This document shows, one piece after another, positions 1 through 64,000 of a stretch of 64,000 nucleotides of DNA. The notes under the pieces are model-generated. The model saw nothing but the letters and a program-made list of their open reading frames with translations, had not been told where the DNA came from and did not search any database. The translations under genes were made by a program, and so were the position numbers. This stretch comes from Arachidicoccus terrestris. Lineage in GTDB: Bacteria; Bacteroidota; Bacteroidia; Chitinophagales; Chitinophagaceae. The first letter of the stretch is position 1, and each line of letters starts with the position of its first letter. The stretch is from positions 4,650,001-4,714,000 of the forward strand of contig NZ_CP083387.1 in the NCBI RefSeq assembly GCF_020042345.1. The letters are read 5' to 3'.

Positions 1-758
1 ATACTTCGACCGGTCCGGATAGAATCCACCCAGGTAGCGCCGGACATCTGATTATGGCCTATATCTTTCTCAAAGACCAGGGATTGGCAGGCAATCCCGT
101 TGCCCGGTTTACCATTAAAGCCTCCAAGACGAAGGCCATTGAAACAGAGAATTGCAGCATATCCGACATTCAGCATCAGGCAGGTAAATTCAGTTTCAGC
201 TACCTGGCGAAGTCCCTGCCCTTTCCCATTGATACTGTTGCCCGCGTCTGGGGCAATAAGCAGGTGGAGACAGAAGCACTGCCAGTGATTCCTTTTATGA
301 AAGAATTTAATAATGAAGAGATGAAAATAGACGGGCTGAAAGGCAAGTCTTATTTATTAAAAATTGACGGGCAGCCCATTACCATTTTGTCGTCCGAGCA
401 ATTAGAAGCGGGTGTAAACCTGGCAGCCTTACACAATACACCGCAGTACCAGCAGGCGCTTCAGATTATGGACCTCAATTCAAAAAGAAAAGAGATCGAA
501 GCCAGATTCAGAAACTACTATTGGGTACAGTATGATTTTTTGTATGATAAAGGGTTACTCTTTGATACAACTCAGGTCGCAACCGATACGATTAATGCCA
601 ATTTATCCAAGAACGGATGGCTGAAAGCTAAGTATGAGGATTATGAAGCCGTCAGAACCAAGGCTCCCGATCTGAGACGCCAGATGAGCACATATGTTGA
701 CAAGATTTATTCAGTCAATAAACCCGTCCGCCGCCAATTTGAGTTAATTGAGCAATAA
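1..758 (+). CDS. SGNH/GDSL hydrolase, C-terminal part (5' end outside window)
   Basis: The gene enters from the left edge: the frame is open from base 3 and ends at the stop at 756-758, so about 250 C-terminal codons are present. Ahead of the first ATG (54) the frame reads D-R-I-H-P-G at codons starting at 18. This fits the DxxH block V carrying the catalytic Asp and His of SGNH hydrolases, and the following G-H-L-I-M-A is typical of that block. The nucleophile Ser, oxyanion Gly and Asn blocks lie outside. The remaining ~200 residues after the catalytic block are longer than in simple GDSL esterases and form an unrecognised C-terminal extension. Such proteins in Bacteroidota are usually exported carbohydrate or acyl esterases. 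The ATG at 54 is internal, not the start. A bidirectional terminator follows at 795-842. Confidence 0.75.
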   Translation, partial: TSTGPDRIHPGSAGHLIMAYIFLKDQGLAGNPVARFTIKASKTKAIETENCSISDIQHQAGKFSFSYLAKSLPFPIDTVARVWGNKQVETEALPVIPFMKEFNNEEMKIDGLKGKSYLLKIDGQPITILSSEQLEAGVNLAALHNTPQYQQALQIMDLNSKRKEIEARFRNYYWVQYDFLYDKGLLFDTTQVATDTINANLSKNGWLKAKYEDYEAVRTKAPDLRRQMSTYVDKIYSVNKPVRRQFELIEQ

Positions 759-794
759 CTGTTGTCGTTTCAGCAACAATGTTTGCATTATTAC

Positions 795-842
795 TAAAGC
801 CCCATCTATGGCATATATGCTCATTGGCTGGGGCTTTATTTT
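795..842. terminator. Bidirectional intrinsic terminator
   Basis: Ten-base perfect arms TAAAGCCCCA (795-804) and TGGGGCTTTA (829-838) are followed by TTTTGG. The site lies between two convergent genes, so it can end the esterase transcript and possibly the opposing one. Confidence 0.75.
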
Positions 843-875
843 GGTGGTATATTGCCTATTGAAGATCACCGGCTG

Positions 876-2609
876 TTATCGATCTCCCAGATCCAGTCTT
901 ATCGCGCCCTTTTCCGGTACAATTTCAAAATCAGCCGGTGCTGTATTTCGATCAATGCCGGCGACAAAATGACCCTGGATGGCTTTAACTTTGTAGTCAT
1001 GGCCCAGAAACCTGCTTTTTATCCACCCGGGAGTTATTGCTGTAAAAGGTAACTCGTCTTTTTTAGCCGCTATTAATTTCATTTTCCACTGGGCAGCTGC
1101 CGGACCGTCCACCAGTTTTGCTTCCACACATCTTTCAGAGAGCCGTATCTCTAAGGTGCCGTTGTTGCCCTTTAGAGGCCAGCTAATCTGTAACGCCGTC
1201 TTGCTCTTTTTCGTAACCAAAGGCTGTTCCCCCTCCATCGGCTCAAATATACCATTTCTCTTCACTAGAAACACAAGCCCTGCACTACGCGCTTTCGTGC
1301 TCCAGAAATGCCCATCTATAAAGGGCAGCGTAAATAAGGTGCACTTACTGCCGGTAGCATTCCTGCTATAATAGGGAGAGGTCATTGTTTCATCAAAGAG
1401 ATGAATATCCCTTATCCGGAGCCGGGCGCTGTCCCAAAGTAAATTGATCCGGTAGAATCTGCTATCCAGCCAAACTGTTTTCTGACCTTCTTCCGGAAGG
1501 TCCGTCAGGGCCGTCACAGAAGTCACTGGCGTCACATTGAACTGCTTTTTAAACCAGCGGGCTGTTTTGACCATGGTTTCTACCTGAAAGCTGCCGGTTT
1601 GCCGTAAAGCTGCGATTTTCCTAAACTGATATTGCAGGCCGTCTTTCATAGCTTTCCAGGTAAAAGAATTCTCCTGTCCGGCCTGTGCATAGCCAAAGGC
1701 CATTGCTTCTCCCTGAATAAGCGTCTTAAAGAACCAGTCTACCCAGGTAGTATCACCGCCGCCGAATTTATATACCGGTTCCAGCGTGATCACGCCCTGA
1801 TGCGCTGTCCCGATACCGTCATCATACTGACGGATCGGGTCACTTCCCAGCATTCTAAATATGGGAACAGGAATCTGCCCCTTTTGTGTCTGTGCCGGCA
1901 TATACGCATTTTGCAAACTGGGGTAATAGGCCTGATTCCAGTAGCCGCCCCATAAAGTGTAGCCGTCGGTGCCGATCTGATCTTTGCAGTTACAGGAGGC
2001 GATGATGCCATATTTTCTATACATGTAGTTAATGCTATACGCATCCAGGTACCAGCAGCCGACCGTTTTCGGATAATCGCCAAATACCCTTTTAAAGTCC
2101 CGCATATAAGTGTCAATCAACTTTTCCCTTTCTTTAGGTGTATAGCCTGTTGTAAAATCAACATCGGCTCTGGAATCCCAGCGTGCGTTTCCCCGCCATT
2201 TAAGGCCCGCCTTTTCTGCCAGCGGTTGTGGGACTTCCAGCCAGCCACCGATTTCAAAGCGGTCTTTAGGTAAAGCGCGCAAGAAATTTTGATACCGGCT
2301 GTCCAAAAGGGCGTCATACTGCAATAGAAACGTCCCTGGCAACTGATATTGATTCATTAGCTCCACCTGTTTTACGACCGTCTGATAGAGCACATCTTCA
2401 GTTATAGCCGGATCTCTGGGCTCTAGTAAGCGTATAAAATTAACGATATGGATAATTTTTGGACTGTTTGTATCTGCCTGCAGCAAACCTCCTCCTTGAT
2501 CTACGGTCGTTACATAGCTTGCGTTCACTTGCCTTATGCCAGAAAATAGTAGCACGAACAGTACTGCATACTTGATTAATACCTTTGCCTGAAAGAATAT
2601 TTTCATCAC
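876..2609 (-). CDS. Exported deacetylase/glycosidase-fold hypothetical protein
   Basis: A 577-residue exported protein with an N-terminal hydrophobic signal segment (about residues 10-30, ending near V-N-A-S). The first two thirds look like the beta/alpha barrel of the glycoside hydrolase/polysaccharide deacetylase superfamily: E-I-G-G-W-L-E near residue 122, D-F-T-T-G-Y near 150, and a following G-C-W-Y-L-D block that could supply acidic active-site residues. The last third is beta-rich and may be a carbohydrate-binding or accessory domain. I do not recognise a defined family, and the substrate is unknown. It is convergent with the esterase upstream and has no close co-directional partner. 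Start 2609 (M-M-K-I) is chosen because it leads straight into the signal peptide. Confidence 0.6.
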   Translation of the reverse strand: MMKIFFQAKVLIKYAVLFVLLFSGIRQVNASYVTTVDQGGGLLQADTNSPKIIHIVNFIRLLEPRDPAITEDVLYQTVVKQVELMNQYQLPGTFLLQYDALLDSRYQNFLRALPKDRFEIGGWLEVPQPLAEKAGLKWRGNARWDSRADVDFTTGYTPKEREKLIDTYMRDFKRVFGDYPKTVGCWYLDAYSINYMYRKYGIIASCNCKDQIGTDGYTLWGGYWNQAYYPSLQNAYMPAQTQKGQIPVPIFRMLGSDPIRQYDDGIGTAHQGVITLEPVYKFGGGDTTWVDWFFKTLIQGEAMAFGYAQAGQENSFTWKAMKDGLQYQFRKIAALRQTGSFQVETMVKTARWFKKQFNVTPVTSVTALTDLPEEGQKTVWLDSRFYRINLLWDSARLRIRDIHLFDETMTSPYYSRNATGSKCTLFTLPFIDGHFWSTKARSAGLVFLVKRNGIFEPMEGEQPLVTKKSKTALQISWPLKGNNGTLEIRLSERCVEAKLVDGPAAAQWKMKLIAAKKDELPFTAITPGWIKSRFLGHDYKVKAIQGHFVAGIDRNTAPADFEIVPEKGAIRLDLGDR

Positions 2610-3199
2610 AATATTTTAAGATTGTAGAGACTATCTTACCGTAAGTTAAGCAACTCTTCAGGCAAAATGTTCGCGTTTAGTATTTGTTTGAAATTCAGCG
2701 CAGTCATAAAGACCTCTAATTAAATGAATGCCCTTTCATGTAGAAAAGAACCCTGATTGACCGAATTGTAGTTAATTTTTCGACCAGCTTGAAAAAGAGG
2801 CCTTATGTTAGCATCTCCTTTTTTCCTGTGAAATATAACTGTGATTGATCAGGTCAATAATAGCTGTCGGGAGGCTGCCCGGCAGTCATCTGAAAGAAGT
2901 CCAACAGAAAATACCTTCCGTCCTCAATATTTTATCATCTTTCGCTCGATGACAAAATCCTTTCAACGCTATTGCTATTTCACTTTTTAATTTGCTGTAT
3001 GATTGCCTGTGCATATGCAAAGGGATTCATTTCAAAGCGGCCGTATCATATTTATTGATGTCGTGGCTTCGCAGTATGCTGCCATAATCAGAAGAATACA
3101 GGGGTTCAATATTCTCCTTCAAGTATACTGCTTTTCTAAAATGTCGAAGTTATGAGTAGTTGCAAGGTTCAATAGGCTTTTATACTTAGAAACAAAAAT
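2610..3199. other. Non-coding AT-rich stretch
   Basis: No convincing reading frame on either strand and no recognisable RNA motif. Composition is more AT-rich than the flanking genes, which fits an old insertion or decayed sequence. The leader of the minus-strand gene ending at 876 must start inside its right part. Confidence 0.5.
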
Positions 3200-3225
3200 A
3201 GGCAATCAAGTTATATAGATTGCCT
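3200..3225 (-). terminator. Intrinsic terminator of the DUF4760 gene
   Basis: Perfect 8-base arms AGGCAATC (3200-3207) and GATTGCCT (3218-3225) with a 10-base loop. Read on the minus strand the hairpin is followed by ATTTTTG, so it fits the end of the gene that stops at 3318. Confidence 0.65.
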
Positions 3226-3317
3226 ATTGATTGCCCTTGAAGGCTACCAGCCGGACATGTCATAAATTTTGCTCATAATTTTAGATATTTAAAAGTTAAC
3301 GGATACTGTTTGCCAGT

Positions 3318-3986
3318 TTATGAAGGTCTCTTTTGCCATTTATCAGCCAGATCGGTAAACTCAACCCAAATTGTCGGGACACTTTGATACTTTCTTTTGT
3401 ACATGATATAGAAGCTATAGTCGTTAAAATAGCCTATCATCAATGTTCTGAAAAGTTTTTTGACAAAAAGCTCATCTAGAATGCCCTGATTGACACCTAC
3501 TGCCAGAGACTCAAAGTAATTCAAAATGGCAATTAAGGCAGCCCGGGCTTCATCACTTTCCTCTAATTGTTCATAAAAATCCTTTGCTTTATTCTCAAGG
3601 ATTAAATGTTTTTTGGACTCAAAGAGCTGCTTCGTTGTCTTTAAATTCACTACCATAGCAGGGCGATGCCATTCGCATATGGTGTTGTAAGTTTCAGCAC
3701 ACTTTGCAAATCTTCTGTCATACAGGTCTTTGTCATGCTTATGCTCATAGTTCAAAATTGCATAGAAAATCCCGATGATCACAGAGCCGTAAGTTGCAAT
3801 AACGGCGATGTTTCTTAGAAGTTCACTATCGGTAGAACAAATAACTGCCTCATAAACGCCGTAACCAATGGCAATCAGGAATAGGAGGATAAAAAGCATC
3901 CTATACTTGAACACAAATCCTGTTACATAATTAATCCACTTGTCTAGCCCTGCTATGGAATACTTGGGCTCTACTAAACTTTCCAT
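3318..3986 (-). CDS. DUF4760-like membrane protein
   Basis: 222 residues. Two hydrophobic helices lie near the N-terminus (about 29-48 and 60-80), followed by a soluble, mostly helical C-terminal part. The pattern L-N-Y-F-E-S-L-A-V-G-V-N-Q-G near residue 165 and the closing aromatic-rich segment resemble DUF4760 proteins. Function is unknown; members are scattered in accessory regions of bacterial genomes. The gene stands alone: a hairpin terminator lies just beyond its end and a divergent ABC unit is upstream. The start ATG at 3986 has no strong ribosome site, as usual in this phylum. Confidence 0.7.
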   Translation of the reverse strand: MESLVEPKYSIAGLDKWINYVTGFVFKYRMLFILLFLIAIGYGVYEAVICSTDSELLRNIAVIATYGSVIIGIFYAILNYEHKHDKDLYDRRFAKCAETYNTICEWHRPAMVVNLKTTKQLFESKKHLILENKAKDFYEQLEESDEARAALIAILNYFESLAVGVNQGILDELFVKKLFRTLMIGYFNDYSFYIMYKRKYQSVPTIWVEFTDLADKWQKRPS

Positions 3987-4040
3987 TTATCGGATTTAAA
4001 TTTTGAAAAATAATGTTTCTTAAGCAATCGCACTTACTTT

Positions 4041-4235
4041 TCAATAATGGGTAGGATCAATGAAAGGCAAAGGTAACTGCTTTTGTTTATCAAACAAAAT
4101 GTTATCCCCAATAAATTCCATTTTTTTCACGATAACTAAAGAATTAACATTTTGGTGCCCGCTCAATACAATCGGGTCTTCTGTTATTTTTATGTAAATA
4201 TCAGCAGTCATATTTCTGACTGACTCCCATTCCAA
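4041..4235 (-). CDS. Possible small hypothetical protein
   Basis: A 64-codon frame in the 360-base gap between the DUF4760 gene and the ABC unit. No signal peptide, membrane segment or known motif is visible. It could be a small orphan gene or a decayed fragment, and no good ribosome site or promoter supports it. Confidence 0.2.
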   Translation of the reverse strand: MEWESVRNMTADIYIKITEDPIVLSGHQNVNSLVIVKKMEFIGDNILFDKQKQLPLPFIDPTHY

Positions 4236-4345
4236 TCATCTACTTACAACCATAGACAAGAGATCTCATCAGGCATATACATAGATAATTTTCTATTATT
4301 ATTAAGACTGTACTTCTTGCATTTGCAGTATCTTAGAACTTAACT

Positions 4346-4663
4346 ATGAAAGGAATTTTTAAAAGATTACACCTGAAACTTCTGTTTACCTTTTACAGAA
4401 GCCATCTTCTGGCTGACACGGTCATTACGCTATTATGTTTGTCGACACTCTATAAATGGGGTCTTGTTTCTTTTCAAGGCATATTTTGGCTGAAAATTAT
4501 CAGCTATGGGGTTATTTATTATTTTATGGATGCACTTTACAAAAATCAATACTATTATTATCTGAACCTGGGTTTGAGCAAATCTGCCCTTTGGACTGTT
4601 ACACTATCCATAGATTTTGCTGTTTTTATATTACTGATCATCCTTACCTGTTATATACGATGA
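4346..4663 (+). CDS. Small membrane protein paired with ABC ATPase
   Basis: 105 residues with about three hydrophobic helices (around 18-36, 40-60 and 80-103) and a basic N-terminus. Its stop overlaps the start of the ATPase gene (ATGA at 4660-4663), so the two are translationally coupled and probably form one complex. It is too small to be an ordinary ABC permease of six helices. It may act as a multimer or be the remaining part of a larger permease. I recognise no family. Its AT-rich composition matches the flanking accessory stretch. Confidence 0.6.
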   Translation: MKGIFKRLHLKLLFTFYRSHLLADTVITLLCLSTLYKWGLVSFQGIFWLKIISYGVIYYFMDALYKNQYYYYLNLGLSKSALWTVTLSIDFAVFILLIILTCYIR

Positions 4664-5304
4664 GTATCCTGGAAATCGATAGTATCATCCTTGAGTTGGG
4701 TGCCCGACGGATCCTGTCAGACATTTATATCAAATGTGAAACCGGTAAGGTTACAACGCTGGTTGGAGCAAACGGCTCCGGAAAGTCCTGCCTTTTAAAT
4801 ATCATTATGGGTAAATTGACTCCTTTAAGTAAATCTGTAAGAATTGATAATAAGCCTTTGAAATCGGTTTATCCGGATATCAACTATTTGCCACAGGTAC
4901 CCTTTGTCCCTGGAAGGTTGACTGTCAGCCGGGTTTTCTCAGATTATCAGGTAAGGTTGGAAGAATTTATCAACCATTTTCCATCATTTAAAACTAAAGT
5001 AAAACATAGATTTCGACAATTGTCCGGCGGTGAAAGACGGTTGATTGAGGTCTATCTTTTAGTTAAAACACCCGCGAAGTTTACATTACTTGACGAGCCC
5101 TTTACCCATATCGTGCCCGTGCACTTGGAAAAGATAAAACCAGTTATCCAGTCAGAAAAAACTAAAGGCTTTTTGATAACCGATCATCTTTATAAGGAGG
5201 TGATGGATATTGCCCAAAACAGATATTTGTTACAGCAGGGAAAAACCTGGCCTGTTAAAGACATGGCCGATCTGCAAAGGTTGGGTTATATTAATATCTC
5301 TTGA
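4660..5304 (+). CDS. ABC transporter ATP-binding protein
   Basis: 214 residues. All core motifs are present: Walker A G-A-N-G-S-G-K-S (36-43), Q-loop L-P-Q (77-79), signature L-S-G-G-E (121-125), Walker B L-L-D-E-P (143-147) and the switch His of T-D-H (176). It should hydrolyse ATP to drive transport with the small membrane protein whose stop overlaps this start. The frame is open further upstream, to 4456, but that part overlaps the membrane gene in another frame and lacks ABC character, so M-S-I-L-E at 4660 is chosen. The ATPase is on the short side for the family. Substrate unknown; small exporters for peptides or ions are possible. Confidence 0.85.
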   Translation: MSILEIDSIILELGARRILSDIYIKCETGKVTTLVGANGSGKSCLLNIIMGKLTPLSKSVRIDNKPLKSVYPDINYLPQVPFVPGRLTVSRVFSDYQVRLEEFINHFPSFKTKVKHRFRQLSGGERRLIEVYLLVKTPAKFTLLDEPFTHIVPVHLEKIKPVIQSEKTKGFLITDHLYKEVMDIAQNRYLLQQGKTWPVKDMADLQRLGYINIS

Positions 5305-5361
5305 ATTTCTTATGATAGTATCGTCATAAACGGACGGCCAACAGGCAACAAATCCCTGGGA

Positions 5362-5925
5362 CTAGGACAAATCTTTTTTATGGTAAACAACCTGAATCAC
5401 TCCAGAGTTAAAGGTTCGGCTTCCCACTAAATTCAATGATACCGTCCGGTCGACCTGTTCAAACAGCCGCTTACCACTTCCAAGTATAATCGGGTGCACC
5501 GACAGGCGGTATACATCGATAAGATCATGGGCCATAAAATAACCAATTAACCCTGCACCACCGTATAACCAGATATCTTTTTGCCCTGAAGAATCGCCCT
5601 CTGTCTTGATCCGTTGAATTTGATGCACGATATCGCTATGGATAAATGTCGCATCCGGATCTGAATGCCTTGTTCTTGAAAAAACATATTTTTTCTTTGA
5701 ATGAATGGCTGCCCACAGCACCCTGTCAGTTTCGGTGGCGTCTTCACCTGGCTGGAAATTCCCCCATCCGTCATAACTGACCCTGCCATAAAAAATCGTA
5801 TCTATGGAAGACAGAAACCCTGAAAAGTCCATTTCTTCATCCATTATACACCAATCTACTTCTCCGGCAGGGCCTTCAATAAACCCATCCAAAGTAACAG
5901 CTAAATCCAAGATTATTTTTCTCAT
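5362..5925 (-). CDS. Dihydrofolate reductase family protein (RibD C-terminal fold)
   Basis: 187 residues spanning one RibD_C/DHFR-like domain. The N-terminus (L-D-L-A-V-T-L-D-G-F-I-E-G), the F-Y-G-R-V-S-Y-D segment near residue 46 and W-L-Y-G-G-A-G-L near 120 are hallmarks of the small YyaP/YwjB-type reductases found widely in Bacteroidota. These bind NADPH, but the physiological substrate of most stand-alone members is unknown. The gene is co-directional with the RND operon to its right, 53 bases beyond the permease stop, so it could be co-transcribed with it. Confidence 0.85.
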   Translation of the reverse strand: MRKIILDLAVTLDGFIEGPAGEVDWCIMDEEMDFSGFLSSIDTIFYGRVSYDGWGNFQPGEDATETDRVLWAAIHSKKKYVFSRTRHSDPDATFIHSDIVHQIQRIKTEGDSSGQKDIWLYGGAGLIGYFMAHDLIDVYRLSVHPIILGSGKRLFEQVDRTVSLNLVGSRTFNSGVIQVVYHKKDLS

Positions 5926-5978
5926 CCCTGGTCAAATTTTCTGATGGGAAGTTAGTGAAAATTGACCGCGTATCCAAT

Positions 5979-8900
5979 TTAGGCATTTTCCGCCTGTTCA
6001 TCCCTTACTTTTAAGCGCAGCAGTAAGGTTGGCAACACAATTAGTAACAATGGCAGTGCCACCACAAAGCCGCCGATGACCGCTATAGCCAGCGGCTGAT
6101 GCATTTGTGCGCCGGTGCCGATGCCCAGCGCCAGGGGCAACAGTGCAATAATGGCGCCTATGGCCGTCATAAGCTTCGGCCGGAGACGGGTGCTGATCGC
6201 ATAAATAATTGAATGCGCTTTATCCATGGTTTTAAGTGACTCCTTGAACTGTGCGTAAGTAAATATGGCATTTTCCCCGATAATACCGACAATCATAATA
6301 GTCCCCGTATAGCTGGCGACATTTAACGGTGTCCCTGTCAGATATAGCAGCAGAAAACTGCCGCTGACCCCAAGCACCGCTATGAGTAAAATGACCAGGG
6401 CGACCCTAAAATCTTTATATAAGAACAATATCACTGTAAACACCAGCACACTGGAAAGGCAAAGGATCAGCACCAGCTCGCTAAAAGACCGCTGTTGCTC
6501 TTTATAGGCACCCCCGTAGTTGATAGCGTACCCTTTAGGCAAATGCACTGCTGTTTTGATTTTGCTTTGAATTTCCTGCATGGTACTGCCCAGATCCCTG
6601 CCTTCCAATCTGGCACTTACGATTCCCATATTCTGTAAATTATCTCGTTGTTCTTCTGCGACACCTGTGACAATCTTAAACCGGGCAAAATCAGAAAATA
6701 ACCTTTTGCCGCCACCTGGTAAAAAAACAGGCTGGCTGCCAATATCACTTATGGAGGGTGGACGATTATGGAAGTACATCATTCGCATCGGTACCAGCTG
6801 CAAGGGATCCTGTACATAACTGACAAGAGTGCCGTTTAAATAGCTCTGTACCTGAAACTGGAAATCGGCCGGCGTTATGCCATATCTGGCCATTTCTGCA
6901 AAATCAGGCCTTATTACCAGAGAAGGACCTGCAATCGTTATGCCGTCAAAGACATCTGCCGTTCCCTGCACAGCGGACACGATAGCAGCTACTGATCTGG
7001 CCGTTTGGTGTAAAATAGGTTGATCACGGCCGAAGATCTGGATTTCAATAGGCTGCGCGGCAGTCATCAGATCCCCTAACATATCGCCGATTACCTGCCC
7101 AAAGTCTACCTGAAGCGGCAGTCCGGCTTTTTGAATGCCGTCACGCAGATGGCGGATTACATCTTCAGTAGTCGCCGTCCTGTTCTTCTTTAAGCCGATC
7201 AGGTAGTCACCCCTATTAGGTTCTGTAATAAAAAAACCCATCTGTGTGCCGGTTCTGCGATTGTATGTCGCTACATCACTATCGGCTGCAATAATCTGAT
7301 CTACCTGATCGAGTATCCGGCTTGTTTCGTCTAGTGTTGTTCCGGGCGGAGAACTATAATCCAATACGATACTGCCTTCATCCATTTCCGGCAAAAATCC
7401 GGTAGGAAGTCTGGGGACAGTCCAGACGCTTATCAACACCAGTATCGCGACGAAAACGACACTGTAAACAGGCTTGTGTATAAAAAAGCTGACCCATTTT
7501 TTTTCTTTGACAGGGTGGCTTTCCAATGGGATGCTTTTCTTTGATCTTTTAGAGAGGATGAGATAAATTACCGGTAAAAAAATCCAGCTAGAGAAAAAAG
7601 AACAAATCAGGGTGATGATCATGGTGTCGGTCATCACTTTAAAATAGGCACCCGCGATACCTGACATTAATATAAAAGGAATGAATATGACAATCGTGCT
7701 CAAAGAAGATCCCAACATGGCTTTAAGCAGATAGTGAATGGCATTTTTTACTAGTGAAGCGGAGGGGCGACCTGCAAACTCCTCATGTGTTCTCTGTATC
7801 TGTTCCACGACTACAATGGCATCATCAATAATCAAACCAACAGAAGCGGCGATGGCGCCAAGCGTCATAATATTTAGCCCCTGACCGGTAAGTTTCAAAG
7901 CGATCATGGTCAAACCGAGTGTTATCGGAATGGTCAGCAGCAAGGTAAGGCTGGGCTTAACAGACTTTAAAAATATTACGGCTACAACTACTGCCAGCAA
8001 AAGGCCGATCCAGAGGCAGTCCGATACGCTGTGCACAGCATCCAGCACAAAATCTGCCTGGCTGTAGTAGGGTTTCAATACCACGCCTTTGGGTAAAGAG
8101 GAGCTTAATTCTTTTACTTTACGCCGTACCCCGCTGGCCACATCTATTACACTCGTACCTGGCTGTTTAACGATCCCTATCAGAATGCTTTCCCTGCCAT
8201 CGGCTTTTATTTTCTGATACTGCCGGGCAGCATGAACGGTGATACTGGCCACATCCCGCAGTAGTATAATTCTGCCGGCCGTATTTTTAATAATAATGTC
8301 TCCTATCTGTCTTATATCGGTTAACCGGGCATCTGTTACGTTAAGGTATAAGGTTCTGTGATCGGACAAGTAACCTGAAGAGCGGATAAAATTAGTGTTG
8401 CTGACGCCATCTGCGACCTGCTGGGGTGTGATACCCAGCAGGCGCATTTTCTCTGGATAGAGCTGTATCCAATATTCCTTGTCCTGCCCGCCCAGTATAG
8501 GCACATCGCTGACGCCCGGCACCTGTGACAAGCCGGGCTTGATCGTAAACATTGCCAGCTGTTTTAAGGCTATGGGATCTAGCCGGTTACTGATAAGGGA
8601 ATAGCCCATCACCTGAAGGATAGAAGGGTTCATTTTCTCTACGCTAATGCTGGCCCCTGGTGGTAAATTCCCACGGATCTGATTGATCCTGGATTCAATA
8701 CGCTGTTTGCTTAGATCCAGATCCTCATTCCAATCAAAAAAAGCAGCGATCTCAAGACTGCCACGACTTGTTGTGCTTCTGATATCAGTCAGCCCAGGCA
8801 CCTTTTTTATGGCAGCTTCCATGGGACGTGTAACCGTCATCGACATCTGATCCACCGGTTGGTCCCCTGCTTCAACAATCACTTTGATCTTCGGGAAGGT

Positions 8901-9017
8901 GATTTCCGGGAAAAGCGCCACCTGCATACGAGTATAGGCATATACACCCGCTATCAGGGCGGTAACGGCTAATAGCAGAATGGGAAACTTATACAGCGCA
9001 AAAAAATTACGTTTCAT
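5979..9017 (-). CDS. RND efflux permease (AcrB/HAE-type)
   Basis: 1012 residues, the usual size of a full RND pump subunit with two repeats of six helices and two large periplasmic loops. The first helix is residues 12-28. Helix 4 contains V-G-L-I-I-D-D-A-I-V-V-V-E, the acidic pair of the proton relay in the drug-exporting HAE branch. The porter domain contains S-R-I-N-Q-I-R-G-N-L-P-P-G. It should form a tripartite pump with the adaptor and TolC-like proteins encoded immediately upstream, moving drugs or other amphiphiles from the periplasm or inner membrane out of the cell. The gap to the adaptor gene is 6 bases. Specificity cannot be told; no metal-binding methionine cluster of CusA type is obvious. 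Confidence 0.93.
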   Translation of the reverse strand: MKRNFFALYKFPILLLAVTALIAGVYAYTRMQVALFPEITFPKIKVIVEAGDQPVDQMSMTVTRPMEAAIKKVPGLTDIRSTTSRGSLEIAAFFDWNEDLDLSKQRIESRINQIRGNLPPGASISVEKMNPSILQVMGYSLISNRLDPIALKQLAMFTIKPGLSQVPGVSDVPILGGQDKEYWIQLYPEKMRLLGITPQQVADGVSNTNFIRSSGYLSDHRTLYLNVTDARLTDIRQIGDIIIKNTAGRIILLRDVASITVHAARQYQKIKADGRESILIGIVKQPGTSVIDVASGVRRKVKELSSSLPKGVVLKPYYSQADFVLDAVHSVSDCLWIGLLLAVVVAVIFLKSVKPSLTLLLTIPITLGLTMIALKLTGQGLNIMTLGAIAASVGLIIDDAIVVVEQIQRTHEEFAGRPSASLVKNAIHYLLKAMLGSSLSTIVIFIPFILMSGIAGAYFKVMTDTMIITLICSFFSSWIFLPVIYLILSKRSKKSIPLESHPVKEKKWVSFFIHKPVYSVVFVAILVLISVWTVPRLPTGFLPEMDEGSIVLDYSSPPGTTLDETSRILDQVDQIIAADSDVATYNRRTGTQMGFFITEPNRGDYLIGLKKNRTATTEDVIRHLRDGIQKAGLPLQVDFGQVIGDMLGDLMTAAQPIEIQIFGRDQPILHQTARSVAAIVSAVQGTADVFDGITIAGPSLVIRPDFAEMARYGITPADFQFQVQSYLNGTLVSYVQDPLQLVPMRMMYFHNRPPSISDIGSQPVFLPGGGKRLFSDFARFKIVTGVAEEQRDNLQNMGIVSARLEGRDLGSTMQEIQSKIKTAVHLPKGYAINYGGAYKEQQRSFSELVLILCLSSVLVFTVILFLYKDFRVALVILLIAVLGVSGSFLLLYLTGTPLNVASYTGTIMIVGIIGENAIFTYAQFKESLKTMDKAHSIIYAISTRLRPKLMTAIGAIIALLPLALGIGTGAQMHQPLAIAVIGGFVVALPLLLIVLPTLLLRLKVRDEQAENA

Positions 9018-9023
9018 CGATCT

Positions 9024-9956
9024 TTATTGTGGCGTTGTTATTTTAATACCGGACGAATCCGTCAGGCCGTAACCACCCTCCAACACAAATCTGTCCTGCG
9101 GTGAAAAATGAGGAGAATCAATCCCCGTCTGACTGTCATTTTCCAGACCGATGACGACGGGCACTTTATGTACCGTGGAATCATTGAGTAGCTGCAGCAC
9201 CCAATAATGCTGCTTATTTTCATCGGCATAAATACTGGCGGTCGGTAATATAAAGCCGGAGAAAGAACGAGTCGTTAAAAAGACACTGGCCATCAGCGCC
9301 GAAGGAATACCGCTGACAGCTGTTTTAATGAATATCTGTTGCGTTTGTGAAACGCTGTCCATTTGGGGCATTACTTTTTTCACTGTCCCATTTATGGCCG
9401 TTCCGTCCGGCAGGTTTATTTTCAACGATTGGTTCAGCCTGATCTTCTGACGGTATTCAAATGGCAGATTTAACTTAAATCCGAAGCTGGCTGCGTCAGC
9501 GATGGTTGCCAGCACTTCTCCTTCCTGGACATAATCGCCCACCTGATGGTTCAACAATGTGATAAGGCCACTGGCAGGGCTTTTTACCCGGCTGGTTCCG
9601 GAGAACCGAAACGATGAATCGAGTTGATTGATGATGTTGCCTATATTTTTAGATTCTTTTGTCTGGATGGTAAACAGGGGCTCTCCGCGCCATACCTTAT
9701 CTCCTACCTGACTCGCTATTTGTTTAATATAGCCATTCATATCATTTTTAACCGCTATCTCCAGTAAATAAGCCGACACTGCGTTCAGTGCAATACTATC
9801 TGCCATGGACCCATAGTTACCACTTGTAATGGTCACGGGTGTCTGTTGCCTTGCCTGATCCATATCTCCCTGCCCACTGTCCGTAGATGCGGAGCCGCCA
9901 TGGCATCCGGTCATACAGATTATCACAGCGAGCGCCGGTAGAAGAACATATTTCAT
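9024..9956 (-). CDS. RND periplasmic adaptor lipoprotein
   Basis: 310 residues. The signal peptide ends in the lipobox M-T-G-C, so the mature protein is lipid-anchored. A lipoyl/barrel-sandwich fold is visible in two halves: D-M-N-G-Y-I-K-Q-I and V-G-D-K-V-W-R-G before the short hairpin, then V-K-S-P-A-S-G-L-I and V-G-D-Y-V-Q-E-G-E-V-L-A-T-I after it. The coiled-coil hairpin between them is very short. It links the permease and outer-membrane channel of the same operon. Its start overlaps the TolC-like gene by four bases (ATGA, 9953-9956), indicating coupled translation. Confidence 0.92.
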   Translation of the reverse strand: MKYVLLPALAVIICMTGCHGGSASTDSGQGDMDQARQQTPVTITSGNYGSMADSIALNAVSAYLLEIAVKNDMNGYIKQIASQVGDKVWRGEPLFTIQTKESKNIGNIINQLDSSFRFSGTSRVKSPASGLITLLNHQVGDYVQEGEVLATIADAASFGFKLNLPFEYRQKIRLNQSLKINLPDGTAINGTVKKVMPQMDSVSQTQQIFIKTAVSGIPSALMASVFLTTRSFSGFILPTASIYADENKQHYWVLQLLNDSTVHKVPVVIGLENDSQTGIDSPHFSPQDRFVLEGGYGLTDSSGIKITTPQ

Positions 9957-11197
9957 GGTAAAAGAAGATTATGCAATTGATTAATGATTAGAAATCGTTT
10001 TATTTTATTTTGTATAACGGTTGCCCTGAGATTCATATAATTATTAATGCCCATTAAATAGTCAGCCATTCGCATACCTCCTGTAGGTAACTGCTTTTTA
10101 CCGGCAATGATCAGGGTTTTTGCGTACAGCAGGCGCTTTTCCGAAGCGTTAATCTGCTCTTCACAGATATGGAGTTGTTGATTTAACTGCATCACGATCC
10201 CCTCGTACTGCCTGCGTCGCTGCGCCGCATGCCTTTGTCTGCTTTCACTTAATAGATTGTTTTGGAGCAGTGCATATTTTTTTTGTTGGCCATCATATAT
10301 AGGTAATGAATAGCTGAGGCCAATGCTCGCGCCAAAATTTTTTGCGGCCTGTCCGGGCAGGGAGGAACTGTAACCCCCATCACCGAATACACTGATTTTG
10401 GGTTTGTAGTTCAGGTGAATGACCCTGGCGGTATTATCAATCTGGATACTGTCCAGCTGGTTTTGTTGATAGTAGAGACTCTGGTTAAAAGCCACCGGTT
10501 GTGCGTCTTCCGCCGGAGGCGGTGCCAGTTCTGTCCAACTGGTATCCACAATACCACATTGATAGTTAAGTAGCCCCAGATCATTTAAAAACCGGCCCCT
10601 TGCTTCTTTTTCCGTCAGGTCCTGGGTCTGGAGCGCCACTTTGAACAAAAGATAATCGGTTTGACTAAAACTTGCCGTGCGGGTAAGTGCCAGTAAAATA
10701 TGATCTTCGACGGCTAAAAAGCTACTGATTTCCCTGGCCAGCAAATACTGTAGCTGATCGCCATAGCAGGCAATATACTGCTCAGTAACCGTCTGTCCGA
10801 TACTCCTGCGGGAAATAGTCTCCTGATTATCCAGCTGTTTTCCCTGAATGGAGAATTGCTGCAGCCTCGTCTGCATATTATCCCTGCTGACGATTTCTTT
10901 CTTTAAGGATAATATTCCCGTTATATCCTGACCATTGGTAATGGCCTTATCATATCCCCATCCATGAATGACAGGTGCATATATCAGATTGACGTCAGCA
11001 GACACCTGTATACCGTATATGGCCTTCAATTTAGCACTATCGAGTGAAAGGGACCGGCGCTGCCCCGCCAGGTCATCGAAAACCGGTGTATGTTGCCTGG
11101 CCATCGAGAGGTAAAATGATAAGTCCTTTTTTTGCCCCAGCGCCGCGGCAGCGACCAGCATCGCTCCGCTCAGTAAAAAAAGTTTCCCCTTTTTCAT
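9953..11197 (-). CDS. TolC-like outer membrane efflux protein
   Basis: 414 residues with an N-terminal signal peptide (L-L-S-G-A-M-L-V-A-A-A-A-L-G-Q) and two long helical stretches separated by strands, as in the TolC/OEP family. It is first in a three-gene operon (channel, adaptor, permease), the order common in Bacteroidota. It should form the trimeric exit duct of the pump. The sequence is divergent, and the family is assigned from length, exported character and operon position together with helical repeats such as L-Q-N-N-L-L-S-E-S-R-Q. Confidence 0.87.
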   Translation of the reverse strand: MKKGKLFLLSGAMLVAAAALGQKKDLSFYLSMARQHTPVFDDLAGQRRSLSLDSAKLKAIYGIQVSADVNLIYAPVIHGWGYDKAITNGQDITGILSLKKEIVSRDNMQTRLQQFSIQGKQLDNQETISRRSIGQTVTEQYIACYGDQLQYLLAREISSFLAVEDHILLALTRTASFSQTDYLLFKVALQTQDLTEKEARGRFLNDLGLLNYQCGIVDTSWTELAPPPAEDAQPVAFNQSLYYQQNQLDSIQIDNTARVIHLNYKPKISVFGDGGYSSSLPGQAAKNFGASIGLSYSLPIYDGQQKKYALLQNNLLSESRQRHAAQRRRQYEGIVMQLNQQLHICEEQINASEKRLLYAKTLIIAGKKQLPTGGMRMADYLMGINNYMNLRATVIQNKIKRFLIINQLHNLLLP

Positions 11198-11304
11198 CTA
11201 CCAAAGGTTCATCTGAATTCTGAACAAAATCTAAAGGCCACCTCTCCGTAGCAAGGGGAAAATAGACGCATGCCCCTTTTCAAATTTTCTTCAGGATGAG
11301 AAAA

Positions 11305-11312
11305 TAGCTTTG
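11305..11312 (+). promoter_or_regulatory. Bacteroidota -7 box TAGCTTTG
   Basis: Exact match to TAnnTTTG, 65 bases ahead of the first PAP2 start, in the divergent gap with the efflux operon. No clear -33 TTG is seen. Confidence 0.4.
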
Positions 11313-11376
11313 CTGCGGCCCCGTTCGCTTAATTACATAAAATTCGTACAGCACGCTCTTAAATCGACCCGTAAAG

Positions 11377-12150
11377 ATGTTCAGAATATGTTGCATTATA
11401 CTGCAGCTGACATTATTGCTTTTTCTCTCCTTTATACGTGTCAGCGCACAGCTGCCTGCTGGAGATGAGACCAGCCCACTGATGAAGGCAGATTCACTGT
11501 CTGCCGGCAACATTTACCGATACGAAACCAAGCCTTCTCGTGCTGCCTTTGCTCATGATTCAGAAAGGCTGGTTTATGCACCCAGGCAGCTTCTGGCGCC
11601 GGGTCTGCTTGCGGCCGCCGGCATGGCGACTTTTTTTAATCAAAAAGAGGGACTAAAAAACGAACTGGTGGAATACAGAGCCGATCATTTCTCGAGTTTC
11701 AGAACGAAAGTGGATAACTACCTTCAGTTCTCGCCACTAATCGCGAATTACGTTCTGGAAGGCCTGGGTATACCCGGCAGAACGGACCCTGCCAATCAGG
11801 CTGTGATCATGCTTAAAAGCGAGGCCATCATGTTAGGTACGACCTATCTGCTAAAGACCAGTGTCGATGAACGAAGGCCGGACGCCAGTAATCATCAGTC
11901 ATTTCCGTCAGGACACACAGCTCAGGCCTTTATGGCAGCCACTGTTTTGAGCCAGCAGTATGGTTACCGGTATAACTGTCTGCCCTATGCTGCCTATACA
12001 ATGGCAGCCGGCACCGGCCTTCTAAGGATGGCCAATAACAAACACTATATCTGTGACGTATTGGCAGGAGCCGCCATTGGGATACTCTCCGTTAAAATCG
12101 CCTATTGGACCCACAGGTATCATTGGGGCAAACATGCTATAAGACGTTAA
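11377..12150 (+). CDS. PAP2 superfamily phosphatase, copy 1
   Basis: 257 residues with a signal peptide ending near V-S-A-Q. The three PAP2 active-site motifs are present: K160 with R-P at 167-168, P-S-G-H at 177-180, and R217-x5-H223-x3-D227. The two His and the Arg perform phosphoryl transfer, typically on undecaprenyl pyrophosphate, phosphatidic acid or lipid A at the periplasmic face. The protein is 96 bases ahead of a paralogue with the same layout (same A-P-R/Q-L-L-A-P-G lead-in and the shared L-R-M/L-A-N-N-K-H-Y block), showing a tandem duplication. A phospho-transferase gene follows, so lipid or lipid-A remodelling is the likely context. Confidence 0.9.
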   Translation: MFRICCIILQLTLLLFLSFIRVSAQLPAGDETSPLMKADSLSAGNIYRYETKPSRAAFAHDSERLVYAPRQLLAPGLLAAAGMATFFNQKEGLKNELVEYRADHFSSFRTKVDNYLQFSPLIANYVLEGLGIPGRTDPANQAVIMLKSEAIMLGTTYLLKTSVDERRPDASNHQSFPSGHTAQAFMAATVLSQQYGYRYNCLPYAAYTMAAGTGLLRMANNKHYICDVLAGAAIGILSVKIAYWTHRYHWGKHAIRR

Positions 12151-12246
12151 TTTTCATCTCTCAACCTGGGTATGCTTTCCGTTCTTCAGAATTCATTCAG
12201 AATATCACATCACATTTGCAGAAATATGTTGATGGAAGGACCAGGG

Positions 12247-12993
12247 ATGAAAGTTTTTAAGTGGCTGGGATTTTTATGGATCTGGGTCTGCCTGCCCCTG
12301 TCGGTGGTTTACGCGCAGGCCGGGGGTGGATCAGACACCGCGTTAAACCAGGTGTCACGGCCAGTCACTGACACTGTTGCCATACCCGATTCTTATCACA
12401 GGGCGTATTTATCCGCCCCACGGTATACGCCGAAGCAACTCCTTACACCCGGTGTGCTCACGGCCGCGGGAATCGCTATGGATTTCAGTCAGGGCTTGAA
12501 AAACACCCAGTTAAGCTTTCATGACGCGCATTTAAAAGATTTCCATACAGCAGCGGACAACATCCTTTTGTATGCACCTGCTGCCATACCTTATGGATTG
12601 GATCTCATTGGGATCCGATCAAAAACAGATATAGCCAACAGAACGGCCATACTCATCAAAGGAGAAATCTTGCTGACGGCTACAGGCTATTTATTAAAGC
12701 ACACCATACATGAATGGCGCCCGGATGGAAGCAATCACTATAGCTTCCCTTCCGGGCATACCCTGCAGGTCTTTGCGACAGCCACGATGCTCAGTGAAGA
12801 GTATCGGGACAAATATAAATGGATGCCTTATGCAGCCTACGGACTGGCAACCGGCGTTGGCTTACTTAGACTGGCCAATAATAAGCACTACATAGGAGAT
12901 GTATTGGTTGGTGCGGGTTTGGGCATCCTGTCTATGAAACTCGCTTACTGGACGCATCGCTACAGCTGGCATAAACACAGGAAATTCAAATGA
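12247..12993 (+). CDS. PAP2 superfamily phosphatase, copy 2
   Basis: 248 residues from M-K-V-F-K at 12247. This start gives a clean signal peptide ending at V-Y-A-Q, whereas the longer frame from 12172 adds 25 residues that would bury it. PAP2 motifs K-H-T-I-H-E-W-R-P, P-S-G-H and R-L-A-N-N-K-H-Y-I-G-D are intact, so both duplicated copies should be active. It differs from copy 1 mainly in the N-terminal 80 residues. The next gene starts 7 bases after its stop, so it is co-transcribed with the LTA-synthase-like transferase. Confidence 0.9.
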   Translation: MKVFKWLGFLWIWVCLPLSVVYAQAGGGSDTALNQVSRPVTDTVAIPDSYHRAYLSAPRYTPKQLLTPGVLTAAGIAMDFSQGLKNTQLSFHDAHLKDFHTAADNILLYAPAAIPYGLDLIGIRSKTDIANRTAILIKGEILLTATGYLLKHTIHEWRPDGSNHYSFPSGHTLQVFATATMLSEEYRDKYKWMPYAAYGLATGVGLLRLANNKHYIGDVLVGAGLGILSMKLAYWTHRYSWHKHRKFK

Positions 12994-13000
12994 TAATATC

Positions 13001-15109
13001 ATGCGGGCATATTTAAAATACGGCAAACCCTTTGCTTATCTTTGCGGATTTTATCTGGTGGTCAACACAGCGCTTCGGCTGCTGTTGCTGGCCGACCATC
13101 AAATGCGCGCGACTTTTCATTTTACGGACTATTTCCGGGTGCTGCTGCCGGGACTCTTTCCCAACCTGCTGGTGTTTTTCATGCTGGCTATGCCCTTGTG
13201 GCTATACCTGCTTTTCCTGTCTGATGGCAAACTCAAAAAGCCCTATGGGCAGATTATATTGGGTCTTCTGATCCTACTACTCGGTTATGTATTACTGAGC
13301 AACAATATCATTAAAGCCTATGGCAGTGTCCTGATCAATATCGTGGTTATTTTTCTTTCTATAAAGCTACTACTAACAGCCTGGATGGTCGGTGCACCAC
13401 GTTACAGGCTACAAACCCGAAAATGGTTATTTGGATTTACGCTTTTTCTTTATGTAGCAGCCATTTTACTAAATGCGCTCAGTGAATATTTTTTCTTCAA
13501 AGAATTCGGTGTCCGTTACAATTTTATTGCAGTAGATTATCTGATCTACACCAATGAGGTGATCGGGAATATTATGCAGTCCTATCCCGTAGTACCCCTG
13601 TTTTCAGTATTGGCGCTCGTGGCCATTGCGATTACGGTATTTATTTACCGTAGAACAACAGACTATTTTGCTCCCTTACCCGATCTCAAGACAAAGCTTT
13701 TGCTGATCATCGCCGCCGCGGTAAGCATACTTGTTGCTTCCCGGTTATTACCCTTCTATGCCGGGGAAAACACCGGTGATAACATATATGTCAGTGAACT
13801 CGGCGCGGATGGCCTGTATAAGTTTTATACCGCCTTTCAGGACAATGGCTTAAGTTATACAAAGTTCTACCCGGAAATAGAGCAACAAAAAGCCGTTACC
13901 TTCCTGGCACGGCAGCTGGGATGGACACCATCCCCGGATCATCAAACGGGCTTTGAAAAAAAAGTCACCGACACCGCCGGCGAAAGCCATAAAAACATTG
14001 TGCTGATCAGCGTGGAAAGCCTGAGTGCTGATTATCTGGCCCATTATGGCAACAAGCATCATCTTACTCCTTTTTTGGATTCTCTGGCAGACCAGAGTTT
14101 AATGTTTACCCGGCTTTACGCCGCGGGCAACCGGACTGTCAGGGGCCTTGAGGCTTTGACCCTGTGTATTCCCCCCTCTCCCGGGGAAAGTATTATTAAG
14201 CGAAAAGACAATAAAAATAAATTCACGACAGGCGGCATTCTGAGGCAAAAAGGCTATACGGTACAGTTTTTATACGGCGGTTACAGCTATTTTGACAATA
14301 TGCAGGATTTTTTTGAGGGCAATGGCTATCAGGTGATCGATCGAAATAATTTCCAGGCTTCCGAGATCAGTTTCGCTAATATATGGGGTGTTTGCGATGA
14401 GGATATGGCTGGCAAAATGATCCAGGTATTAGACAAGGATCATGGGACCGGCAGACCGTTCTTTGCCCATTGGATGACCGTTTCCAATCACCGGCCTTTT
14501 ACCTATCCGAATGGTAAAATAGCTATACCCGGGGATGCCAGATCCAGAAACGGCGGTGTGATGTATACAGACTATGCTCTCCGCCGCTTTTTTCAAATGG
14601 CCCGGCGCCGGCCCTGGTTTAACAATACTGTTTTTATTATTGTGGCTGACCACTGCGCTTCCTCTGCCGGCAAGGTCGCCCTGCCGTTGGATAAATACCG
14701 GATCCCCTGTCTGGTATACAGCCCGGGCTTTATACCGGCCAGGAAGGTCAACACACTGATGTCCCAAATAGATATTATGCCGACTGTTTTCGGGCTGCTA
14801 CACTTCAGTTACCGGTCAAAATTTATCGGAGAAGATATTTTTAAACAAAGCTACCGGCCAAGGGCACTCATGGCCACCTACCAGGATATGGGCTATCTGC
14901 AGGACAGCGTATTAACGGTATTGTCGCCGGTCCGTCAGATCAAATCGTACCGGATCCGGCCCGCAAAGAGCACAGCTACGATACCAGGGGATTTTATCAG
15001 TAAATTTGATGAACTGCCAGTAAGCCCCAGGGATAGTCTTAAAGACGCGGCTATCAGTTATTATCAAATGACTGCATGGCTGCTGGATAAGAGAAAATAC
15101 CAAGAGTAA
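13001..15109 (+). CDS. LTA synthase-like / sulfatase-fold membrane transferase
   Basis: 702 residues. The N-terminal part carries about five transmembrane helices (between residues 10 and 245), and the C-terminal part is a periplasmic alkaline-phosphatase-fold domain. Visible catalytic features are I-S-V-E-S-L near 336-341 (metal-binding Glu), A-G-N-R-T-V-R-G with Thr379 in the nucleophile position, and V-A-D-H near residue 550 (metal-binding Asp and His). Such enzymes move phosphoglycerol or phosphoethanolamine from phospholipids onto another envelope molecule. In a Gram-negative without lipoteichoic acid the acceptor may be lipid A or a periplasmic glycan. It follows two PAP2 phosphatases in the same transcription unit, which could remove or recycle phosphate groups on the same lipids. 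Confidence 0.87.
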   Translation: MRAYLKYGKPFAYLCGFYLVVNTALRLLLLADHQMRATFHFTDYFRVLLPGLFPNLLVFFMLAMPLWLYLLFLSDGKLKKPYGQIILGLLILLLGYVLLSNNIIKAYGSVLINIVVIFLSIKLLLTAWMVGAPRYRLQTRKWLFGFTLFLYVAAILLNALSEYFFFKEFGVRYNFIAVDYLIYTNEVIGNIMQSYPVVPLFSVLALVAIAITVFIYRRTTDYFAPLPDLKTKLLLIIAAAVSILVASRLLPFYAGENTGDNIYVSELGADGLYKFYTAFQDNGLSYTKFYPEIEQQKAVTFLARQLGWTPSPDHQTGFEKKVTDTAGESHKNIVLISVESLSADYLAHYGNKHHLTPFLDSLADQSLMFTRLYAAGNRTVRGLEALTLCIPPSPGESIIKRKDNKNKFTTGGILRQKGYTVQFLYGGYSYFDNMQDFFEGNGYQVIDRNNFQASEISFANIWGVCDEDMAGKMIQVLDKDHGTGRPFFAHWMTVSNHRPFTYPNGKIAIPGDARSRNGGVMYTDYALRRFFQMARRRPWFNNTVFIIVADHCASSAGKVALPLDKYRIPCLVYSPGFIPARKVNTLMSQIDIMPTVFGLLHFSYRSKFIGEDIFKQSYRPRALMATYQDMGYLQDSVLTVLSPVRQIKSYRIRPAKSTATIPGDFISKFDELPVSPRDSLKDAAISYYQMTAWLLDKRKYQE

Positions 15110-15115
15110 AACCGC

Positions 15116-15529
15116 TCAAAGGATGAGTATAAAAGTGCCGACGATGATCAGTGCAGCACCGGTCAGTGTTTTCCAGTCAGGTGTTTCTCCCAGAAAAATA
15201 ATCGACAGTACGATAGCCAGCGCCACACTTAATTTATCCACGGGAGCCACCTGAGACACTTTGCCCAGACTAAGTGCCTTGAAATAGAAGATCCAGGAAA
15301 GTCCTGTGGCAATACCGGAGAGCACCAGAAAGGTCATATTCTGCCGGCTCAGTTGTTGCCAGTCTTTCCACTCTCCTTTATACAAGACAATCCCCCAGGC
15401 GAGTGTCAGGATCACTACGGTGCGGATCGCCGTAGCCAGGTCTGCTGACATGCCTTTTATGCCGACTTTGGCAAATATGGCCGTAAGCGCGGCAAACAAG
15501 GCCGCCAGTAAAGCATAGATCCACCACAT
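15116..15529 (-). CDS. Half-size EamA/DMT family transporter
   Basis: 137 residues and about five hydrophobic helices, one EamA repeat rather than the usual two, so it would act as a dimer. The start (M-W-W-I-Y-A-L-L-A-A-L-F-A-A-L-T-A-I-F-A-K) and the end (G-A-A-L-I-I-V-G-T) are typical of the small EmrE-like branch common in many bacteria. Substrate unknown. It is convergent with the LTA-synthase-like gene, with only six bases between the stops. Confidence 0.87.
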   Translation of the reverse strand: MWWIYALLAALFAALTAIFAKVGIKGMSADLATAIRTVVILTLAWGIVLYKGEWKDWQQLSRQNMTFLVLSGIATGLSWIFYFKALSLGKVSQVAPVDKLSVALAIVLSIIFLGETPDWKTLTGAALIIVGTFILIL

Positions 15530-15754
15530 AGTTGACTATTTAATTGACAGGACCACAAAGATAGGAACAAACAAAACGCAGCAACGCCGCTATTTGTGAT
15601 CTGTTTGCTGCTTTTGAAGATCCGTCTATAAATTCAGGGTTTATTCAGATTTTTGCAGGTTCTTTGTTCAGGGCAAGCGGCCAGGAAACTGAGCACTGGC
15701 TCAGGCAAGTATCATCAAAATCAGTATCTTTAACGTACTTCCGGCAATTTAACT

Positions 15755-16420
15755 ATGAAAATATTAATCGTAGAGGATGAAATAGAACTGGCTAAAAGTA
15801 TCCAGCAATATTTACAAAGAGAGAATTATCTGTGCGAGGTGGCGGCTGATATCGCCCAAGGACGGCAAATGATAGAGGATTTTGCCTATGACTGTATCTT
15901 ACTGGATATTAATTTGCCGGAAGGCAGCGGCCTTACCTTGTTAAAAGAGCTTAAGCAGGATAAAAAAACGGATGGGGTGATTATTATTTCCGCCAGAGAC
16001 GGCTTAGAAGACAAAGTACTTTCACTCAAACTGGGAGCGGATGACTACCTGGCCAAGCCGTTTCACCTGGCAGAACTTAGTGCGCGTATTGAAGCCATCA
16101 TTCGCAGAAGATACCTGAAGGGAGAAAGCCGGTTAAGTTATGAAGATCTGGTAATCGATACGCTGGCCAGATCGGCCAGCGTGGAAGGACTGCCTATCCA
16201 GCTCACCAAGACGGAATATGAATTACTCTTATTTTTAATGATCAATAAAGGGCGGGTGATTACTAAAAATGCCATTGCCGAACACCTTTTAGGCAGATCC
16301 GCCTTATATTTGGATAATTATGACATTATTTATGCCCATGTCAAGAATCTGAAAAAGAAATTAGGATCAATGGGCAGCAGCATTAAAACGATCTATGGCA
16401 CAGGCTATAAGTTCACCTGA
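15755..16420 (+). CDS. OmpR-family response regulator
   Basis: 221 residues. The receiver domain has the acidic pair E7-D8, phosphoacceptor Asp51 (C-I-L-L-D-I-N-L-P) and the K-P-F motif near residue 101. A winged-helix DNA-binding domain fills residues 125-221, including the T-K-T-E-Y-E-L-L and I-Y-G-T-G-Y-K-F signatures. Its stop overlaps the histidine kinase start by one base (TGATG), so the two are a coupled two-component system. The porin-Rieske-imelysin-oxidoreductase operon lies directly downstream and is the probable target. Confidence 0.95.
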   Translation: MKILIVEDEIELAKSIQQYLQRENYLCEVAADIAQGRQMIEDFAYDCILLDINLPEGSGLTLLKELKQDKKTDGVIIISARDGLEDKVLSLKLGADDYLAKPFHLAELSARIEAIIRRRYLKGESRLSYEDLVIDTLARSASVEGLPIQLTKTEYELLLFLMINKGRVITKNAIAEHLLGRSALYLDNYDIIYAHVKNLKKKLGSMGSSIKTIYGTGYKFT

Positions 16421-17736
16421 TGAAACTATTACATTATACTTCTTTACGACATCTGCTCTTTGCCTCCTTGCTGACCCTGGTCAGTATCCCGGTTTTTTAT
16501 ATACTGTTAAACAATATTTTTGTTCATTCCATTGACAGAGACCTGAGGATGCAGGCCTCACAGATTCCCTCCATTGTCAGTATCATTCAGACGCCGGCAG
16601 ATTTCCAGTTGTGGAAAGAGCTGGATAATGACCTCGATATCCAGCCCATCGACAGTGTCGCTTTCCATGATAAGCCCTTTACCATTCAAAGACAATCTGC
16701 TGACGGTACGGATCCGGAAGACTTCAGGATCCTGCAGAAAAAAGTGGAGATTATGGGCAAGCCTTATGTTGTCAGCATTGAATCCTCTTTATTTGAGAAA
16801 GAAGACCTCATCCAGACCATTTTAACCATTCAGCTCGGCATTCTTATCCTTTTACTACTGGGTACTGTCGGGATCAATTATTTTATCCATAAAAGAATCT
16901 GGAAACCCTTTTATGACGCGCTCGCCTACCTGAAGGCGTTTAATATCGAATCTGATAATATGCAATTGCCAAAAAGGCTCAAAATACAGGAATTTAAAGA
17001 ATTGAATCACTCTGTCCAGCAACTTTCCATCCGGGTACGGCGTGCGTATCACTCTCAGAAAGAATTTATCGAGAATGCTTCCCATGAGTTGCAAACACCA
17101 CTCACCGTACTCAAATTCAAATTAGAGTTATTACTGCAGCAGCAAGATCTTACCGGCGAACAGGGGGAGCTGATCGGTGACATGTATCGAGAGATTGAAC
17201 AGATGCAGGAACTGAACAGTAATCTGTTATTGTTGAGCAAAATAGAAAACGGGCAGTTTGCCGATGAAGAAACAGTTCATGTACAGGAAACCATAGAGGA
17301 AGTCACAGAGGACCTTTCCTTGCTGGCACAGTCGAAAGCTCAGTCCATTCAGACAGACTTTGCCACACCGGCGATCACACTTGCCAGTGCGAACAAAACA
17401 CTTTTTAAAATCATGGTGGCCAATCTGGTAACCAATGCGATTCAATATTCTGCATCAGGAAGCACTATCCGGGTAAAGCTAACCGCTACCTTCCTGCAGG
17501 TCTGTAATCCCGGGACACCCTTTAATATCTCCTCTGAAAAAATCTTTAAAAGATTTGTCAGACAGAACAAGCAAAAAGGCAATGGGCTCGGATTATCTAT
17601 TGTACAAACCATCGCCAGGTACCACCATTACCATATTTCTTATGACTACAATAACGGAACGCATCAGTTTACCCTCCGCTGGGAACCGGTCAGCAAATCA
17701 ACAGAAAAAGCCTCCCCTGCAATAGCTCTCTTATAA
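16420..17736 (+). CDS. Sensor histidine kinase (HisKA-HATPase)
   Basis: 438 residues. Two membrane helices (about 10-30 and 140-160) flank a short periplasmic sensor of about 110 residues. A HAMP-like linker is followed by the H-box E-N-A-S-H-E-L-Q-T-P-L with the phosphorylated His222. The ATP-binding part has an N-box (N-L-V-T-N-A-I-Q-Y-S) and G-N-G-L-G-L-S-I-V. It is the partner of the response regulator just upstream, with overlapping stop and start. The signal is unknown; the downstream iron/redox genes make iron or envelope redox state a reasonable guess. Confidence 0.95.
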   Translation: MKLLHYTSLRHLLFASLLTLVSIPVFYILLNNIFVHSIDRDLRMQASQIPSIVSIIQTPADFQLWKELDNDLDIQPIDSVAFHDKPFTIQRQSADGTDPEDFRILQKKVEIMGKPYVVSIESSLFEKEDLIQTILTIQLGILILLLLGTVGINYFIHKRIWKPFYDALAYLKAFNIESDNMQLPKRLKIQEFKELNHSVQQLSIRVRRAYHSQKEFIENASHELQTPLTVLKFKLELLLQQQDLTGEQGELIGDMYREIEQMQELNSNLLLLSKIENGQFADEETVHVQETIEEVTEDLSLLAQSKAQSIQTDFATPAITLASANKTLFKIMVANLVTNAIQYSASGSTIRVKLTATFLQVCNPGTPFNISSEKIFKRFVRQNKQKGNGLGLSIVQTIARYHHYHISYDYNNGTHQFTLRWEPVSKSTEKASPAIALL

Positions 17737-17778
17737 ATCTGCATCCCAGGCGCTCTTTAAAAGAAATTTCCGATCGCG

Positions 17779-17806
17779 GTAAATTATTCCTCATCTCGTA
17801 AATTAT
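17779..17806 (+). promoter_or_regulatory. Direct repeats, candidate response-regulator box
   Basis: GTAAATTAT occurs at 17779-17787 and again at 17798-17806, 19 bases apart start to start, just upstream of the -7 box at 17823. Direct repeats in this position suit an OmpR-type activator, but the 19-base spacing is wider than the usual 11. Confidence 0.3.
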
Positions 17807-17822
17807 AAAAAAAGCGGCCTCC

Positions 17823-17830
17823 TACATTTG
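17823..17830 (+). promoter_or_regulatory. Bacteroidota -7 box TACATTTG of the porin operon
   Basis: Exact TAnnTTTG match, 21 bases ahead of the chosen porin start at 17852. It also shows that a TTG at 17828 inside the box cannot be the translation start. No convincing -33 TTG is seen, which fits activator dependence. Confidence 0.5.
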
Positions 17831-17851
17831 CGGCACAAAACTGTGACGTAC

Positions 17852-19141
17852 ATGTTGAAAAAACTATGGATCGCTATTGGTGCCCTTGCTGTCGTACATT
17901 CCCTTTATGGTCAGACAGACAGCATAGGCCCGGATAGTAGCTCTTTGAAAAGACCGCATACAAGTTATAAGCTGACCCCTGCTCAAAAAATGGTCGCCAG
18001 TTCGGGTGAAGACCTGTTAACCGGCGGAAATGCTAAAATTTCTCAGACCGTTATATCCGGTTATGGAGAAGCCACCTACCAGCATGATTTTGCCTATAAA
18101 AATTCCATGATTAACCTGGCAAGAGCCGTTTTATTCGTAGGGCACCAGTTTACCGGTAAAATTGCATTTTTCTCAGAACTGGAAGTGGAGAGTGCCAAGG
18201 TAGAAGGAGGCGACAGTAAAGGAGAAGTAGGTTTGGAACAGGCTTTTTTAAAATTCTCTCTAAACCCCAGACAGTATTTTGTGGCCGGTTTGTTTACGCC
18301 CAGGATCGGGATTACCAATGAAAACCATTTACCCATTAATTATAATGGCACGGAGCGTCCTTTAGTCGAGCAGCTCATCATTCCTACTACCTGGCGCGAA
18401 GTCGGGATCGGTTTTTACGGGCAGGCAGCCACCCTGCCACTCGCCTATTCGGCCGCGTTGGTCAGCGGTATCAGTTCCCAACATATGATCCATGGCAATG
18501 GCTTTGCCGGTGGCATGAGTGACGGACAGTTGGCTACCGGGAATAATCTGGCCTTTACCGCATCACTCAGGTATTTTGCCGGGGATTTTCAGTTCCAGGT
18601 TTCCGGCTACGCCGGTGGAACCACAGGTATGGGTACATACCAGGCCGACAGCCTCGGCCTTGAATCCGGTCCGTTGGGCACACCGGTGTATTTAGGCGAA
18701 GCAAACATACAATATAACAAAGGCGGTTTTTCCGCCAAACTGCTGGGCACCTATGTTTCTTACCCGGATGCTGGGAAAGTCAATGCCGCTTTTGCCAGCA
18801 ATGTCTTTAAAGCCATGTATGGTGCTTATGGTGAGCTCGCCTATAACCTGCTCTATCATACGGGAAGCCGTCATCAGTTGGTAGGTTTTGCCCGATACGA
18901 AAACCTGGATTTAAACCATGAGATTCCAGCAGGTGGCATTGAAGATCCTACACTTAAACAGTGGCATGTAATTACCGGGCTCAACTATTTTCCGACACCC
19001 AATGTCGTTATTAAGGCCGATGTACGTATTACGCATACAGGGCCGCAGAACCCCAACCTGATTATCAACCCGCCTTCTGTCATGCAGGCCTATCAACAGA
19101 ATAACCAATTTTTAAATATAGGCATTGGCTACGCCTTCTAA
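17852..19141 (+). CDS. Outer-membrane porin-like protein
   Basis: 429 residues from M-L-K-K-L-W-I. The signal peptide ends near S-L-Y-G-Q. The mature part is rich in alternating strands (for example G-Y-G-E-A-T-Y, R-Q-Y-F-V-A-G-L-F-T-P-R) and ends in aromatic Y-A-F, as outer-membrane barrels do. It resembles the phosphate-selective/OprP-like porin group used by Bacteroidota proteins of unknown substrate. It heads a compact operon with a Rieske protein (11-base gap), imelysin and di-heme oxidoreductase, so it may import iron or a small redox substrate for them. Start 17852 is chosen because the upstream TTG lies in the promoter. Confidence 0.8.
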   Translation: MLKKLWIAIGALAVVHSLYGQTDSIGPDSSSLKRPHTSYKLTPAQKMVASSGEDLLTGGNAKISQTVISGYGEATYQHDFAYKNSMINLARAVLFVGHQFTGKIAFFSELEVESAKVEGGDSKGEVGLEQAFLKFSLNPRQYFVAGLFTPRIGITNENHLPINYNGTERPLVEQLIIPTTWREVGIGFYGQAATLPLAYSAALVSGISSQHMIHGNGFAGGMSDGQLATGNNLAFTASLRYFAGDFQFQVSGYAGGTTGMGTYQADSLGLESGPLGTPVYLGEANIQYNKGGFSAKLLGTYVSYPDAGKVNAAFASNVFKAMYGAYGELAYNLLYHTGSRHQLVGFARYENLDLNHEIPAGGIEDPTLKQWHVITGLNYFPTPNVVIKADVRITHTGPQNPNLIINPPSVMQAYQQNNQFLNIGIGYAF

Positions 19142-19152
19142 ACAACCAATCG

Positions 19153-19602
19153 ATGGATAGAAGAGACTTTCTGAAAAAGACCTGTGGCACCTGCGCCGCC
19201 ATTAGCCTGGGAACCATGCTGAGCGCCACTTTTATGGACGCCTGCAAAACAGCTTCGGTCAGCGTTTATAAGGCAACGCCGAGCCAGGGAACTATTGCAG
19301 TACCAGCTTCCAGTTTTGCAACCACTGATTTTAAATTGATCCGGGTCAGTAATTATGGTTACGATGTAGGTGTGATCAAAAACGGGTCTTCATATACCGC
19401 CTTACTGCTGATGTGTACACATGCCGGCCAGGCGCTGACAAAAACCGGCAGCGGCTATTTCTGTCCCCTGCATGGCAGCCGGTTTTCCGGCGCCGGAGAA
19501 GTCATCAAAGGTCCGGCAACCGACCCGTTACAGCATTTGAAGACAAAGCTGGTAAACGAAGACGTCGTTATACAACTGGATCCTGATTATTTTTTTAGCT
19601 AA
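19153..19602 (+). CDS. Rieske [2Fe-2S] protein with Tat-type signal
   Basis: 149 residues. The N-terminus M-D-R-R-D-F-L-K-K resembles a twin-arginine signal, and a Cys at residue 31 after a hydrophobic run could be lipidated. The cluster ligands are C88-T-H90 and C104-P-L-H107, the two Rieske boxes; the disulphide cysteines of high-potential Rieske proteins are absent, so a lower potential, ferredoxin-like cluster is expected. The protein would be an envelope electron carrier, perhaps passing electrons to or from the di-heme oxidoreductase encoded two genes downstream. The gene lies 11 bases after the porin stop. Confidence 0.92.
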   Translation: MDRRDFLKKTCGTCAAISLGTMLSATFMDACKTASVSVYKATPSQGTIAVPASSFATTDFKLIRVSNYGYDVGVIKNGSSYTALLLMCTHAGQALTKTGSGYFCPLHGSRFSGAGEVIKGPATDPLQHLKTKLVNEDVVIQLDPDYFFS

Positions 19603-19634
19603 TTATTTTTAAAACCTATAGATAAAGTAAAACA

Positions 19635-20720
19635 ATGAGAAAAGTATATATTTCGGGGTTAGCGATTGCAGTCATACTGTCGGCCGCTATGACCTCCTGT
19701 TCCAAAAGCGAGACGCCGGATATGAACGGCAACGAAGATATCCAGAAGGTAGAAACAAAGGCGCTCGGTGATTTTGTTAGCGTGCTTGGCAATCCGTTAT
19801 ACAGTGATTTTGTAGATCAGGCAACGGTCCTGAATACCGCTGTTCAAAAACTGGTAGAAGCGCCAGGTCCGGTTAATCAGACAGCTGCTCAGGCAGCCTG
19901 GAAAAAGGTACGTGTGGTTTGGGAACAGAGTGAAGGTTTTTTGATCGGACCCGTGGACGATGACAATTATGATCCTCATATGGACACCTGGCCTACGGAT
20001 AGAAATCAGATCGATATTTTTCTGAAAAGCAATGACCATATAACCAGTGAGGACTTAAACAATACAGAAGATGCCCTTAAAGGCTTTCACCCGTTGGAGT
20101 ATCTGCTATGGGAGACAAAGCCGGAGGCCTATACTGATGAGGAGAAAAACTACATGATGGCGCTCTCGGCAAATATTCTTTCCAATGTAAAGGCCCTTCA
20201 GGCCAGTTGGCTGGAAGGGGGCTTTGGAGAAGAGATCAGCCGGCCAGGCGTAAATGGCAGCCGTTATACGACAAAAAAAGAAGCACTGGAAGCCGTCGCC
20301 AATGCTTTGATCAACATCTGTACTGAAGTAGGAGAAGCTAAAATACCCGACCCATTCGGTAATACGAGGTCTGACGCAGATTCAACAAAAACAGAGTCTC
20401 CCTATTCACACAACTCTATCGCTGATTTTAAAAATAATATCCAGGGCGCTTATAACAGCTATACCTGTTCATACGGCGGCAAGACCGGCAGCAGCCTGAG
20501 CGCGCTGGTACAGATCCATAATAAAAACCTGGATAATCAGATCAAGGCAGCCTTTTCGAATGCCATTCAATCTTTTGACGGATTTAAAGATATCACTTTT
20601 GAAAAAGCGATTTACGATCAGCGGCCAACTGTGCAACATGTAATCGATCAGATCCAGACGCTGAAATCCCAGGTCGAAGACGGATTGATTCCTTATATCC
20701 AGCAATATGTAAAAGACTAA
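19635..20720 (+). CDS. Imelysin-family lipoprotein
   Basis: 361 residues with a lipoprotein signal (lipobox M-T-S-C, Cys22). The imelysin signature G-x-H-x-x-E is present as G-F-H-P-L-E at 150-155. Other family features are the N-terminal W-x-x-V-R-V-V-W-E-Q-S-E-G segment and helical bundle composition. Imelysins were first called peptidases (M75), but several structures relate them to periplasmic iron-binding proteins such as EfeO and IrpA. Sandwiched between a Rieske protein and a di-heme oxidoreductase, it most likely binds iron in the periplasm or at the outer membrane. Confidence 0.92.
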   Translation: MRKVYISGLAIAVILSAAMTSCSKSETPDMNGNEDIQKVETKALGDFVSVLGNPLYSDFVDQATVLNTAVQKLVEAPGPVNQTAAQAAWKKVRVVWEQSEGFLIGPVDDDNYDPHMDTWPTDRNQIDIFLKSNDHITSEDLNNTEDALKGFHPLEYLLWETKPEAYTDEEKNYMMALSANILSNVKALQASWLEGGFGEEISRPGVNGSRYTTKKEALEAVANALINICTEVGEAKIPDPFGNTRSDADSTKTESPYSHNSIADFKNNIQGAYNSYTCSYGGKTGSSLSALVQIHNKNLDNQIKAAFSNAIQSFDGFKDITFEKAIYDQRPTVQHVIDQIQTLKSQVEDGLIPYIQQYVKD

Positions 20721-20804
20721 ACGGCGCAGCCGTACATTTAAAGCGGTAAGCGAGGCGGCCGTTACCAGGCAGCCTCTCAGCCTCTACCCAACTATTCCAG
20801 TTCG

Positions 20805-22175
20805 ATGAAAAAGTTCTATGTGATGTGTGTGATCGGCGTCATGATCCTGATCGGCAGTTTTTGTCGCAAAGCGGAAGAATTCTCCGATGACTTGCATGAT
20901 CTCAGACTCTCCGGTGGCGCAGCCACCACCTTCTTATCTAATTCCAAGGCATTTGGCGATCCGATATCCGGGATGAGTACCTATGATGGTTTTGTCCACA
21001 GTGTGGGGGACGGCATCTTTAGCCAGGTTTTTGTGTCCGCACCAGCTCCACATTTTCCGGGGCTCGGCCCGATCTATAATAACGTGTCCTGTGTTTCCTG
21101 CCACCATAATGACGGCAAGGGCACGCCTACGCTCGGTCTGGTTGAGTCGTCTTTACTGGCAAGGATTTCTGTCCCTGGTATTGCCAGTGACGGAGGGGCG
21201 GTCCCGGCACCCGGTTTTGGTCTGCAGCTGCAGGATAAATCGCTTACAGGGATACCAGAAGTAAAGATAAACGTCAGTTACACCGAAATCCCTTTTACCT
21301 TCCCCGACGGAGAAACGGCATCTCTGAGGAAACCTGTGTACGCAATATCCTCTTCCTATAAGCCCTTACCTGCAGGTTATATGATATCCGTCAGGCTGGC
21401 GCCGCCAATATTTGGCCTGGGCCTGCTTGAGCTTATTCCTGAGTCCACGATTCTTTCCTATGCAGATTCCAGTGACCTCAATGGGGATGGTATTAGTGGA
21501 AAACCCAATTATGTCTATAACCCTGAAGATAAAAAAAGAGCGCTGGGAAGATTTGGTTTGAAAGCCAATACGCCCTCGATCCGCATCCAGGTGGCCTCTG
21601 CCTTCCAGCAGGACATGGGACTTACCAGCAGTATATTTGCAGCGGAAAGCAGTTGGGGGCAGCCACAATATGATGACCGGACAGATGATCCCGAAATCAG
21701 TGACAGCCTCTTAAATGCCACCGTTTTCTATGCCCGTACCCTGGCCGTCCCTGCCAGAAGAAATGTACATGACTCCGTCAGCCTCAGAGGCGAAAGAATA
21801 TTCAGGCAAATTAACTGCGGTAGCTGTCACTTGCCGGATGTAAGAACGGGTGTGGATGTCAGGCTTCCTATGCTCAGCCATCAACTGATCCACCCGTATA
21901 CAGACCTGTTACTCCATGATATGGGCGACGGGCTGGCCGATGGAAGGCCCGATTATCAGGCCACAGGGAATGAATGGCGCACGATGCCGCTTTGGGGCAT
22001 CGGCCTGTTTCAGAAAACCAACGGGACCGCCTACTATCTGCATGATGGCCGCGCCAGAACAATGACAGAAGCGATATTATGGCATGGAGGTGAATCAAAG
22101 AAGTCCAGAGACCTGTTTATACAACTATCAAAGACAGACAGAGATGCCTTGCTTACATTTCTACAGTCTTTATAG
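20805..22175 (+). CDS. Di-heme oxidoreductase (thiol oxidoreductase-like)
   Basis: 456 residues with an N-terminal export signal. Two covalent heme sites C-x-x-C-H are present: C-V-S-C-H at 96-100 and C-G-S-C-H near 337-341. Spacing and the D-G-R-A-R-T-M-T-E-A-I-L-W-H-G-G-E end are typical of the DUF1111 di-heme family, which is repeatedly found next to imelysins. The reaction is not established; related di-heme enzymes are peroxidases. It is the last gene of the operon, 84 bases after the imelysin gene. Together with the porin and Rieske protein it suggests an envelope module that changes the oxidation state of iron during uptake. Confidence 0.92.
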   Translation: MKKFYVMCVIGVMILIGSFCRKAEEFSDDLHDLRLSGGAATTFLSNSKAFGDPISGMSTYDGFVHSVGDGIFSQVFVSAPAPHFPGLGPIYNNVSCVSCHHNDGKGTPTLGLVESSLLARISVPGIASDGGAVPAPGFGLQLQDKSLTGIPEVKINVSYTEIPFTFPDGETASLRKPVYAISSSYKPLPAGYMISVRLAPPIFGLGLLELIPESTILSYADSSDLNGDGISGKPNYVYNPEDKKRALGRFGLKANTPSIRIQVASAFQQDMGLTSSIFAAESSWGQPQYDDRTDDPEISDSLLNATVFYARTLAVPARRNVHDSVSLRGERIFRQINCGSCHLPDVRTGVDVRLPMLSHQLIHPYTDLLLHDMGDGLADGRPDYQATGNEWRTMPLWGIGLFQKTNGTAYYLHDGRARTMTEAILWHGGESKKSRDLFIQLSKTDRDALLTFLQSL

Positions 22176-22305
22176 TCATTTTACTGGAGCCTTTAGACTG
22201 GATAGATCAGATTATCCGCTCAAAGGGCACGGGGCTGGTAAAATGCGCCGGTTCTACTGATCGGCTGTTAAGATCGACAGAAAGAACGGAATCCCTAAAT
22301 TTGAG

Positions 22306-22313
22306 TAGCTTTG
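22306..22313 (+). promoter_or_regulatory. Bacteroidota -7 box TAGCTTTG
   Basis: Exact TAnnTTTG match about 90 bases ahead of the AraC-family gene, in an otherwise non-coding gap. No -33 element is clear. Confidence 0.35.
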
Positions 22314-22403
22314 TCGGGTAAAATGAAATTATCCCTGCACTAAGTGGCGGTTTTGTCATTGAATGATCTAACCGGCACTTGTTTGCAATATATAGTTTAG
22401 TAC

Positions 22404-23195
22404 ATGGTTCAGTTAACAGCATTTCAAGATTTGGATCTTTGTAATCAGGCACCTACGCGCCTGCTTGTATACCGGTTGGTCTATTGCCAGTCCGGCAGCA
22501 CCGGGCTTCACATAGATGAGACTGAATTTACGATGCAATCCGGTCAGGTGATTACCATAACTTCCGGTCAGGTACATTATTTTACTGCTTTAAGGGGCCA
22601 GATCCAGGTGTTGGATTTTGCACTTGAATTTATCTGTAAAGATGATAGTGATATTGAACTCATCTTCCACAATGGTCTGTTTTGCCATTTTGGAGAAAAC
22701 GAGCTGATCTCGCTCAGGGACCCGGCCTTATTTGAAAATCTTTTAGACAAGAGCGCTGCAGAACTTGAACAAAAGCCCTTTCAATATCTGATAACCGTCA
22801 GAAGCTATATTGAACTTTTACTCATCGAGATCAATCGAACCAAAATTGCCAATGGTGATCCCATTTGGAAACCTGATGCACTGTTTTTAAAGTTCCTGGA
22901 AAGCGTCAGGTCTACCTTTGAAAAGAATTATACAGTGAGTGATTATGCACGCCTGCTTTCTACCACCGAAACCAGGCTGAACGAAGCGGCTAAACAACAC
23001 ACCAGCAAAACAGCCCAAAATGTGATTTTCAGCCTGAAGATATCTGAAGCAAAGCGAATACTCCTCTATCAGGACCAAAGCATCAAAGAGGTCGCCTATG
23101 CATTGGGCTTTTCAGATCCGTTCTACTTTTCCAATTTCTTCAAAAAACATACGGGAACGTCCCCAAAAGAGTATAAAAAGGCTCATATCGTCTGA
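22404..23195 (+). CDS. AraC-family transcriptional regulator
   Basis: 263 residues. The N-terminal half looks like a cupin-type sensing domain (H-I-D-E-T-E-F-T-M-Q-S-G-Q-V-I-T-I). The last ~100 residues hold the double helix-turn-helix, with I-K-E-V-A-Y-A-L-G-F-S-D-P-F-Y-F-S-N-F-F-K-K-H-T-G-T-S-P-K-E-Y, a near-perfect AraC signature. It probably controls the DoxX-cupin pair 146 bases downstream, a common neighbour arrangement in Bacteroidota. The effector is unknown. Confidence 0.95.
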   Translation: MVQLTAFQDLDLCNQAPTRLLVYRLVYCQSGSTGLHIDETEFTMQSGQVITITSGQVHYFTALRGQIQVLDFALEFICKDDSDIELIFHNGLFCHFGENELISLRDPALFENLLDKSAAELEQKPFQYLITVRSYIELLLIEINRTKIANGDPIWKPDALFLKFLESVRSTFEKNYTVSDYARLLSTTETRLNEAAKQHTSKTAQNVIFSLKISEAKRILLYQDQSIKEVAYALGFSDPFYFSNFFKKHTGTSPKEYKKAHIV

Positions 23196-23341
23196 GCCCC
23201 ACATAATATCGCCGTTTCTGCCCGGGCTTATAGGCACTCCAAAGCCTATTTGTCAGATCTTACATGTGTTTTCTAGAATCTTCCATTTTTGGTAGGCCGG
23301 ATTTGTAGAATTTTGCATGCATCAATAAAATATAATCAACA

Positions 23342-23773
23342 ATGCAAAATGTATTACAATCCGCTTTTTCCTTTTTGCTGCTGAGATTGGCGCTGTCAGC
23401 AGGATTCTTATCCGCTGTAGCCGGCAGACTGGGATTATGGGGCAAGAAATCTTCCGGCTGGCAGGGATTTCTGGACTATACCAAGCAAATTAATTTTTAC
23501 CTGCCGGATCAGCTTATATCACCAACGGCGATCACCGCGACCTTTTTAGAAACGGTTCTCGGTCTATTGCTCCTTGTCGGTCTATTTACCAGGGAAGCAG
23601 CCTTAGGAGCCGCTATATTGACACTATTGTTTGCCGTCGCCATGAGTGTCTCCAGCGGTATTAAAGAGCCACTGGATTATTCGGTATTTGCTTTCAGTGC
23701 CGGTGCACTGGTTCTGGCTACCGCAGAAAACTATATCTACAGTCTGGATCAGCTGATGCATCCTATCAAATAG
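23342..23773 (+). CDS. DoxX-family membrane protein
   Basis: 143 residues with four predicted helices and the DoxX pattern: L-R-L-A-L-S-A-G-F-L-S near the start, then F-L-E-T-V-L-G-L-L-L-L-V-G-L-F-T-R. DoxX proteins are inner-membrane proteins of poorly known role, linked to quinol oxidation, thiosulfate metabolism or redox stress. It is 12 bases ahead of a cupin gene and after an AraC regulator, so the three likely form a small regulated unit. Confidence 0.88.
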   Translation: MQNVLQSAFSFLLLRLALSAGFLSAVAGRLGLWGKKSSGWQGFLDYTKQINFYLPDQLISPTAITATFLETVLGLLLLVGLFTREAALGAAILTLLFAVAMSVSSGIKEPLDYSVFAFSAGALVLATAENYIYSLDQLMHPIK

Positions 23774-23785
23774 TTCAACATAAAT

Positions 23786-24154
23786 ATGCCTATCATGGAT
23801 ACAAATATGCACGCCTACATCACGCCATCAGGAAAACAACAGTGGCAGCCCCTGATCGAAAAAAACATACACTACAAAGGTGTCTTCGTGAAATCCTTGC
23901 GCTTTGATGCCCGGCAAGGGCGCTCTACCACCATTTTATTAAAATTCGAACCGGGTGCCTCCTACCCCTATCATGACCATCCCGCCGGCGAAGAGTTGTT
24001 TGTGCTTACCGGAGAAGCCATTATCGAAGAAGCGCACCTTAAAACAGGTGATTACCTCTATACACCTCCCGGCTTCCGGCATCGTGTGCAGTCTGACAAC
24101 GGCTGTACGCTTTTATTGATCGTGCCGGAAGAAGTAGTGATTCTGGAAAAATAG
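23786..24154 (+). CDS. Cupin-domain protein (ChrR-like)
   Basis: 122 residues making one beta-barrel cupin. Motif 1 is visible as G-A-S-Y-P-Y-H-D-H-P-A-G-E-E-L-F-V-L-T-G, giving two His and a Glu for metal binding. Motif 2 near Y-T-P-P-G-F-R-H-R-V supplies another His. The fold resembles the ChrR anti-sigma C-terminal domain and small dioxygenase-like cupins. It is co-transcribed with DoxX. Alternative start at the second Met (23795) is possible. Catalytic activity is not known. Confidence 0.88.
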   Translation: MPIMDTNMHAYITPSGKQQWQPLIEKNIHYKGVFVKSLRFDARQGRSTTILLKFEPGASYPYHDHPAGEELFVLTGEAIIEEAHLKTGDYLYTPPGFRHRVQSDNGCTLLLIVPEEVVILEK

Positions 24155-24219
24155 ACTGTTCTGTATAGTTTGGTTTCCCGACCAGGAGAACCGGACCCGG
24201 AGACAAATCACTTATCTGG

Positions 24220-24247
24220 TTGAATCCTCCTATCTGACGTATATTTG
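24220..24247 (+). promoter_or_regulatory. Bacteroidota promoter of the serine hydrolase gene
   Basis: TTG at 24220-24222 and an exact -7 box TATATTTG at 24240-24247, separated by 17 bases. Transcription would start near 24254, about 40 bases before the gene at 24296. Confidence 0.5.
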
Positions 24248-24295
24248 CGTGTTGCGCATTATTGACACGTGCCGTTATACTAAAATACCTATCGG

Positions 24296-25744
24296 ATGCA
24301 TAGACAACATAGGATCTTGCTATTTTTAGTTTTTTTTGTTTCGAGCCAATTGCGGGCGCAATCAAAGGCTAAACTACTCCATACGCTTTTTGACAGCCTG
24401 GGTAAGGCCCATGCATTTAATGGTGCTGTGTTGGTCGCGGACAGTGGGAAAATCATCTTGGAGAAAGGTTACGGATATGCAGATTTTGAGTCCAAAATAC
24501 CTATGACAACCGATACCCGCTTTGAAATAGCATCGGTTTCCAAGCAATTCACTGTGCTCGCTATTATGCAATTACATCATCAGGGGAAGCTGGACTATGA
24601 TGACCGGGTGACAAAATATCTCCCCAGGCTTCCCTATAAAAATGTAACGATCCGCGATCTGACTGATCATGCCTCGGGCATTGTGGATTTTCTCGGATGG
24701 ACAGCCGAACAGATGGGCATGGCCAAGGACAGCTACACCAACGAGGATATTGAGCGACACCTTTGCGCTTCGGCTCCTGACACGCATTTTGAACCGGGCA
24801 CGCGCTTTAGCTATTCCAATACCAATTATTTATTACTAGCCGATATCGTAGCCAGAGTGAGTGGGGTGCCCTTTGCGGACTATATGCAGCGGCATATATT
24901 TCGCAAAGCGGGCATGCATCAGAGTTCTATACCGGTTTTCAAAGGCAGCAGGTTCGAACCGCCTGCCGGCAATATCGCCCGCAATTATATGTTTGATCCG
25001 GTCACAAACAGCTACCGGCTCTTTAGCAAAAGCGCCCCTGTGGATTATCAGCGTTTTATGGGTGGTGTCTGTGGCCCTGCGGGAATCAAAAGCACGGTTG
25101 GCGATCTTTACAAATGGACACAGGCGCTTCGAAGCAACATTTTGGTACCGGACAGCATTTTTGCTGCTGCTGTCCGCCCTCAGTTGACCAAAGACGGAAA
25201 AGATACACTTGGATATGACCATATGGCCTATAGCTTCGGCTGGCTGATTACCCACCAAGGCAAGCAGACTTATATATGGCATAACGGTGGGTTTGGCGGT
25301 TACAGAAGCATAATCGCTTTTTATCCGAACATTAACCGCAGTATTATCATTCTTGAAAATACAAACCAGACCGTTTCTCCGGATCAGCTCTGTGTATCTA
25401 TTATGCAGATTATGAATGGCGCTTCTTCCATTCAATGGCCCTCTTTAAGAAAAATACCCTCCACCATTCGGGTTGACAGCATATATCTTAAAAAACTGAC
25501 CGGGACTTATTGTATGTCGACAGACCCGAAGATTAAAATGGTCATTACAACCAGAAGCGGCCGGTTATACGCGCGTTATCTGGATCAGCCCGTAGCAGAA
25601 CTGTATCCCTGTGCCAGGGATAACTTCTTTTTCCTGATCGCCGACGCGCAGGTGAAATTCAGAAAAAAAGAAGATAGATATGTTGAGTTGGTGCTCGTGC
25701 AAAATGGCAGGGAGCTGCCTATGACGAGGCGGCGTAATCATTAA
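24296..25744 (+). CDS. Serine hydrolase, class C beta-lactamase fold
   Basis: 482 residues with a signal peptide ending near L-R-A-Q. The catalytic S-x-x-K is S80-V-S-K83, followed by the Y-S-N triad near residue 176 and a W-H-N-G-G box near 333 in place of the K-T-G motif. These belong to the AmpC/esterase/D-aminopeptidase superfamily (beta-lactamase, Pfam). Most such proteins in Bacteroidota are peptidases or esterases rather than antibiotic resistance enzymes. The extra C-terminal ~120 residues form a beta-rich domain seen in DUF-linked members. A promoter is visible directly upstream, so it is monocistronic. Confidence 0.92.
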   Translation: MHRQHRILLFLVFFVSSQLRAQSKAKLLHTLFDSLGKAHAFNGAVLVADSGKIILEKGYGYADFESKIPMTTDTRFEIASVSKQFTVLAIMQLHHQGKLDYDDRVTKYLPRLPYKNVTIRDLTDHASGIVDFLGWTAEQMGMAKDSYTNEDIERHLCASAPDTHFEPGTRFSYSNTNYLLLADIVARVSGVPFADYMQRHIFRKAGMHQSSIPVFKGSRFEPPAGNIARNYMFDPVTNSYRLFSKSAPVDYQRFMGGVCGPAGIKSTVGDLYKWTQALRSNILVPDSIFAAAVRPQLTKDGKDTLGYDHMAYSFGWLITHQGKQTYIWHNGGFGGYRSIIAFYPNINRSIIILENTNQTVSPDQLCVSIMQIMNGASSIQWPSLRKIPSTIRVDSIYLKKLTGTYCMSTDPKIKMVITTRSGRLYARYLDQPVAELYPCARDNFFFLIADAQVKFRKKEDRYVELVLVQNGRELPMTRRRNH

Positions 25745-26011
25745 ATGATTTTTAATGTGATATTTTTTCATGTCAAACATGGCTAAAATTATCATGAAGC
25801 AAGTGGCTGTTATTTTGTGTCAACAATATTTAAAAACAAAACGGCTGCAAAAGCTACAGACATTCTTTTTGAATAATCGCAATCTAGCTGTCTGACCGTA
25901 TTGACAGAATCACCCGCTATATATCGTCACTTCAGTGGTCATTTCACGAAATATCGCCATTTATTTTCGGCGATTATTTTGTTGCCTATTGAAACATAAT
26001 GGGTTGCATAA
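25745..26011. other. Non-coding region with weak hairpin
   Basis: No gene is seen. A 6-base-arm hairpin ATCGCC (25953-25958) / GGCGAT (25969-25974), followed by TATTTTGTT, could end the hydrolase transcript, although it is 200 bases from the stop. Confidence 0.35.
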
Positions 26012-26027
26012 TGGCACTTCAATTGCC
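26012..26027 (+). promoter_or_regulatory. Sigma-54 (RpoN) promoter, -24/-12
   Basis: TGGCAC (26012-26017), five bases, then TTGCC (26023-26027): an exact match to TGGCAC-N5-TTGC with correct spacing. Transcription would begin near 26038, 38 bases before the NADH dehydrogenase start at 26076. A sigma-54 activator is encoded 2.5 kb downstream. Confidence 0.6.
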
Positions 26028-26075
26028 AAAAGGGTAAACAGTAAAATCATTTAAATCAGTTTTAAATATTTACCC

Positions 26076-27437
26076 ATGGATGCAGACAAAAAAAAGGTGA
26101 TCATTATCGGTGGCGGTTTTGCCGGCATGAATATGGCCAGAAAACTATACAACAATTCCTACTATGAAGTCACCCTCGTTGATAAGCATAACTATAATTA
26201 CTTCACACCCCTGTTATATCAGGTTGCCACAGGTTTTCTCGAACCTTCCGCCATCAGTTATCCCTTCAGAAAACTCTTTCAGCAAAAAGGTATTCATTTC
26301 AGGCTGGGAGAAGTAATGAAGGTAGACCCGGATAAACAGCTTTTATTCCTGGCAGATGACAGTATATTACGTTATGATGTGTTGATCTTTGCTGCCGGTT
26401 CTACCACCAATTTTTTCGGAAATGCCATGCTGCAGAAAAACGCGCTGTATATCAAAAGTATTGAAGATGCGATTACCATGCGTAATACATTGCTTGATAT
26501 CATGGAGAAAGCATCTGTTGAGAGGGACCCGGTTATCAGAAAATCATTACTTACGATGGTTGTTGCCGGTGGCGGACCCACTGGTGTGGAACTGGCGGGT
26601 ATGCTGGCAGAATTCAAGCAGTGCCTGTTAGGAATGGACTATCCTGAACTTCAGGGAGAGATCCTGCAACTGTATTTGATAGAAGGTTCTGCCAATCTGC
26701 TGGCGCCAATGAGTGAAGCCTCTCATAAAGAAGCCTTCAAAACCCTCGACAAACTCAAGATTGACATCAAACTAAACACAAGAGTCCTCAAATATGAAGG
26801 AGAACAAGTATATCTGTCCAGTGGAGAAATCATTACGGCCAGTACCTTGATCTGGGCCGTAGGCATAACGGCGATGACCTTTCCGGGCATCCAAAAAGAA
26901 TCGCTGGATAAAACCGGCCGGATGATCACAGATGATTATAACCGTGTCAGAGGATATGATCATATTTACGCGATTGGCGATATTTCCGTGCAATACAGCG
27001 ATCCCAGATATCCAAACGGTCATCCCCAGTTGGCGCAGCCTGCCATTCAGCAGGGAAAGCGGCTGGCAATAAATCTGCTGTTAGCAGCGAAAGGCAGATC
27101 CATGCGGCCCTTTCATTACTTTGACCGGGGCGATATGGCGATCATCGGCAGGTCCTGGGCTGTGGCGGATCTGTTCAGACACGGCAGCCGTCCGGTTCAT
27201 CTGGGCGGTATACTGGGGCTGCTCAGCTGGTTATTTATCCATTTGGTTTCGTTGGTCAATTATAATAATAAGATCAAAACTTTTTATAACTGGCTGGTAT
27301 CCTATCTGACCCATGACCAGATGCTACGGATGATTTTCCATACGGATAGTACAAAATCTCAAAAAAGACCGCTGTCGTCTTCTCATCCTCAGGCGGCACC
27401 GCAGCCAGCCCAAAAGAAGCAAACCGTATTGTTTTGA
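26076..27437 (+). CDS. Type II NADH dehydrogenase (NDH-2)
   Basis: 453 residues. Two Rossmann motifs are visible: I-I-G-G-G-F-A-G-M-N at the N-terminus for FAD and V-A-G-G-G-P-T-G-V-E-L-A-G near 169-181 for NADH, plus the A-I-G-D FAD motif near 308. Hydrophobic segments near 375-400 fit the C-terminal membrane attachment of NDH-2. The enzyme oxidises NADH and reduces quinone without pumping protons. A good sigma-54 promoter precedes it, which is unusual for a respiratory gene and suggests on-demand expression by an enhancer-binding activator. Confidence 0.93.
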   Translation: MDADKKKVIIIGGGFAGMNMARKLYNNSYYEVTLVDKHNYNYFTPLLYQVATGFLEPSAISYPFRKLFQQKGIHFRLGEVMKVDPDKQLLFLADDSILRYDVLIFAAGSTTNFFGNAMLQKNALYIKSIEDAITMRNTLLDIMEKASVERDPVIRKSLLTMVVAGGGPTGVELAGMLAEFKQCLLGMDYPELQGEILQLYLIEGSANLLAPMSEASHKEAFKTLDKLKIDIKLNTRVLKYEGEQVYLSSGEIITASTLIWAVGITAMTFPGIQKESLDKTGRMITDDYNRVRGYDHIYAIGDISVQYSDPRYPNGHPQLAQPAIQQGKRLAINLLLAAKGRSMRPFHYFDRGDMAIIGRSWAVADLFRHGSRPVHLGGILGLLSWLFIHLVSLVNYNNKIKTFYNWLVSYLTHDQMLRMIFHTDSTKSQKRPLSSSHPQAAPQPAQKKQTVLF

Positions 27438-27576
27438 TCAACAAGCGGATGCAGGCTGACTGAAGATGGCGGGCAGTGCGCGACAATCTTATGTTTTTCT
27501 CATCGGCTTACCGGATCTGTCTGTAATGGGTCTGAATAAAAGACAGCATCCGGCAAGCCAGCAAAATCGATATAAA

Positions 27577-28332
27577 ATGAAAATTGTAGTAATCGGAGGA
27601 ACCGGACTTATCGGTTCAAAACTCACGGCCAAGTTAAAGGCCCTGCATCACGAAGTCGTCGTAGCTGTACCTTCTACCGGCGTAAACACACTGACCGGAG
27701 AGGGACTGGATCAAGCCTTTGCCGACGCCGAGGTTGTCGTTGATCTGGCCAACTCCCCTAATTTTGAGGACGAAGTCGCCATGCACTTCTTTAAAACCGC
27801 TGGTGCCAATATATTTGCGGCCGAAAAGAAAGCAGGCGTCCGCTATCATGTTGCCCTTTCTGTTGTAGGGACTTCAAGAATGCTGGCCAGTGGCTATTTT
27901 AGAGCAAAGCAGGAGCAGGAACGTATTATCGAGGCTTCCGGAATTCCGTATACCATCGTACATTCCACACAGTTTTTTGAGTTTAGCGCCGCCATTGTCG
28001 GGGCCGCCACAGTGGGTGATGAAGTCCGTGTGCCGCCGGCCGCTTTCCAGCCCATAGCAGCAGAGGACGTCGCAGAGATATTAAAAGACGTAACGCTGGG
28101 TGACCCGCAAAACAAAATCATCGAGATCGCCGGACCAGAAAGAAAACCGCAGGACGAATTTGTCAGCACTTATATGCAGGCGACCGGTGATAAACGCAAA
28201 TTGCATAGAGATGTACACGCGCTTTATTTCGGTATTGCCCTTAATGATGAAACGTTGGTGCCTGGCCCCAATCCCCGTCTGGGTAAAATTCGCTTTTCAG
28301 ACTGGCTGGCCAGCCAGCCGGTTAAAAAATAA
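27577..28332 (+). CDS. NAD(P)-binding SDR/NmrA-like protein
   Basis: 251 residues from M-K-I-V-V-I-G-G-T-G-L-I-G-S, which starts directly with the Rossmann glycine motif. The longer frame from 27466 adds residues with no domain character. The overall pattern (E-R-I-I-E-A-S-G-I-P-Y-T-I-V-H-S-T-Q-F-F) is that of atypical SDR proteins of the NmrA/YtfG group, which bind NAD(P)H and reduce quinones or act as redox sensors. It lies 139 bases after NDH-2, so a shared transcript is possible. Confidence 0.9.
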   Translation: MKIVVIGGTGLIGSKLTAKLKALHHEVVVAVPSTGVNTLTGEGLDQAFADAEVVVDLANSPNFEDEVAMHFFKTAGANIFAAEKKAGVRYHVALSVVGTSRMLASGYFRAKQEQERIIEASGIPYTIVHSTQFFEFSAAIVGAATVGDEVRVPPAAFQPIAAEDVAEILKDVTLGDPQNKIIEIAGPERKPQDEFVSTYMQATGDKRKLHRDVHALYFGIALNDETLVPGPNPRLGKIRFSDWLASQPVKK

Positions 28333-28385
28333 TTTTTCAACGGAGGACCGTAACAGATACCCATCCCTTTTCAACAAACGACTGT

Positions 28386-28416
28386 CTGCCCATGCCGGCG
28401 GGCAGTCGCCTTTTTC
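28386..28416 (+). terminator. Intrinsic terminator after the SDR gene
   Basis: CTGCCC (28386-28391) pairs with GGGCAG (28400-28405), with GC-rich loop, and a TTTTT run follows at 28411-28415. Confidence 0.5.
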
Positions 28417-28459
28417 ACACGAACCGGTCATGATTCAAATTCCCGGCATCGTTTTCCGG

Positions 28460-28467
28460 TAATTTTG
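28460..28467 (+). promoter_or_regulatory. Bacteroidota -7 box TAATTTTG
   Basis: Exact TAnnTTTG match 65 bases ahead of the sigma-54 activator gene. No -33 element is clear. Confidence 0.4.
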
Positions 28468-28531
28468 TAATTTCGGGTAATGAGCAGGGGCTCTTATTCA
28501 TCATTCTGGCATTACAGTAAGATAAATATTC

Positions 28532-31249
28532 ATGAACGCGTCTTCCAAACATACATCGATGTCTGCTTTCAGTGCTGACCAGACCGTTCAGGATCCGGAT
28601 GCATCCATCCGTGAAAAACAGGTGCTGCTCTCTTTGATCAGAGCTACATCCAGGGTACGGGATACGAAGGATCTGGTCACGCTTTTTTCAAAAAAGATCA
28701 GAGGCTTAGGCCATCATTATGACCAAGCACAGATCCTCCTTTTAAAAAATCAGCATTGTGCGCATCTGTCTTCCATTACACAAGGCATTAACCATTTACT
28801 GAAAAGCCACCCGGAAGCGCATTTAAGTGCTGTATACTTACTGGATTTGCAAGATGCCGTTTGGTCCTTATGCACCAACGCCACAGCTCCTTTTGAAGTG
28901 GCGCTACCTGTCAAAAACGGAAAGAAAGCTGATCCGGCCACTCGTGCACTTCATGAGTTGGTCAGTGAACTCATGATAAATAAGGACGATCATCAGATGC
29001 AGCGCTGCCTGATCATGCCTCTGAAAGACAGAGACATGCTCATGGGTTTGTTGCTGGTTGCCAGTAAAAGTAAAGGCCGTTTTACCGCCGAATTATGTCG
29101 CATTCTACAGGAGATCGCTCCGCTACTTTCCAACGCCCTTCTTAATATTATTGATCATGCGGACATACGACAGAAAAACTGGGAAGAAAGTTTTCTTTTG
29201 GATTTCAGCGGCGGCATTGCTGCTGTAAGAACAAAAGGAGACCTTGCGTCAGTCATTTATACCTTCTTGAAGAAGCTCAGTATGGTGCAGGCCTATTTTA
29301 TCCGGCTGATTAATGAAGTGGGCGGCGAGCTGATGCCTTTTATGCATGACAATGAAACGTTTTATCACGCAGAACCCCGCTTTAAGGCCTTACTGAACGA
29401 AAAGATAAGCCCCAGACATGGGATCTCTGGACGGGTATTAAAATCTGAAGGGCCGGTCGTTATTGACTTTCTGCAGGAAATAGCCAATGACACACGGGAT
29501 CCCTATGTGGAATTTTGGAAAAAAGTGGCACGGGGAAAACCCGGCTTTGAGAAAATGACCGGAGCGGCACTAAGGGTGGGTAGTCGGAATATCGGCATCT
29601 TATGGATCATCACAGAAAAGATTGACACCAGACTACTGGAAGGAATCTGTGCGCAGATTTCCATTGCGATTTCCAATATAAAGGCGAATGAGGAAATACT
29701 GAGAAGGGAACAGGAAAAGGAGACGCTTCTTTCTCTCAGCCAGGAAATGGCCGCGCTAAGAGAAAGAAATGACCTTTTTCAGAAGTTCTATACAAAAGTT
29801 ACCTCGGTTTTAGGTATTGAAGAGTTCGGGATGGTCCTGCTGGACCGGGAAAAGAACACCTATAGCATTATCATTGACGAAGCTGCCACCTTTGCCCGTC
29901 TGCACCCGGGTCATGAAGGCATACTTGATATGACCTTTAAGGCCTCAGATCCGGTCTTCCAACGGATCAGCGGATCCAAGGAGCCTGTTTATTTTGACGT
30001 AGCTACACTCTCCGCGCTCCCGGACATGCCGGCGTATGTGCATTTCTGGCAGGCGATCCATCTGAAAAGAGTGGCGGGCACCTTACTGAAAGTGGGCGGG
30101 GAAATAATAGGCGCTGCATTCTTTCATGTTGACCCCGTGGCAAAAACGTCCGCCTACAGCGCTTTACTGCAATCCGTTTCGCACCAACTGGCAGTGGCCA
30201 TTTCAAACATCTACGCGAATGAACAAGTCCTACAGTATAAGCAAATGCTTGAAATGGAAAATGTTCAGCTCAAAAATGAAATCAACAGTCTATATAATTT
30301 TTCGGAGATTATCGGCAGCGGAGAAAGAATGCAGGAAGTCTACCGACTGATCCGGCTGGTTGCCACGACTGACTCAACCGTACTTATTCTGGGGGAAACG
30401 GGCACGGGAAAGGAGCTTATTGCCCGGGCCATTCATAATGCCTCTCCCAGAAAGGATAAACTTATGATCAAAGTTAACTGTGCCGCCTTACCGGCAAATC
30501 TGATCGAAAGTGAACTCTTCGGTCACGAAAAAGGTGCTTTTACCGGCGCCATAGAGCGCAGAATAGGTAAATTTGAACTGGCCGCTGGCGGTACTATATT
30601 CCTGGATGAAATCGGGGAAATGCCGCTGGAAACACAGGTGAAATTGCTCCGGGTGATCCAGGAAAGAGAATTCGAGCGCGTTGGAGGTAAAAGCCCCATA
30701 AAAGTAGATGTACGCATTATCGCCGCTACGAACAGGAAACTGGATATCGAGGTCAATGAAGGCCGGTTCCGGCCTGATCTATATTACCGGTTAAATGTTT
30801 TTCCCATTCACCTGCCTGCGCTCAGGGACCGAACGGAAGATATGGAAGCCCTTACCCGGTACTTTGTTCAAAAATATAGTAAGCGGACCGGACACGCCGT
30901 TAAGAGCATTGCTGCCGTTGTGTTCCGGGAACTGCGCAGCTATAGCTGGCCGGGCAATGTCCGGGAGCTGGAACATTTAATTGAAAGAAGCATCTTACTG
31001 ATGGAAGGCTCTGTCTTAAAACGGGTGCCTTTGCCCTTAGGTCACGTTGATCAACGTCTTCGTCACTTGAGTGAGGAAAAAATAGCACTTAAAGATATGG
31101 AGACGACCCATATCATTGATATTCTGAAAAAAAGCCGGGGTAAAATAGCAGGTGTGGACGGTGCCGCCCGCAGGCTGGGCATCCCTCCCACGACCTTGCA
31201 TTCTAAAATCAAAAAGCTCGGCATTAAAAAAAGGGATTACCTGTCCTGA
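28532..31249 (+). CDS. Sigma-54-dependent activator with GAF domains
   Basis: 905 residues. About 580 N-terminal residues hold what look like three GAF-type sensor regions (around 40-200, 215-390 and 400-570) and there is no receiver domain, so it senses a small ligand or redox state rather than a phosphorelay. The AAA+ domain has Walker A G-E-T-G-T-G-K-E near 620, the sigma-54-contacting G-A-F-T-G-A loop near 667 and Walker B F-L-D-E-I-G near 688. A Fis-type helix-turn-helix closes the protein. It resembles FhlA-like regulators. It lies close to NDH-2, which has a sigma-54 promoter, and could activate it. Confidence 0.94.
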
Positions 31250-31265
31250 AATGACAACCGCCGCA

Positions 31266-32141
31266 TTAATCTTTAATCAGCGCCTTTATGGATCTGAGGC
31301 CGCGGACACCTCCCTTAATTTCTGTATCGGCGCCTAACTGCCCTGATAACTGACCGGTTTTGAAGGGGTGGGACAACTCCAGTGAAGAACTGTTTTCCAT
31401 TTCGAGTTGGAAATTCTTAAAGGCAAGTGGCTGGATAAATCTTACCGTGCTGTTATTGGCAACTATATGAAACCCTGTCATCGGAGCAAATGTCGAATCA
31501 AATTTATTTTTGCTTGCCTGACAGCTGTCCCGCACGAAAATAATTTGCCCTTTTGGCAAGATTGTATCCCGCTTTAATACATACCTGAGATTTTCACTGC
31601 CCATTTCTAATATAGCGCCGTCTTTTAGATAAATAAATCCAGGGGCCGTATAAATACCGTCCAGTGTATCCGTATTCCAAGAGGCAAACCCGAGTTTACA
31701 ATTATCCGCAAGTACAGGTATATTCCCGGGTAGCTCCAGAACTAACCTGATGTGATGGAAACTTCGAAAATCGTTCATCCCCTTGGTTGTATCCTTATAA
31801 TAGGCAAAGACCAGAGTATCTCCCAGCCGTTGGATCTGCACACTGTCTTCTCCGGATTCCTTTATCAGAGTATAGCTATTTTGGCTACCATGTGTAAAAA
31901 CTGTACAGAAGGTATCTGTACTTATCCGATCATGACGGGGTCCGATTAATTTAATCGCTTTTACATCGTCCAGCGGTCCACGTGATCTGAGCGAAGGGTC
32001 TTCTTGTCGTATATGTCTTTCAATCTGAAAATGGCCGGTACGGACTTGATGACGCAAGACTATGGCTACTAACAGAGGAATAGAAATCGTTAAGGCCAAA
32101 ATACAAAGAAGTATCTTATTGCTGTTTTTTGCTTTCATCAC
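31266..32141 (-). CDS. Exported or membrane-anchored hypothetical protein
   Basis: 291 residues. One N-terminal hydrophobic segment (about 10-28) anchors or exports it. The rest is beta-rich with repeated short strands (for example I-Y-T-A-P-G-F-I-Y-L-K-D-G-A and N-S-S-S-L-E-L-S), a layout like the DUF2807 auto-transporter-like adhesin proteins that often accompany GntR-ABC loci in Bacteroidota. I cannot place it firmly. It is the last gene of the ABC-exporter operon, 52 bases after the GntR gene. Confidence 0.6.
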   Translation of the reverse strand: MMKAKNSNKILLCILALTISIPLLVAIVLRHQVRTGHFQIERHIRQEDPSLRSRGPLDDVKAIKLIGPRHDRISTDTFCTVFTHGSQNSYTLIKESGEDSVQIQRLGDTLVFAYYKDTTKGMNDFRSFHHIRLVLELPGNIPVLADNCKLGFASWNTDTLDGIYTAPGFIYLKDGAILEMGSENLRYVLKRDTILPKGQIIFVRDSCQASKNKFDSTFAPMTGFHIVANNSTVRFIQPLAFKNFQLEMENSSSLELSHPFKTGQLSGQLGADTEIKGGVRGLRSIKALIKD

Positions 32142-32193
32142 CGAAAACTTTTTAATAATTTAAAGAAACGCTGTTTGATCAGAAGATCTCGGA

Positions 32194-32571
32194 CTAAGTA
32201 TCCAAATTCTTTTTAAATTGTTCAAATGGCTGTTGGAGGTCCGTTATATCCATTTTGAGCAGATACATCGTTTTAAAGACTTGTGGCAAGGATTTACTGG
32301 TAAACTCCTGTTGCAGATATATAAGGGCATTGGACTGGCCATGAGGTGCAATAAAATAGCCAATGCCTCTTTTATCAAAAATGATCTGCTCGTTTTTAAG
32401 TACTTCATAACTGCGCATAACAGTATTAGGGTTAACCTCCATTTTTACTGCCAGTTCTCTGACACTAGGTATTTTCTCTCCAATAGACCATTGTTCCAGT
32501 ATAATCTGTTCACAGACATATTCGACAATCTGCAGGTAAATAGCCTGGGTACTGTTTTCAAAATGCATCAT
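32194..32571 (-). CDS. GntR-family repressor, YtrA type
   Basis: 125 residues, the short YtrA form: a winged helix over residues 10-75 (I-P-S-V-R-E-L-A-V-K-M-E-V-N-P-N-T-V-M-R-S-Y) and a short C-terminal helical tail with no large effector domain. It lies 12 bases after the permease gene in an ABC operon, the standard place for YtrA regulators, which repress their own ABC transporters. A matching inverted repeat is at 34282-34305, at the operon's transcription start. Confidence 0.93.
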   Translation of the reverse strand: MMHFENSTQAIYLQIVEYVCEQIILEQWSIGEKIPSVRELAVKMEVNPNTVMRSYEVLKNEQIIFDKRGIGYFIAPHGQSNALIYLQQEFTSKSLPQVFKTMYLLKMDITDLQQPFEQFKKNLDT

Positions 32572-32583
32572 CAGATAATTTTT

Positions 32584-33420
32584 TTAAATCTCCTTTTCTC
32601 TCAACCTGAACCAAGCTGCCGACCAAAAGAGCGGCGCCCAGCCCAAAAGACAAATCCACTTCAAAACAAATCTGACAGATTCCGGCATTCTATATACTTT
32701 ATCTCCACCATATCTAGGATGTAAACCGGATTCACTCCAAGAGTGGTTAGGAAAGAAAGCGTCCTGTAAATTATTTAAATAATAAATCCCTAAGCAAAAG
32801 AATATGGCGAGAGCAATAAGCGTTAATAAAAATGAAAAACGTTTAAAGTAGACTGAACCTAATAGAAACAAAGCTTGTACCCCAAAAAATAGTATGGCAA
32901 AATAACCAAGGGCTTGGTCCAACCAGACATTTTGACCAAATTTAGCGGCAGTATAATGAAACTGATCGGGATGGGCAGCAGCTTTTGCTTTGACAATTAA
33001 AACCGTCAGCCATTGCATGCCATAAAAACAAAGACTAAAGATGAACGTAAAGAGCAGCGTGTTATACACGATCAGGGTTAGTAATTTTTCAAAGTGGCTG
33101 GCAGGAAGTGTCAGGTAGTAAACTCCTTTCTCCTTTTTCTGTAGCACATCAAACGAGCCGCTGGCAAAAATAGCGCCTACAACATAGAGTCCAAACATAT
33201 ACATTACAAACAAGTCTGTCTGCCTGTAATCGTGATTAGATTGGACCCAAAAAAACAGGGAAATACCTATTGCTCCTATTATGGTCAAAATACCGTACAG
33301 GTATAACGTTCCATTTTCCATCCAATGCCTGCGCATCAGAAGTAACCACCTGCTTAAACTAAATGTCTGGTTCATATTGTTGATAAAATAAATTAGATAA
33401 TAGTTTGTAAACCCACTCAT
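32584..33420 (-). CDS. ABC transporter permease
   Basis: 278 residues with about six hydrophobic helices and hydrophilic ends; no known motif. Its start overlaps the stop of the ATPase gene (TAATG at 33418-33422), so translation is probably coupled, although the second Met at 33375 (M-N-Q-T-F-S-L-S-R-W) also looks like a natural start for the family. It should form the membrane part of an ABC-2 type exporter with the ATPase upstream. The YtrA regulator follows. Confidence 0.83.
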   Translation of the reverse strand: MSGFTNYYLIYFINNMNQTFSLSRWLLLMRRHWMENGTLYLYGILTIIGAIGISLFFWVQSNHDYRQTDLFVMYMFGLYVVGAIFASGSFDVLQKKEKGVYYLTLPASHFEKLLTLIVYNTLLFTFIFSLCFYGMQWLTVLIVKAKAAAHPDQFHYTAAKFGQNVWLDQALGYFAILFFGVQALFLLGSVYFKRFSFLLTLIALAIFFCLGIYYLNNLQDAFFPNHSWSESGLHPRYGGDKVYRMPESVRFVLKWICLLGWAPLFWSAAWFRLREKEI

Positions 33421-34268
33421 TAGGATGCTGCCACGGCAAAAGCCTGGTCAATAGCCGGTCCGTTTAGGTTCACGGCTTTGTACAGCATTTCCAGATCGAC
33501 TTTGCCGGCATTCATTTCACCCGCTGCAGCCTTTTTAATATAAGCAAGGCCGCTCAGCACACTTTCACTATAAAGCGTATCCTGAGGGAGCGTTTTCTCA
33601 AAACTAAAGCCAAAGTGCAGTACGTCCTGGATCGTTCCCATATCATAATGAAAGCGGATCTCGCCGTCATCCAGAATTGTGATATAATCAATCAGAGATT
33701 CCAGATCCCGCACTTGATGGGTGCTGATGATAATATATTTATCTTCTGTGACTACACTGGCCATTACTTTTCTAAATTGACTCTTACTGAGAATATCTAA
33801 TCCATTGGTCGGCTCATCCATTAGTAATAATTTCGTATTACAAGCCAAGGCGAAAGAGATCAGTACTTTTTTTCGCTGACCATAGCTCATCTGATCAAGT
33901 GGATGGCTCACCGGCACATCAAACTCCTTGAGATACTCCCAAAACTGCGCTTCATCAAATGCCGGGTAAAAAGGGCTGTTACTTTTCATAAAACGAGGCA
34001 CAGAAACGGAAGGCAAATAGAACTCTTCGGCTACCATAAAGGCCTCCTGTAAATACTCCGGATGGCGTTTAGAAGGATTATACCCAAAGGCTTCAATGGA
34101 CCCTTGATCCGGGAAAAGCAATCCCATCAGCGTACGCAGTAAAGTGGATTTGCCGGTACCATTCTTACCCAATAATCCATAGATATGTCCTGGTCTTAAT
34201 TCCAGGGTGAGGCGGTCAAAAACAGTGCGACGTTTATAAGCAAAACCTAAAGACTCAATTTTAATCAT
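33420..34268 (-). CDS. ABC transporter ATP-binding protein
   Basis: 282 residues. Walker A is G-K-N-G-T-G-K-S (34-41), signature S-Y-G-Q (128-131, a variant of L-S-G-G-Q) and Walker B L-L-M-D-E-P (148-153), with T-H-Q as switch His. The extra ~65 C-terminal residues after the core are typical of the ABC-2 exporters regulated by YtrA. It heads a four-gene operon (ATPase, permease, GntR regulator, hypothetical). The export substrate is unknown; YtrA-linked ABC systems are often induced by cell-wall antibiotics or stress. Confidence 0.93.
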   Translation of the reverse strand: MIKIESLGFAYKRRTVFDRLTLELRPGHIYGLLGKNGTGKSTLLRTLMGLLFPDQGSIEAFGYNPSKRHPEYLQEAFMVAEEFYLPSVSVPRFMKSNSPFYPAFDEAQFWEYLKEFDVPVSHPLDQMSYGQRKKVLISFALACNTKLLLMDEPTNGLDILSKSQFRKVMASVVTEDKYIIISTHQVRDLESLIDYITILDDGEIRFHYDMGTIQDVLHFGFSFEKTLPQDTLYSESVLSGLAYIKKAAAGEMNAGKVDLEMLYKAVNLNGPAIDQAFAVAAS

Positions 34269-34281
34269 GGCTTATGATTTG

Positions 34282-34305
34282 AGTGTATTAGTTTATTAGT
34301 ACACT
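34282..34305 (-). promoter_or_regulatory. Likely operator of the YtrA/GntR repressor
   Basis: AGTGTA (34282-34287) and TACACT (34300-34305) form a perfect inverted repeat with a 12-base spacer, just downstream of the -7 box and 14 bases ahead of the ATPase start. Confidence 0.5.
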
Positions 34306-34306
34306 A

Positions 34307-34314
34307 CAAATGTA
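34307..34314 (-). promoter_or_regulatory. -7 box of the ABC operon
   Basis: Minus-strand TACATTTG, exact TAnnTTTG. A TTG at 34338-34336 sits 21 bases upstream as a possible -33. The operator covers the predicted transcription start. Confidence 0.55.
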
Positions 34315-34391
34315 AACATTATTTTTACAAACCACCAATTTTATTTTGAATTTTTATCAAATTCATCGAACCTTATCGTAATACTCTGGCA

Positions 34392-34437
34392 CCCAGAACA
34401 AAGGGGTCCGCCAGCTGGCGGACCCCTTTGTTCTGGG
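34392..34437. terminator. Perfect 46-bp palindrome, likely terminator
   Basis: Both 23-base halves are exact reverse complements with no loop (CCAG|CTGG at the centre, 34411-34418). GC-rich core and A/T outer parts suit a bidirectional terminator; it lies 28 bases beyond the stop of the MFS gene. Confidence 0.6.
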
Positions 34438-34465
34438 GCGTAAATACTGTTTAACAACGAGCCTC

Positions 34466-35722
34466 TTATCCCCGGTTATGGGTTCCGGATTGATGCTCCA
34501 GATTGGGTAGAAAACCCGTAATAATACCCAGCAGCGGCAGAAAGGAACAGAGCTTAAATATATATTCAATGCTGGTCCTGTCCGCCAGCCAGCCTAAAAA
34601 TGCCGAGCCGATACCCCCCATGCCAAAGGCAAATCCAAAGAAGAGTCCTGCGATCAAGCCCACCTTGCCGGGCACCAGATCAGTGGCATAAACCAGTATG
34701 GCAGAAAAGGCAGAAGATAAAATGAGCCCGATGATCACGGCCAGTATGATGGTCCATGTCAGGCCCACGTAGGGTAATAGTAATGTAAAAGGCGCTACAC
34801 CTAAGATGGATATCCAGATAATGTACTTTCTGCCAAACCTGTCTCCCAGTGAACCGCCGATCACCGTTCCGGCGGCCACCGCCGCCAGGAAGGCAAATAA
34901 ATACAATTGAGAGTGTTGCACACTGACATTAAACTTGTCGATCAGGTAAAAGGTAAAGTAACTGGTAATACTGGCCATATAAAAATACTTGGAAAAAATC
35001 AGCACCAGCAATATGAACAGTGAAATGCTGATCCTTTTTGAGGATAACCTTGGTCCGGCATCAGCTTTGGCGGCTTTAGGCTTAGACCTTACATAGACCA
35101 GATGTTCTTTATACCAGTTTCCCACTTTAATCAATACCAGCATGCCGAGTACAGCAGCAATCGCAAACCATATAATGTAAAACTGTCCGTAGGGTACAAC
35201 AATCAATGCGGCCAGCAATGGTCCGGTGGCGCTCCCCGCATTGCCACCTACCTGGAAGATAGACTGCGCCAGGCCTTTTTTTCCGCCTGACGCTAAATGC
35301 GCCACCCGGGAAGACTCCGGATGAAAGACAGAGGAACCCAGGCCAATTAAAGCGACAGACAATAGGATCAGATAAAAGCTTGAGGCAAACGACAAGGCGA
35401 TCAGCCCTGATAAGGTGAACCCCATGCCAATGGATAGAGAAAAGGGCCTGGGCTTTTTATCCGTATACCGGCCCACAAATGGCTGCAATAAAGAGGCCGT
35501 CATCTGAAAAGTCAATGTGATGAGCCCGATCTGCGTAAAGGATAATTTGTAGTTTTCCTTTATAATCGGATAGACAGCTGGTATTACGGACTGCATCATA
35601 TCGTTGAGCAGGTGCGTAAAACTAATCGTGAAAAGAATGGAAAATACCGTCTTCTCAGCCAGGGATTTTGGGGAAAGGCGCTGTGATGCTGCAGGATTTA
35701 CAGAAGGAGGATTATTTTTCAT
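34466..35722 (-). CDS. MFS exporter, fosmidomycin-resistance (Fsr) type
   Basis: 418 residues from M-K-N-N-P-P (35722). A frame from 35758 adds 12 residues of no membrane character. About twelve helices are visible. The segment F-T-H-L-L-N-D-M-M-Q-S-V-I-P-A-V-Y-P near the start and S-S-V-F-H-P-E-S-S-R-V-A in the middle are marks of the Fsr-like MFS group, which exports fosmidomycin-type phosphonate compounds or other drugs. It follows a FadR-type regulator in the same orientation and likely the same transcript, so the exporter may be induced by its substrate. Confidence 0.88.
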   Translation of the reverse strand: MKNNPPSVNPAASQRLSPKSLAEKTVFSILFTISFTHLLNDMMQSVIPAVYPIIKENYKLSFTQIGLITLTFQMTASLLQPFVGRYTDKKPRPFSLSIGMGFTLSGLIALSFASSFYLILLSVALIGLGSSVFHPESSRVAHLASGGKKGLAQSIFQVGGNAGSATGPLLAALIVVPYGQFYIIWFAIAAVLGMLVLIKVGNWYKEHLVYVRSKPKAAKADAGPRLSSKRISISLFILLVLIFSKYFYMASITSYFTFYLIDKFNVSVQHSQLYLFAFLAAVAAGTVIGGSLGDRFGRKYIIWISILGVAPFTLLLPYVGLTWTIILAVIIGLILSSAFSAILVYATDLVPGKVGLIAGLFFGFAFGMGGIGSAFLGWLADRTSIEYIFKLCSFLPLLGIITGFLPNLEHQSGTHNRG

Positions 35723-35766
35723 TATGTATGTTGCTTTGTCGGGCTGTGATGGAGCCATGCGCCCGG

Positions 35767-36417
35767 TTAAACATGATCGATGATGGCAGTGGCTGTGTTC
35801 CAGGCGGCTTTCGCATCCTGCTTTTTAATGTATTTTAGTAACTGTTCATGTAGTTGCTGGCTTTGTATAAAAGGCAGGGTATCATTATAAATTTGTAAAA
35901 ACCAGGCTTCCACGTGCGTGGCTGCAGCTTTATATAAGTCCAGAAGAATCTCATTCCCGGAGGCTTCCGCAATGGTAATGTGAAAATGGATATCGGCTTT
36001 GATAGCGCCTGCTAAATCTCCGGACTGAGCAGCCCTGTTGCGCGCCGCCAGATATGCTTTCATTTTTTCAATGTGCTTTGCTGTATAATTTTCTGCAGCT
36101 TTCTCTGCGATCTTCAGTTCCAGGAGCTTCCTTACCTCATCCAGATCTTTGATATCAGCCCGTTTTAGCCTTTGGCCCAGGGGCTCACTTAAGGCTACCT
36201 GACTTTCAACAAAGGTGCCCACGCCCTGCTGAACACTTAATAATCCCCGGTTCGCCAGGATCTTTATGGCCTCTCTCACAGAAGACCGGCCTACACCGAA
36301 GGACTTCATAAGTTGCAGTTCAATAGGTAGCTTATCGCCTACTTTAAATACGCCAGAAGTAATCTGCTGCTGCAAACGTACAGCCACTTCATCGGCGAGG
36401 GATCTTTTCTTTATCAT
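35767..36417 (-). CDS. FadR/GntR-family regulator with FCD domain
   Basis: 216 residues from M-I-K-K-R-S-L (36417). Winged helix-turn-helix over about residues 5-70 with G-V-G-R-S-S-V-R-E-A-I-K-I-L-A-N-R-G-L. The remaining two thirds is the all-helical FCD ligand domain. The frame could begin at 36450, but that Met lies inside a perfect inverted repeat that looks like the protein's own operator, so the downstream start is preferred. It precedes an Fsr-type exporter, with 44 bases between the FadR stop and the preferred MFS start, and probably controls it. Ligand unknown. Confidence 0.9.
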   Translation of the reverse strand: MIKKRSLADEVAVRLQQQITSGVFKVGDKLPIELQLMKSFGVGRSSVREAIKILANRGLLSVQQGVGTFVESQVALSEPLGQRLKRADIKDLDEVRKLLELKIAEKAAENYTAKHIEKMKAYLAARNRAAQSGDLAGAIKADIHFHITIAEASGNEILLDLYKAAATHVEAWFLQIYNDTLPFIQSQQLHEQLLKYIKKQDAKAAWNTATAIIDHV

Positions 36418-36440
36418 TGTATGCACGGTGTTAAAAAATA

Positions 36441-36465
36441 AATTCATCATATCATCTGATGAATT
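36441..36465 (-). promoter_or_regulatory. Likely FadR-type operator
   Basis: AATTCATCA (36441-36449) and TGATGAATT (36457-36465) are perfect 9-base arms around a 7-base spacer, covering the transcription start predicted from the -7 box at 36467-36474. Confidence 0.55.
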
Positions 36466-36466
36466 A

Positions 36467-36474
36467 CAAAGGTA
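36467..36474 (-). promoter_or_regulatory. -7 box of the regulator-exporter operon
   Basis: Minus-strand TACCTTTG matches TAnnTTTG exactly; transcription would start near 36460. Confidence 0.5.
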
Positions 36475-36490
36475 ATCGATTTCCCCAGAA

Positions 36491-36514
36491 AAATAAACGG
36501 CGGGCGGTTTATTT
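36491..36514. terminator. Intrinsic terminator after YggS gene
   Basis: AAATAAAC (36491-36498) and GTTTATTT (36507-36514) are perfect arms with a GC-rich 8-base loop. A and T runs on both sides suit termination in either direction. Confidence 0.5.
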
Positions 36515-36580
36515 TTTGCTTATCCGCCTGGGCGGAGGCAGATCTTGATCCTGATGTGTGTATAACGATCCATACATGGC

Positions 36581-37315
36581 TTAGTTATTCTGCTCATTCC
36601 AATAGTAACTGTCCGGATATATCCGCTTACCGAAAATAGCGGTACCGACTCTTACAATGGTAGCACCTTCTTCTATGGCTATTTCCAAATCTCCACTCAT
36701 ACCCATAGAGAGCTCCCGCATCTGCACATTCGGTATATGAAGGGTTTTGATGTCTTCACTCAGCTGTTTCAGTAATTGAAAGCAAGGTCGCACCAGTGCA
36801 GGTTCGGCACTGAAAAGCCCGATGGTCATCAATCCTCTTATATGTAACCGGTTTAGTTGAGCGACCGCCTTTATCAGATCAATCGCGCCGGCAGGATCTA
36901 CACCGAACTTGCTTACCTCTTTTGATGTATTGACCTGGACCAGTACATCCAGGTGCTTATCTTCAATCGTCAAACGCTGGTGTAGTTTTTCTGCCAGCTC
37001 CAAACGATCCAGAGATTCTATACAGTCGATATTATAGCGAAGGATTTCCTTTACCTTATTGGTTTGTAGGTGTCCGATGAAATGGCTTTCATGTGGTATA
37101 CGGGCAAGCGCCTCATATTTCTCTTTGACTTCCTGAATTTTATTCTCTGCAATCAATCTGTAACCGGCGTTCAAAGCAATCTCAATACGTTTAGCTGATA
37201 CGGTCTTGGTGGCCAGTAACAATTTTATCTCTTCCCGGTTCCTGCCACTTTTTTCGCAGGCATTCATAATCCTGTTTTCGATGGCTTCAATATTTTGGAT
37301 TAATTCATCGTGCAT
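36581..37315 (-). CDS. yggS: YggS-family PLP homeostasis protein
   Basis: 244 residues, a single PLP-binding barrel. The cofactor Lys is in L-L-A-T-K-T-V (K37). G-H-L-Q-T-N-K near 85 and [10 protein letters not shown] near 210 are signature segments of YggS/PLPBP. These proteins have no enzyme activity of their own but carry and balance pyridoxal phosphate in the cell. The gene stands alone with a terminator beyond its end. Confidence 0.95.
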
Positions 37316-37801
37316 TTCAGTAGATCCTCAATTATTTTAGTTGCGTAATGATATGCTTTGTAAAGGTAGTAGCTTTCGTATTCAACGGCAAGATTGCCCT
37401 TTTGAGGTATCGACTTATTATAAGATATCAACATTATTATAAAGACTTCCGGATGTACTTGTCGCTGTTATATAAGACAAACGTGCTGAGAAAATGCATC
37501 AGAGCAGGCATTAAAAAAAACAAACAACTGGTAGTATGCAGTCTTCCGGACGGAATGCAAAAATAATTCATGATGCAAGTAATTGGTAATCTATCTTATA
37601 TATAATTAATATACAAATAATCCGCCGAAGAAAAATCTCTCAAAAAAAAATCGTAGTTTTACAATTGATAAATACTCCAACCGACTAACCCAATAAGCTT
37701 TATGTATCTTTTGGGTTTTCCTTAATCATTTATGAAGTAGACCCACAGGATACTAAAGACGAAGGTGTCTTGGGTATGAACCTATAAATACGAACATCAT
37801 T
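37316..37801. other. Non-coding region with structured leader
   Basis: No credible gene. A hairpin AACCCAA (37687-37693) / TTGGGTT (37711-37717) is followed by a second nested pairing (ACCCA at 37741 with TGGGT, AAGAC with GTCTT) just ahead of the small gene at 37802. This could be a folded 5' leader or a terminator followed by a leader. Confidence 0.35.
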
Positions 37802-38056
37802 ATGCTTTTTGGAAAGAAAAAAAATCGGGAGACTGCGGTCGAAAAACAACACAGTCAGCAAGGCTTTAGTGGCGGCGCTGAAAATCCATTTTTAAAACCA
37901 GGTGATATTATCCGCTTACGCTCCAGGGAAGGAAAATTTCAGGTGGCTTCTACAGACCATGATGGATTTACCGTTCATCATTATCCGGTCAAACAAAGTG
38001 GCGCCCGTCTTATCCAATGCCGATGGGAAGATTTCAGGCACTGGTCCAGACAATAG
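37802..38056 (+). CDS. Small hypothetical protein
   Basis: 84 residues, basic and soluble, with K-P-G-D-I-I-R-L-R-S-R-E-G-K-F-Q-V near the middle that looks like a small beta-barrel (SH3-like) start. Ends in C-R-W-E-D-F-R-H-W. No family recognised. A strong terminator lies 80 bases beyond its stop and a folded leader precedes it, which supports expression. Confidence 0.65.
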   Translation: MLFGKKKNRETAVEKQHSQQGFSGGAENPFLKPGDIIRLRSREGKFQVASTDHDGFTVHHYPVKQSGARLIQCRWEDFRHWSRQ

Positions 38057-38136
38057 CAACAAGTTACACATTTATCATTCTGCTGCTATTATTAGCATTT
38101 GTCAGGCTGGTATCGTATTTTCGTATATAAAGAAAT

Positions 38137-38184
38137 AAACCGCTCCAACAAAGGTGTCACACCTTAAGGAGCGGTTTGTTATTT
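38137..38184. terminator. Bidirectional intrinsic terminator
   Basis: AAACCGCTCC (38137-38146) pairs perfectly with GGAGCGGTTT (38168-38177); an inner AGGTGT/ACACCT stem extends it, and a T-rich stretch follows. It separates two convergent genes. Confidence 0.8.
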
Positions 38185-38249
38185 TAATTTGATGGATGGA
38201 ACATGTACCTCTGCTGATACCTTCTCAAAAGAAACCGGTAATATGCACT

Positions 38250-38969
38250 TTATAACTGCCGGATCTTAATATTTCTCCAGGCACTGGAGCCCGGATGTTG
38301 TTGTAAGGCAATATGTCCCTTAGCCACTTTACCAAAATCCGCAAAGGCTTCATTGGCAAACTTACTGCCGGCCACCATTTTATTCCAAGCTTCACTACCC
38401 ATCTGGCCTTCAAAGGTCTTGATACCATTCAGGTAAAATGTCAGATGGCCTTTATCCTGAATAATGCGGACTTTATTCCATCCCCCTACCGGTACAGGCT
38501 TAGAGACTGTTGCGTCTCCCGACATATCATATAAACAGCCGGCCAAATGATTTTGTTTTTTATTGTCCTCGGCATTAATATTGTCCAGGACCTGCATTTC
38601 CGGGCCCGTTAAATAAGTTGCGCTGTATTTTGGATCTTCCTGTACATCGAAGATAATACCACTATTTCCACCTTTGGAGATCTTCCATTCCAGATTGAGC
38701 TCGAAGTTCTCATACACATCATTGGTGACGATATCCCCACCTCCCGCATCTGGCTGACTGGGATCAAAAACCAAGGCTCCATCTTTTACCTGCCATTTAG
38801 AACCCACCGTATCTTTCAGATAAGTGTGCCACCCAGAGGTCGTCTTACCGTCAAATAGCAATTTCCAGCCTGCTTTCTTTTCTTTTTTTGTAAGCGTATT
38901 CGGTTTTTGTGCCATTACAGCGGATCCGGTAAAGGCAAAAAAGATACCGGCGAGAAGTAGTTTTTTCAT
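38250..38969 (-). CDS. DUF1080 (3-keto-disaccharide hydrolase) family protein
   Basis: 239 residues with a signal peptide ending near V-M-A-Q. The DUF1080 jelly-roll pattern is clear: G-W-K-L-L-F-D-G-K-T-T-S-G-W-H near the start, E-W-K-I-S-K-G-G-N-S-G-I-I-F-D-V near 95, and I-A-L-Q-Q-H-P-G near the end. Members act on glycans in the periplasm, some as 3-keto-glycoside hydrolases. Stands alone between two non-coding regions. Confidence 0.93.
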   Translation of the reverse strand: MKKLLLAGIFFAFTGSAVMAQKPNTLTKKEKKAGWKLLFDGKTTSGWHTYLKDTVGSKWQVKDGALVFDPSQPDAGGGDIVTNDVYENFELNLEWKISKGGNSGIIFDVQEDPKYSATYLTGPEMQVLDNINAEDNKKQNHLAGCLYDMSGDATVSKPVPVGGWNKVRIIQDKGHLTFYLNGIKTFEGQMGSEAWNKMVAGSKFANEAFADFGKVAKGHIALQQHPGSSAWRNIKIRQL

Positions 38970-39419
38970 TGTTTATTTTTTGTTTTAAATATTACTGATC
39001 AAGAATGCATTAAAAAAACGCCTGATCGCATTTTTATTCGATTAAGACGATTGAATGCGATGAAATCACAACTAAAAATAACAAAACTAATCAGGAATAG
39101 CACCTAAAATGTGTGGATTTAGGTTACGGAGAGTTTTGATTTAAATTTGATTAACAATTCAAATCAGCCCTTTCTGTGGTTAGGATCCTAGCCAGGATAG
39201 CTGTAAATAAAGGTATTCTTATGATTCAGGAACTATTTGCAGGCCTATGCAGTAACAAAATGGTCTGATTTTAGTTAGGCTTGTTAAAGACTACGGAACT
39301 ATCTGGTAAAGGGCAGGTATTCAAAGTCTAATGGGGATTATTGTGCCGTGATAACAAAAGAGTGGCTGACACAATAAAATCCAGGTGCGCTTCCCTCTAT
39401 TGACATTAATATTAAGGTA
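38970..39419. other. Non-coding region with an imperfect palindrome
   Basis: Holds an inverted repeat ATCGCATT (39025-39032) / AATGCGAT (39054-39061) with partly paired interior, near the DUF1080 start. No other structure or gene is visible. Confidence 0.35.
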
Positions 39420-40904
39420 ATGGCGAAACAATACTGTGTTCAACATCAAGTCCGGTGCGCCAGGCTGCTCCATACAACAGCGGAGATGGCGCATGGCGCG
39501 TTTTCTTACCCGATTGGTCTGGCAGATCATGCAGCAAAATGCACATGCTGCCCTGCTTCTGCTGTAACCGCCCGTCAACGAAACAGCGGCGGTATTGTTC
39601 TTTTATTGTCAGCCGTGATGCTTATGATAATATCTATTTCCAGCTATGGGCAATTAAATACACGTAATGAAAGAAACGACTCTATAAAACCTTATACAAT
39701 GACGGATAGCAGCATGCTGCCTGCGTATATGCAGCCTGATACCAGCCGACAGCAAGCTATTCAGCCAATACCAGACAGTATACAAATGGATATATGGGAT
39801 CTATACCGGCAACTTTTTCATAAACAAAAAGACTCCGCCAAGGCGCCATCAGCCATTACCGTTGTGCCGAACATCTCTGCCAACCCTACGATCGGGTTTC
39901 AGATCGGCATTAAGGCGGTTGCAGGTAAGGTCCTGGGTAAAGATCCTAAAACTTATTTATCCGTAGCGGCCACATCTGCGTCGATTACTACCAAAAATAT
40001 TCTGTATTTTTACCTTACACACAATATATTTACCAACGGTAATAAGTATAACCTGCAGGGAGCATTGATTGCTTCTAAATCCGTTACACCGGATTTTGGG
40101 CTAGGCAGTAGGCCTGGTCCGGACGGCACACGCAAGGGCTATGTCTTCAATTCTCAATACTATCAATTCAAAGAGAAAATCTATAAAGAGCTGGCGCCTC
40201 ATTTATATGGTGGAGCGGGACTGGAATTCGATATCCGCCGAGGAACAACAATGAAGGGCGGCGATATTGAGACGACGCCCTATGGTCAGTATAATGCCAG
40301 ATATGGGTTCAGGCAAGACAGGTATAATTCCAACGGCTTTCTGTTTGATGTACAATATACGACCAGGGACAATCAGAACAGAGCGTTTAAAGGCATATAT
40401 GCAAATGCAGGTATCCGGCTGAATCAAACCTGGATCGGCAGCACCAAGAATGCCACGCAACTGAATCTGGACCTGCGTAAGTATGTCAGCCTGTCTCAAA
40501 AACACCCGGAACACATATTAGCCTTCTGGACCTGGAGCTCCTTTGTGTTGGGTGGACGACTCCCCTACCTGGAATTACCCGGCACGGGCAGAGACATCAA
40601 TTTCAGAAGTGGCAGAGGCTATACCATCAGTTTTTTCAAAGGAACCCAATTTTTTTATTATGAGACAGAATACCGTTTTCCCATTACCCGTAATCAACTC
40701 TTAAGCGGGGTTACCTTCTTCAATCTTGAAAGCGTTAACGACGAATCTGTACATCAGCCACTGTTTCACTCCTGGCAACCCGGTGGTGGTGCAGGGCTGA
40801 GAATCTTGTTTAATAAAGCGACCAGAACCAATCTTTGCCTTGATTATGCCTTTGGTAAGTTCGGCAAAAAAGGCTTCTTTTTGGGGTTGAACGAGGCTTT
40901 CTAA
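39420..40904 (+). CDS. Omp85/BamA-family surface antigen
   Basis: 494 residues. A hydrophobic export segment is near residues 58-78, so the true start may be downstream of 39420, but no better ATG with a ribosome site is seen. The C-terminal ~350 residues are a run of beta strands resembling the bacterial surface antigen (D15) barrel: N-P-T-I-G-F-Q-I-G-I near the start of the barrel and closing G-F-F-L-G-L-N-E-A-F with terminal Phe. No POTRA repeats are present, so it is a short barrel-only form, perhaps a channel or assembly helper rather than BamA itself. Confidence 0.75.
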   Translation: MAKQYCVQHQVRCARLLHTTAEMAHGAFSYPIGLADHAAKCTCCPASAVTARQRNSGGIVLLLSAVMLMIISISSYGQLNTRNERNDSIKPYTMTDSSMLPAYMQPDTSRQQAIQPIPDSIQMDIWDLYRQLFHKQKDSAKAPSAITVVPNISANPTIGFQIGIKAVAGKVLGKDPKTYLSVAATSASITTKNILYFYLTHNIFTNGNKYNLQGALIASKSVTPDFGLGSRPGPDGTRKGYVFNSQYYQFKEKIYKELAPHLYGGAGLEFDIRRGTTMKGGDIETTPYGQYNARYGFRQDRYNSNGFLFDVQYTTRDNQNRAFKGIYANAGIRLNQTWIGSTKNATQLNLDLRKYVSLSQKHPEHILAFWTWSSFVLGGRLPYLELPGTGRDINFRSGRGYTISFFKGTQFFYYETEYRFPITRNQLLSGVTFFNLESVNDESVHQPLFHSWQPGGGAGLRILFNKATRTNLCLDYAFGKFGKKGFFLGLNEAF

Positions 40905-41278
40905 CCGGTTTTTCTACCAGCGCTGCTTACTGCTTTCCGGGGATGATCCTGATTTGCGTTGGGGTCGGACCGCTCTGTAACCACTTCCGGTGGTACCGCG
41001 CGAAACAATATGGTTGCTCCTCATTGCCGCTTGATTACAAACGTCATTAAAAGATTAATGTGGATAACCTGTCTATTATAGACATATTACTCTCACTTCG
41101 TCTGTAACTATTGATATGACTGGGTTATAGATGTGCATATCTTGCCTAAGATATACCTCTAAATAGTAGGAACAGGCCGTCTTTTCGATCTATCTTGCAG
41201 CCGTTAACAAAGAAAGAATTTGGCTGGTTAAGGTGTTCAATCACGACTCAGCCATCAATAACAACAAAAAAATGCAAT
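40905..41278. other. Non-coding region
   Basis: No gene, RNA or clear promoter seen. A small hairpin around CCAC/GTGG near 40983-40995 may be incidental. Confidence 0.3.
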
Positions 41279-42274
41279 ATGATGACTTCAAAGCCAAATG
41301 AAAAAGAAAGTTCTGATCTAGTACTGGACGTAGACAAATTCAAATACCTGAATTTAATGACCGATTATGGGTTTAAAGCGTTTTTGGGAGATGCAAACAA
41401 TATTGATTTATTGATCCAGTTTTTGAATGATTTATTTGAGGGTGAAAAGACCATCAGCCACATTCAATTGATGGACAAGGAAATTCTTGGCACAACGACC
41501 TATTACAAAAACGGGATATTGGATATTCTCTGCGAAGGACAGGATAATAATGAATTTATCATTGAAATTCAGCGTGTAAAACAACCTTTTTTCAAAGATC
41601 GTTCTGTCTTTTTTACTAGTTCGCGTATCTATAATACAGCACGGAAAGGCCTTATTGAAGGAAATAAGAGCGATTATCGACAAAAACCTGTCTATTTTAT
41701 TGGTTTGCTGGATTTTGAAATAGAAGGTTCTAAGCCCAATGATTATAAAAATGTCGTACAGCTGTGTGATATAAAAGACGGAGCTGTTTTTTCCGATAAA
41801 GTGACCTACATATACCTGGAACTCCCTAAATTGTCCAAGGGCGTTTTTGATAAAGCGGACAAAAACATGTCCAGCCTTGAAAAGTGGCTTTTTATGATTA
41901 AAAATCTGCATAACTTAACGACGTTACCAGATTTTTTGCAAAAAGCCCCTTTCAAGAAAGTATTGAAAATTGCAGAAATTAGGAATATGTCAGATGATCA
42001 GAAACGAGAATATGAACTGAGTCTTCGTAAACTATGGGACGAAAATGGCATTCGGCAAGGCGGCTACAATGATGGCTTTGACGACGGCTTTGAAAAAGGG
42101 GTCGACGTTACACAGCGTAAGTTTGAACAACAGATCAACAAGGCAGAAAAAATGCAGCGGCTCAGTATAAAAAACATTTTGGAAACAGGTGGCCTTAGTA
42201 TCACGCAAATTGCACAAGCTTTCTCAGTCGATGAAGCCATAATCCTGGAAGTCAAAAATTCAATAGAGAAGTAA
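41279..42274 (+). CDS. Rpn-type PD-(D/E)XK nuclease / transposase-like protein
   Basis: 331 residues from M-M-T-S-K (41279); a TTG at 41195 would add 28 residues of no domain character. The N-terminus M-T-D-Y-G-F-K-A-F-L-G and the nuclease core D-I-L-C-E-G ... I-I-E-I-Q-R-V match the Rpn/PDDEXK transposase family common in Bacteroidota, with the acidic and E-x-Q catalytic residues in place. The charged G-Y-N-D-G-F-D-D-G-F-E-K-G tail is typical. Rpn proteins promote recombination and spread as accessory genes. The gene is AT-rich compared with its neighbours. A long stem-loop lies beyond the stop. Confidence 0.88.
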   Translation: MMTSKPNEKESSDLVLDVDKFKYLNLMTDYGFKAFLGDANNIDLLIQFLNDLFEGEKTISHIQLMDKEILGTTTYYKNGILDILCEGQDNNEFIIEIQRVKQPFFKDRSVFFTSSRIYNTARKGLIEGNKSDYRQKPVYFIGLLDFEIEGSKPNDYKNVVQLCDIKDGAVFSDKVTYIYLELPKLSKGVFDKADKNMSSLEKWLFMIKNLHNLTTLPDFLQKAPFKKVLKIAEIRNMSDDQKREYELSLRKLWDENGIRQGGYNDGFDDGFEKGVDVTQRKFEQQINKAEKMQRLSIKNILETGGLSITQIAQAFSVDEAIILEVKNSIEK

Positions 42275-42361
42275 TTGCCTGAAAATTAGACAGCTGTTGC
42301 TGTTGAGTTAGCCCTTTACAGTCAACGAGTTTGCCGGATGAGGTTTGTTTGCTCAAAACGT

Positions 42362-42409
42362 TTGCCAGATTATTTCCCATTCATTTCTGAGTGGGAAATA
42401 ATCTGGCAA
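42362..42409. repeat. Long stem-loop after the nuclease gene
   Basis: Perfect 18-base arms (42362-42379 and 42392-42409) with a 12-base loop. There is no T run after it, so it is not a standard terminator; it may be a transposon remnant or a target or end for the nuclease gene. Confidence 0.55.
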
Positions 42410-42515
42410 CTTGTTGAATGAAGCAGCAATGAATTCCCTAAAAACAGTGCATCCGTTCATACGCCACGCCTGTCCAAACAATGGATTGGCTGGTTTGATT
42501 CAGGCCGGTGGGTCA

Positions 42516-45203
42516 TTATAAATTCCAGCCTGTCACCTCCATCAGCGCCTGAGCTTCACTTCCCTCCTTTTTGGCCCCCGGGAGATCCTTCACCGCATAG
42601 GTACAAGTAACAACTCTTGATTCGCCCGGCGCCAGCTGTAGGTAGTTGTCACTATAAATGGCCGGCAATATATCTGCACCTGCACTACCGGAGGCTGTTT
42701 GCTGAGCTGCACGCACCCGCACCTGAAAGGCCACCGTGCTGCCGGTATTGGTTAACTTCAACGTATGCCGTATAGAGTCTCCCGCGGCGCTATTAATCAG
42801 CTGGCTGGTCTTGCCAATATCAAGTGTCGTTTTACCTAAAGCTTGCAAATCCGTGTAATCGGCGTAAGCAGACTGTGGTGTCATCCACCAGTTCGACTTC
42901 GCCCAGTTCAGGACGTCTTTCTTTCTGGAGAGCCAATACCAGTTAATGCTAACGACCTCTCCCGCCTTATTTTTTAACTGTAAGCGAAGAAAATAGGTAT
43001 TTGAGAGATCTGTCATTGTCTGCGGCAGGCTGAAGAGATGTTGGATAGCGTCTGCCCCTACTTCTGTCGGCGTCTCTTTGGAAAAGACTGTTTTACCTTC
43101 CAGGTTATAGACCTTCGCGGAGGCCGTTAGCCCTTTTTCCGCCTTAAGCCTGGAATTCACCAATGCGATGCCGTGGGTAGCATAGGAATACTGAATATGT
43201 AAGGGCTCCATTGCTTTTTTAATGCCAAAATAGGTGCCACCTGGATTCAGATAGTAATCAAAAGTATGCCAGATCAGACCCGGCCAGGGGTTGGCGCCCA
43301 TCCACTGTATCACACCGGTAGCGGTGTGATACTTATGTAAGCCGTAAGCCTCCATCATTGCCCGATGCGCTTCATAGTTCTGTGCCTGCGCCTTCTTTGC
43401 ATAGTCCTTCATATCGGTTACCTTGCCATAACGCGCAAACAAGGCCTGATTAAACACTTTTGTATCGCCAAACTTCATGGTCCCGCAGTGATAGTTCCAA
43501 TCCTCGGAATCATACCAGAGCCCGTCTTTTGGCAGGAACCGCGTAAGGCTTTCATAGGGAGGAATAGAAGGACCGGGAGAAATTTCAGTCGCAAAGCTCC
43601 ATGCGCCTCCATATTGTCTGGATTTATCAGCTTCCCAATAGATCGGGGATACCCACTCATAGGGACCGGCCATCTTGACGCCGCTATAGCCAGAGACTTT
43701 GGACTTTTGTTCATTGGCTGTGGCCAGGATCGGGTTAGGCCAGTGCAACCCTTTTTCAATGTTTAAGTAGTCTCTTTCTACGGATTGGATCCGGGGCGGC
43801 ATATCACTGCCGTTTAGCCATACCATGATACAGGCTTTATTTCTGAGCCAATACATCATGGAACTGTCTGAGGCCATTGCCACCTTCCTTTCAGCCGTAG
43901 TCCAGTTTTCCGGATACTGCCAGGCACCACAGCACATCCACCCTGTCATCACCAGCATCCCATACTTATCACACAGATCATAGAACTTCTCATCTTCAAA
44001 CTTGCCCTCCGAACGGATGATATTCAGATGCATATCCTTGTATAGCTTAATTTCCTGTTCTTGCCTTTCAGTAGAACGGCGTTGGAAAATATCAGGCGAC
44101 CAGGCCGCACCTCTCAGCATGATCTTTTTGCCATTGATCCTAAACATCCTGGAATGATTATCGATCAGCTCAGAAGTTACCTCCCGTATGCCAAATTCGT
44201 CACGGACCGAACTGCAGATTTCATTGTTTTGATAAACGGATAATTCAATATCATTGAGTAAAGGTTTTCCGTACTGCCAGGGCCACCAGATCTTCGGATG
44301 GGTAATATTCAAAGCAGCATAGCTATCAGGCGTAAAGCTGATGTCTTTTTTCTGACCGGGTCCAAGTGACACCTTTTTTTTGAGGGTTATATCCTTATTG
44401 ATCTTAGCCTGCACTTCGATCTGTTGCGCCTTATCGGTATAATTGGTCACCAGACCATGGACCGTCAGGTGGGCTATATCCAGAGAAGGCAAATCAAAAT
44501 GCGTAACGACATGTGGATACTGAACGCCTACCTTATTGTACCAGTGAATAACCACTTCATTGATAATACCGGCATTATAGTCCGGTGGATAATGAATCCA
44601 GTCTGCATAATCGATAGCCAGATCGCCATCCTTTCTATTCGGCCTGAAGGGTCGCTGAATCTCCAGGGCAAGAACGTTATCCCCCATTTTTGCATAGCTC
44701 GTTATATCCAGGTCTATGATTCGCATCGGGCCTTTAATTTCGCTGGAATCCGCTACTTTATGGCCGTTCAACCAAACATTCGCCTTATAATTAATGCCCT
44801 GTAACTTTAATACAATGTTTTTTCCCTTATAGCCAGCATCTATTGTAAAGGCCTTTCGAAACCACCAAGGCTTGTCCATAGCCGGATCATCCAGTTTTTT
44901 GAAATTCTGTCCCATAAATGGATCAAAGTCATAATAGTCACTAGCCATTAGTCCACCAATAATAGTAGAGGGTATTGATATTTTAAACCAGCCAGCAGGC
45001 TGATAGGTGGGGTTTGTGAGTGTTGCTCCATCTGCCTTGACCTTCAAAGCGGACTGCATATTCCAGCCATCCATAAGTATGATCTGATTGCTGGGATTAA
45101 TATTATCTTGATTAGAGTTGGACGCTGGTTGACAGGAGCCATACACACCCAGCAGACAAAACGTTGCCATCGTTAAAATCCGCAACTGTGTTATCATAGT
45201 CAT
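42516..45203 (-). CDS. GH2 glycosidase, exo-beta-D-glucosaminidase-like
   Basis: 895 residues from M-T-M-I-T-Q-L (45203), chosen because it leads into a lipoprotein signal (Y-G-S-C). Domains in order: sugar-binding beta sandwich, immunoglobulin-like domain, then a TIM barrel. In the barrel the acid/base position reads W-L-N-G-S-D (Asp467) instead of the usual N-E of GH2, and the nucleophile lies in A-T-E-I-S-P-G-P (Glu540). The Asp variant and this spacing are, from memory, the pattern of chitosan-processing exo-beta-glucosaminidases such as CsxA. It would cleave amino-sugar residues from glycan ends at the cell surface. It stands alone; the repeat array is just upstream. Confidence 0.85.
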   Translation of the reverse strand: MTMITQLRILTMATFCLLGVYGSCQPASNSNQDNINPSNQIILMDGWNMQSALKVKADGATLTNPTYQPAGWFKISIPSTIIGGLMASDYYDFDPFMGQNFKKLDDPAMDKPWWFRKAFTIDAGYKGKNIVLKLQGINYKANVWLNGHKVADSSEIKGPMRIIDLDITSYAKMGDNVLALEIQRPFRPNRKDGDLAIDYADWIHYPPDYNAGIINEVVIHWYNKVGVQYPHVVTHFDLPSLDIAHLTVHGLVTNYTDKAQQIEVQAKINKDITLKKKVSLGPGQKKDISFTPDSYAALNITHPKIWWPWQYGKPLLNDIELSVYQNNEICSSVRDEFGIREVTSELIDNHSRMFRINGKKIMLRGAAWSPDIFQRRSTERQEQEIKLYKDMHLNIIRSEGKFEDEKFYDLCDKYGMLVMTGWMCCGAWQYPENWTTAERKVAMASDSSMMYWLRNKACIMVWLNGSDMPPRIQSVERDYLNIEKGLHWPNPILATANEQKSKVSGYSGVKMAGPYEWVSPIYWEADKSRQYGGAWSFATEISPGPSIPPYESLTRFLPKDGLWYDSEDWNYHCGTMKFGDTKVFNQALFARYGKVTDMKDYAKKAQAQNYEAHRAMMEAYGLHKYHTATGVIQWMGANPWPGLIWHTFDYYLNPGGTYFGIKKAMEPLHIQYSYATHGIALVNSRLKAEKGLTASAKVYNLEGKTVFSKETPTEVGADAIQHLFSLPQTMTDLSNTYFLRLQLKNKAGEVVSINWYWLSRKKDVLNWAKSNWWMTPQSAYADYTDLQALGKTTLDIGKTSQLINSAAGDSIRHTLKLTNTGSTVAFQVRVRAAQQTASGSAGADILPAIYSDNYLQLAPGESRVVTCTYAVKDLPGAKKEGSEAQALMEVTGWNL

Positions 45204-45385
45204 GAGGTATTTTTTGCATTTTGATAAAAGGCAGCCCAATTCCTATTGGGCTCATTGTATCTGTGATAGCCGTTATCGCCATCTATTCAGTCAAAAATAC
45301 CATCTTTTGCTCTATTTATGAAGCAAATTGATGCCGATATAGAAATACAATCGGTAAAACTGTAAAAAGACTGGACAGTTCTTTA

Positions 45386-45930
45386 TGAATTTACTAACCA
45401 GATTTTCATCAATTATGTAACCAATTTTTTTCTGCGAGGTAACCAATTCTTTACTTTTAGAAACGGTAGCCAGATTTTGATAAATTTACTAACCAGATTT
45501 TCATCAATTATGTAACCATTTTTTTTCTGCGAGGTAACCAATTTTTTACTTCTAGAAACGGTAGCCAGATTTTGATAAATTTACTAACCAGATTTCATCA
45601 ATTATGTAACCATTTTTTTTCTGCGAGGTAACCAATTTTTTACTTTTAGAAACGGTAGCCATATTTTGATAAATTTACTAACCAGATTTTCATCAATTAT
45701 GTAACCATTTTTTTTTCTGCGAGGTAACCAATTCTTTACTTTTAGAAATGGTAGCCAGATTTTGATAAATTTACTAACCAGATTTTCATCAATTATGTAA
45801 CCATTTTTTTTCTGCGAGGTAACCAATTCTTTACTTTTAGAAACGGTAGCCAGATTTTGATAAATTTACTAACCAGATTTTCGTCAATTATGTAACCAAT
45901 TTTTTTCTGCGAGGTAACCAATTTTTTATT
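45386..45930. repeat. Nested tandem repeat, six copies of about 95 bp
   Basis: The block TTACTAACCAGA starts at 45391, 45486, 45581, 45675, 45771 and 45866, a period of 94-96 bases; the last copy is cut short. Within each copy four degenerate monomers of 22-27 bases recur, each around (C/G)TA(A/G)CCA(G/A)ATTT. The array lies between the GH2 start and the next gene. It is too uniform to have spacers, so it is not CRISPR, and the 95-base period breaks any reading frame. Confidence 0.95.
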
Positions 45931-45989
45931 AGGTCAATTGTTCCCGACTGATTATATTGATCATCGGCCAATTGCTTAGATATCGACAA

Positions 45990-47123
45990 TCACTGCATGG
46001 CGGCCTTTAATAATTGATAATCAATGTGATGGAAAATATCGAGCATCGCCTGACCTAAATAATCCGGGCTTTTTGTATAATCCAATCCAGGTATTGCATA
46101 ATACATTACCAACATTTGCGCTGTTGGTGCGCCGGGCGAGCGGTCATAATAGTCAGGATTGATTTTGACAAGAAGTGTACCTTCAGTTTCTCCTGCCGGC
46201 AGTAAGGATGTCAGACTCGCCAGCCTCGTCGAAGTGTTTTTATTGTAATCTACGCGCGCCGGCGCACGGGTTTCCTCAGGCGACATAGATTGTAATAGAG
46301 CCTTGCATCTTTCTACCTCTGCTTTGCTTTGCGCCATATTTTTCCGAAACTGTTCTATGCCTTCATCCATACTTTTTAAAGAAGACGCTGCATAATCCCT
46401 GTCGCTTCCCGTTTCTGTCTTCATGAGCTTTCTGATGGTCTGCTCGCCTTCGAGACTGGTTTTTACCGCATCACTATCGCTTTTAATGGATTCCTGTTCA
46501 TATTTAATTAAAAACTGTATGTATTCTTTTCTGGTAAGGGCAATGAGTAAGGGCTTATTATTGCCAAGGACGATACGGACCGGATCGCCTTTGTACTGGA
46601 ATTCAATATAATCACTGCTCGAATCAGAATAGACAGGAGACTCAAAGAACAGCTGAAATTTTAATTTGTAACAATCCTGCCAATAATTGCCCATCTGATC
46701 AAAAATGTCATAGTCATTCATGATCAGATAAAGATCCGCCCCGTCCATCGATTCTTTGATACCCGTATAACGGGAATCTTTCGTAAGATACCTTAACATA
46801 CAATCTACCTGAAAACGAGGCTCCTTTTCCTTTAGTTTCGTGTCCAGCCCTACCGCATGTACGTCAGCATTGAATCCTGTAGGTGGGTTTAGAGGTGGCT
46901 GCTGGCAAATAATATCCATTATTTTATCAGATATGTATGCCAGGGATGCAGCTTTTCCCATTGACAAAGCTTTAAAACTTTGAATAAATGCAAGCGTATT
47001 GCGATTTCTGGTAAGTTTACCCGGTGCATCCCGGAGTTTTTCAATATTGATCTGCGCTACTGCGGAAACCATAACTGGACAAAGAAAAACTGTAAAAAGC
47101 AATGCCTTGATCCTCTTTTTCAT
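45990..47123 (-). CDS. Exported hypothetical protein
   Basis: 377 residues from M-K-K-R-I-K-A-L-L-F (47123), which begins a signal peptide ending at V-A-Q. The open frame continues upstream to 47321, but that part is charged, Cys-containing and lies in the divergent promoter gap. The mature part is helical with a long coiled-coil-like stretch around 250-310 (E-Q-F-R-K-N-M-A-Q-S-K-A-E-V-E-R-C). No known domain is recognised. It is divergent from the TPR histidine kinase and might share regulation with it. Confidence 0.7.
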   Translation of the reverse strand: MKKRIKALLFTVFLCPVMVSAVAQINIEKLRDAPGKLTRNRNTLAFIQSFKALSMGKAASLAYISDKIMDIICQQPPLNPPTGFNADVHAVGLDTKLKEKEPRFQVDCMLRYLTKDSRYTGIKESMDGADLYLIMNDYDIFDQMGNYWQDCYKLKFQLFFESPVYSDSSSDYIEFQYKGDPVRIVLGNNKPLLIALTRKEYIQFLIKYEQESIKSDSDAVKTSLEGEQTIRKLMKTETGSDRDYAASSLKSMDEGIEQFRKNMAQSKAEVERCKALLQSMSPEETRAPARVDYNKNTSTRLASLTSLLPAGETEGTLLVKINPDYYDRSPGAPTAQMLVMYYAIPGLDYTKSPDYLGQAMLDIFHHIDYQLLKAAMQ

Positions 47124-47335
47124 TATAAATCGTTTTGATGGGGTATTGACACAGAATGCCGGTGAATGCTCTGACAAAATTCCATTAAATACACATTTGA
47201 GACAATCCTCTAAAAACAGGCTTTTCCCGCCCTCCCCTGAAGGGGGGATTTTATCGAATTGCTTGGCCGGATCATATTTTTTGAGGAAATTTATGTAACT
47301 AAATACGAACCGGAACAGCAATCAAACCGTCATAC

Positions 47336-49348
47336 ATGCGCAATATCCTTTTTACATCGTTTCTCGTTGCAATATTGGTCTGTAGCATTTCAGGGAGGGG
47401 CACCGCGCAAAATCGATATATAGATAGCCTGAAAAATGAGTTGGACAAAAGGGATCTGCCGGACAGCAGTCGCCTGAAAATTCTGTTGGATTTAGGCAAC
47501 AATCTGTATCTGTCCAACAAACCAGAAGCCTCAAAGTATTTTTGGCAGGTTTTCCAGCTGGCCCGAAATAATAGAAATGACTATTATCAGGGAGAGGCAC
47601 TGAGTGGTCTTGGGAATACCTGTTATGAAAGAAGTGAGTATGACAGCGCTATGTACTATTATCACCTTGCTGATAGCCTGTACGCCACTGACCCCTCAGA
47701 AATGGCTAGGGAATCAAGTGCCTCTAATAAAGCAAGCATGGGTAATATTGAAGTCATGCGCAACAACTATGAGACCGCTATGCAGTATTTTACGGAGGGA
47801 ATTGCGATTATGAAAAACAGCGCCGCCGACAACAAATGGCAAGTAATCGGTAATCTATATGCAGACATTGGCAATATCTATAATGATATGGATCAGACGG
47901 ATAAGGCGTTAACATACGATTTAAAGGCACTGGAGTCCCATAAAAAGCAATCAGAGAATTACTTGCTGACAGGCATGCTGGAACTGTATGTCGCCAGTGA
48001 TTATACAAGTCTCAGAAAAATGGAGCAAGCCCGGACGCATCTGACGCAGGCCAGCCATATCGCCAAACAGCTGAATGCACCTGCATTTTATTACAGCCTC
48101 TATAGCGAATGGGGTCGGTATTATCAAAGGTCTTCCTTGTTGCCCCAAGCGGCTGACAGCTTCCAAAAATCGCTGAAGTTCGCCAAACAAAAAGGAAGCA
48201 AATTTGATATCATGACGGCCAATAAAATGATGGGATATGTACTGCGTGACATGAAAGACTACCAGAAAAGCGCCGATGCATTGTTAAATGCATTTCGCCT
48301 TGTAAAAGAGCTTAACAATATCAGGCAGAAAGCTGAAATACTTAAAAATCTTGCATTAGTGGAAGCGAAACTGCACCATGACCACGATGCAGTACAATAC
48401 TATCAGCAATATTTAGAACTCAATGATCGTCTGAATCAGTCTGAGATGCAAAGAAAAATCAATGAAATAGAAAACAAATATCAGAACAGGCAAAAGACAG
48501 ACAGCATAATAGTACTGCAAAAATCAGCACAAGTTCAGCGGTTGGAGCTCCACAGAAAGAAAGCCATCAATATTTTCCTTGTGGTCGGTTGTGGTATACT
48601 GCTGTTTTTTGCCGGATTGATTTACATTAATTTCAAAAGAAAGAATCAGCTGCTTAAACAGTCTGAGGTATTGCAAAAACAAGAGGTTGCCGAGTTACAG
48701 AAAGCACAACAAATTGTAGCTATGCAATCAGTTCTTAAAGGGCAAGAACAGGAACGAAGTCGTCTGGCACGTGACCTGCACGACGGTGTTGGAGGTTTAT
48801 TGTCAGTCATAAAATTATCGTTATCAGGTATGAAAGGAAATGTGTTTTTACCAGAAGAAAGTGCTCAGTCGATCAACAACATCATTACCCAATTAGATCA
48901 GTCCATTGGTGAACTACGAAGAGTTTCACATAATATGATGCCTGAAGCGCTCATCAAATATGGGCTGAAAGAGGCGCTGGAAAATTACTGCAGTAATCTT
49001 AATTTCAGCGGCAAGATAAAGGTGCAATTACAGACCTATGGTATGGAGCAGCGCATGGAGCAAAGCACAGAGATTATTCTGTACCGCATCATACAGGAAC
49101 TATTGAACAATATTATAAAACATGCACAGGCAAAAAGTGCGCTGGTTCAGATTGTCCGTACTGGTGACCGGTTCAGTCTTACGGTGGAGGACGACGGCAA
49201 GGGGTTCGATATAGCGGCTGCCGAAGGCGGCAATAACGCAGGGCTGGCCAATATCAGGGCTCGTGCGGCTTATCTTGGCGGTACTGTGGACATACAATCC
49301 TCTCCCGAAAAGGGAACTTCTGTAAATGTTGAAGGTGAATGTAGTTGA
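47336..49348 (+). CDS. TPR-containing sensor histidine kinase (HisKA_3)
   Basis: 670 residues. Signal peptide, then about six tetratricopeptide repeats (residues 25-390) for a periplasmic or surface sensing scaffold, one membrane helix near 413-432, a coiled-coil linker, and a HisKA_3 domain with A-R-D-L-H-D-G (His near 481). The ATPase domain ends with G-L-A-N-I-R-A-R-A. Such NarX/LiaS-like kinases normally pair with a LuxR-type regulator encoded right after them, but here a ROK kinase on the opposite strand starts 65 bases later, so the partner is elsewhere. Confidence 0.92.
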   Translation: MRNILFTSFLVAILVCSISGRGTAQNRYIDSLKNELDKRDLPDSSRLKILLDLGNNLYLSNKPEASKYFWQVFQLARNNRNDYYQGEALSGLGNTCYERSEYDSAMYYYHLADSLYATDPSEMARESSASNKASMGNIEVMRNNYETAMQYFTEGIAIMKNSAADNKWQVIGNLYADIGNIYNDMDQTDKALTYDLKALESHKKQSENYLLTGMLELYVASDYTSLRKMEQARTHLTQASHIAKQLNAPAFYYSLYSEWGRYYQRSSLLPQAADSFQKSLKFAKQKGSKFDIMTANKMMGYVLRDMKDYQKSADALLNAFRLVKELNNIRQKAEILKNLALVEAKLHHDHDAVQYYQQYLELNDRLNQSEMQRKINEIENKYQNRQKTDSIIVLQKSAQVQRLELHRKKAINIFLVVGCGILLFFAGLIYINFKRKNQLLKQSEVLQKQEVAELQKAQQIVAMQSVLKGQEQERSRLARDLHDGVGGLLSVIKLSLSGMKGNVFLPEESAQSINNIITQLDQSIGELRRVSHNMMPEALIKYGLKEALENYCSNLNFSGKIKVQLQTYGMEQRMEQSTEIILYRIIQELLNNIIKHAQAKSALVQIVRTGDRFSLTVEDDGKGFDIAAAEGGNNAGLANIRARAAYLGGTVDIQSSPEKGTSVNVEGECS

Positions 49349-49412
49349 CAGTGGCGAACAGTGTCCCCAAATTGTCGTCCAATATGGAATGCATGATACC
49401 AGATCATTATAT

Positions 49413-50429
49413 TTATGCGTGTCTGACATGGTCAAAATAAAGGGACGCGGCTCCCAGAATAGCACCATTTTGTATCCGGGAAGGGTAAACCTGTATTTTT
49501 TGTAATATACCCGGAAAATCAAAATCCTGCATGGCTTCGAACATTTGTTGTTTAAACAGGTCAAATGCCTGACTGACCGTTCCTCCTAGTACAATCATAT
49601 CGGGATCATAACTGTACATCGTAATTTTAATGGCCTGTCCCAGGTGAAAACCGAACTCTTTATATAAGTCCAGTGCCGATGGATCGCCTTCCAGGGCTTT
49701 TTTATAATGCGCTTTACCATCTAACCCGTTTTTATTAAAGAAAGCGCCACTTACATAGCGTTCGAGATTCGCATCCAGATATGGCAGGCAGCCGATTTCT
49801 CCTGCTCCACAATTAGGGCCGCAGTATAACTTCCCGTTCAAGATCAGCCCCGCGCCCAATCCTGTACCCAAGGTTAACCCTACTAATGAGAAAGCCTCAT
49901 CGGACACGGAAGACGAAAGAAAAGGGGTATTAGATAGCGTAATATCATGTTTTTCTGAATATTGAGATGGGTGTATGGGTTTATTTCTACCCTCTCCAAA
50001 ATAATATTCACCTAAAGCAAAGGCGTTAGCATCATTATTAACCAATGCCAGAACGCCAAATTTCTCAGAGATAAGTCTGCCAAGCGGCAGCTCTTTACAG
50101 GCAGGTATGTGTTGTACATCATAAACAATACCATTGAGGGTATCGACAACACTGGGCACCCCGACACATATCGCCGCCGGCATACGCCCCTCATTTTGGT
50201 CAATGACGGACTGAATTAACTCAGCGAGGGATCGCCATACATCATCTGCATTTCCCCGATTAGGCGTTGCTCTTTTTTCAATAGTCCCAACACCGTGTTC
50301 TGTGACAATAGCTGCCCGGAGCTGCGTGGCGCCGAAGTCAATACCTATCACACCGCCTCCTTTTAAAGCAGAAGGTGTGCCGTCCGGTCTGGACTGAAGT
50401 TGTTCTCCATCAGTTATGCTATCATCCAT
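49413..50429 (-). CDS. ROK-family sugar kinase
   Basis: 338 residues from M-D-D-S-I-T (50429), overlapping the transporter stop by 8 bases. The ATP site (G-I-D-F-G-A-T near residue 30), the catalytic Asp in V-N-N-D-A-N-A-F-A-L-G-E and the G-T-G-L-G-A-G-L-I segment are intact. The usual zinc motif (His plus three Cys) is replaced by G-E-I-G-C-L-P-Y-L-D, so this is a zinc-less ROK branch. It should phosphorylate a hexose or amino sugar entering through the co-transcribed MFS transporter. Confidence 0.9.
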   Translation of the reverse strand: MDDSITDGEQLQSRPDGTPSALKGGGVIGIDFGATQLRAAIVTEHGVGTIEKRATPNRGNADDVWRSLAELIQSVIDQNEGRMPAAICVGVPSVVDTLNGIVYDVQHIPACKELPLGRLISEKFGVLALVNNDANAFALGEYYFGEGRNKPIHPSQYSEKHDITLSNTPFLSSSVSDEAFSLVGLTLGTGLGAGLILNGKLYCGPNCGAGEIGCLPYLDANLERYVSGAFFNKNGLDGKAHYKKALEGDPSALDLYKEFGFHLGQAIKITMYSYDPDMIVLGGTVSQAFDLFKQQMFEAMQDFDFPGILQKIQVYPSRIQNGAILGAASLYFDHVRHA

Positions 50430-51660
50430 CGTTATTCTTTTTTTTACTGCCGATCGTCGCATTATTAATCAAAGGTTTAGCCCAGAAGCCGATACTTAGA
50501 ATGTAACCCATTGTCAAAAATAGTACAATCATGCCACCAGTGAGTCCAAACTGGTCACTTATTGCACCCATGATGAGTGGGATGACAGCACCGCCGATAA
50601 TTGCCGTTACCAGAATGCCCGCAAAAGAGCCATGGTGTTCACTCATGGAATTTAAAGCAAGAGAGAAAATAATCGGATACATAACAGAAATAAAGAATCC
50701 CACCATGGGGAACGCATATAAAACAGTACCGCCTGATCCAAATAATCCCACTGCCAGGCTTATCATCGCCAGAATTGTAAATATACGCAGTAATAGCCGG
50801 CTATCCATTATTTTGAGCAGCAACAGTCCCAGGATATTGCCAACCGTCATATATCCCCAGAAGTTACCCAGCGTATCAGCGGCAGTAGCCGGATCGACCC
50901 CATGTAAGGTCTGAAGCAGTAAAGAAATATTATTATTCAGCCCCTGCTCAGTTCCTACATAAAAGAAGATTCCCAAAAAATACAAGATTACAACAGGTTT
51001 TCGAAGGAGCGCCAGATGCACTTTTAAAGAGCCTGCTTTCTCATCCTCGTTCAACTCCACCTTTGGAAACTTCATCAGAGCAATGATAATGATCATGGCC
51101 AGGGAAATCAATGCAAATATCCAATATAAAGCAATCCAGGGCATGCCCGATGGTACAAGACCGGTGTATTTTGAATCCGCATCACTGGAAAGACGCTGGA
51201 CTACATAGGTAAAAGCCCTTGGGCTTAAAAAAGAGGCAGCCCCGAAAATCAGTTGGGCCAGGACAGAAGTAAAAGCATAGTTTTTCTCCCCTCCTGCTGT
51301 CCGAAGCAGCGGATTAATGACCACCTGAAGCATAGCCATTCCACTGCCGATAATAAACAGCGATATGATAGCCGTTAGATAGTTTGGCCATATGGCCAGT
51401 ATCAGAGAGCCGGCAAAAGCAGTCACGAACCCAAATATCATAATTTTCTTTTCCCGGTACTTTTCCAGTAGTATTCCCGTCGGAATAGAAACCAAGCCGT
51501 AAGCAATAAAAAAAGCAAAGGGAAGCAGTGCTGCTAAGGTCAGACTCAAATCAAAATCCTGAATAAAATCAGGATTTAAAGCACCAATAATGTTAGTCAG
51601 AAAGGAGATCACAAAAAATGTGAGCATGATAAGGCTAACAATAGTATAACTCCTTTTCAT
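50422..51660 (-). CDS. FucP/GlcP-like MFS sugar transporter
   Basis: 412 residues with about twelve helices. The opening (F-L-T-N-I-I-G-A-L-N-P-D-F) and G-I-L-L-E-K-Y-R-E-K-K after helix 2 resemble the FucP/glucose-galactose proton symporters of Bacteroidota. Its stop overlaps the ROK kinase start by eight bases, so transport and phosphorylation are coupled in one operon. The sugar is not determined; with the GH2 enzyme nearby, glucosamine or another hexose is possible. Confidence 0.92.
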   Translation of the reverse strand: MKRSYTIVSLIMLTFFVISFLTNIIGALNPDFIQDFDLSLTLAALLPFAFFIAYGLVSIPTGILLEKYREKKIMIFGFVTAFAGSLILAIWPNYLTAIISLFIIGSGMAMLQVVINPLLRTAGGEKNYAFTSVLAQLIFGAASFLSPRAFTYVVQRLSSDADSKYTGLVPSGMPWIALYWIFALISLAMIIIIALMKFPKVELNEDEKAGSLKVHLALLRKPVVILYFLGIFFYVGTEQGLNNNISLLLQTLHGVDPATAADTLGNFWGYMTVGNILGLLLLKIMDSRLLLRIFTILAMISLAVGLFGSGGTVLYAFPMVGFFISVMYPIIFSLALNSMSEHHGSFAGILVTAIIGGAVIPLIMGAISDQFGLTGGMIVLFLTMGYILSIGFWAKPLINNATIGSKKKNNDG

Positions 51661-52210
51661 TGGATTGGTTTTTAGTTTTAAATTTTTATAATACCCATAA
51701 CTAGTTACAGATCTGAATGAAATTGTATAATGTAGGCCATTTCCGGCCAGTTATAAAATCCATGTTATGAAATATACAAGCCTCATTGATTAGCCGGGAT
51801 TTACTTACGATCAAAAGTACAAGAATCAATGACTATACATTTCGATACTTTTTCCATATAAAAATACCAGCAATATCAGGAACCACAAAATAATATATCC
51901 AGTATACTCTTAAATCCTCTGCCGCTGTTATTGAGATCGACCAGTTGAGGGCCCTACCCGGAGCTAGACTCTAAATTCAATTTCTGGAAACCTGAAGAGC
52001 CACTCTTAATCAGAAAATCTATAAGAACTGTATAGCTAAAAACCAAACTTTCCAAAATCCAATACTAATCGGCTCTCATCATTAATCATGTCGATAGTCA
52101 TTCACAATTTAGGCACGTCCTCCGGCACTGAATGGTTGAAAATCTTCTCAAATGCCCATCCTGACGGCAAATGAAAAATTTGAAATTTGATTATTAGGTT
52201 TATTTGTCAT
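51661..52210. other. Non-coding region
   Basis: Holds the promoter side of the transporter operon. A minus-strand TAnnTTTG match (TACTTTTG, 51819-51812) lies 150 bases from the start codon. Otherwise no gene or structured RNA is seen. Confidence 0.35.
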
Positions 52211-52762
52211 ATGGCAAATAAGGTGAAAGATTTAGTCAAAATTGGTAAAAAAGTAAAGCAGTTTAGAGAAGGGAATGCTTTCTCTTTGGTTAATTTTGCC
52301 ATCGTTACAGGGGTGAGTGCTGCTACACTTTCTAGAATCGAAAACGCAGGGCAATACAGCCAGGAAATGTTAGATCCCATTTGTGCGATTATGGGCATAA
52401 GCGCAGAAGATCTGTTGACAACAGATGTTACAAAAATTTCCAAGGAACAGATAGCTGGCCGAATTGAGGACCAGGTTGAGAAAAGGGGCATTAGAAAAAC
52501 AGAGCTCAATCAAATTAATCGGAAACGTAAGACTTTTCACGGGCCTTCCTATTTAGTCAGACAAGCTATGGAAGACGGCTTCCTGAGTCAATTCAGACAT
52601 GTAAATGAGATCCAGACCTATATCAAAGATGAATACGGTATAACACTTATATCTTCAAGTATTACCAATGCCCTGAATAGAAAAGAAGATATTATCTACA
52701 AGCCTTCCGGTATTTCTAACTATAAGCAATACAAATTTGTCCGCCGAAAAAGTAAAATATAG
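52211..52762 (+). CDS. XRE-type DNA-binding protein with C-terminal winged domain
   Basis: 183 residues from M-A-N-K-V-K-D (52211); a start at 52187 adds eight residues of no character. An XRE/Cro helix-turn-helix covers about 12-60 (T-G-V-S-A-A-T-L-S-R-I-E-N-A). A second domain near 105-165 (F-H-G-P-S-Y-L-V-R-Q-A-M-E-D-G-F) looks like a small winged helix seen in other regulators that begin with an F-x-G-x-S pattern. Probably a regulator of unknown targets in an AT-rich accessory stretch. Confidence 0.78.
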   Translation: MANKVKDLVKIGKKVKQFREGNAFSLVNFAIVTGVSAATLSRIENAGQYSQEMLDPICAIMGISAEDLLTTDVTKISKEQIAGRIEDQVEKRGIRKTELNQINRKRKTFHGPSYLVRQAMEDGFLSQFRHVNEIQTYIKDEYGITLISSSITNALNRKEDIIYKPSGISNYKQYKFVRRKSKI

Positions 52763-52955
52763 CGTTGGTATACTGGTCAAGTCGCCCGGCGATAGAGATT
52801 TCATGGCAAGTTGGATTAAAGGCCTGTTCCGCTATAATGTTAATTTTTTATTTTACCTTTTCTCTGCATCAATATACAACTACCTTCATATAACAAATAA
52901 ATGAATTTATTCACCTATGAAGGCAATTTTGCCTTGCTCAGCGCACATGATTCCT

Positions 52956-53324
52956 ATGAAAAAGATTTTGATTCAAGAAAGAAATAAAGATGTTCGCGAA
53001 GTCCTCCAAATTGCGTTGGAAAGCGTAAATTATATGATATTCACCTTGAATGATGCGACAAATCTGCTATCGACTATTAAGCAGCTTCAGCCTCATCTCC
53101 TTATTATGGAATTTCATCGGAAAACGGAAGCCTGTATGGATATCTTTAATAAGGTTTTTTCAAACCACCCCAGATTACCGGTCATCGCCTTTAGCAGTAA
53201 TCCGCAATGTGAAAAATTATACCATAGTTTAGGGTTCTGTGGCTTTATACCCAAACCTTTTGATCTGAAACAGCTTTATAAAACTATAAGCGATATTCTA
53301 ACTGACAGTACGCCGGCGGACTGA
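52956..53324 (+). CDS. Degenerate stand-alone receiver domain
   Basis: 122 residues from M-K-K-I-L-I-Q-E-R. The fold is that of a response-regulator receiver with the conserved K-P-F near residue 101 and a Ser near 80. The phosphoacceptor Asp is replaced by Glu52 (L-L-I-M-E-F) and the acidic pair is reduced to E8-R9. It likely cannot be phosphorylated and could mimic the active state or bind a partner. It has no output domain. A start at 52917 adds 13 residues without domain character. No histidine kinase is close by. Confidence 0.75.
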   Translation: MKKILIQERNKDVREVLQIALESVNYMIFTLNDATNLLSTIKQLQPHLLIMEFHRKTEACMDIFNKVFSNHPRLPVIAFSSNPQCEKLYHSLGFCGFIPKPFDLKQLYKTISDILTDSTPAD

Positions 53325-53425
53325 TATAGCTTCCTTATCTGGTTAATGTACCATAAGGGTAAGATCTGAGATATTGCTGCTGCAATTTTGTAGGTGTTTC
53401 CTGCCTCTGATCAAAGAGATCTATC

Positions 53426-53668
53426 ATGAGTCATCATTCATGTATGCCGAAACAATGGAGCTATTTCAGAAATGCGCAGTTATTTCTCCATGCACGACAT
53501 ATCAATTTATCAGATAGCCGTTTTCCGATTGTAGAAAATTTACTCAAATATGTAACGCCATTCCCAAATCAGGGGGAAAATTTAGAATCTTCTGGTTTGG
53601 AAGACGCCGGGAAGGCAGTAATGGGCCTGTTGAATCTTCTAATTGATAGGATAAATAAAATCTACTAA
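53426..53668 (+). CDS. Small hypothetical protein
   Basis: 80 residues with no known motif. The second half is a possible amphipathic helix ending in L-L-N-L-L-I-D-R-I-N-K-I-Y. A strong terminator 90 bases beyond its stop supports transcription through it. It may be a small regulator or a remnant. Confidence 0.4.
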   Translation: MSHHSCMPKQWSYFRNAQLFLHARHINLSDSRFPIVENLLKYVTPFPNQGENLESSGLEDAGKAVMGLLNLLIDRINKIY

Positions 53669-53757
53669 ATGCCTTTTCGTATTAATTAGAGATCAATGAT
53701 TTATCAAATTTGAAAAACATTGAAGAGAATTTCAATCTATAACCCTCGCCCAAAAAT

Positions 53758-53780
53758 AGCTCTCCCCAAAAGAGCTTTTT
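53758..53780 (+). terminator. Intrinsic terminator
   Basis: AGCTCT (53758-53763) and AGAGCT (53771-53776) with seven-base loop, followed by TTTT (53777-53780). It ends transcripts of the small genes upstream. Confidence 0.7.
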
Positions 53781-53819
53781 CCTATAATTTATTTGGCATT
53801 AAATTTCATCAGGGGTAAT

Positions 53820-53921
53820 AGAGCTTTTTACCGGGGTGTGTCAGGACGTGTTAGGATGGACCTGATTCACAGAGAAAATACCCGTTGAACCTAAAGCAGG
53901 TAATACTGACGAAGGAAGCTA
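53820..53921 (+). promoter_or_regulatory. TPP (THI-box) riboswitch
   Basis: Order of conserved parts: P1 side AGCTTTT (53822-53828), GGGGTG (53833-53838), P3 stem TCAGG/CCTGA (53841-53845, 53861-53865), CAGAGA (53870-53875, one base from the consensus CTGAGA), ATACCC (53878-53883), GAACCT (53887-53892), P4 CAG/CTG around GTAATA, then GAAGG and the P1 return GGAAGCT (53914-53920). Thiamine pyrophosphate aptamer folded in the + direction. No thiamine gene follows; the only gene downstream is on the other strand. Confidence 0.85.
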
Positions 53922-53931
53922 AAAGACTCAG

Positions 53932-53963
53932 GCTCCGGTGAAAAATCACCGGAGCTTATTTTT
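53932..53963 (+). terminator. Terminator of the TPP riboswitch
   Basis: GCTCCGGTGA (53932-53941) and TCACCGGAGC (53946-53955) are perfect arms with a four-base loop, followed by TTATTTTT. It lies ten bases after the aptamer, the usual expression platform position. Confidence 0.8.
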
Positions 53964-54028
53964 GGATAGCTGTGAGATGAAATTGCCGCCAACTGTTCTT
54001 TCTGTAACAGACTATTTTCTCACAATAT

Positions 54029-55360
54029 CTATATACCAAACGGATATGTTTCAGGAATTTCCAGGTTATCAGGCTGGATATGTAAAGGATGTAAGGCAGT
54101 TGTCTCATCTATAAAGATGAATGCGTCATAACGGAACGGAATAATGCTTTTTACATAGTTTGCCGCTCTTTCATATTCAGGGCGATATACAACACCGATG
54201 GCTCTATGGCCAATAGGGACCTCTAGTGCACTTTCTTTAAGTTGATTCATCATTAGCAGGCAACTGTGACTGGCTCCTTGGTGCAGAACATGTTCCCAGC
54301 TATCTTGCTTGGCTTCAGGCACCGTCATTTTCTTCATATCATCTCCCCAGTATTCACCTGCGATAACACCACCTTTATAAGTCCCGAAGCCGATTAGCAC
54401 AGTATCGTTGTATTTTCTACGGGATAACTCACCTATATTGTACATTCCTTCGTCTGCCATTTCAGTGGCACCCGCATCTCCGATATGTGTATTATGTGCC
54501 CACACGATGGCTTTGGACCTGGGCCCGTGAAATAACAGTAAACGCTCCAAGGTATCTTGCATATGACTATCTCTGACATTCCACGAATGGGCATCCCCCT
54601 TTAACATCGTCCGATAGTATTTTTCTGCATTGACAGCTACTAATGCATTCTGCTCCATATTAAACGCTTGTTCAATATCGCCATCATACCGGGGCATTTT
54701 TTCGTGTATTGTAGCTAAGAGCCGTAACATTTTCGGTTCGCAGCTTTCCGAAACAAAACGACTGGCCCTTGCATAACGCCCTTCGTCTTTTTTATACGGT
54801 TCAAAACAGTTAAAGGCCTCTCGTGCGACTGCTAACGCATCCGGATCGTTTTTCTTGAGATACTGCATTATTACTTCCATAGATTCCCACAGACTATATA
54901 CATCAAGCCCGTAGAAACCTATTTTTCTTTGTGTGGAAATTGGCTGATTATATTTCTTTAACCAATCCGCAAACGCCACTATTTCCCAGTTCGCCCACAT
55001 CCACGTTGGCCAGCGGTTGAACTGCTTCAGAACATCAACCGCAGTCATCTCAGCGCCATACTGCTTAACATATCGGTTAAGTGCGTAACAATCCGGCCAA
55101 TCACCTTCCACAGCAATAAAATTAAACCCCTGCTCATCAATAAGCCGTCGACTGATCCGGGCTCGCCAGGTATAAAACTCATGGGTGCCATGAGAAGCCT
55201 CACCCAGCATGACAATACGTGCATCCCCAATTCTTTTTATCAGCGGATCAAGATCTTTATCATGCTTTAGTTCATGACAAGCATTTTTCACCTGCTTAAT
55301 ATAGTAACCGTTTGGTACGGTTTCAGCCTCGTTTTTTTTAATTCGTTTCATTAACATCAT
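54029..55360 (-). CDS. Erythromycin esterase family protein
   Basis: 443 residues. G-E-A-S-H-G-T-H-E-F near residue 54 and the E-G-D-W-P-D segment near 85 are signature motifs; His and Glu form the active site of the EreA/EreB-like family. Most members in free-living Bacteroidota are not clinical resistance enzymes and their natural substrate is unknown. The start lies directly after the stop of a phosphoribosyltransferase gene (TGAATG), so the two are one operon, a pairing seen in other genomes. Confidence 0.93.
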   Translation of the reverse strand: MMLMKRIKKNEAETVPNGYYIKQVKNACHELKHDKDLDPLIKRIGDARIVMLGEASHGTHEFYTWRARISRRLIDEQGFNFIAVEGDWPDCYALNRYVKQYGAEMTAVDVLKQFNRWPTWMWANWEIVAFADWLKKYNQPISTQRKIGFYGLDVYSLWESMEVIMQYLKKNDPDALAVAREAFNCFEPYKKDEGRYARASRFVSESCEPKMLRLLATIHEKMPRYDGDIEQAFNMEQNALVAVNAEKYYRTMLKGDAHSWNVRDSHMQDTLERLLLFHGPRSKAIVWAHNTHIGDAGATEMADEGMYNIGELSRRKYNDTVLIGFGTYKGGVIAGEYWGDDMKKMTVPEAKQDSWEHVLHQGASHSCLLMMNQLKESALEVPIGHRAIGVVYRPEYERAANYVKSIIPFRYDAFIFIDETTALHPLHIQPDNLEIPETYPFGI

Positions 55361-56014
55361 TCAAATATTAATAGTTTTATTGTATAGTTGTATGTATTTC
55401 ACAACCTCTTCATCACTCAATTGTCTAAAGTCTTCATAGAACTCACCTACACCTTTGAATATATCTGGCACAAGCGGGCAGATTACCACATCTACCTGCT
55501 CAGACAAAAGGTCGATGCTTGACTGACTAGCGACAGGGACGGCCACTATAATCTCGTTAGGGTGATGTGTCTTTACCATCTGTAAAGTACTCAACATGGT
55601 ATGCCCGGTAGCCAATCCATCGTCTGTTAAAATCACAGTTTTCCCCGATAGTGCTTCAGGTGTATGATTGGCTCCCATATACATTCTGTACATTTCCCGT
55701 AAACGTGTACGAATAACTGATATTTCCTTTTCGAAATACTCGCTCGGAACCCGTGTGTTATCATCGACAAAACTATCTGTCAGGCTTACTGCGCCGATGG
55801 CGTATTCTTTATGCAGCGGATGGCCTATCTTTTTTGACAATGCCAGATCTAGTTTAAAATTGAGTGATGTCGCAATTATATAGCCAATCGGCACCCCTCC
55901 TCTTGGAATGGCCAGAACAACGCCATTCATATCCGCATATCGGTCAAGCGATGCTGCTAGCAAATGCCCAGCCTCTTCCCTGTTTTTATAACCATGTATA
56001 TCCCAAAAAAACAT
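55361..56014 (-). CDS. Phosphoribosyltransferase-family protein
   Basis: 217 residues from M-F-F-W-D-I-H-G (56014). A strong Shine-Dalgarno GGGAGG sits at 56024-56019, seven bases upstream, which decides this start over the in-frame Met at 56104. The PRPP-binding loop V-I-L-T-D-D-G-L-A-T-G-H-T and the A-I-P-R-G-G-V-P-I-G-Y segment are typical of type I phosphoribosyltransferases of the stress-linked group. The base acted on is not known. It is first in a two-gene operon with the erythromycin esterase. Confidence 0.9.
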   Translation of the reverse strand: MFFWDIHGYKNREEAGHLLAASLDRYADMNGVVLAIPRGGVPIGYIIATSLNFKLDLALSKKIGHPLHKEYAIGAVSLTDSFVDDNTRVPSEYFEKEISVIRTRLREMYRMYMGANHTPEALSGKTVILTDDGLATGHTMLSTLQMVKTHHPNEIIVAVPVASQSSIDLLSEQVDVVICPLVPDIFKGVGEFYEDFRQLSDEEVVKYIQLYNKTINI

Positions 56015-56369
56015 GTTGCCTCCCATTTCTTTTTTGATACTCAATCGTGTACAAATCTTTCTGTGTTTCATTATAGACTGCTGTATAAAAGTCTCAATAA
56101 GCACTCCATATTCATATTTTATCTTGCAACTTTGTTATATAAAAGGTTAAAATACCATAGATATAACAGCCGTTCAGCCCACGGTAAAGGCCTACGTTAA
56201 ATAAATACATTCACGTTTAAAACCGGCGGCCGTCAGCATTATTTAGTGCGCCCGTTTGCCGGTCATCTTAAAAATATTTCATAAAGCCCCATGTTTTCAG
56301 TATTGCGTTTAAATACAATTATTTTTTGTACCGATATTTTAATATAAAATCAACATTCGGGTGGCAGTT
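56015..56369. other. Divergent intergenic region
   Basis: No further gene. It holds the start side of the esterase operon to the left and of the small membrane protein to the right. The strong ribosome site of the phosphoribosyltransferase lies at its left edge. Confidence 0.3.
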
Positions 56370-56384
56370 TGGCAGCTTTATTGT
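56370..56384 (+). promoter_or_regulatory. Sigma-54-like promoter of the small membrane protein
   Basis: TGGCAG (56370-56375), five bases, TTGT (56381-56384): one base from consensus in each box, correct -24/-12 spacing. Transcription would start near 56396, leaving about 20 bases to the ATG at 56416. Confidence 0.45.
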
Positions 56385-56415
56385 GCTACTCCAGTTAGAT
56401 AAAAAAGGAGGAATT

Positions 56416-56517
56416 ATGTCATTATTAATAGCTCAGATTATTATTGGAGTTGCAGCAATGTGGTTAATTAATATCCCCACCCCTCAGAAGAAAAAAACGG
56501 CTAGAACGGCGGGGTAG
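56416..56517 (+). CDS. 33-residue single-helix membrane protein
   Basis: Encodes a peptide starting M-S-L-L-I-A-Q-I-I-I-G with one hydrophobic helix (2-20) and a basic tail ending K-K-K-T-A-R-T-A-G. Ribosome site AAGGAGG lies six bases before the ATG, much stronger than most starts here. A frame from 56326 adds residues of no character. Small single-helix proteins often tune membrane enzymes during stress; this one may be linked to the sigma-54-like promoter just upstream. Function unknown. Confidence 0.65.
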   Translation: MSLLIAQIIIGVAAMWLINIPTPQKKKTARTAG

Positions 56518-56809
56518 ATCTCAAAGTTTGGGTATCGTGGTGCTTGCTTTTTTTGATTTTAACCTGGAAATATAATTATATCGGATGATCAATGATTCAG
56601 CTAGCTTGCCGCATTCAATTTCCATTATTCTATTGCGTGAGGCGTCCTATTAACAGCCGTATAATACCTGTAATCACAGGTTACATAATAGGCATATGGG
56701 CGTCAGACTAAAACACGACCGGCCGGCACAATCTGAATATTCAGCATTTTATACGGAAGTATTCAATATGCACCGACCAGCCTGTTTTATTAAACACTAC
56801 ACTACTACT
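56518..56809. other. Non-coding region
   Basis: Nothing recognisable beyond weak overlapping frames. It separates the small membrane gene from the end of the Sus operon. Confidence 0.3.
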
Positions 56810-57562
56810 CTACTTCAACTGGACCTTTACAATTTCAGAAAAGATCCGGTCATCGACACCAGAGATCTTTACGCCTACCCTGGCGTAGAAATAGTCCTGA
56901 TCCGCGACACCAATATTGCCTCCGGATATATCCTCAGGTATCTTAGCAGTCAGTTTAATGCTGGAAAGATTGGTGATATCTGAGCCCGCTATGGAACCAA
57001 AGGCAATTTTATTATCCTCATCCACAAAGGCCGTTCTATTGACGTATAGGCTAACAGATTCGATATCTTTGGCTCTGTTATCCGTGATAATCTTACTAAT
57101 ACTGGCTGTAGCCGTTACTACAGAATCAGTTCCTATGCTAAAATCAGCCTTGTCTACCATATAGTACGGCAATACCTCAATATCCATATCTGTACTGCCA
57201 TGTAAGCTTAAAGGGATCGTGTCAGAATGAGTCTGTTCATTTTCCAGGCTCAAAAACGGTCCCTGTGATGAAGGAATGACCAGCCGGTAATCTCCATTAA
57301 ATAACAAAGCAGAAAAGGAGCCATCCTGATTCAGATAAACGTTAATGGCCCCGCTCTTACCAAACCCTGATTGCCAGAGTTCAAAATAAACTGCTGATAT
57401 CTGATCTCCCGTATTTTTCACCTGGATTGGTTTCCCCTGGTATACGAGATGGCCGGTAAACCGGGTCTTGGGTGCCTCAAAATTGTCCTTCTGGCAACTG
57501 CTTATACCAATGCTCAGCAGCCCCATTAAAGATAGATAATATAAAAAACGATACTTTTTCAT
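56810..57562 (-). CDS. DUF3823 lipoprotein
   Basis: 250 residues from M-K-K-Y-R-F (57562) with lipobox I-S-S-C. Two beta domains, with G-D-Y-R-L-V-I-P near 90, fit DUF3823, proteins that follow SusD in many Bacteroidota operons and probably sit on the cell surface binding glycan. Its 90-base gap from SusD and same direction place it in the operon. It should help capture the substrate imported by SusC/SusD. Confidence 0.9.
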   Translation of the reverse strand: MKKYRFLYYLSLMGLLSIGISSCQKDNFEAPKTRFTGHLVYQGKPIQVKNTGDQISAVYFELWQSGFGKSGAINVYLNQDGSFSALLFNGDYRLVIPSSQGPFLSLENEQTHSDTIPLSLHGSTDMDIEVLPYYMVDKADFSIGTDSVVTATASISKIITDNRAKDIESVSLYVNRTAFVDEDNKIAFGSIAGSDITNLSSIKLTAKIPEDISGGNIGVADQDYFYARVGVKISGVDDRIFSEIVKVQLK

Positions 57563-57652
57563 AATGTAATTTTTAGTATTCCTTGAATAACCAATCAATT
57601 TCACGGATCATGATGTAATCATCGCGTCGCGATGATTACCAGGTCTTTAATC

Positions 57653-59533
57653 CTATTGATTAGGGTTTTTAACGATCTTGGGATTATTGCTAATGATATC
57701 CTGATTGATCTTAGAGTAGTAGTTACCCGTCTGAAAACGATGAGCAGCCGTTACTTCACTTGGCTTGACCACTTTAAAGATCCATTTGCCATCATTAGCG
57801 GTACCGGGTGCATATACTTTATAAGACCATAGGCCGTAGGCCATCGTATTGGGAGCAGCCGCCTTGCCAATACCATTGTCCAGATCTGTAATACTGATAC
57901 TCTGACCATTCCAGACTTTATGTGCAATACGCCAGCGCTTGTTATCAAACAATTCATGTCCCTCAAAGGCCAGCTCTACCCGTCTTTCATGAACGATCCT
58001 GTCAAAGGTAATCTGCGTGGGCGTGAGGTCTGTTTTAAACCCGGCACGACGGCGGATCATATTCAGGAAAATAGCGGCAGAATCTTTATTCCCCAATTCA
58101 AATTCGGCTTCAGCCAGGTTAAGCAGCACTTCTCCGTAGCGGTATCTTACCCACCAAACTTCACTCTGCGTACCGATCTGGCCAGAACCCGTTGCAGGGT
58201 CCATAAACTTACGTACATAGAACCCGGTCTGTGCACCAAACTCTAACCCATCAATCGGGCCGGATCCACCTACCACCTTTTCCTTATAGTTCCTGCCCGG
58301 TAACTGAGCCAGTCCGCCAAACACATTCGAGGTAATGATCCTGCCCGTTGCTGCGACATAATAACCAGCCCAGATATCTACATCTTTACCCTTAAACTGA
58401 CTACCCGGCAAAATAAAAGTGCCTGCCAGACGTGCATCACGATTTTTAAATATATCCGTCTCCTGATCATAATAAGCATAATCGGCGCCATTTTTTAGTA
58501 CAAATGGTGTGTACTTGTTATCCAGCGTTTCATATTTAAGCGCCAGATTCAGTGTAGGGTTAAGCCTGCCTCCCTGTGCTTCTTCTGCAATAGCTCTGGG
58601 TTGATTATTCAGGGTCCATGCTTCAATGGTGCCGCTCTTCAGCTTGAAATTTTGAGCGAAGATGACCTCTGGATTGTTAGACTTGTCATAAAAGAGTGCT
58701 GCAAAATTATCAGACAAATCCTCCGGTTTTTTCATATACAGACTATACTTATGACTATTCACCAGTGTCAGAGAAGCCTTTCTGGAGATCTCATAGTATT
58801 TTCTGGCCTCAGCAGTAGGAATGCCTACTTCTCCACCAGGTAACGAAACGCTGGGCGTCATAGCTCCATATTTGGCGATGGAGGCCGCATACAAAGCTGC
58901 TCTTGACTGCATGGCTAAACACACACCCTTAGAGGCTCGGTCCTGCACACCGGCATCATCGGGCAAATACTGTTGGGCGGTGTCTAATTCAGCTAATACA
59001 AAATCGTATACTTCTGACTCCTTGGCTCTGGCGTGCTGTAAATAAGACGGATCACCATTATAGTCGTAGGTCAGAGGTTCAGTTATAATAGGCACCCCTC
59101 CCATTCTTTTTACCAGCTCAAAGTAATTGGCTGCCCTTAAAAAGCGTGCTTCTGCAATGAAACGCTGCTTGTCTTCATCTGCCAAGGCTTTTGAAGCGCG
59201 ACAACGTTCAATATAGATATTGATATGGCGGATATAATCATAATTCCATATGCTCCACCAGTCGTAAGGGTAATCGGTTTGCTGAACGCGCCAGTAATTG
59301 CCAGCCTCAGAAGGAAAAGCCTCATCATAATTTGTAAACTCCGACCAGTTCGTAATCGTCTGCAAATCCACATAGCCCTTATACAGGTCCGCCAATGCTG
59401 AAAAAGCCAGCTCTTTAGACCCAAAAACCTGATCTGTTTTTAGAATAGAGGTCGGATCATTGGTTAAGAAATCTTTACTACAGCCAGAAGCCAGTAAACT
59501 GGCCATCATGACTATCAAATATATCTTCTTCAT
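57653..59533 (-). CDS. SusD/RagB surface glycan-binding lipoprotein
   Basis: 626 residues with lipobox A-S-G-C (Cys18) and the SusD layout: helical TPR-like scaffold, D-D-A-G near the middle, conserved W-W-V-R-Y-R-Y-G-E-V-L-L-N-L-A-E-A-E near 465 and R-R-V-E-L-A-F-E-G-H-E-L-F-D near 535. It binds the glycan on the surface and forms a lid for the SusC channel encoded 17 bases upstream. The glycan is not identifiable from sequence. Confidence 0.96.
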   Translation of the reverse strand: MKKIYLIVMMASLLASGCSKDFLTNDPTSILKTDQVFGSKELAFSALADLYKGYVDLQTITNWSEFTNYDEAFPSEAGNYWRVQQTDYPYDWWSIWNYDYIRHINIYIERCRASKALADEDKQRFIAEARFLRAANYFELVKRMGGVPIITEPLTYDYNGDPSYLQHARAKESEVYDFVLAELDTAQQYLPDDAGVQDRASKGVCLAMQSRAALYAASIAKYGAMTPSVSLPGGEVGIPTAEARKYYEISRKASLTLVNSHKYSLYMKKPEDLSDNFAALFYDKSNNPEVIFAQNFKLKSGTIEAWTLNNQPRAIAEEAQGGRLNPTLNLALKYETLDNKYTPFVLKNGADYAYYDQETDIFKNRDARLAGTFILPGSQFKGKDVDIWAGYYVAATGRIITSNVFGGLAQLPGRNYKEKVVGGSGPIDGLEFGAQTGFYVRKFMDPATGSGQIGTQSEVWWVRYRYGEVLLNLAEAEFELGNKDSAAIFLNMIRRRAGFKTDLTPTQITFDRIVHERRVELAFEGHELFDNKRWRIAHKVWNGQSISITDLDNGIGKAAAPNTMAYGLWSYKVYAPGTANDGKWIFKVVKPSEVTAAHRFQTGNYYSKINQDIISNNPKIVKNPNQ

Positions 59534-59550
59534 AACTTATTATTTAATAA

Positions 59551-62500
59551 TTAAAAGCTCAGATTAATCCCCACATTAATAAACTTACTCTGCGGGTAAG
59601 TTAAACCGTTGTCGTCCACAATCTCTGCATCAATGCCATAATCATGCATGTTGTCAATGGAAAACAGGTTGTTCGCATTTACATAGAATCTAGCCTTGCT
59701 GATTTTGATCCGTTCCAAGACAGCCGTGGGAAGCGAGTAGCCGAGCTCCAGCGTCCGGCAGCGAATGTATTTGACATTCGTCAACCAGAATGTAGAGAGT
59801 TTGTTGTAGTTGCTGTGGCCCTTTTCATTAAAACGCATGGCTGGATAATCTCCGGCTACCCAGGGGCTGTTGACATCATAGATATCCTCATGGTGCCAGT
59901 GACTCTTATAAAAAAGTTCCTGTAGAGCACCTCCATTCTGATAAGGCCAGCGCATTTCCCAATTGCGGACAAAGGAATAGCCGGCACCAATCGAAAAGTC
60001 CATATGAAAATCAAACCCGTTCCAGTTGGCTGCCAAATTGAGTCCTCCGTTAACGATAGGGTCTCTGCCCGTGCCCCATCCCAGAGGCCTGGTGTCATCT
60101 TTATTAATGACACCATTGCCATCAATGTCCTTATAAATAAAGTCCCCCGGCAAAAGGGTTTTGTTCCCCTGTCCGTCAATATTGACAGGATAGTTATTGA
60201 TCTGTTCTTGAGAGGTAAACTGTCCAATCGTAATATATGCCCAGGTAAGGTTCTGTGGTCTGCCCTCCATACTGCTGTAATATTCATCCAGGGAATTAAA
60301 GAATCTGGGCTTATAAGTAGAAACAGTGGAGGTTCTGGCATAGGACAGGTTCGCCCCAATTGAGAATGACACTTTACCGGCCTGACCATGATAAGAAAGA
60401 GAGCCTTCAATCCCCTGTACTTTATCACGGTTCACATCCAGATTCTCATCAGGCAGGGTGTATCCCAGTTCGCTGGGTAACAACACATCATATTTCTGAG
60501 CAGGTATATCGGAGCGTTCTCTTTTGAAGAAGTCAAAAGTACCCGTCAGTTTATTATGGAACATACCAAAATCGAAGCCCAGATCCAGCATGTGGCTCTT
60601 GATCCAACTGATATTGGTAACCGGTTGCCCTCTATAATGAGAACTGATCACCGGTACCCCATCCAATATTGCCGGGTTACCATTATTATAATTGTAGGCT
60701 TCCAGATAAGAGAACTCATCTATAGGCAAGTCACGGTCATCACCGGTCAATCCATAAGAGCCTCTCAGTTTTAGTTCATTCAAGATGTCCGGGCTGACTA
60801 ACTTTTGAAAGAACGGCTCCTGCGTGATACGCCAACCGGCAGATGCAGAGGGGAAGGTTCCCCATTTATGGTCAGGGCTGAGGATATAGGAAGCGTCCCT
60901 ACGTCCTGCCACCTCCAGATAATACTTATTGTTATAATTGTAGCTGATGCGGCCCACATAGCCAATCTTAGACTTGGTTACATCCGCATCATCATAGGTG
61001 TCCATCGTAGAGAAATAAATCAGCGGTAATACATTGGTCGTGGGGACCGCATGGACCCAGTTCTCCAGTTCCTGTCTTTTGTTACGTTCCGTTACGAAAG
61101 TAATGCCGACAGAATGTTTCCCAAAGGTATGGGCATAGTCCGCCTGCAACTGGATATCGGAGGAGAGTACCATTTTTTGCCTGCGCTCTCTCCAGGGGTT
61201 AGAGCTGCCACCGGTAACATTATAACTACTGTCCTTTGGATCAAATGTATAGGCATCGTAGGTATACTCATGGTTATTGAGCAGCTGGTTGGCATAGTAA
61301 TAACCGAACAGTCCTTTTAAAACCAATCCTTCCAAAGGTGTTTTATATTCAGCGGTCAGATTGGTTTGTAAAACGCGCCAGGTATCACGGTATTTACCAG
61401 ACAGATGCGTATTAAGCAAACCCCAGTTTTCATTGTTATGTCCGATATTATTCAGGTAATCCGGGTTATCATTGGCAAAAGGCCTTTCCCATGGCGTATT
61501 GCGCAAGATAGCAAAGCGGGCTTCCCAGTAATCATCTGTGCCAGGAACCCCCGGATTCTGCCGGTCTTCCACACGTCCATTGATAGAGGCGCCAATCTTT
61601 AAGCGCTTGGTGACCTGGGCATCAATATTGCTTTGGATATTGCTCCTGTTGAATTTGTATTCCCGTCCCAGTACAGAGTTCTGGAAGAGATTACTGGCTG
61701 ATACATAATAGTTCACCTTATCTGACCCCCCCGTGAAGTTCAGGTTGATATTATTGAGCGGTGCATTGCCCTGCACAATAAAATCATGCCAGTCGAAACT
61801 TTTATACCCCTCTTCCGTTCCCTGGAGGTATTTATTCAATTCCTCCTGGGAGATCGGGTTTCTGTGCTGATTGATATCAGATTCCACCTTTCCTTTCTGC
61901 CAATCGTAATTGTTGACAGTCTTGGGGAAGCGGCTCCAGTTTTGCCAGCCTGTGTATGCATTCAGGTTGATCCGACTGGGGCTGCCGAGCTTGCCACGTT
62001 TGGTGGTTACCAGTACAACCCCGTTGGCAGCTTCCACCCCGTAGATGGCAGCCGACGCATCTTTTAATACAGAGATACTCTCAATGTCATTGGGGGAAAT
62101 ATTATTGAACTGGCCTTCATCCTGTGGGATGCCATCAATTATGTATAAAGCAGCCCCCATGTTTCTGATAGAAATATTGGCGCTGGCACCCGGACGACTG
62201 TCAGACATCCGGAAGGATACCCCCGGCAGCTTGCCTGCAAGAATAGCGCTCACGGTAGAGCCATTGTGGTTGTTCTCTATATCCTTACTCGAAACCGTGG
62301 CAATCGCCGAGGTTACATCAGATCTTTTCTTGTTGCCGTAACCGATAACAATAACGTCATTCAGGCTGCTGTCCGCCGCTTCAATCAGCTGGATCTCCAT
62401 ACTCTCTGTGTTACCCAAAGCGAGTCGTTGGTCTATATAACCGATGAAAGAAACATATAAGGTATCACCCTCATTCGCTTTGATAGCGAAAGAGCCATCT

Positions 62501-62766
62501 GCCAGACTGAGTGTACCGGAAGCGGCGCTTTTAGCTTTGAGTGAAACCCCTTCCATAGGCTTTCCCTGAGTGTTATAGACATGACCGTGGTAATCATGCA
62601 GATCTCCGTCGCCAGTATTACCTGTCTGGTCCTGGGCTAACAGACAATGACTGATGCCCACGATAAGGATGGTGAATAACACAGGACGCAGTATGGGGAC
62701 GGTCTTAAACAGCCGCCTTCCAGGGATCCGGGTATCACCATTTTTTTGTTTTGATTTAGTTTTCAT
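59551..62766 (-). CDS. SusC/RagA TonB-dependent outer-membrane transporter
   Basis: 1071 residues, typical SusC size. Signal segment near 25-44, a carboxypeptidase-like regulatory domain (about 57-125), D-V-I-V-I-G-Y-G at 137-144 near the start of the plug, then the barrel with aromatic end. It imports oligosaccharides with energy from TonB. It heads the SusC-SusD-DUF3823 operon. The long control region to the right carries LacI-type operators. Confidence 0.97.
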   Translation of the reverse strand: MKTKSKQKNGDTRIPGRRLFKTVPILRPVLFTILIVGISHCLLAQDQTGNTGDGDLHDYHGHVYNTQGKPMEGVSLKAKSAASGTLSLADGSFAIKANEGDTLYVSFIGYIDQRLALGNTESMEIQLIEAADSSLNDVIVIGYGNKKRSDVTSAIATVSSKDIENNHNGSTVSAILAGKLPGVSFRMSDSRPGASANISIRNMGAALYIIDGIPQDEGQFNNISPNDIESISVLKDASAAIYGVEAANGVVLVTTKRGKLGSPSRINLNAYTGWQNWSRFPKTVNNYDWQKGKVESDINQHRNPISQEELNKYLQGTEEGYKSFDWHDFIVQGNAPLNNINLNFTGGSDKVNYYVSASNLFQNSVLGREYKFNRSNIQSNIDAQVTKRLKIGASINGRVEDRQNPGVPGTDDYWEARFAILRNTPWERPFANDNPDYLNNIGHNNENWGLLNTHLSGKYRDTWRVLQTNLTAEYKTPLEGLVLKGLFGYYYANQLLNNHEYTYDAYTFDPKDSSYNVTGGSSNPWRERRQKMVLSSDIQLQADYAHTFGKHSVGITFVTERNKRQELENWVHAVPTTNVLPLIYFSTMDTYDDADVTKSKIGYVGRISYNYNNKYYLEVAGRRDASYILSPDHKWGTFPSASAGWRITQEPFFQKLVSPDILNELKLRGSYGLTGDDRDLPIDEFSYLEAYNYNNGNPAILDGVPVISSHYRGQPVTNISWIKSHMLDLGFDFGMFHNKLTGTFDFFKRERSDIPAQKYDVLLPSELGYTLPDENLDVNRDKVQGIEGSLSYHGQAGKVSFSIGANLSYARTSTVSTYKPRFFNSLDEYYSSMEGRPQNLTWAYITIGQFTSQEQINNYPVNIDGQGNKTLLPGDFIYKDIDGNGVINKDDTRPLGWGTGRDPIVNGGLNLAANWNGFDFHMDFSIGAGYSFVRNWEMRWPYQNGGALQELFYKSHWHHEDIYDVNSPWVAGDYPAMRFNEKGHSNYNKLSTFWLTNVKYIRCRTLELGYSLPTAVLERIKISKARFYVNANNLFSIDNMHDYGIDAEIVDDNGLTYPQSKFINVGINLSF

Positions 62767-62960
62767 AAAAAAAATTTTAGGATAGTAATTTGTTAGAACC
62801 GGTGTGCTGTAGCATTTATCTGGTAGGCTATCGTGGCATTTACGGTCAATGAGTACAGATTTATTTTTTCAGTTAAGGAATATATTCGCCTGAAATAGCC
62901 ACCGCCATAGATGATTGCAGTCGTGTTCGTTATTATTTCAACGAATGCGATCAATACCTT

Positions 62961-62999
62961 AGCTCACAGATGATGACCATTAGCCATCATCTGTGAGCT
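62961..62999. promoter_or_regulatory. Long perfect hairpin upstream of SusC
   Basis: 15-base arms (62961-62975 and 62985-62999) with a nine-base loop. No T run follows, so it is more likely a regulatory or RNA leader element than a terminator. Confidence 0.5.
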
Positions 63000-63191
63000 G
63001 TAACAGCAGTCCCTTGAGCTGTTTAGCTGCACCAATTGTAATCACAGCAGATGCGCTACAGTGACTGGTGACAATTTGATTAAATGCAGTATGATTTCTT
63101 ATATAATTACTTTGCATGACAACAATTTTGTAGTTGATAACTGTAATAATCTGATTTGACTATAGGGCATAAAATGGCCTTTCAGGCCCAG

Positions 63192-63207
63192 ACGCAAACG
63201 TTTGCGT
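63192..63207. promoter_or_regulatory. LacI-type operator
   Basis: Perfect 16-base palindrome ACGCAAACGTTTGCGT, with the central AACGTT and flanking GCAA/TTGC of LacI-family operators that control sugar genes. Confidence 0.6.
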
Positions 63208-63355
63208 TAAAAGGCTTGATAAAACCAGCGTATTACTGGTTCGTTGTTGATATGTTATTCACCGGATTTTACTGACAATCAGCCGGTCTTAATTTGGATA
63301 CCCATGCTGCTTTCGTTTTACTTTTCTTCAATGTGGCTTTAAATTCCCAGACGAA

Positions 63356-63409
63356 AAAAGATGTTTGTCAGAAACTTATACGTTTAAGCATGACAGACAC
63401 ACATCTTTC
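63356..63409. other. Imperfect inverted repeat
   Basis: AAAGATGT and ACATCTTT ends enclose a partly paired interior. It could be a hairpin terminator for a gene to the right or a protein site. Confidence 0.25.
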
Positions 63410-63452
63410 TCAACAGAAGTAATATTTATTCAATAAAAAGTTTACGCATAAA

Positions 63453-63469
63453 GCGTAATCGTTTGCATT
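63453..63469. promoter_or_regulatory. Second, imperfect LacI-type operator
   Basis: GCGTAATCGTTTGCA resembles the palindrome at 63192 with half-site GTTTGCAT intact and the left half degraded. About 260 bases apart, suiting a DNA loop. Confidence 0.4.
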
Positions 63470-63778
63470 GACAACACAAAAAAATAGCTTTCGCGACGCT
63501 TTAATTTTGATTAAACTAGATTTAATAAGATGTTACTACCATCGGTTTTTAATTGCCTCAAATTCCAATTCAAAATCCCGGGCAATGCATAGGACGTTTT
63601 TATAAGATTAATCATCGTAATTTATTCAGTTTTACTTCAACGAGGATTTAAATTAATAAATCATTGACAGTAATTTGGCATTTTCAAACGGGATTAGGCA
63701 ATTATTCGTTATTCATTTAACATTCATTAACATAGTTTGGCGCATTTTTATTAAATAAACGTAAATGAATCAATTCGT

Positions 63779-63786
63779 TATTTTTG
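63779..63786 (+). promoter_or_regulatory. Bacteroidota -7 box TATTTTTG for a gene to the right
   Basis: Exact TAnnTTTG match on the + strand near the window edge. It may serve a gene beyond the window, possibly the LacI-type regulator. Confidence 0.3.
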
Positions 63787-64000
63787 TAATGTCATAAAAA
63801 TCTTTGATAAGAAGCCAATAGGGCCGTTAAGCCGATTTATGTATTAAAAAGTAGTTTCTAGTATTTTTGAAATGGCGTTTCCGGCAATTAAAAACGGCCT
63901 TGAATCATCCTTTTACGGTGAAAGTATACAGCCTTGAGCTGACGGTTATTGCTGAACGGTAGATAAGGTATGTCATTCGCCCCGGTTAGCCAATTTATTA

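Follow-up and report, generated by a model that had tools for sequence, protein, structure and literature searches.

Thiamine pyrophosphate (TPP) riboswitches are generally taken for leader elements of thiamine genes. As set out in excerpts of PMC7366714, the class has a P1–P5 aptamer architecture with a conserved core, and terminators are known among its expression platforms (PMC7237195). The element described here, located at positions 53820–53962 on the plus strand of a 64,000-nt stretch of genomic DNA (the window), shares this architecture and most of the conserved core with the TPP riboswitches of those excerpts, but has no co-oriented gene, does not stand beside thiamine genes, carries a TGGCA motif in place of TAnnTTTG and, in the window copy, has one key base changed (PMC7366714). 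A second comparison is offered by riboswitches whose transcript acts, or may act, as a regulator itself, e.g., the SAM riboswitches SreA and SreB of Listeria monocytogenes, which double as sRNAs, and EutX, an sRNA of Enterococcus faecalis that bears a riboswitch (PMC4691137, excerpts). The window RNA could resemble these in its product; it differs from them in ligand class and phylum.

At the window locus, RF00059 matched positions 53822–53934 of the plus strand over 105/105 model positions with 47.0 bits and an E-value of 1.4e-7 (cmscan). Because this is under the gathering score of 54.3 bits, a default Rfam scan of the window is silent at 53820–53962. The Infernal check proposed with an earlier, sequence-only reading of this DNA thus returned a score below threshold, which literally counts against the aptamer; the E-value, a second copy in the same genome and a group of covarying relatives nevertheless uphold it, and the aptamer in the window element is genuine. 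A chance look-alike, for which the low score could still be cited, is already refuted by the same three observations, and its probability is negligible. The P1–P5 helices of the class are present according to the covariance model, folding and the group alignment. The aptamer spans 53820–53929 (plus strand), with P1 formed by 10 nt at 53821–53830 and 53920–53929 (nine pairs and one mismatch); its pairs are kept in both copies and covary in 23 group members. It is followed by an intrinsic terminator (53930–53962, plus strand), which consists of a hairpin of 12 pairs with a 4-nt loop (53930–53957) and ATTTTT, has a stem identical to that of the second copy and was scored as a terminator on the plus strand only. 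The whole region (53815–53965) folds with –49.1 kcal/mol (z –3.85), which was equalled by 1 of 200 shuffles. The conserved CUGAGA box is intact in the second copy and reads CAGAGA at 53870–53875 (plus strand) in the window copy, with A at 53871, as had been noticed before. Since the U of this box is missing, in the window copy alone among 60 members of the group described below, TPP binding by the window copy is doubtful, and it may sense the ligand weakly or not at all.

The surroundings of the element also agree with the sequence-only reading, which had described an aptamer and terminator on the plus strand with no gene to control. Upstream, a further terminator hairpin (53758–53776, plus strand), scored on both strands, insulates the unit. 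Downstream, the next gene is convergent and encodes an erythromycin esterase-family protein (54029–55360, minus strand; Erythro_esteras, PF05139, E 1.1e-115), its stop codon 68 nt past the element and a phosphoribosyltransferase gene (55361–56104, minus strand; PF00156) in line with it. Inspection of open reading frames and Pfam matches gave no co-oriented gene under control of the element. An open frame at 53938–54114 (plus strand), antisense to the esterase 3′ end, is reachable by read-through only; the Pfam scan matched neither this frame nor an 80-aa frame upstream, and no evidence marks 53938–54114 as a gene. From its position, the convergent esterase message is a possible target of the RNA. 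Homologues of the esterase occur in plasmid records, the ten best of 205 having 40–51% identity.

The host genome (4.9 Mb, one contig) holds five TPP elements. Three of them, ordinary TPP riboswitches, stand before a thiC operon, a gene for a TonB-dependent receptor and one for a PnuC-like transporter (translations read by eye), much like the trio of TPP riboswitches of Bacteroides thetaiotaomicron (excerpts of PMC7366714). Beside the window element, the remaining one is the second copy (2,099,412–2,099,555, plus strand), which is 86% identical to the window copy, terminator included (124 identities over 145 columns, 4 gap columns), scores 53.4 bits with RF00059, under the gathering score, and is followed by a convergent DUF6807 gene (Pfam). 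Upstream, homology between the copies drops to 52% at about 30 nt and to background beyond; its 3′ limit is the T-run. The 17 substitutions between them fall 3 in 72 paired versus 14 in 69 unpaired columns (p 0.004), a result somewhat favoured by the structure having been set partly from these same sequences, and two of the three in paired columns make up one compensated pair. This pattern indicates that the two copies are under structural constraint. Some 3.5 kb from the second copy, two identical 449-aa transposase-like genes follow each other in tandem (L010, 10112–11461 and 11896–13245; by eye).

Five other genomes of the same genus carry 2–3 TPP elements each, and none has a DNA match to the window RNA. 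Synteny, put forward earlier as a check for lost thi genes, was uninformative at the window locus, where the esterase has only remote homologues (23–31% identity) in 3/5 of these genomes. For the second copy, the stretches of one same-genus genome (G002) that match the DUF6807 gene and a 243-aa gene are convergent and about 85 nt apart (under ~90 nt), with no thi gene between them, whereas in the host the stops of these two genes are ~1.5 kb apart and the gap holds a lipoprotein gene (PF03640) and the second copy. Genome G001 has the DUF6807 gene, the 243-aa neighbour being absent in the stretch examined. The suggestion that the window element is left over from a thiamine operon is therefore disfavoured, since the second copy, with its conserved structure, is an orphan too, the interval in G002 is free of thi genes and the neighbours scanned across the family (see below) belong to no thiamine family by name. 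The other option of the sequence-only reading, that the riboswitch produces a short RNA with a regulatory role, appears to fit better, and we favour a free-standing short RNA over the lost operon as a hypothesis.

Searches beyond the genus showed that the two copies belong to a larger group. With a covariance model built from both host copies (R1), terminated TPP elements were recovered from further genera of the host's bacterial family, with some match at E 0.001 in 241/394 family genomes, and a model of 23 elements from this yield (R2) matched 174/394 at E 1e-8 or better; both tallies mix group members with ordinary TPP elements, and the lower-scoring rows inspected were mostly ordinary. Among 395 genomes of the phylum, the host and three others alone matched at E 1e-12, these three without TGGCA and before TonB-receptor-like genes (by eye). 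We inspected 73 elements, i.e., R2 rows down to 68.8 bits from a listing of at least ~150 rows; L091, L093, L096 and L099, in or just below this score range and earlier found without TGGCA, were left out. Twelve of the 73, whose neighbours were already known, were picked out individually as TPP elements of ordinary or unclear type and set aside, including L145 (contig edge) and L175, both with a strong hairpin and no TGGCA; L166 was dropped for its weak hairpin. The 60 elements kept each have a strong terminator, and 55 of them, spanning 27 genera, have the TGGCA-type motif, which was absent from the R2 model itself although its 23 training sequences had been chosen using it. The common build is thus a TGGCA promoter-like motif, an aptamer and an intrinsic terminator. 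Seven of 20 group loci, the second copy among them, fail the RF00059 threshold of 54.3 bits and 13 pass.

In the 23-member alignment, which was fitted to the structure, 94.2% of cells are paired, 27/36 pairs are double-changed, P1 covaries and 0/500 shuffles did equally well. The CUGAG[AU] string is kept in 59/60 members, the sole exception being the window copy, and an ACCUG-type string likewise in 59/60; a UAAU.C-type loop string is missing in 11/60, second copy included, and a CGNAGG-type string in 6/60. An insulator in which the aptamer has decayed and the terminator alone matters, stopping transcription between convergent units, could account for the position of the element between two such units and for convergent genes that end –19 to 3 nt from the element in L119, L126, L131, L135 and L160. 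The two strings kept in 59/60 and the covarying P1 argue against a decayed aptamer, however, as does a window hairpin scored as a terminator on one strand only, so that we hold this explanation to be very improbable.

The sigma-54 (RpoN) promoter consensus is TGGCACG-N4-TTGCW. In the window, the promoter-like motif TTGGCATTAAATTTCAT (53793–53809, plus strand) has TGGCA at 53794–53798 and a T-rich box at 53804–53809 in sigma-54-like spacing, and it is placed identically in the second copy and in 53 other terminated TPP elements. In 55/60 elements, [TC]GGCA lies 35–53 nt upstream of GGGTG or a like sequence. These 55 sites resemble sigma-54 promoters in TGGCA(C/T), in the spacing of a –24/–12 promoter and in having T where it is expected (position +11 in 53 sites, +12 in 51), the GGCA letters having been selected for; they differ in the –12 box, most of them lacking its GC (G at +13 in 9, C at +14 in 19). 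An RpoN domain is found in 383/394 family genomes and so does not discriminate between them. A matrix of the motif, run over 306 kb of loci, gave 47 matches versus 3 in a reversed control. The RNAs' own promoters account for 32 of these (28 flagged by script; L123, one of L165, L167 and L168 by coordinates), leaving 15 versus 3, of which 9 lie 39–64 nt before open frames of at least 93 aa, some DUF892-, DUF326- or MscS-like (by eye). We infer that the TGGCA motif drives transcription of the RNA. A sigma-70 promoter was rejected for the window RNA, as its consensus had 3 matches in 53300–54300 versus 2.9 expected by chance and none at the element. In the 64-kb window, a loose pattern of the motif found the site of the element and six others, while strict patterns found no site and missed that of the element; a stricter pattern had one site in the whole host genome and is satisfied at neither RNA copy. 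TGGCA(C/T)..TTTT was also seen 39–59 nt before RNA-less open frames in L140, L144, L169, L171, L173 and L176, and these sites point to a promoter type of the host's family.

According to simple longest-frame gene calls, 23 of the 55 TGGCA elements have a co-oriented next gene at up to 150 nt and 10 have one farther away; a convergent gene follows 18 at up to 150 nt and 3 at a greater distance, and one element has no gene call. Convergent next genes thus occur in 21/54 called elements versus 0/11 set-aside TPP elements, all co-oriented, a difference with p 0.012, uncorrected for kinship; the choice of the 11 was made with the gene calls in view. The five of 60 without TGGCA have three convergent and two co-oriented neighbours. 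L074 was miscalled, a 218-aa DUF6766-like frame lying 59 nt downstream, and the neighbour of L158 is more likely convergent. A Pfam scan of 40 neighbour proteins, which include the window esterase, the DUF6807 protein of the second copy and three beside elements outside the 55, gave a family for 34 and none for 6, and none was a thiamine family by name. Co-oriented families include Usp, Ku, DUF763, DUF892, DUF6766, DUF72, PPDK, pyrophosphatase and erythromycin esterase, as well as MscS at L173, whose RNA has no TGGCA; convergent ones include Usp, DUF763, DUF2383, DUF326, GT9 and GH97. In one genus (g71), 9/9 genomes keep the RNA at one locus, next to a shared divergent gene (with a KGG motif in L120), and the downstream gene varies: a response-regulator gene at 364–848 nt in four, a convergent GT9 gene at 0–3 nt in two and others in three, one member of each having been scanned for its family.

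In nine members from other genera, the element lies 6–41 nt before a called gene and leaves no room for a further promoter, and control in cis is consequently likely for part of the group. Co-oriented genes with a TGGCA of their own past the RNA terminator were found at L121, L136 and L148, and TAnnTTTG in the gap before the Usp gene at L124. The module seems to serve both as a gene leader and alone. Alternatively, the window element may once have led a stress-type rather than a thiamine gene, which has since been lost or moved, and the RNA may persist by inertia. Many relatives do have a group element shortly upstream of a gene, in G052 a co-oriented erythromycin esterase gene, and the altered CUGAGA of the window copy would suit a relic. 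Moreover, an orphan element of genus g22 (L075) resembles such a loss by eye: it is followed by a co-oriented 62-aa frame similar to the start of the DUF6766 protein of its relatives, and here the downstream gene was probably lost and the RNA retained. Inertia is harder to reconcile with two orphan copies whose conservation is biased to the stems and which both retain terminator stem and antiterminator, and with convergent cases in 15/27 genera by the simple gene calls (14 without L075). We regard such a relic as possible but on the whole unlikely.

The antiterminator is a strand of P1/P2, UUUUUACCGGGG (53825–53836, plus strand), which can form 12 bp (2 G-U) with the 5′ arm and loop of the terminator, CUCCGGUGAAAA (53933–53944, plus strand); the second copy has one pair fewer. 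In prefix folding, the window copy passes from the aptamer (P2 about 0.8) to the antiterminator (0.85–0.95) and then to the terminator, and the second copy forms the antiterminator at 0.71–0.72 before the terminator, its aptamer being weakly folded (P2 0.07). For the focal copies, a mutually exclusive expression platform of antiterminator versus aptamer and terminator is therefore predicted. In a test of pairing between arm and aptamer, both focal copies, L088 and L111 reached the minimum possible p of 1/61 (0.016), and L135, L159 and L172 followed (0.033). Across the 60 elements, neither a duplex-energy test (p 0.26) nor prefix folding (p 0.12; for the 58 without the focal pair 0.24 versus 0.21 with shuffled arms, p 0.33) detected an antiterminator. 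A group-wide antiterminator was thus rejected, and the switch is read in the focal pair, not as a property of the group.

An alternative option could be a TPP-controlled antisense attenuator, in which low TPP leads to a read-through RNA antisense to the esterase message that lowers esterase expression. The predicted antiterminator of the focal copies is consistent with this, read-through from the window element would enter the 3′ end of the esterase gene, and the esterase, Usp and DUF763 families are found as co-oriented and as convergent neighbours of such RNAs. The second copy faces an unrelated DUF6807 gene, however, which argues against a special bond between RNA and esterase, and among the 24 convergent members 5, both focal copies included, have p < 0.1 for the pairing of arm and aptamer (combined p 0.057). 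Antisense attenuation is consequently an unlikely account of the element, if not the least likely one.

The reading that we prefer is that the window element is a stand-alone gene for a TPP-responsive small RNA, for which we see about even chances. The TGGCA motif would start transcription near 53820. Binding of TPP would close P1/P2, and the terminator would yield a short RNA of ~140 nt; this step is modelled on known TPP switches. Without TPP, the antiterminator would allow read-through toward the convergent gene. On the model of SreA/SreB and EutX, this short RNA could act away from its own locus, either as such or in its TPP-bound form. Against a stand-alone gene count the nine leader-like members, the apparent loss at L075, the lack of a group-wide switch, the CUGAGA change in the window copy and the absence from five congeners. 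Carriage by a mobile element was rejected as an origin: the RNA had no match in plasmid (72,556) and phage (50,697) records, and an exact-pattern scan gave none in viral contigs and 25 stretches in genome contigs, of which none is a TPP element and two tripped a loose flag, though these collections may omit near relatives and the pattern was exact.

The arrangement suggests a small RNA that reports the vitamin B1 state of the cell. More tentatively, and with the odds leaning against it, dozens of cassettes of a stress promoter, an aptamer and a terminator, many of them gene-less, could tie the stress response in trans to the cellular level of TPP; the aptamer would then serve one bacterial family, outside thiamine genes, as a free-standing sensor RNA within a sigma-54-like stress regulon. 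If so, TPP would be a wider metabolic signal, with terminated aptamers family-wide under another promoter-like motif and beside stress-type neighbours (Usp, Ku, DUF892, DUF72, erythromycin esterase) or no gene, and it would become one of the few ligands for which riboswitch-type small RNAs are known. Among the matches listed for the open-access literature, nothing dealt with TPP aptamers at stress genes or with gene-less TPP elements in this group; a preprint on Bacteroides TPP riboswitches is cited in the excerpts of PMC7366714. One genome (L122) carries two TPP–terminator elements ~5 kb apart (2305–2435 and 7460–7588), the second before a PAS-histidine kinase gene.
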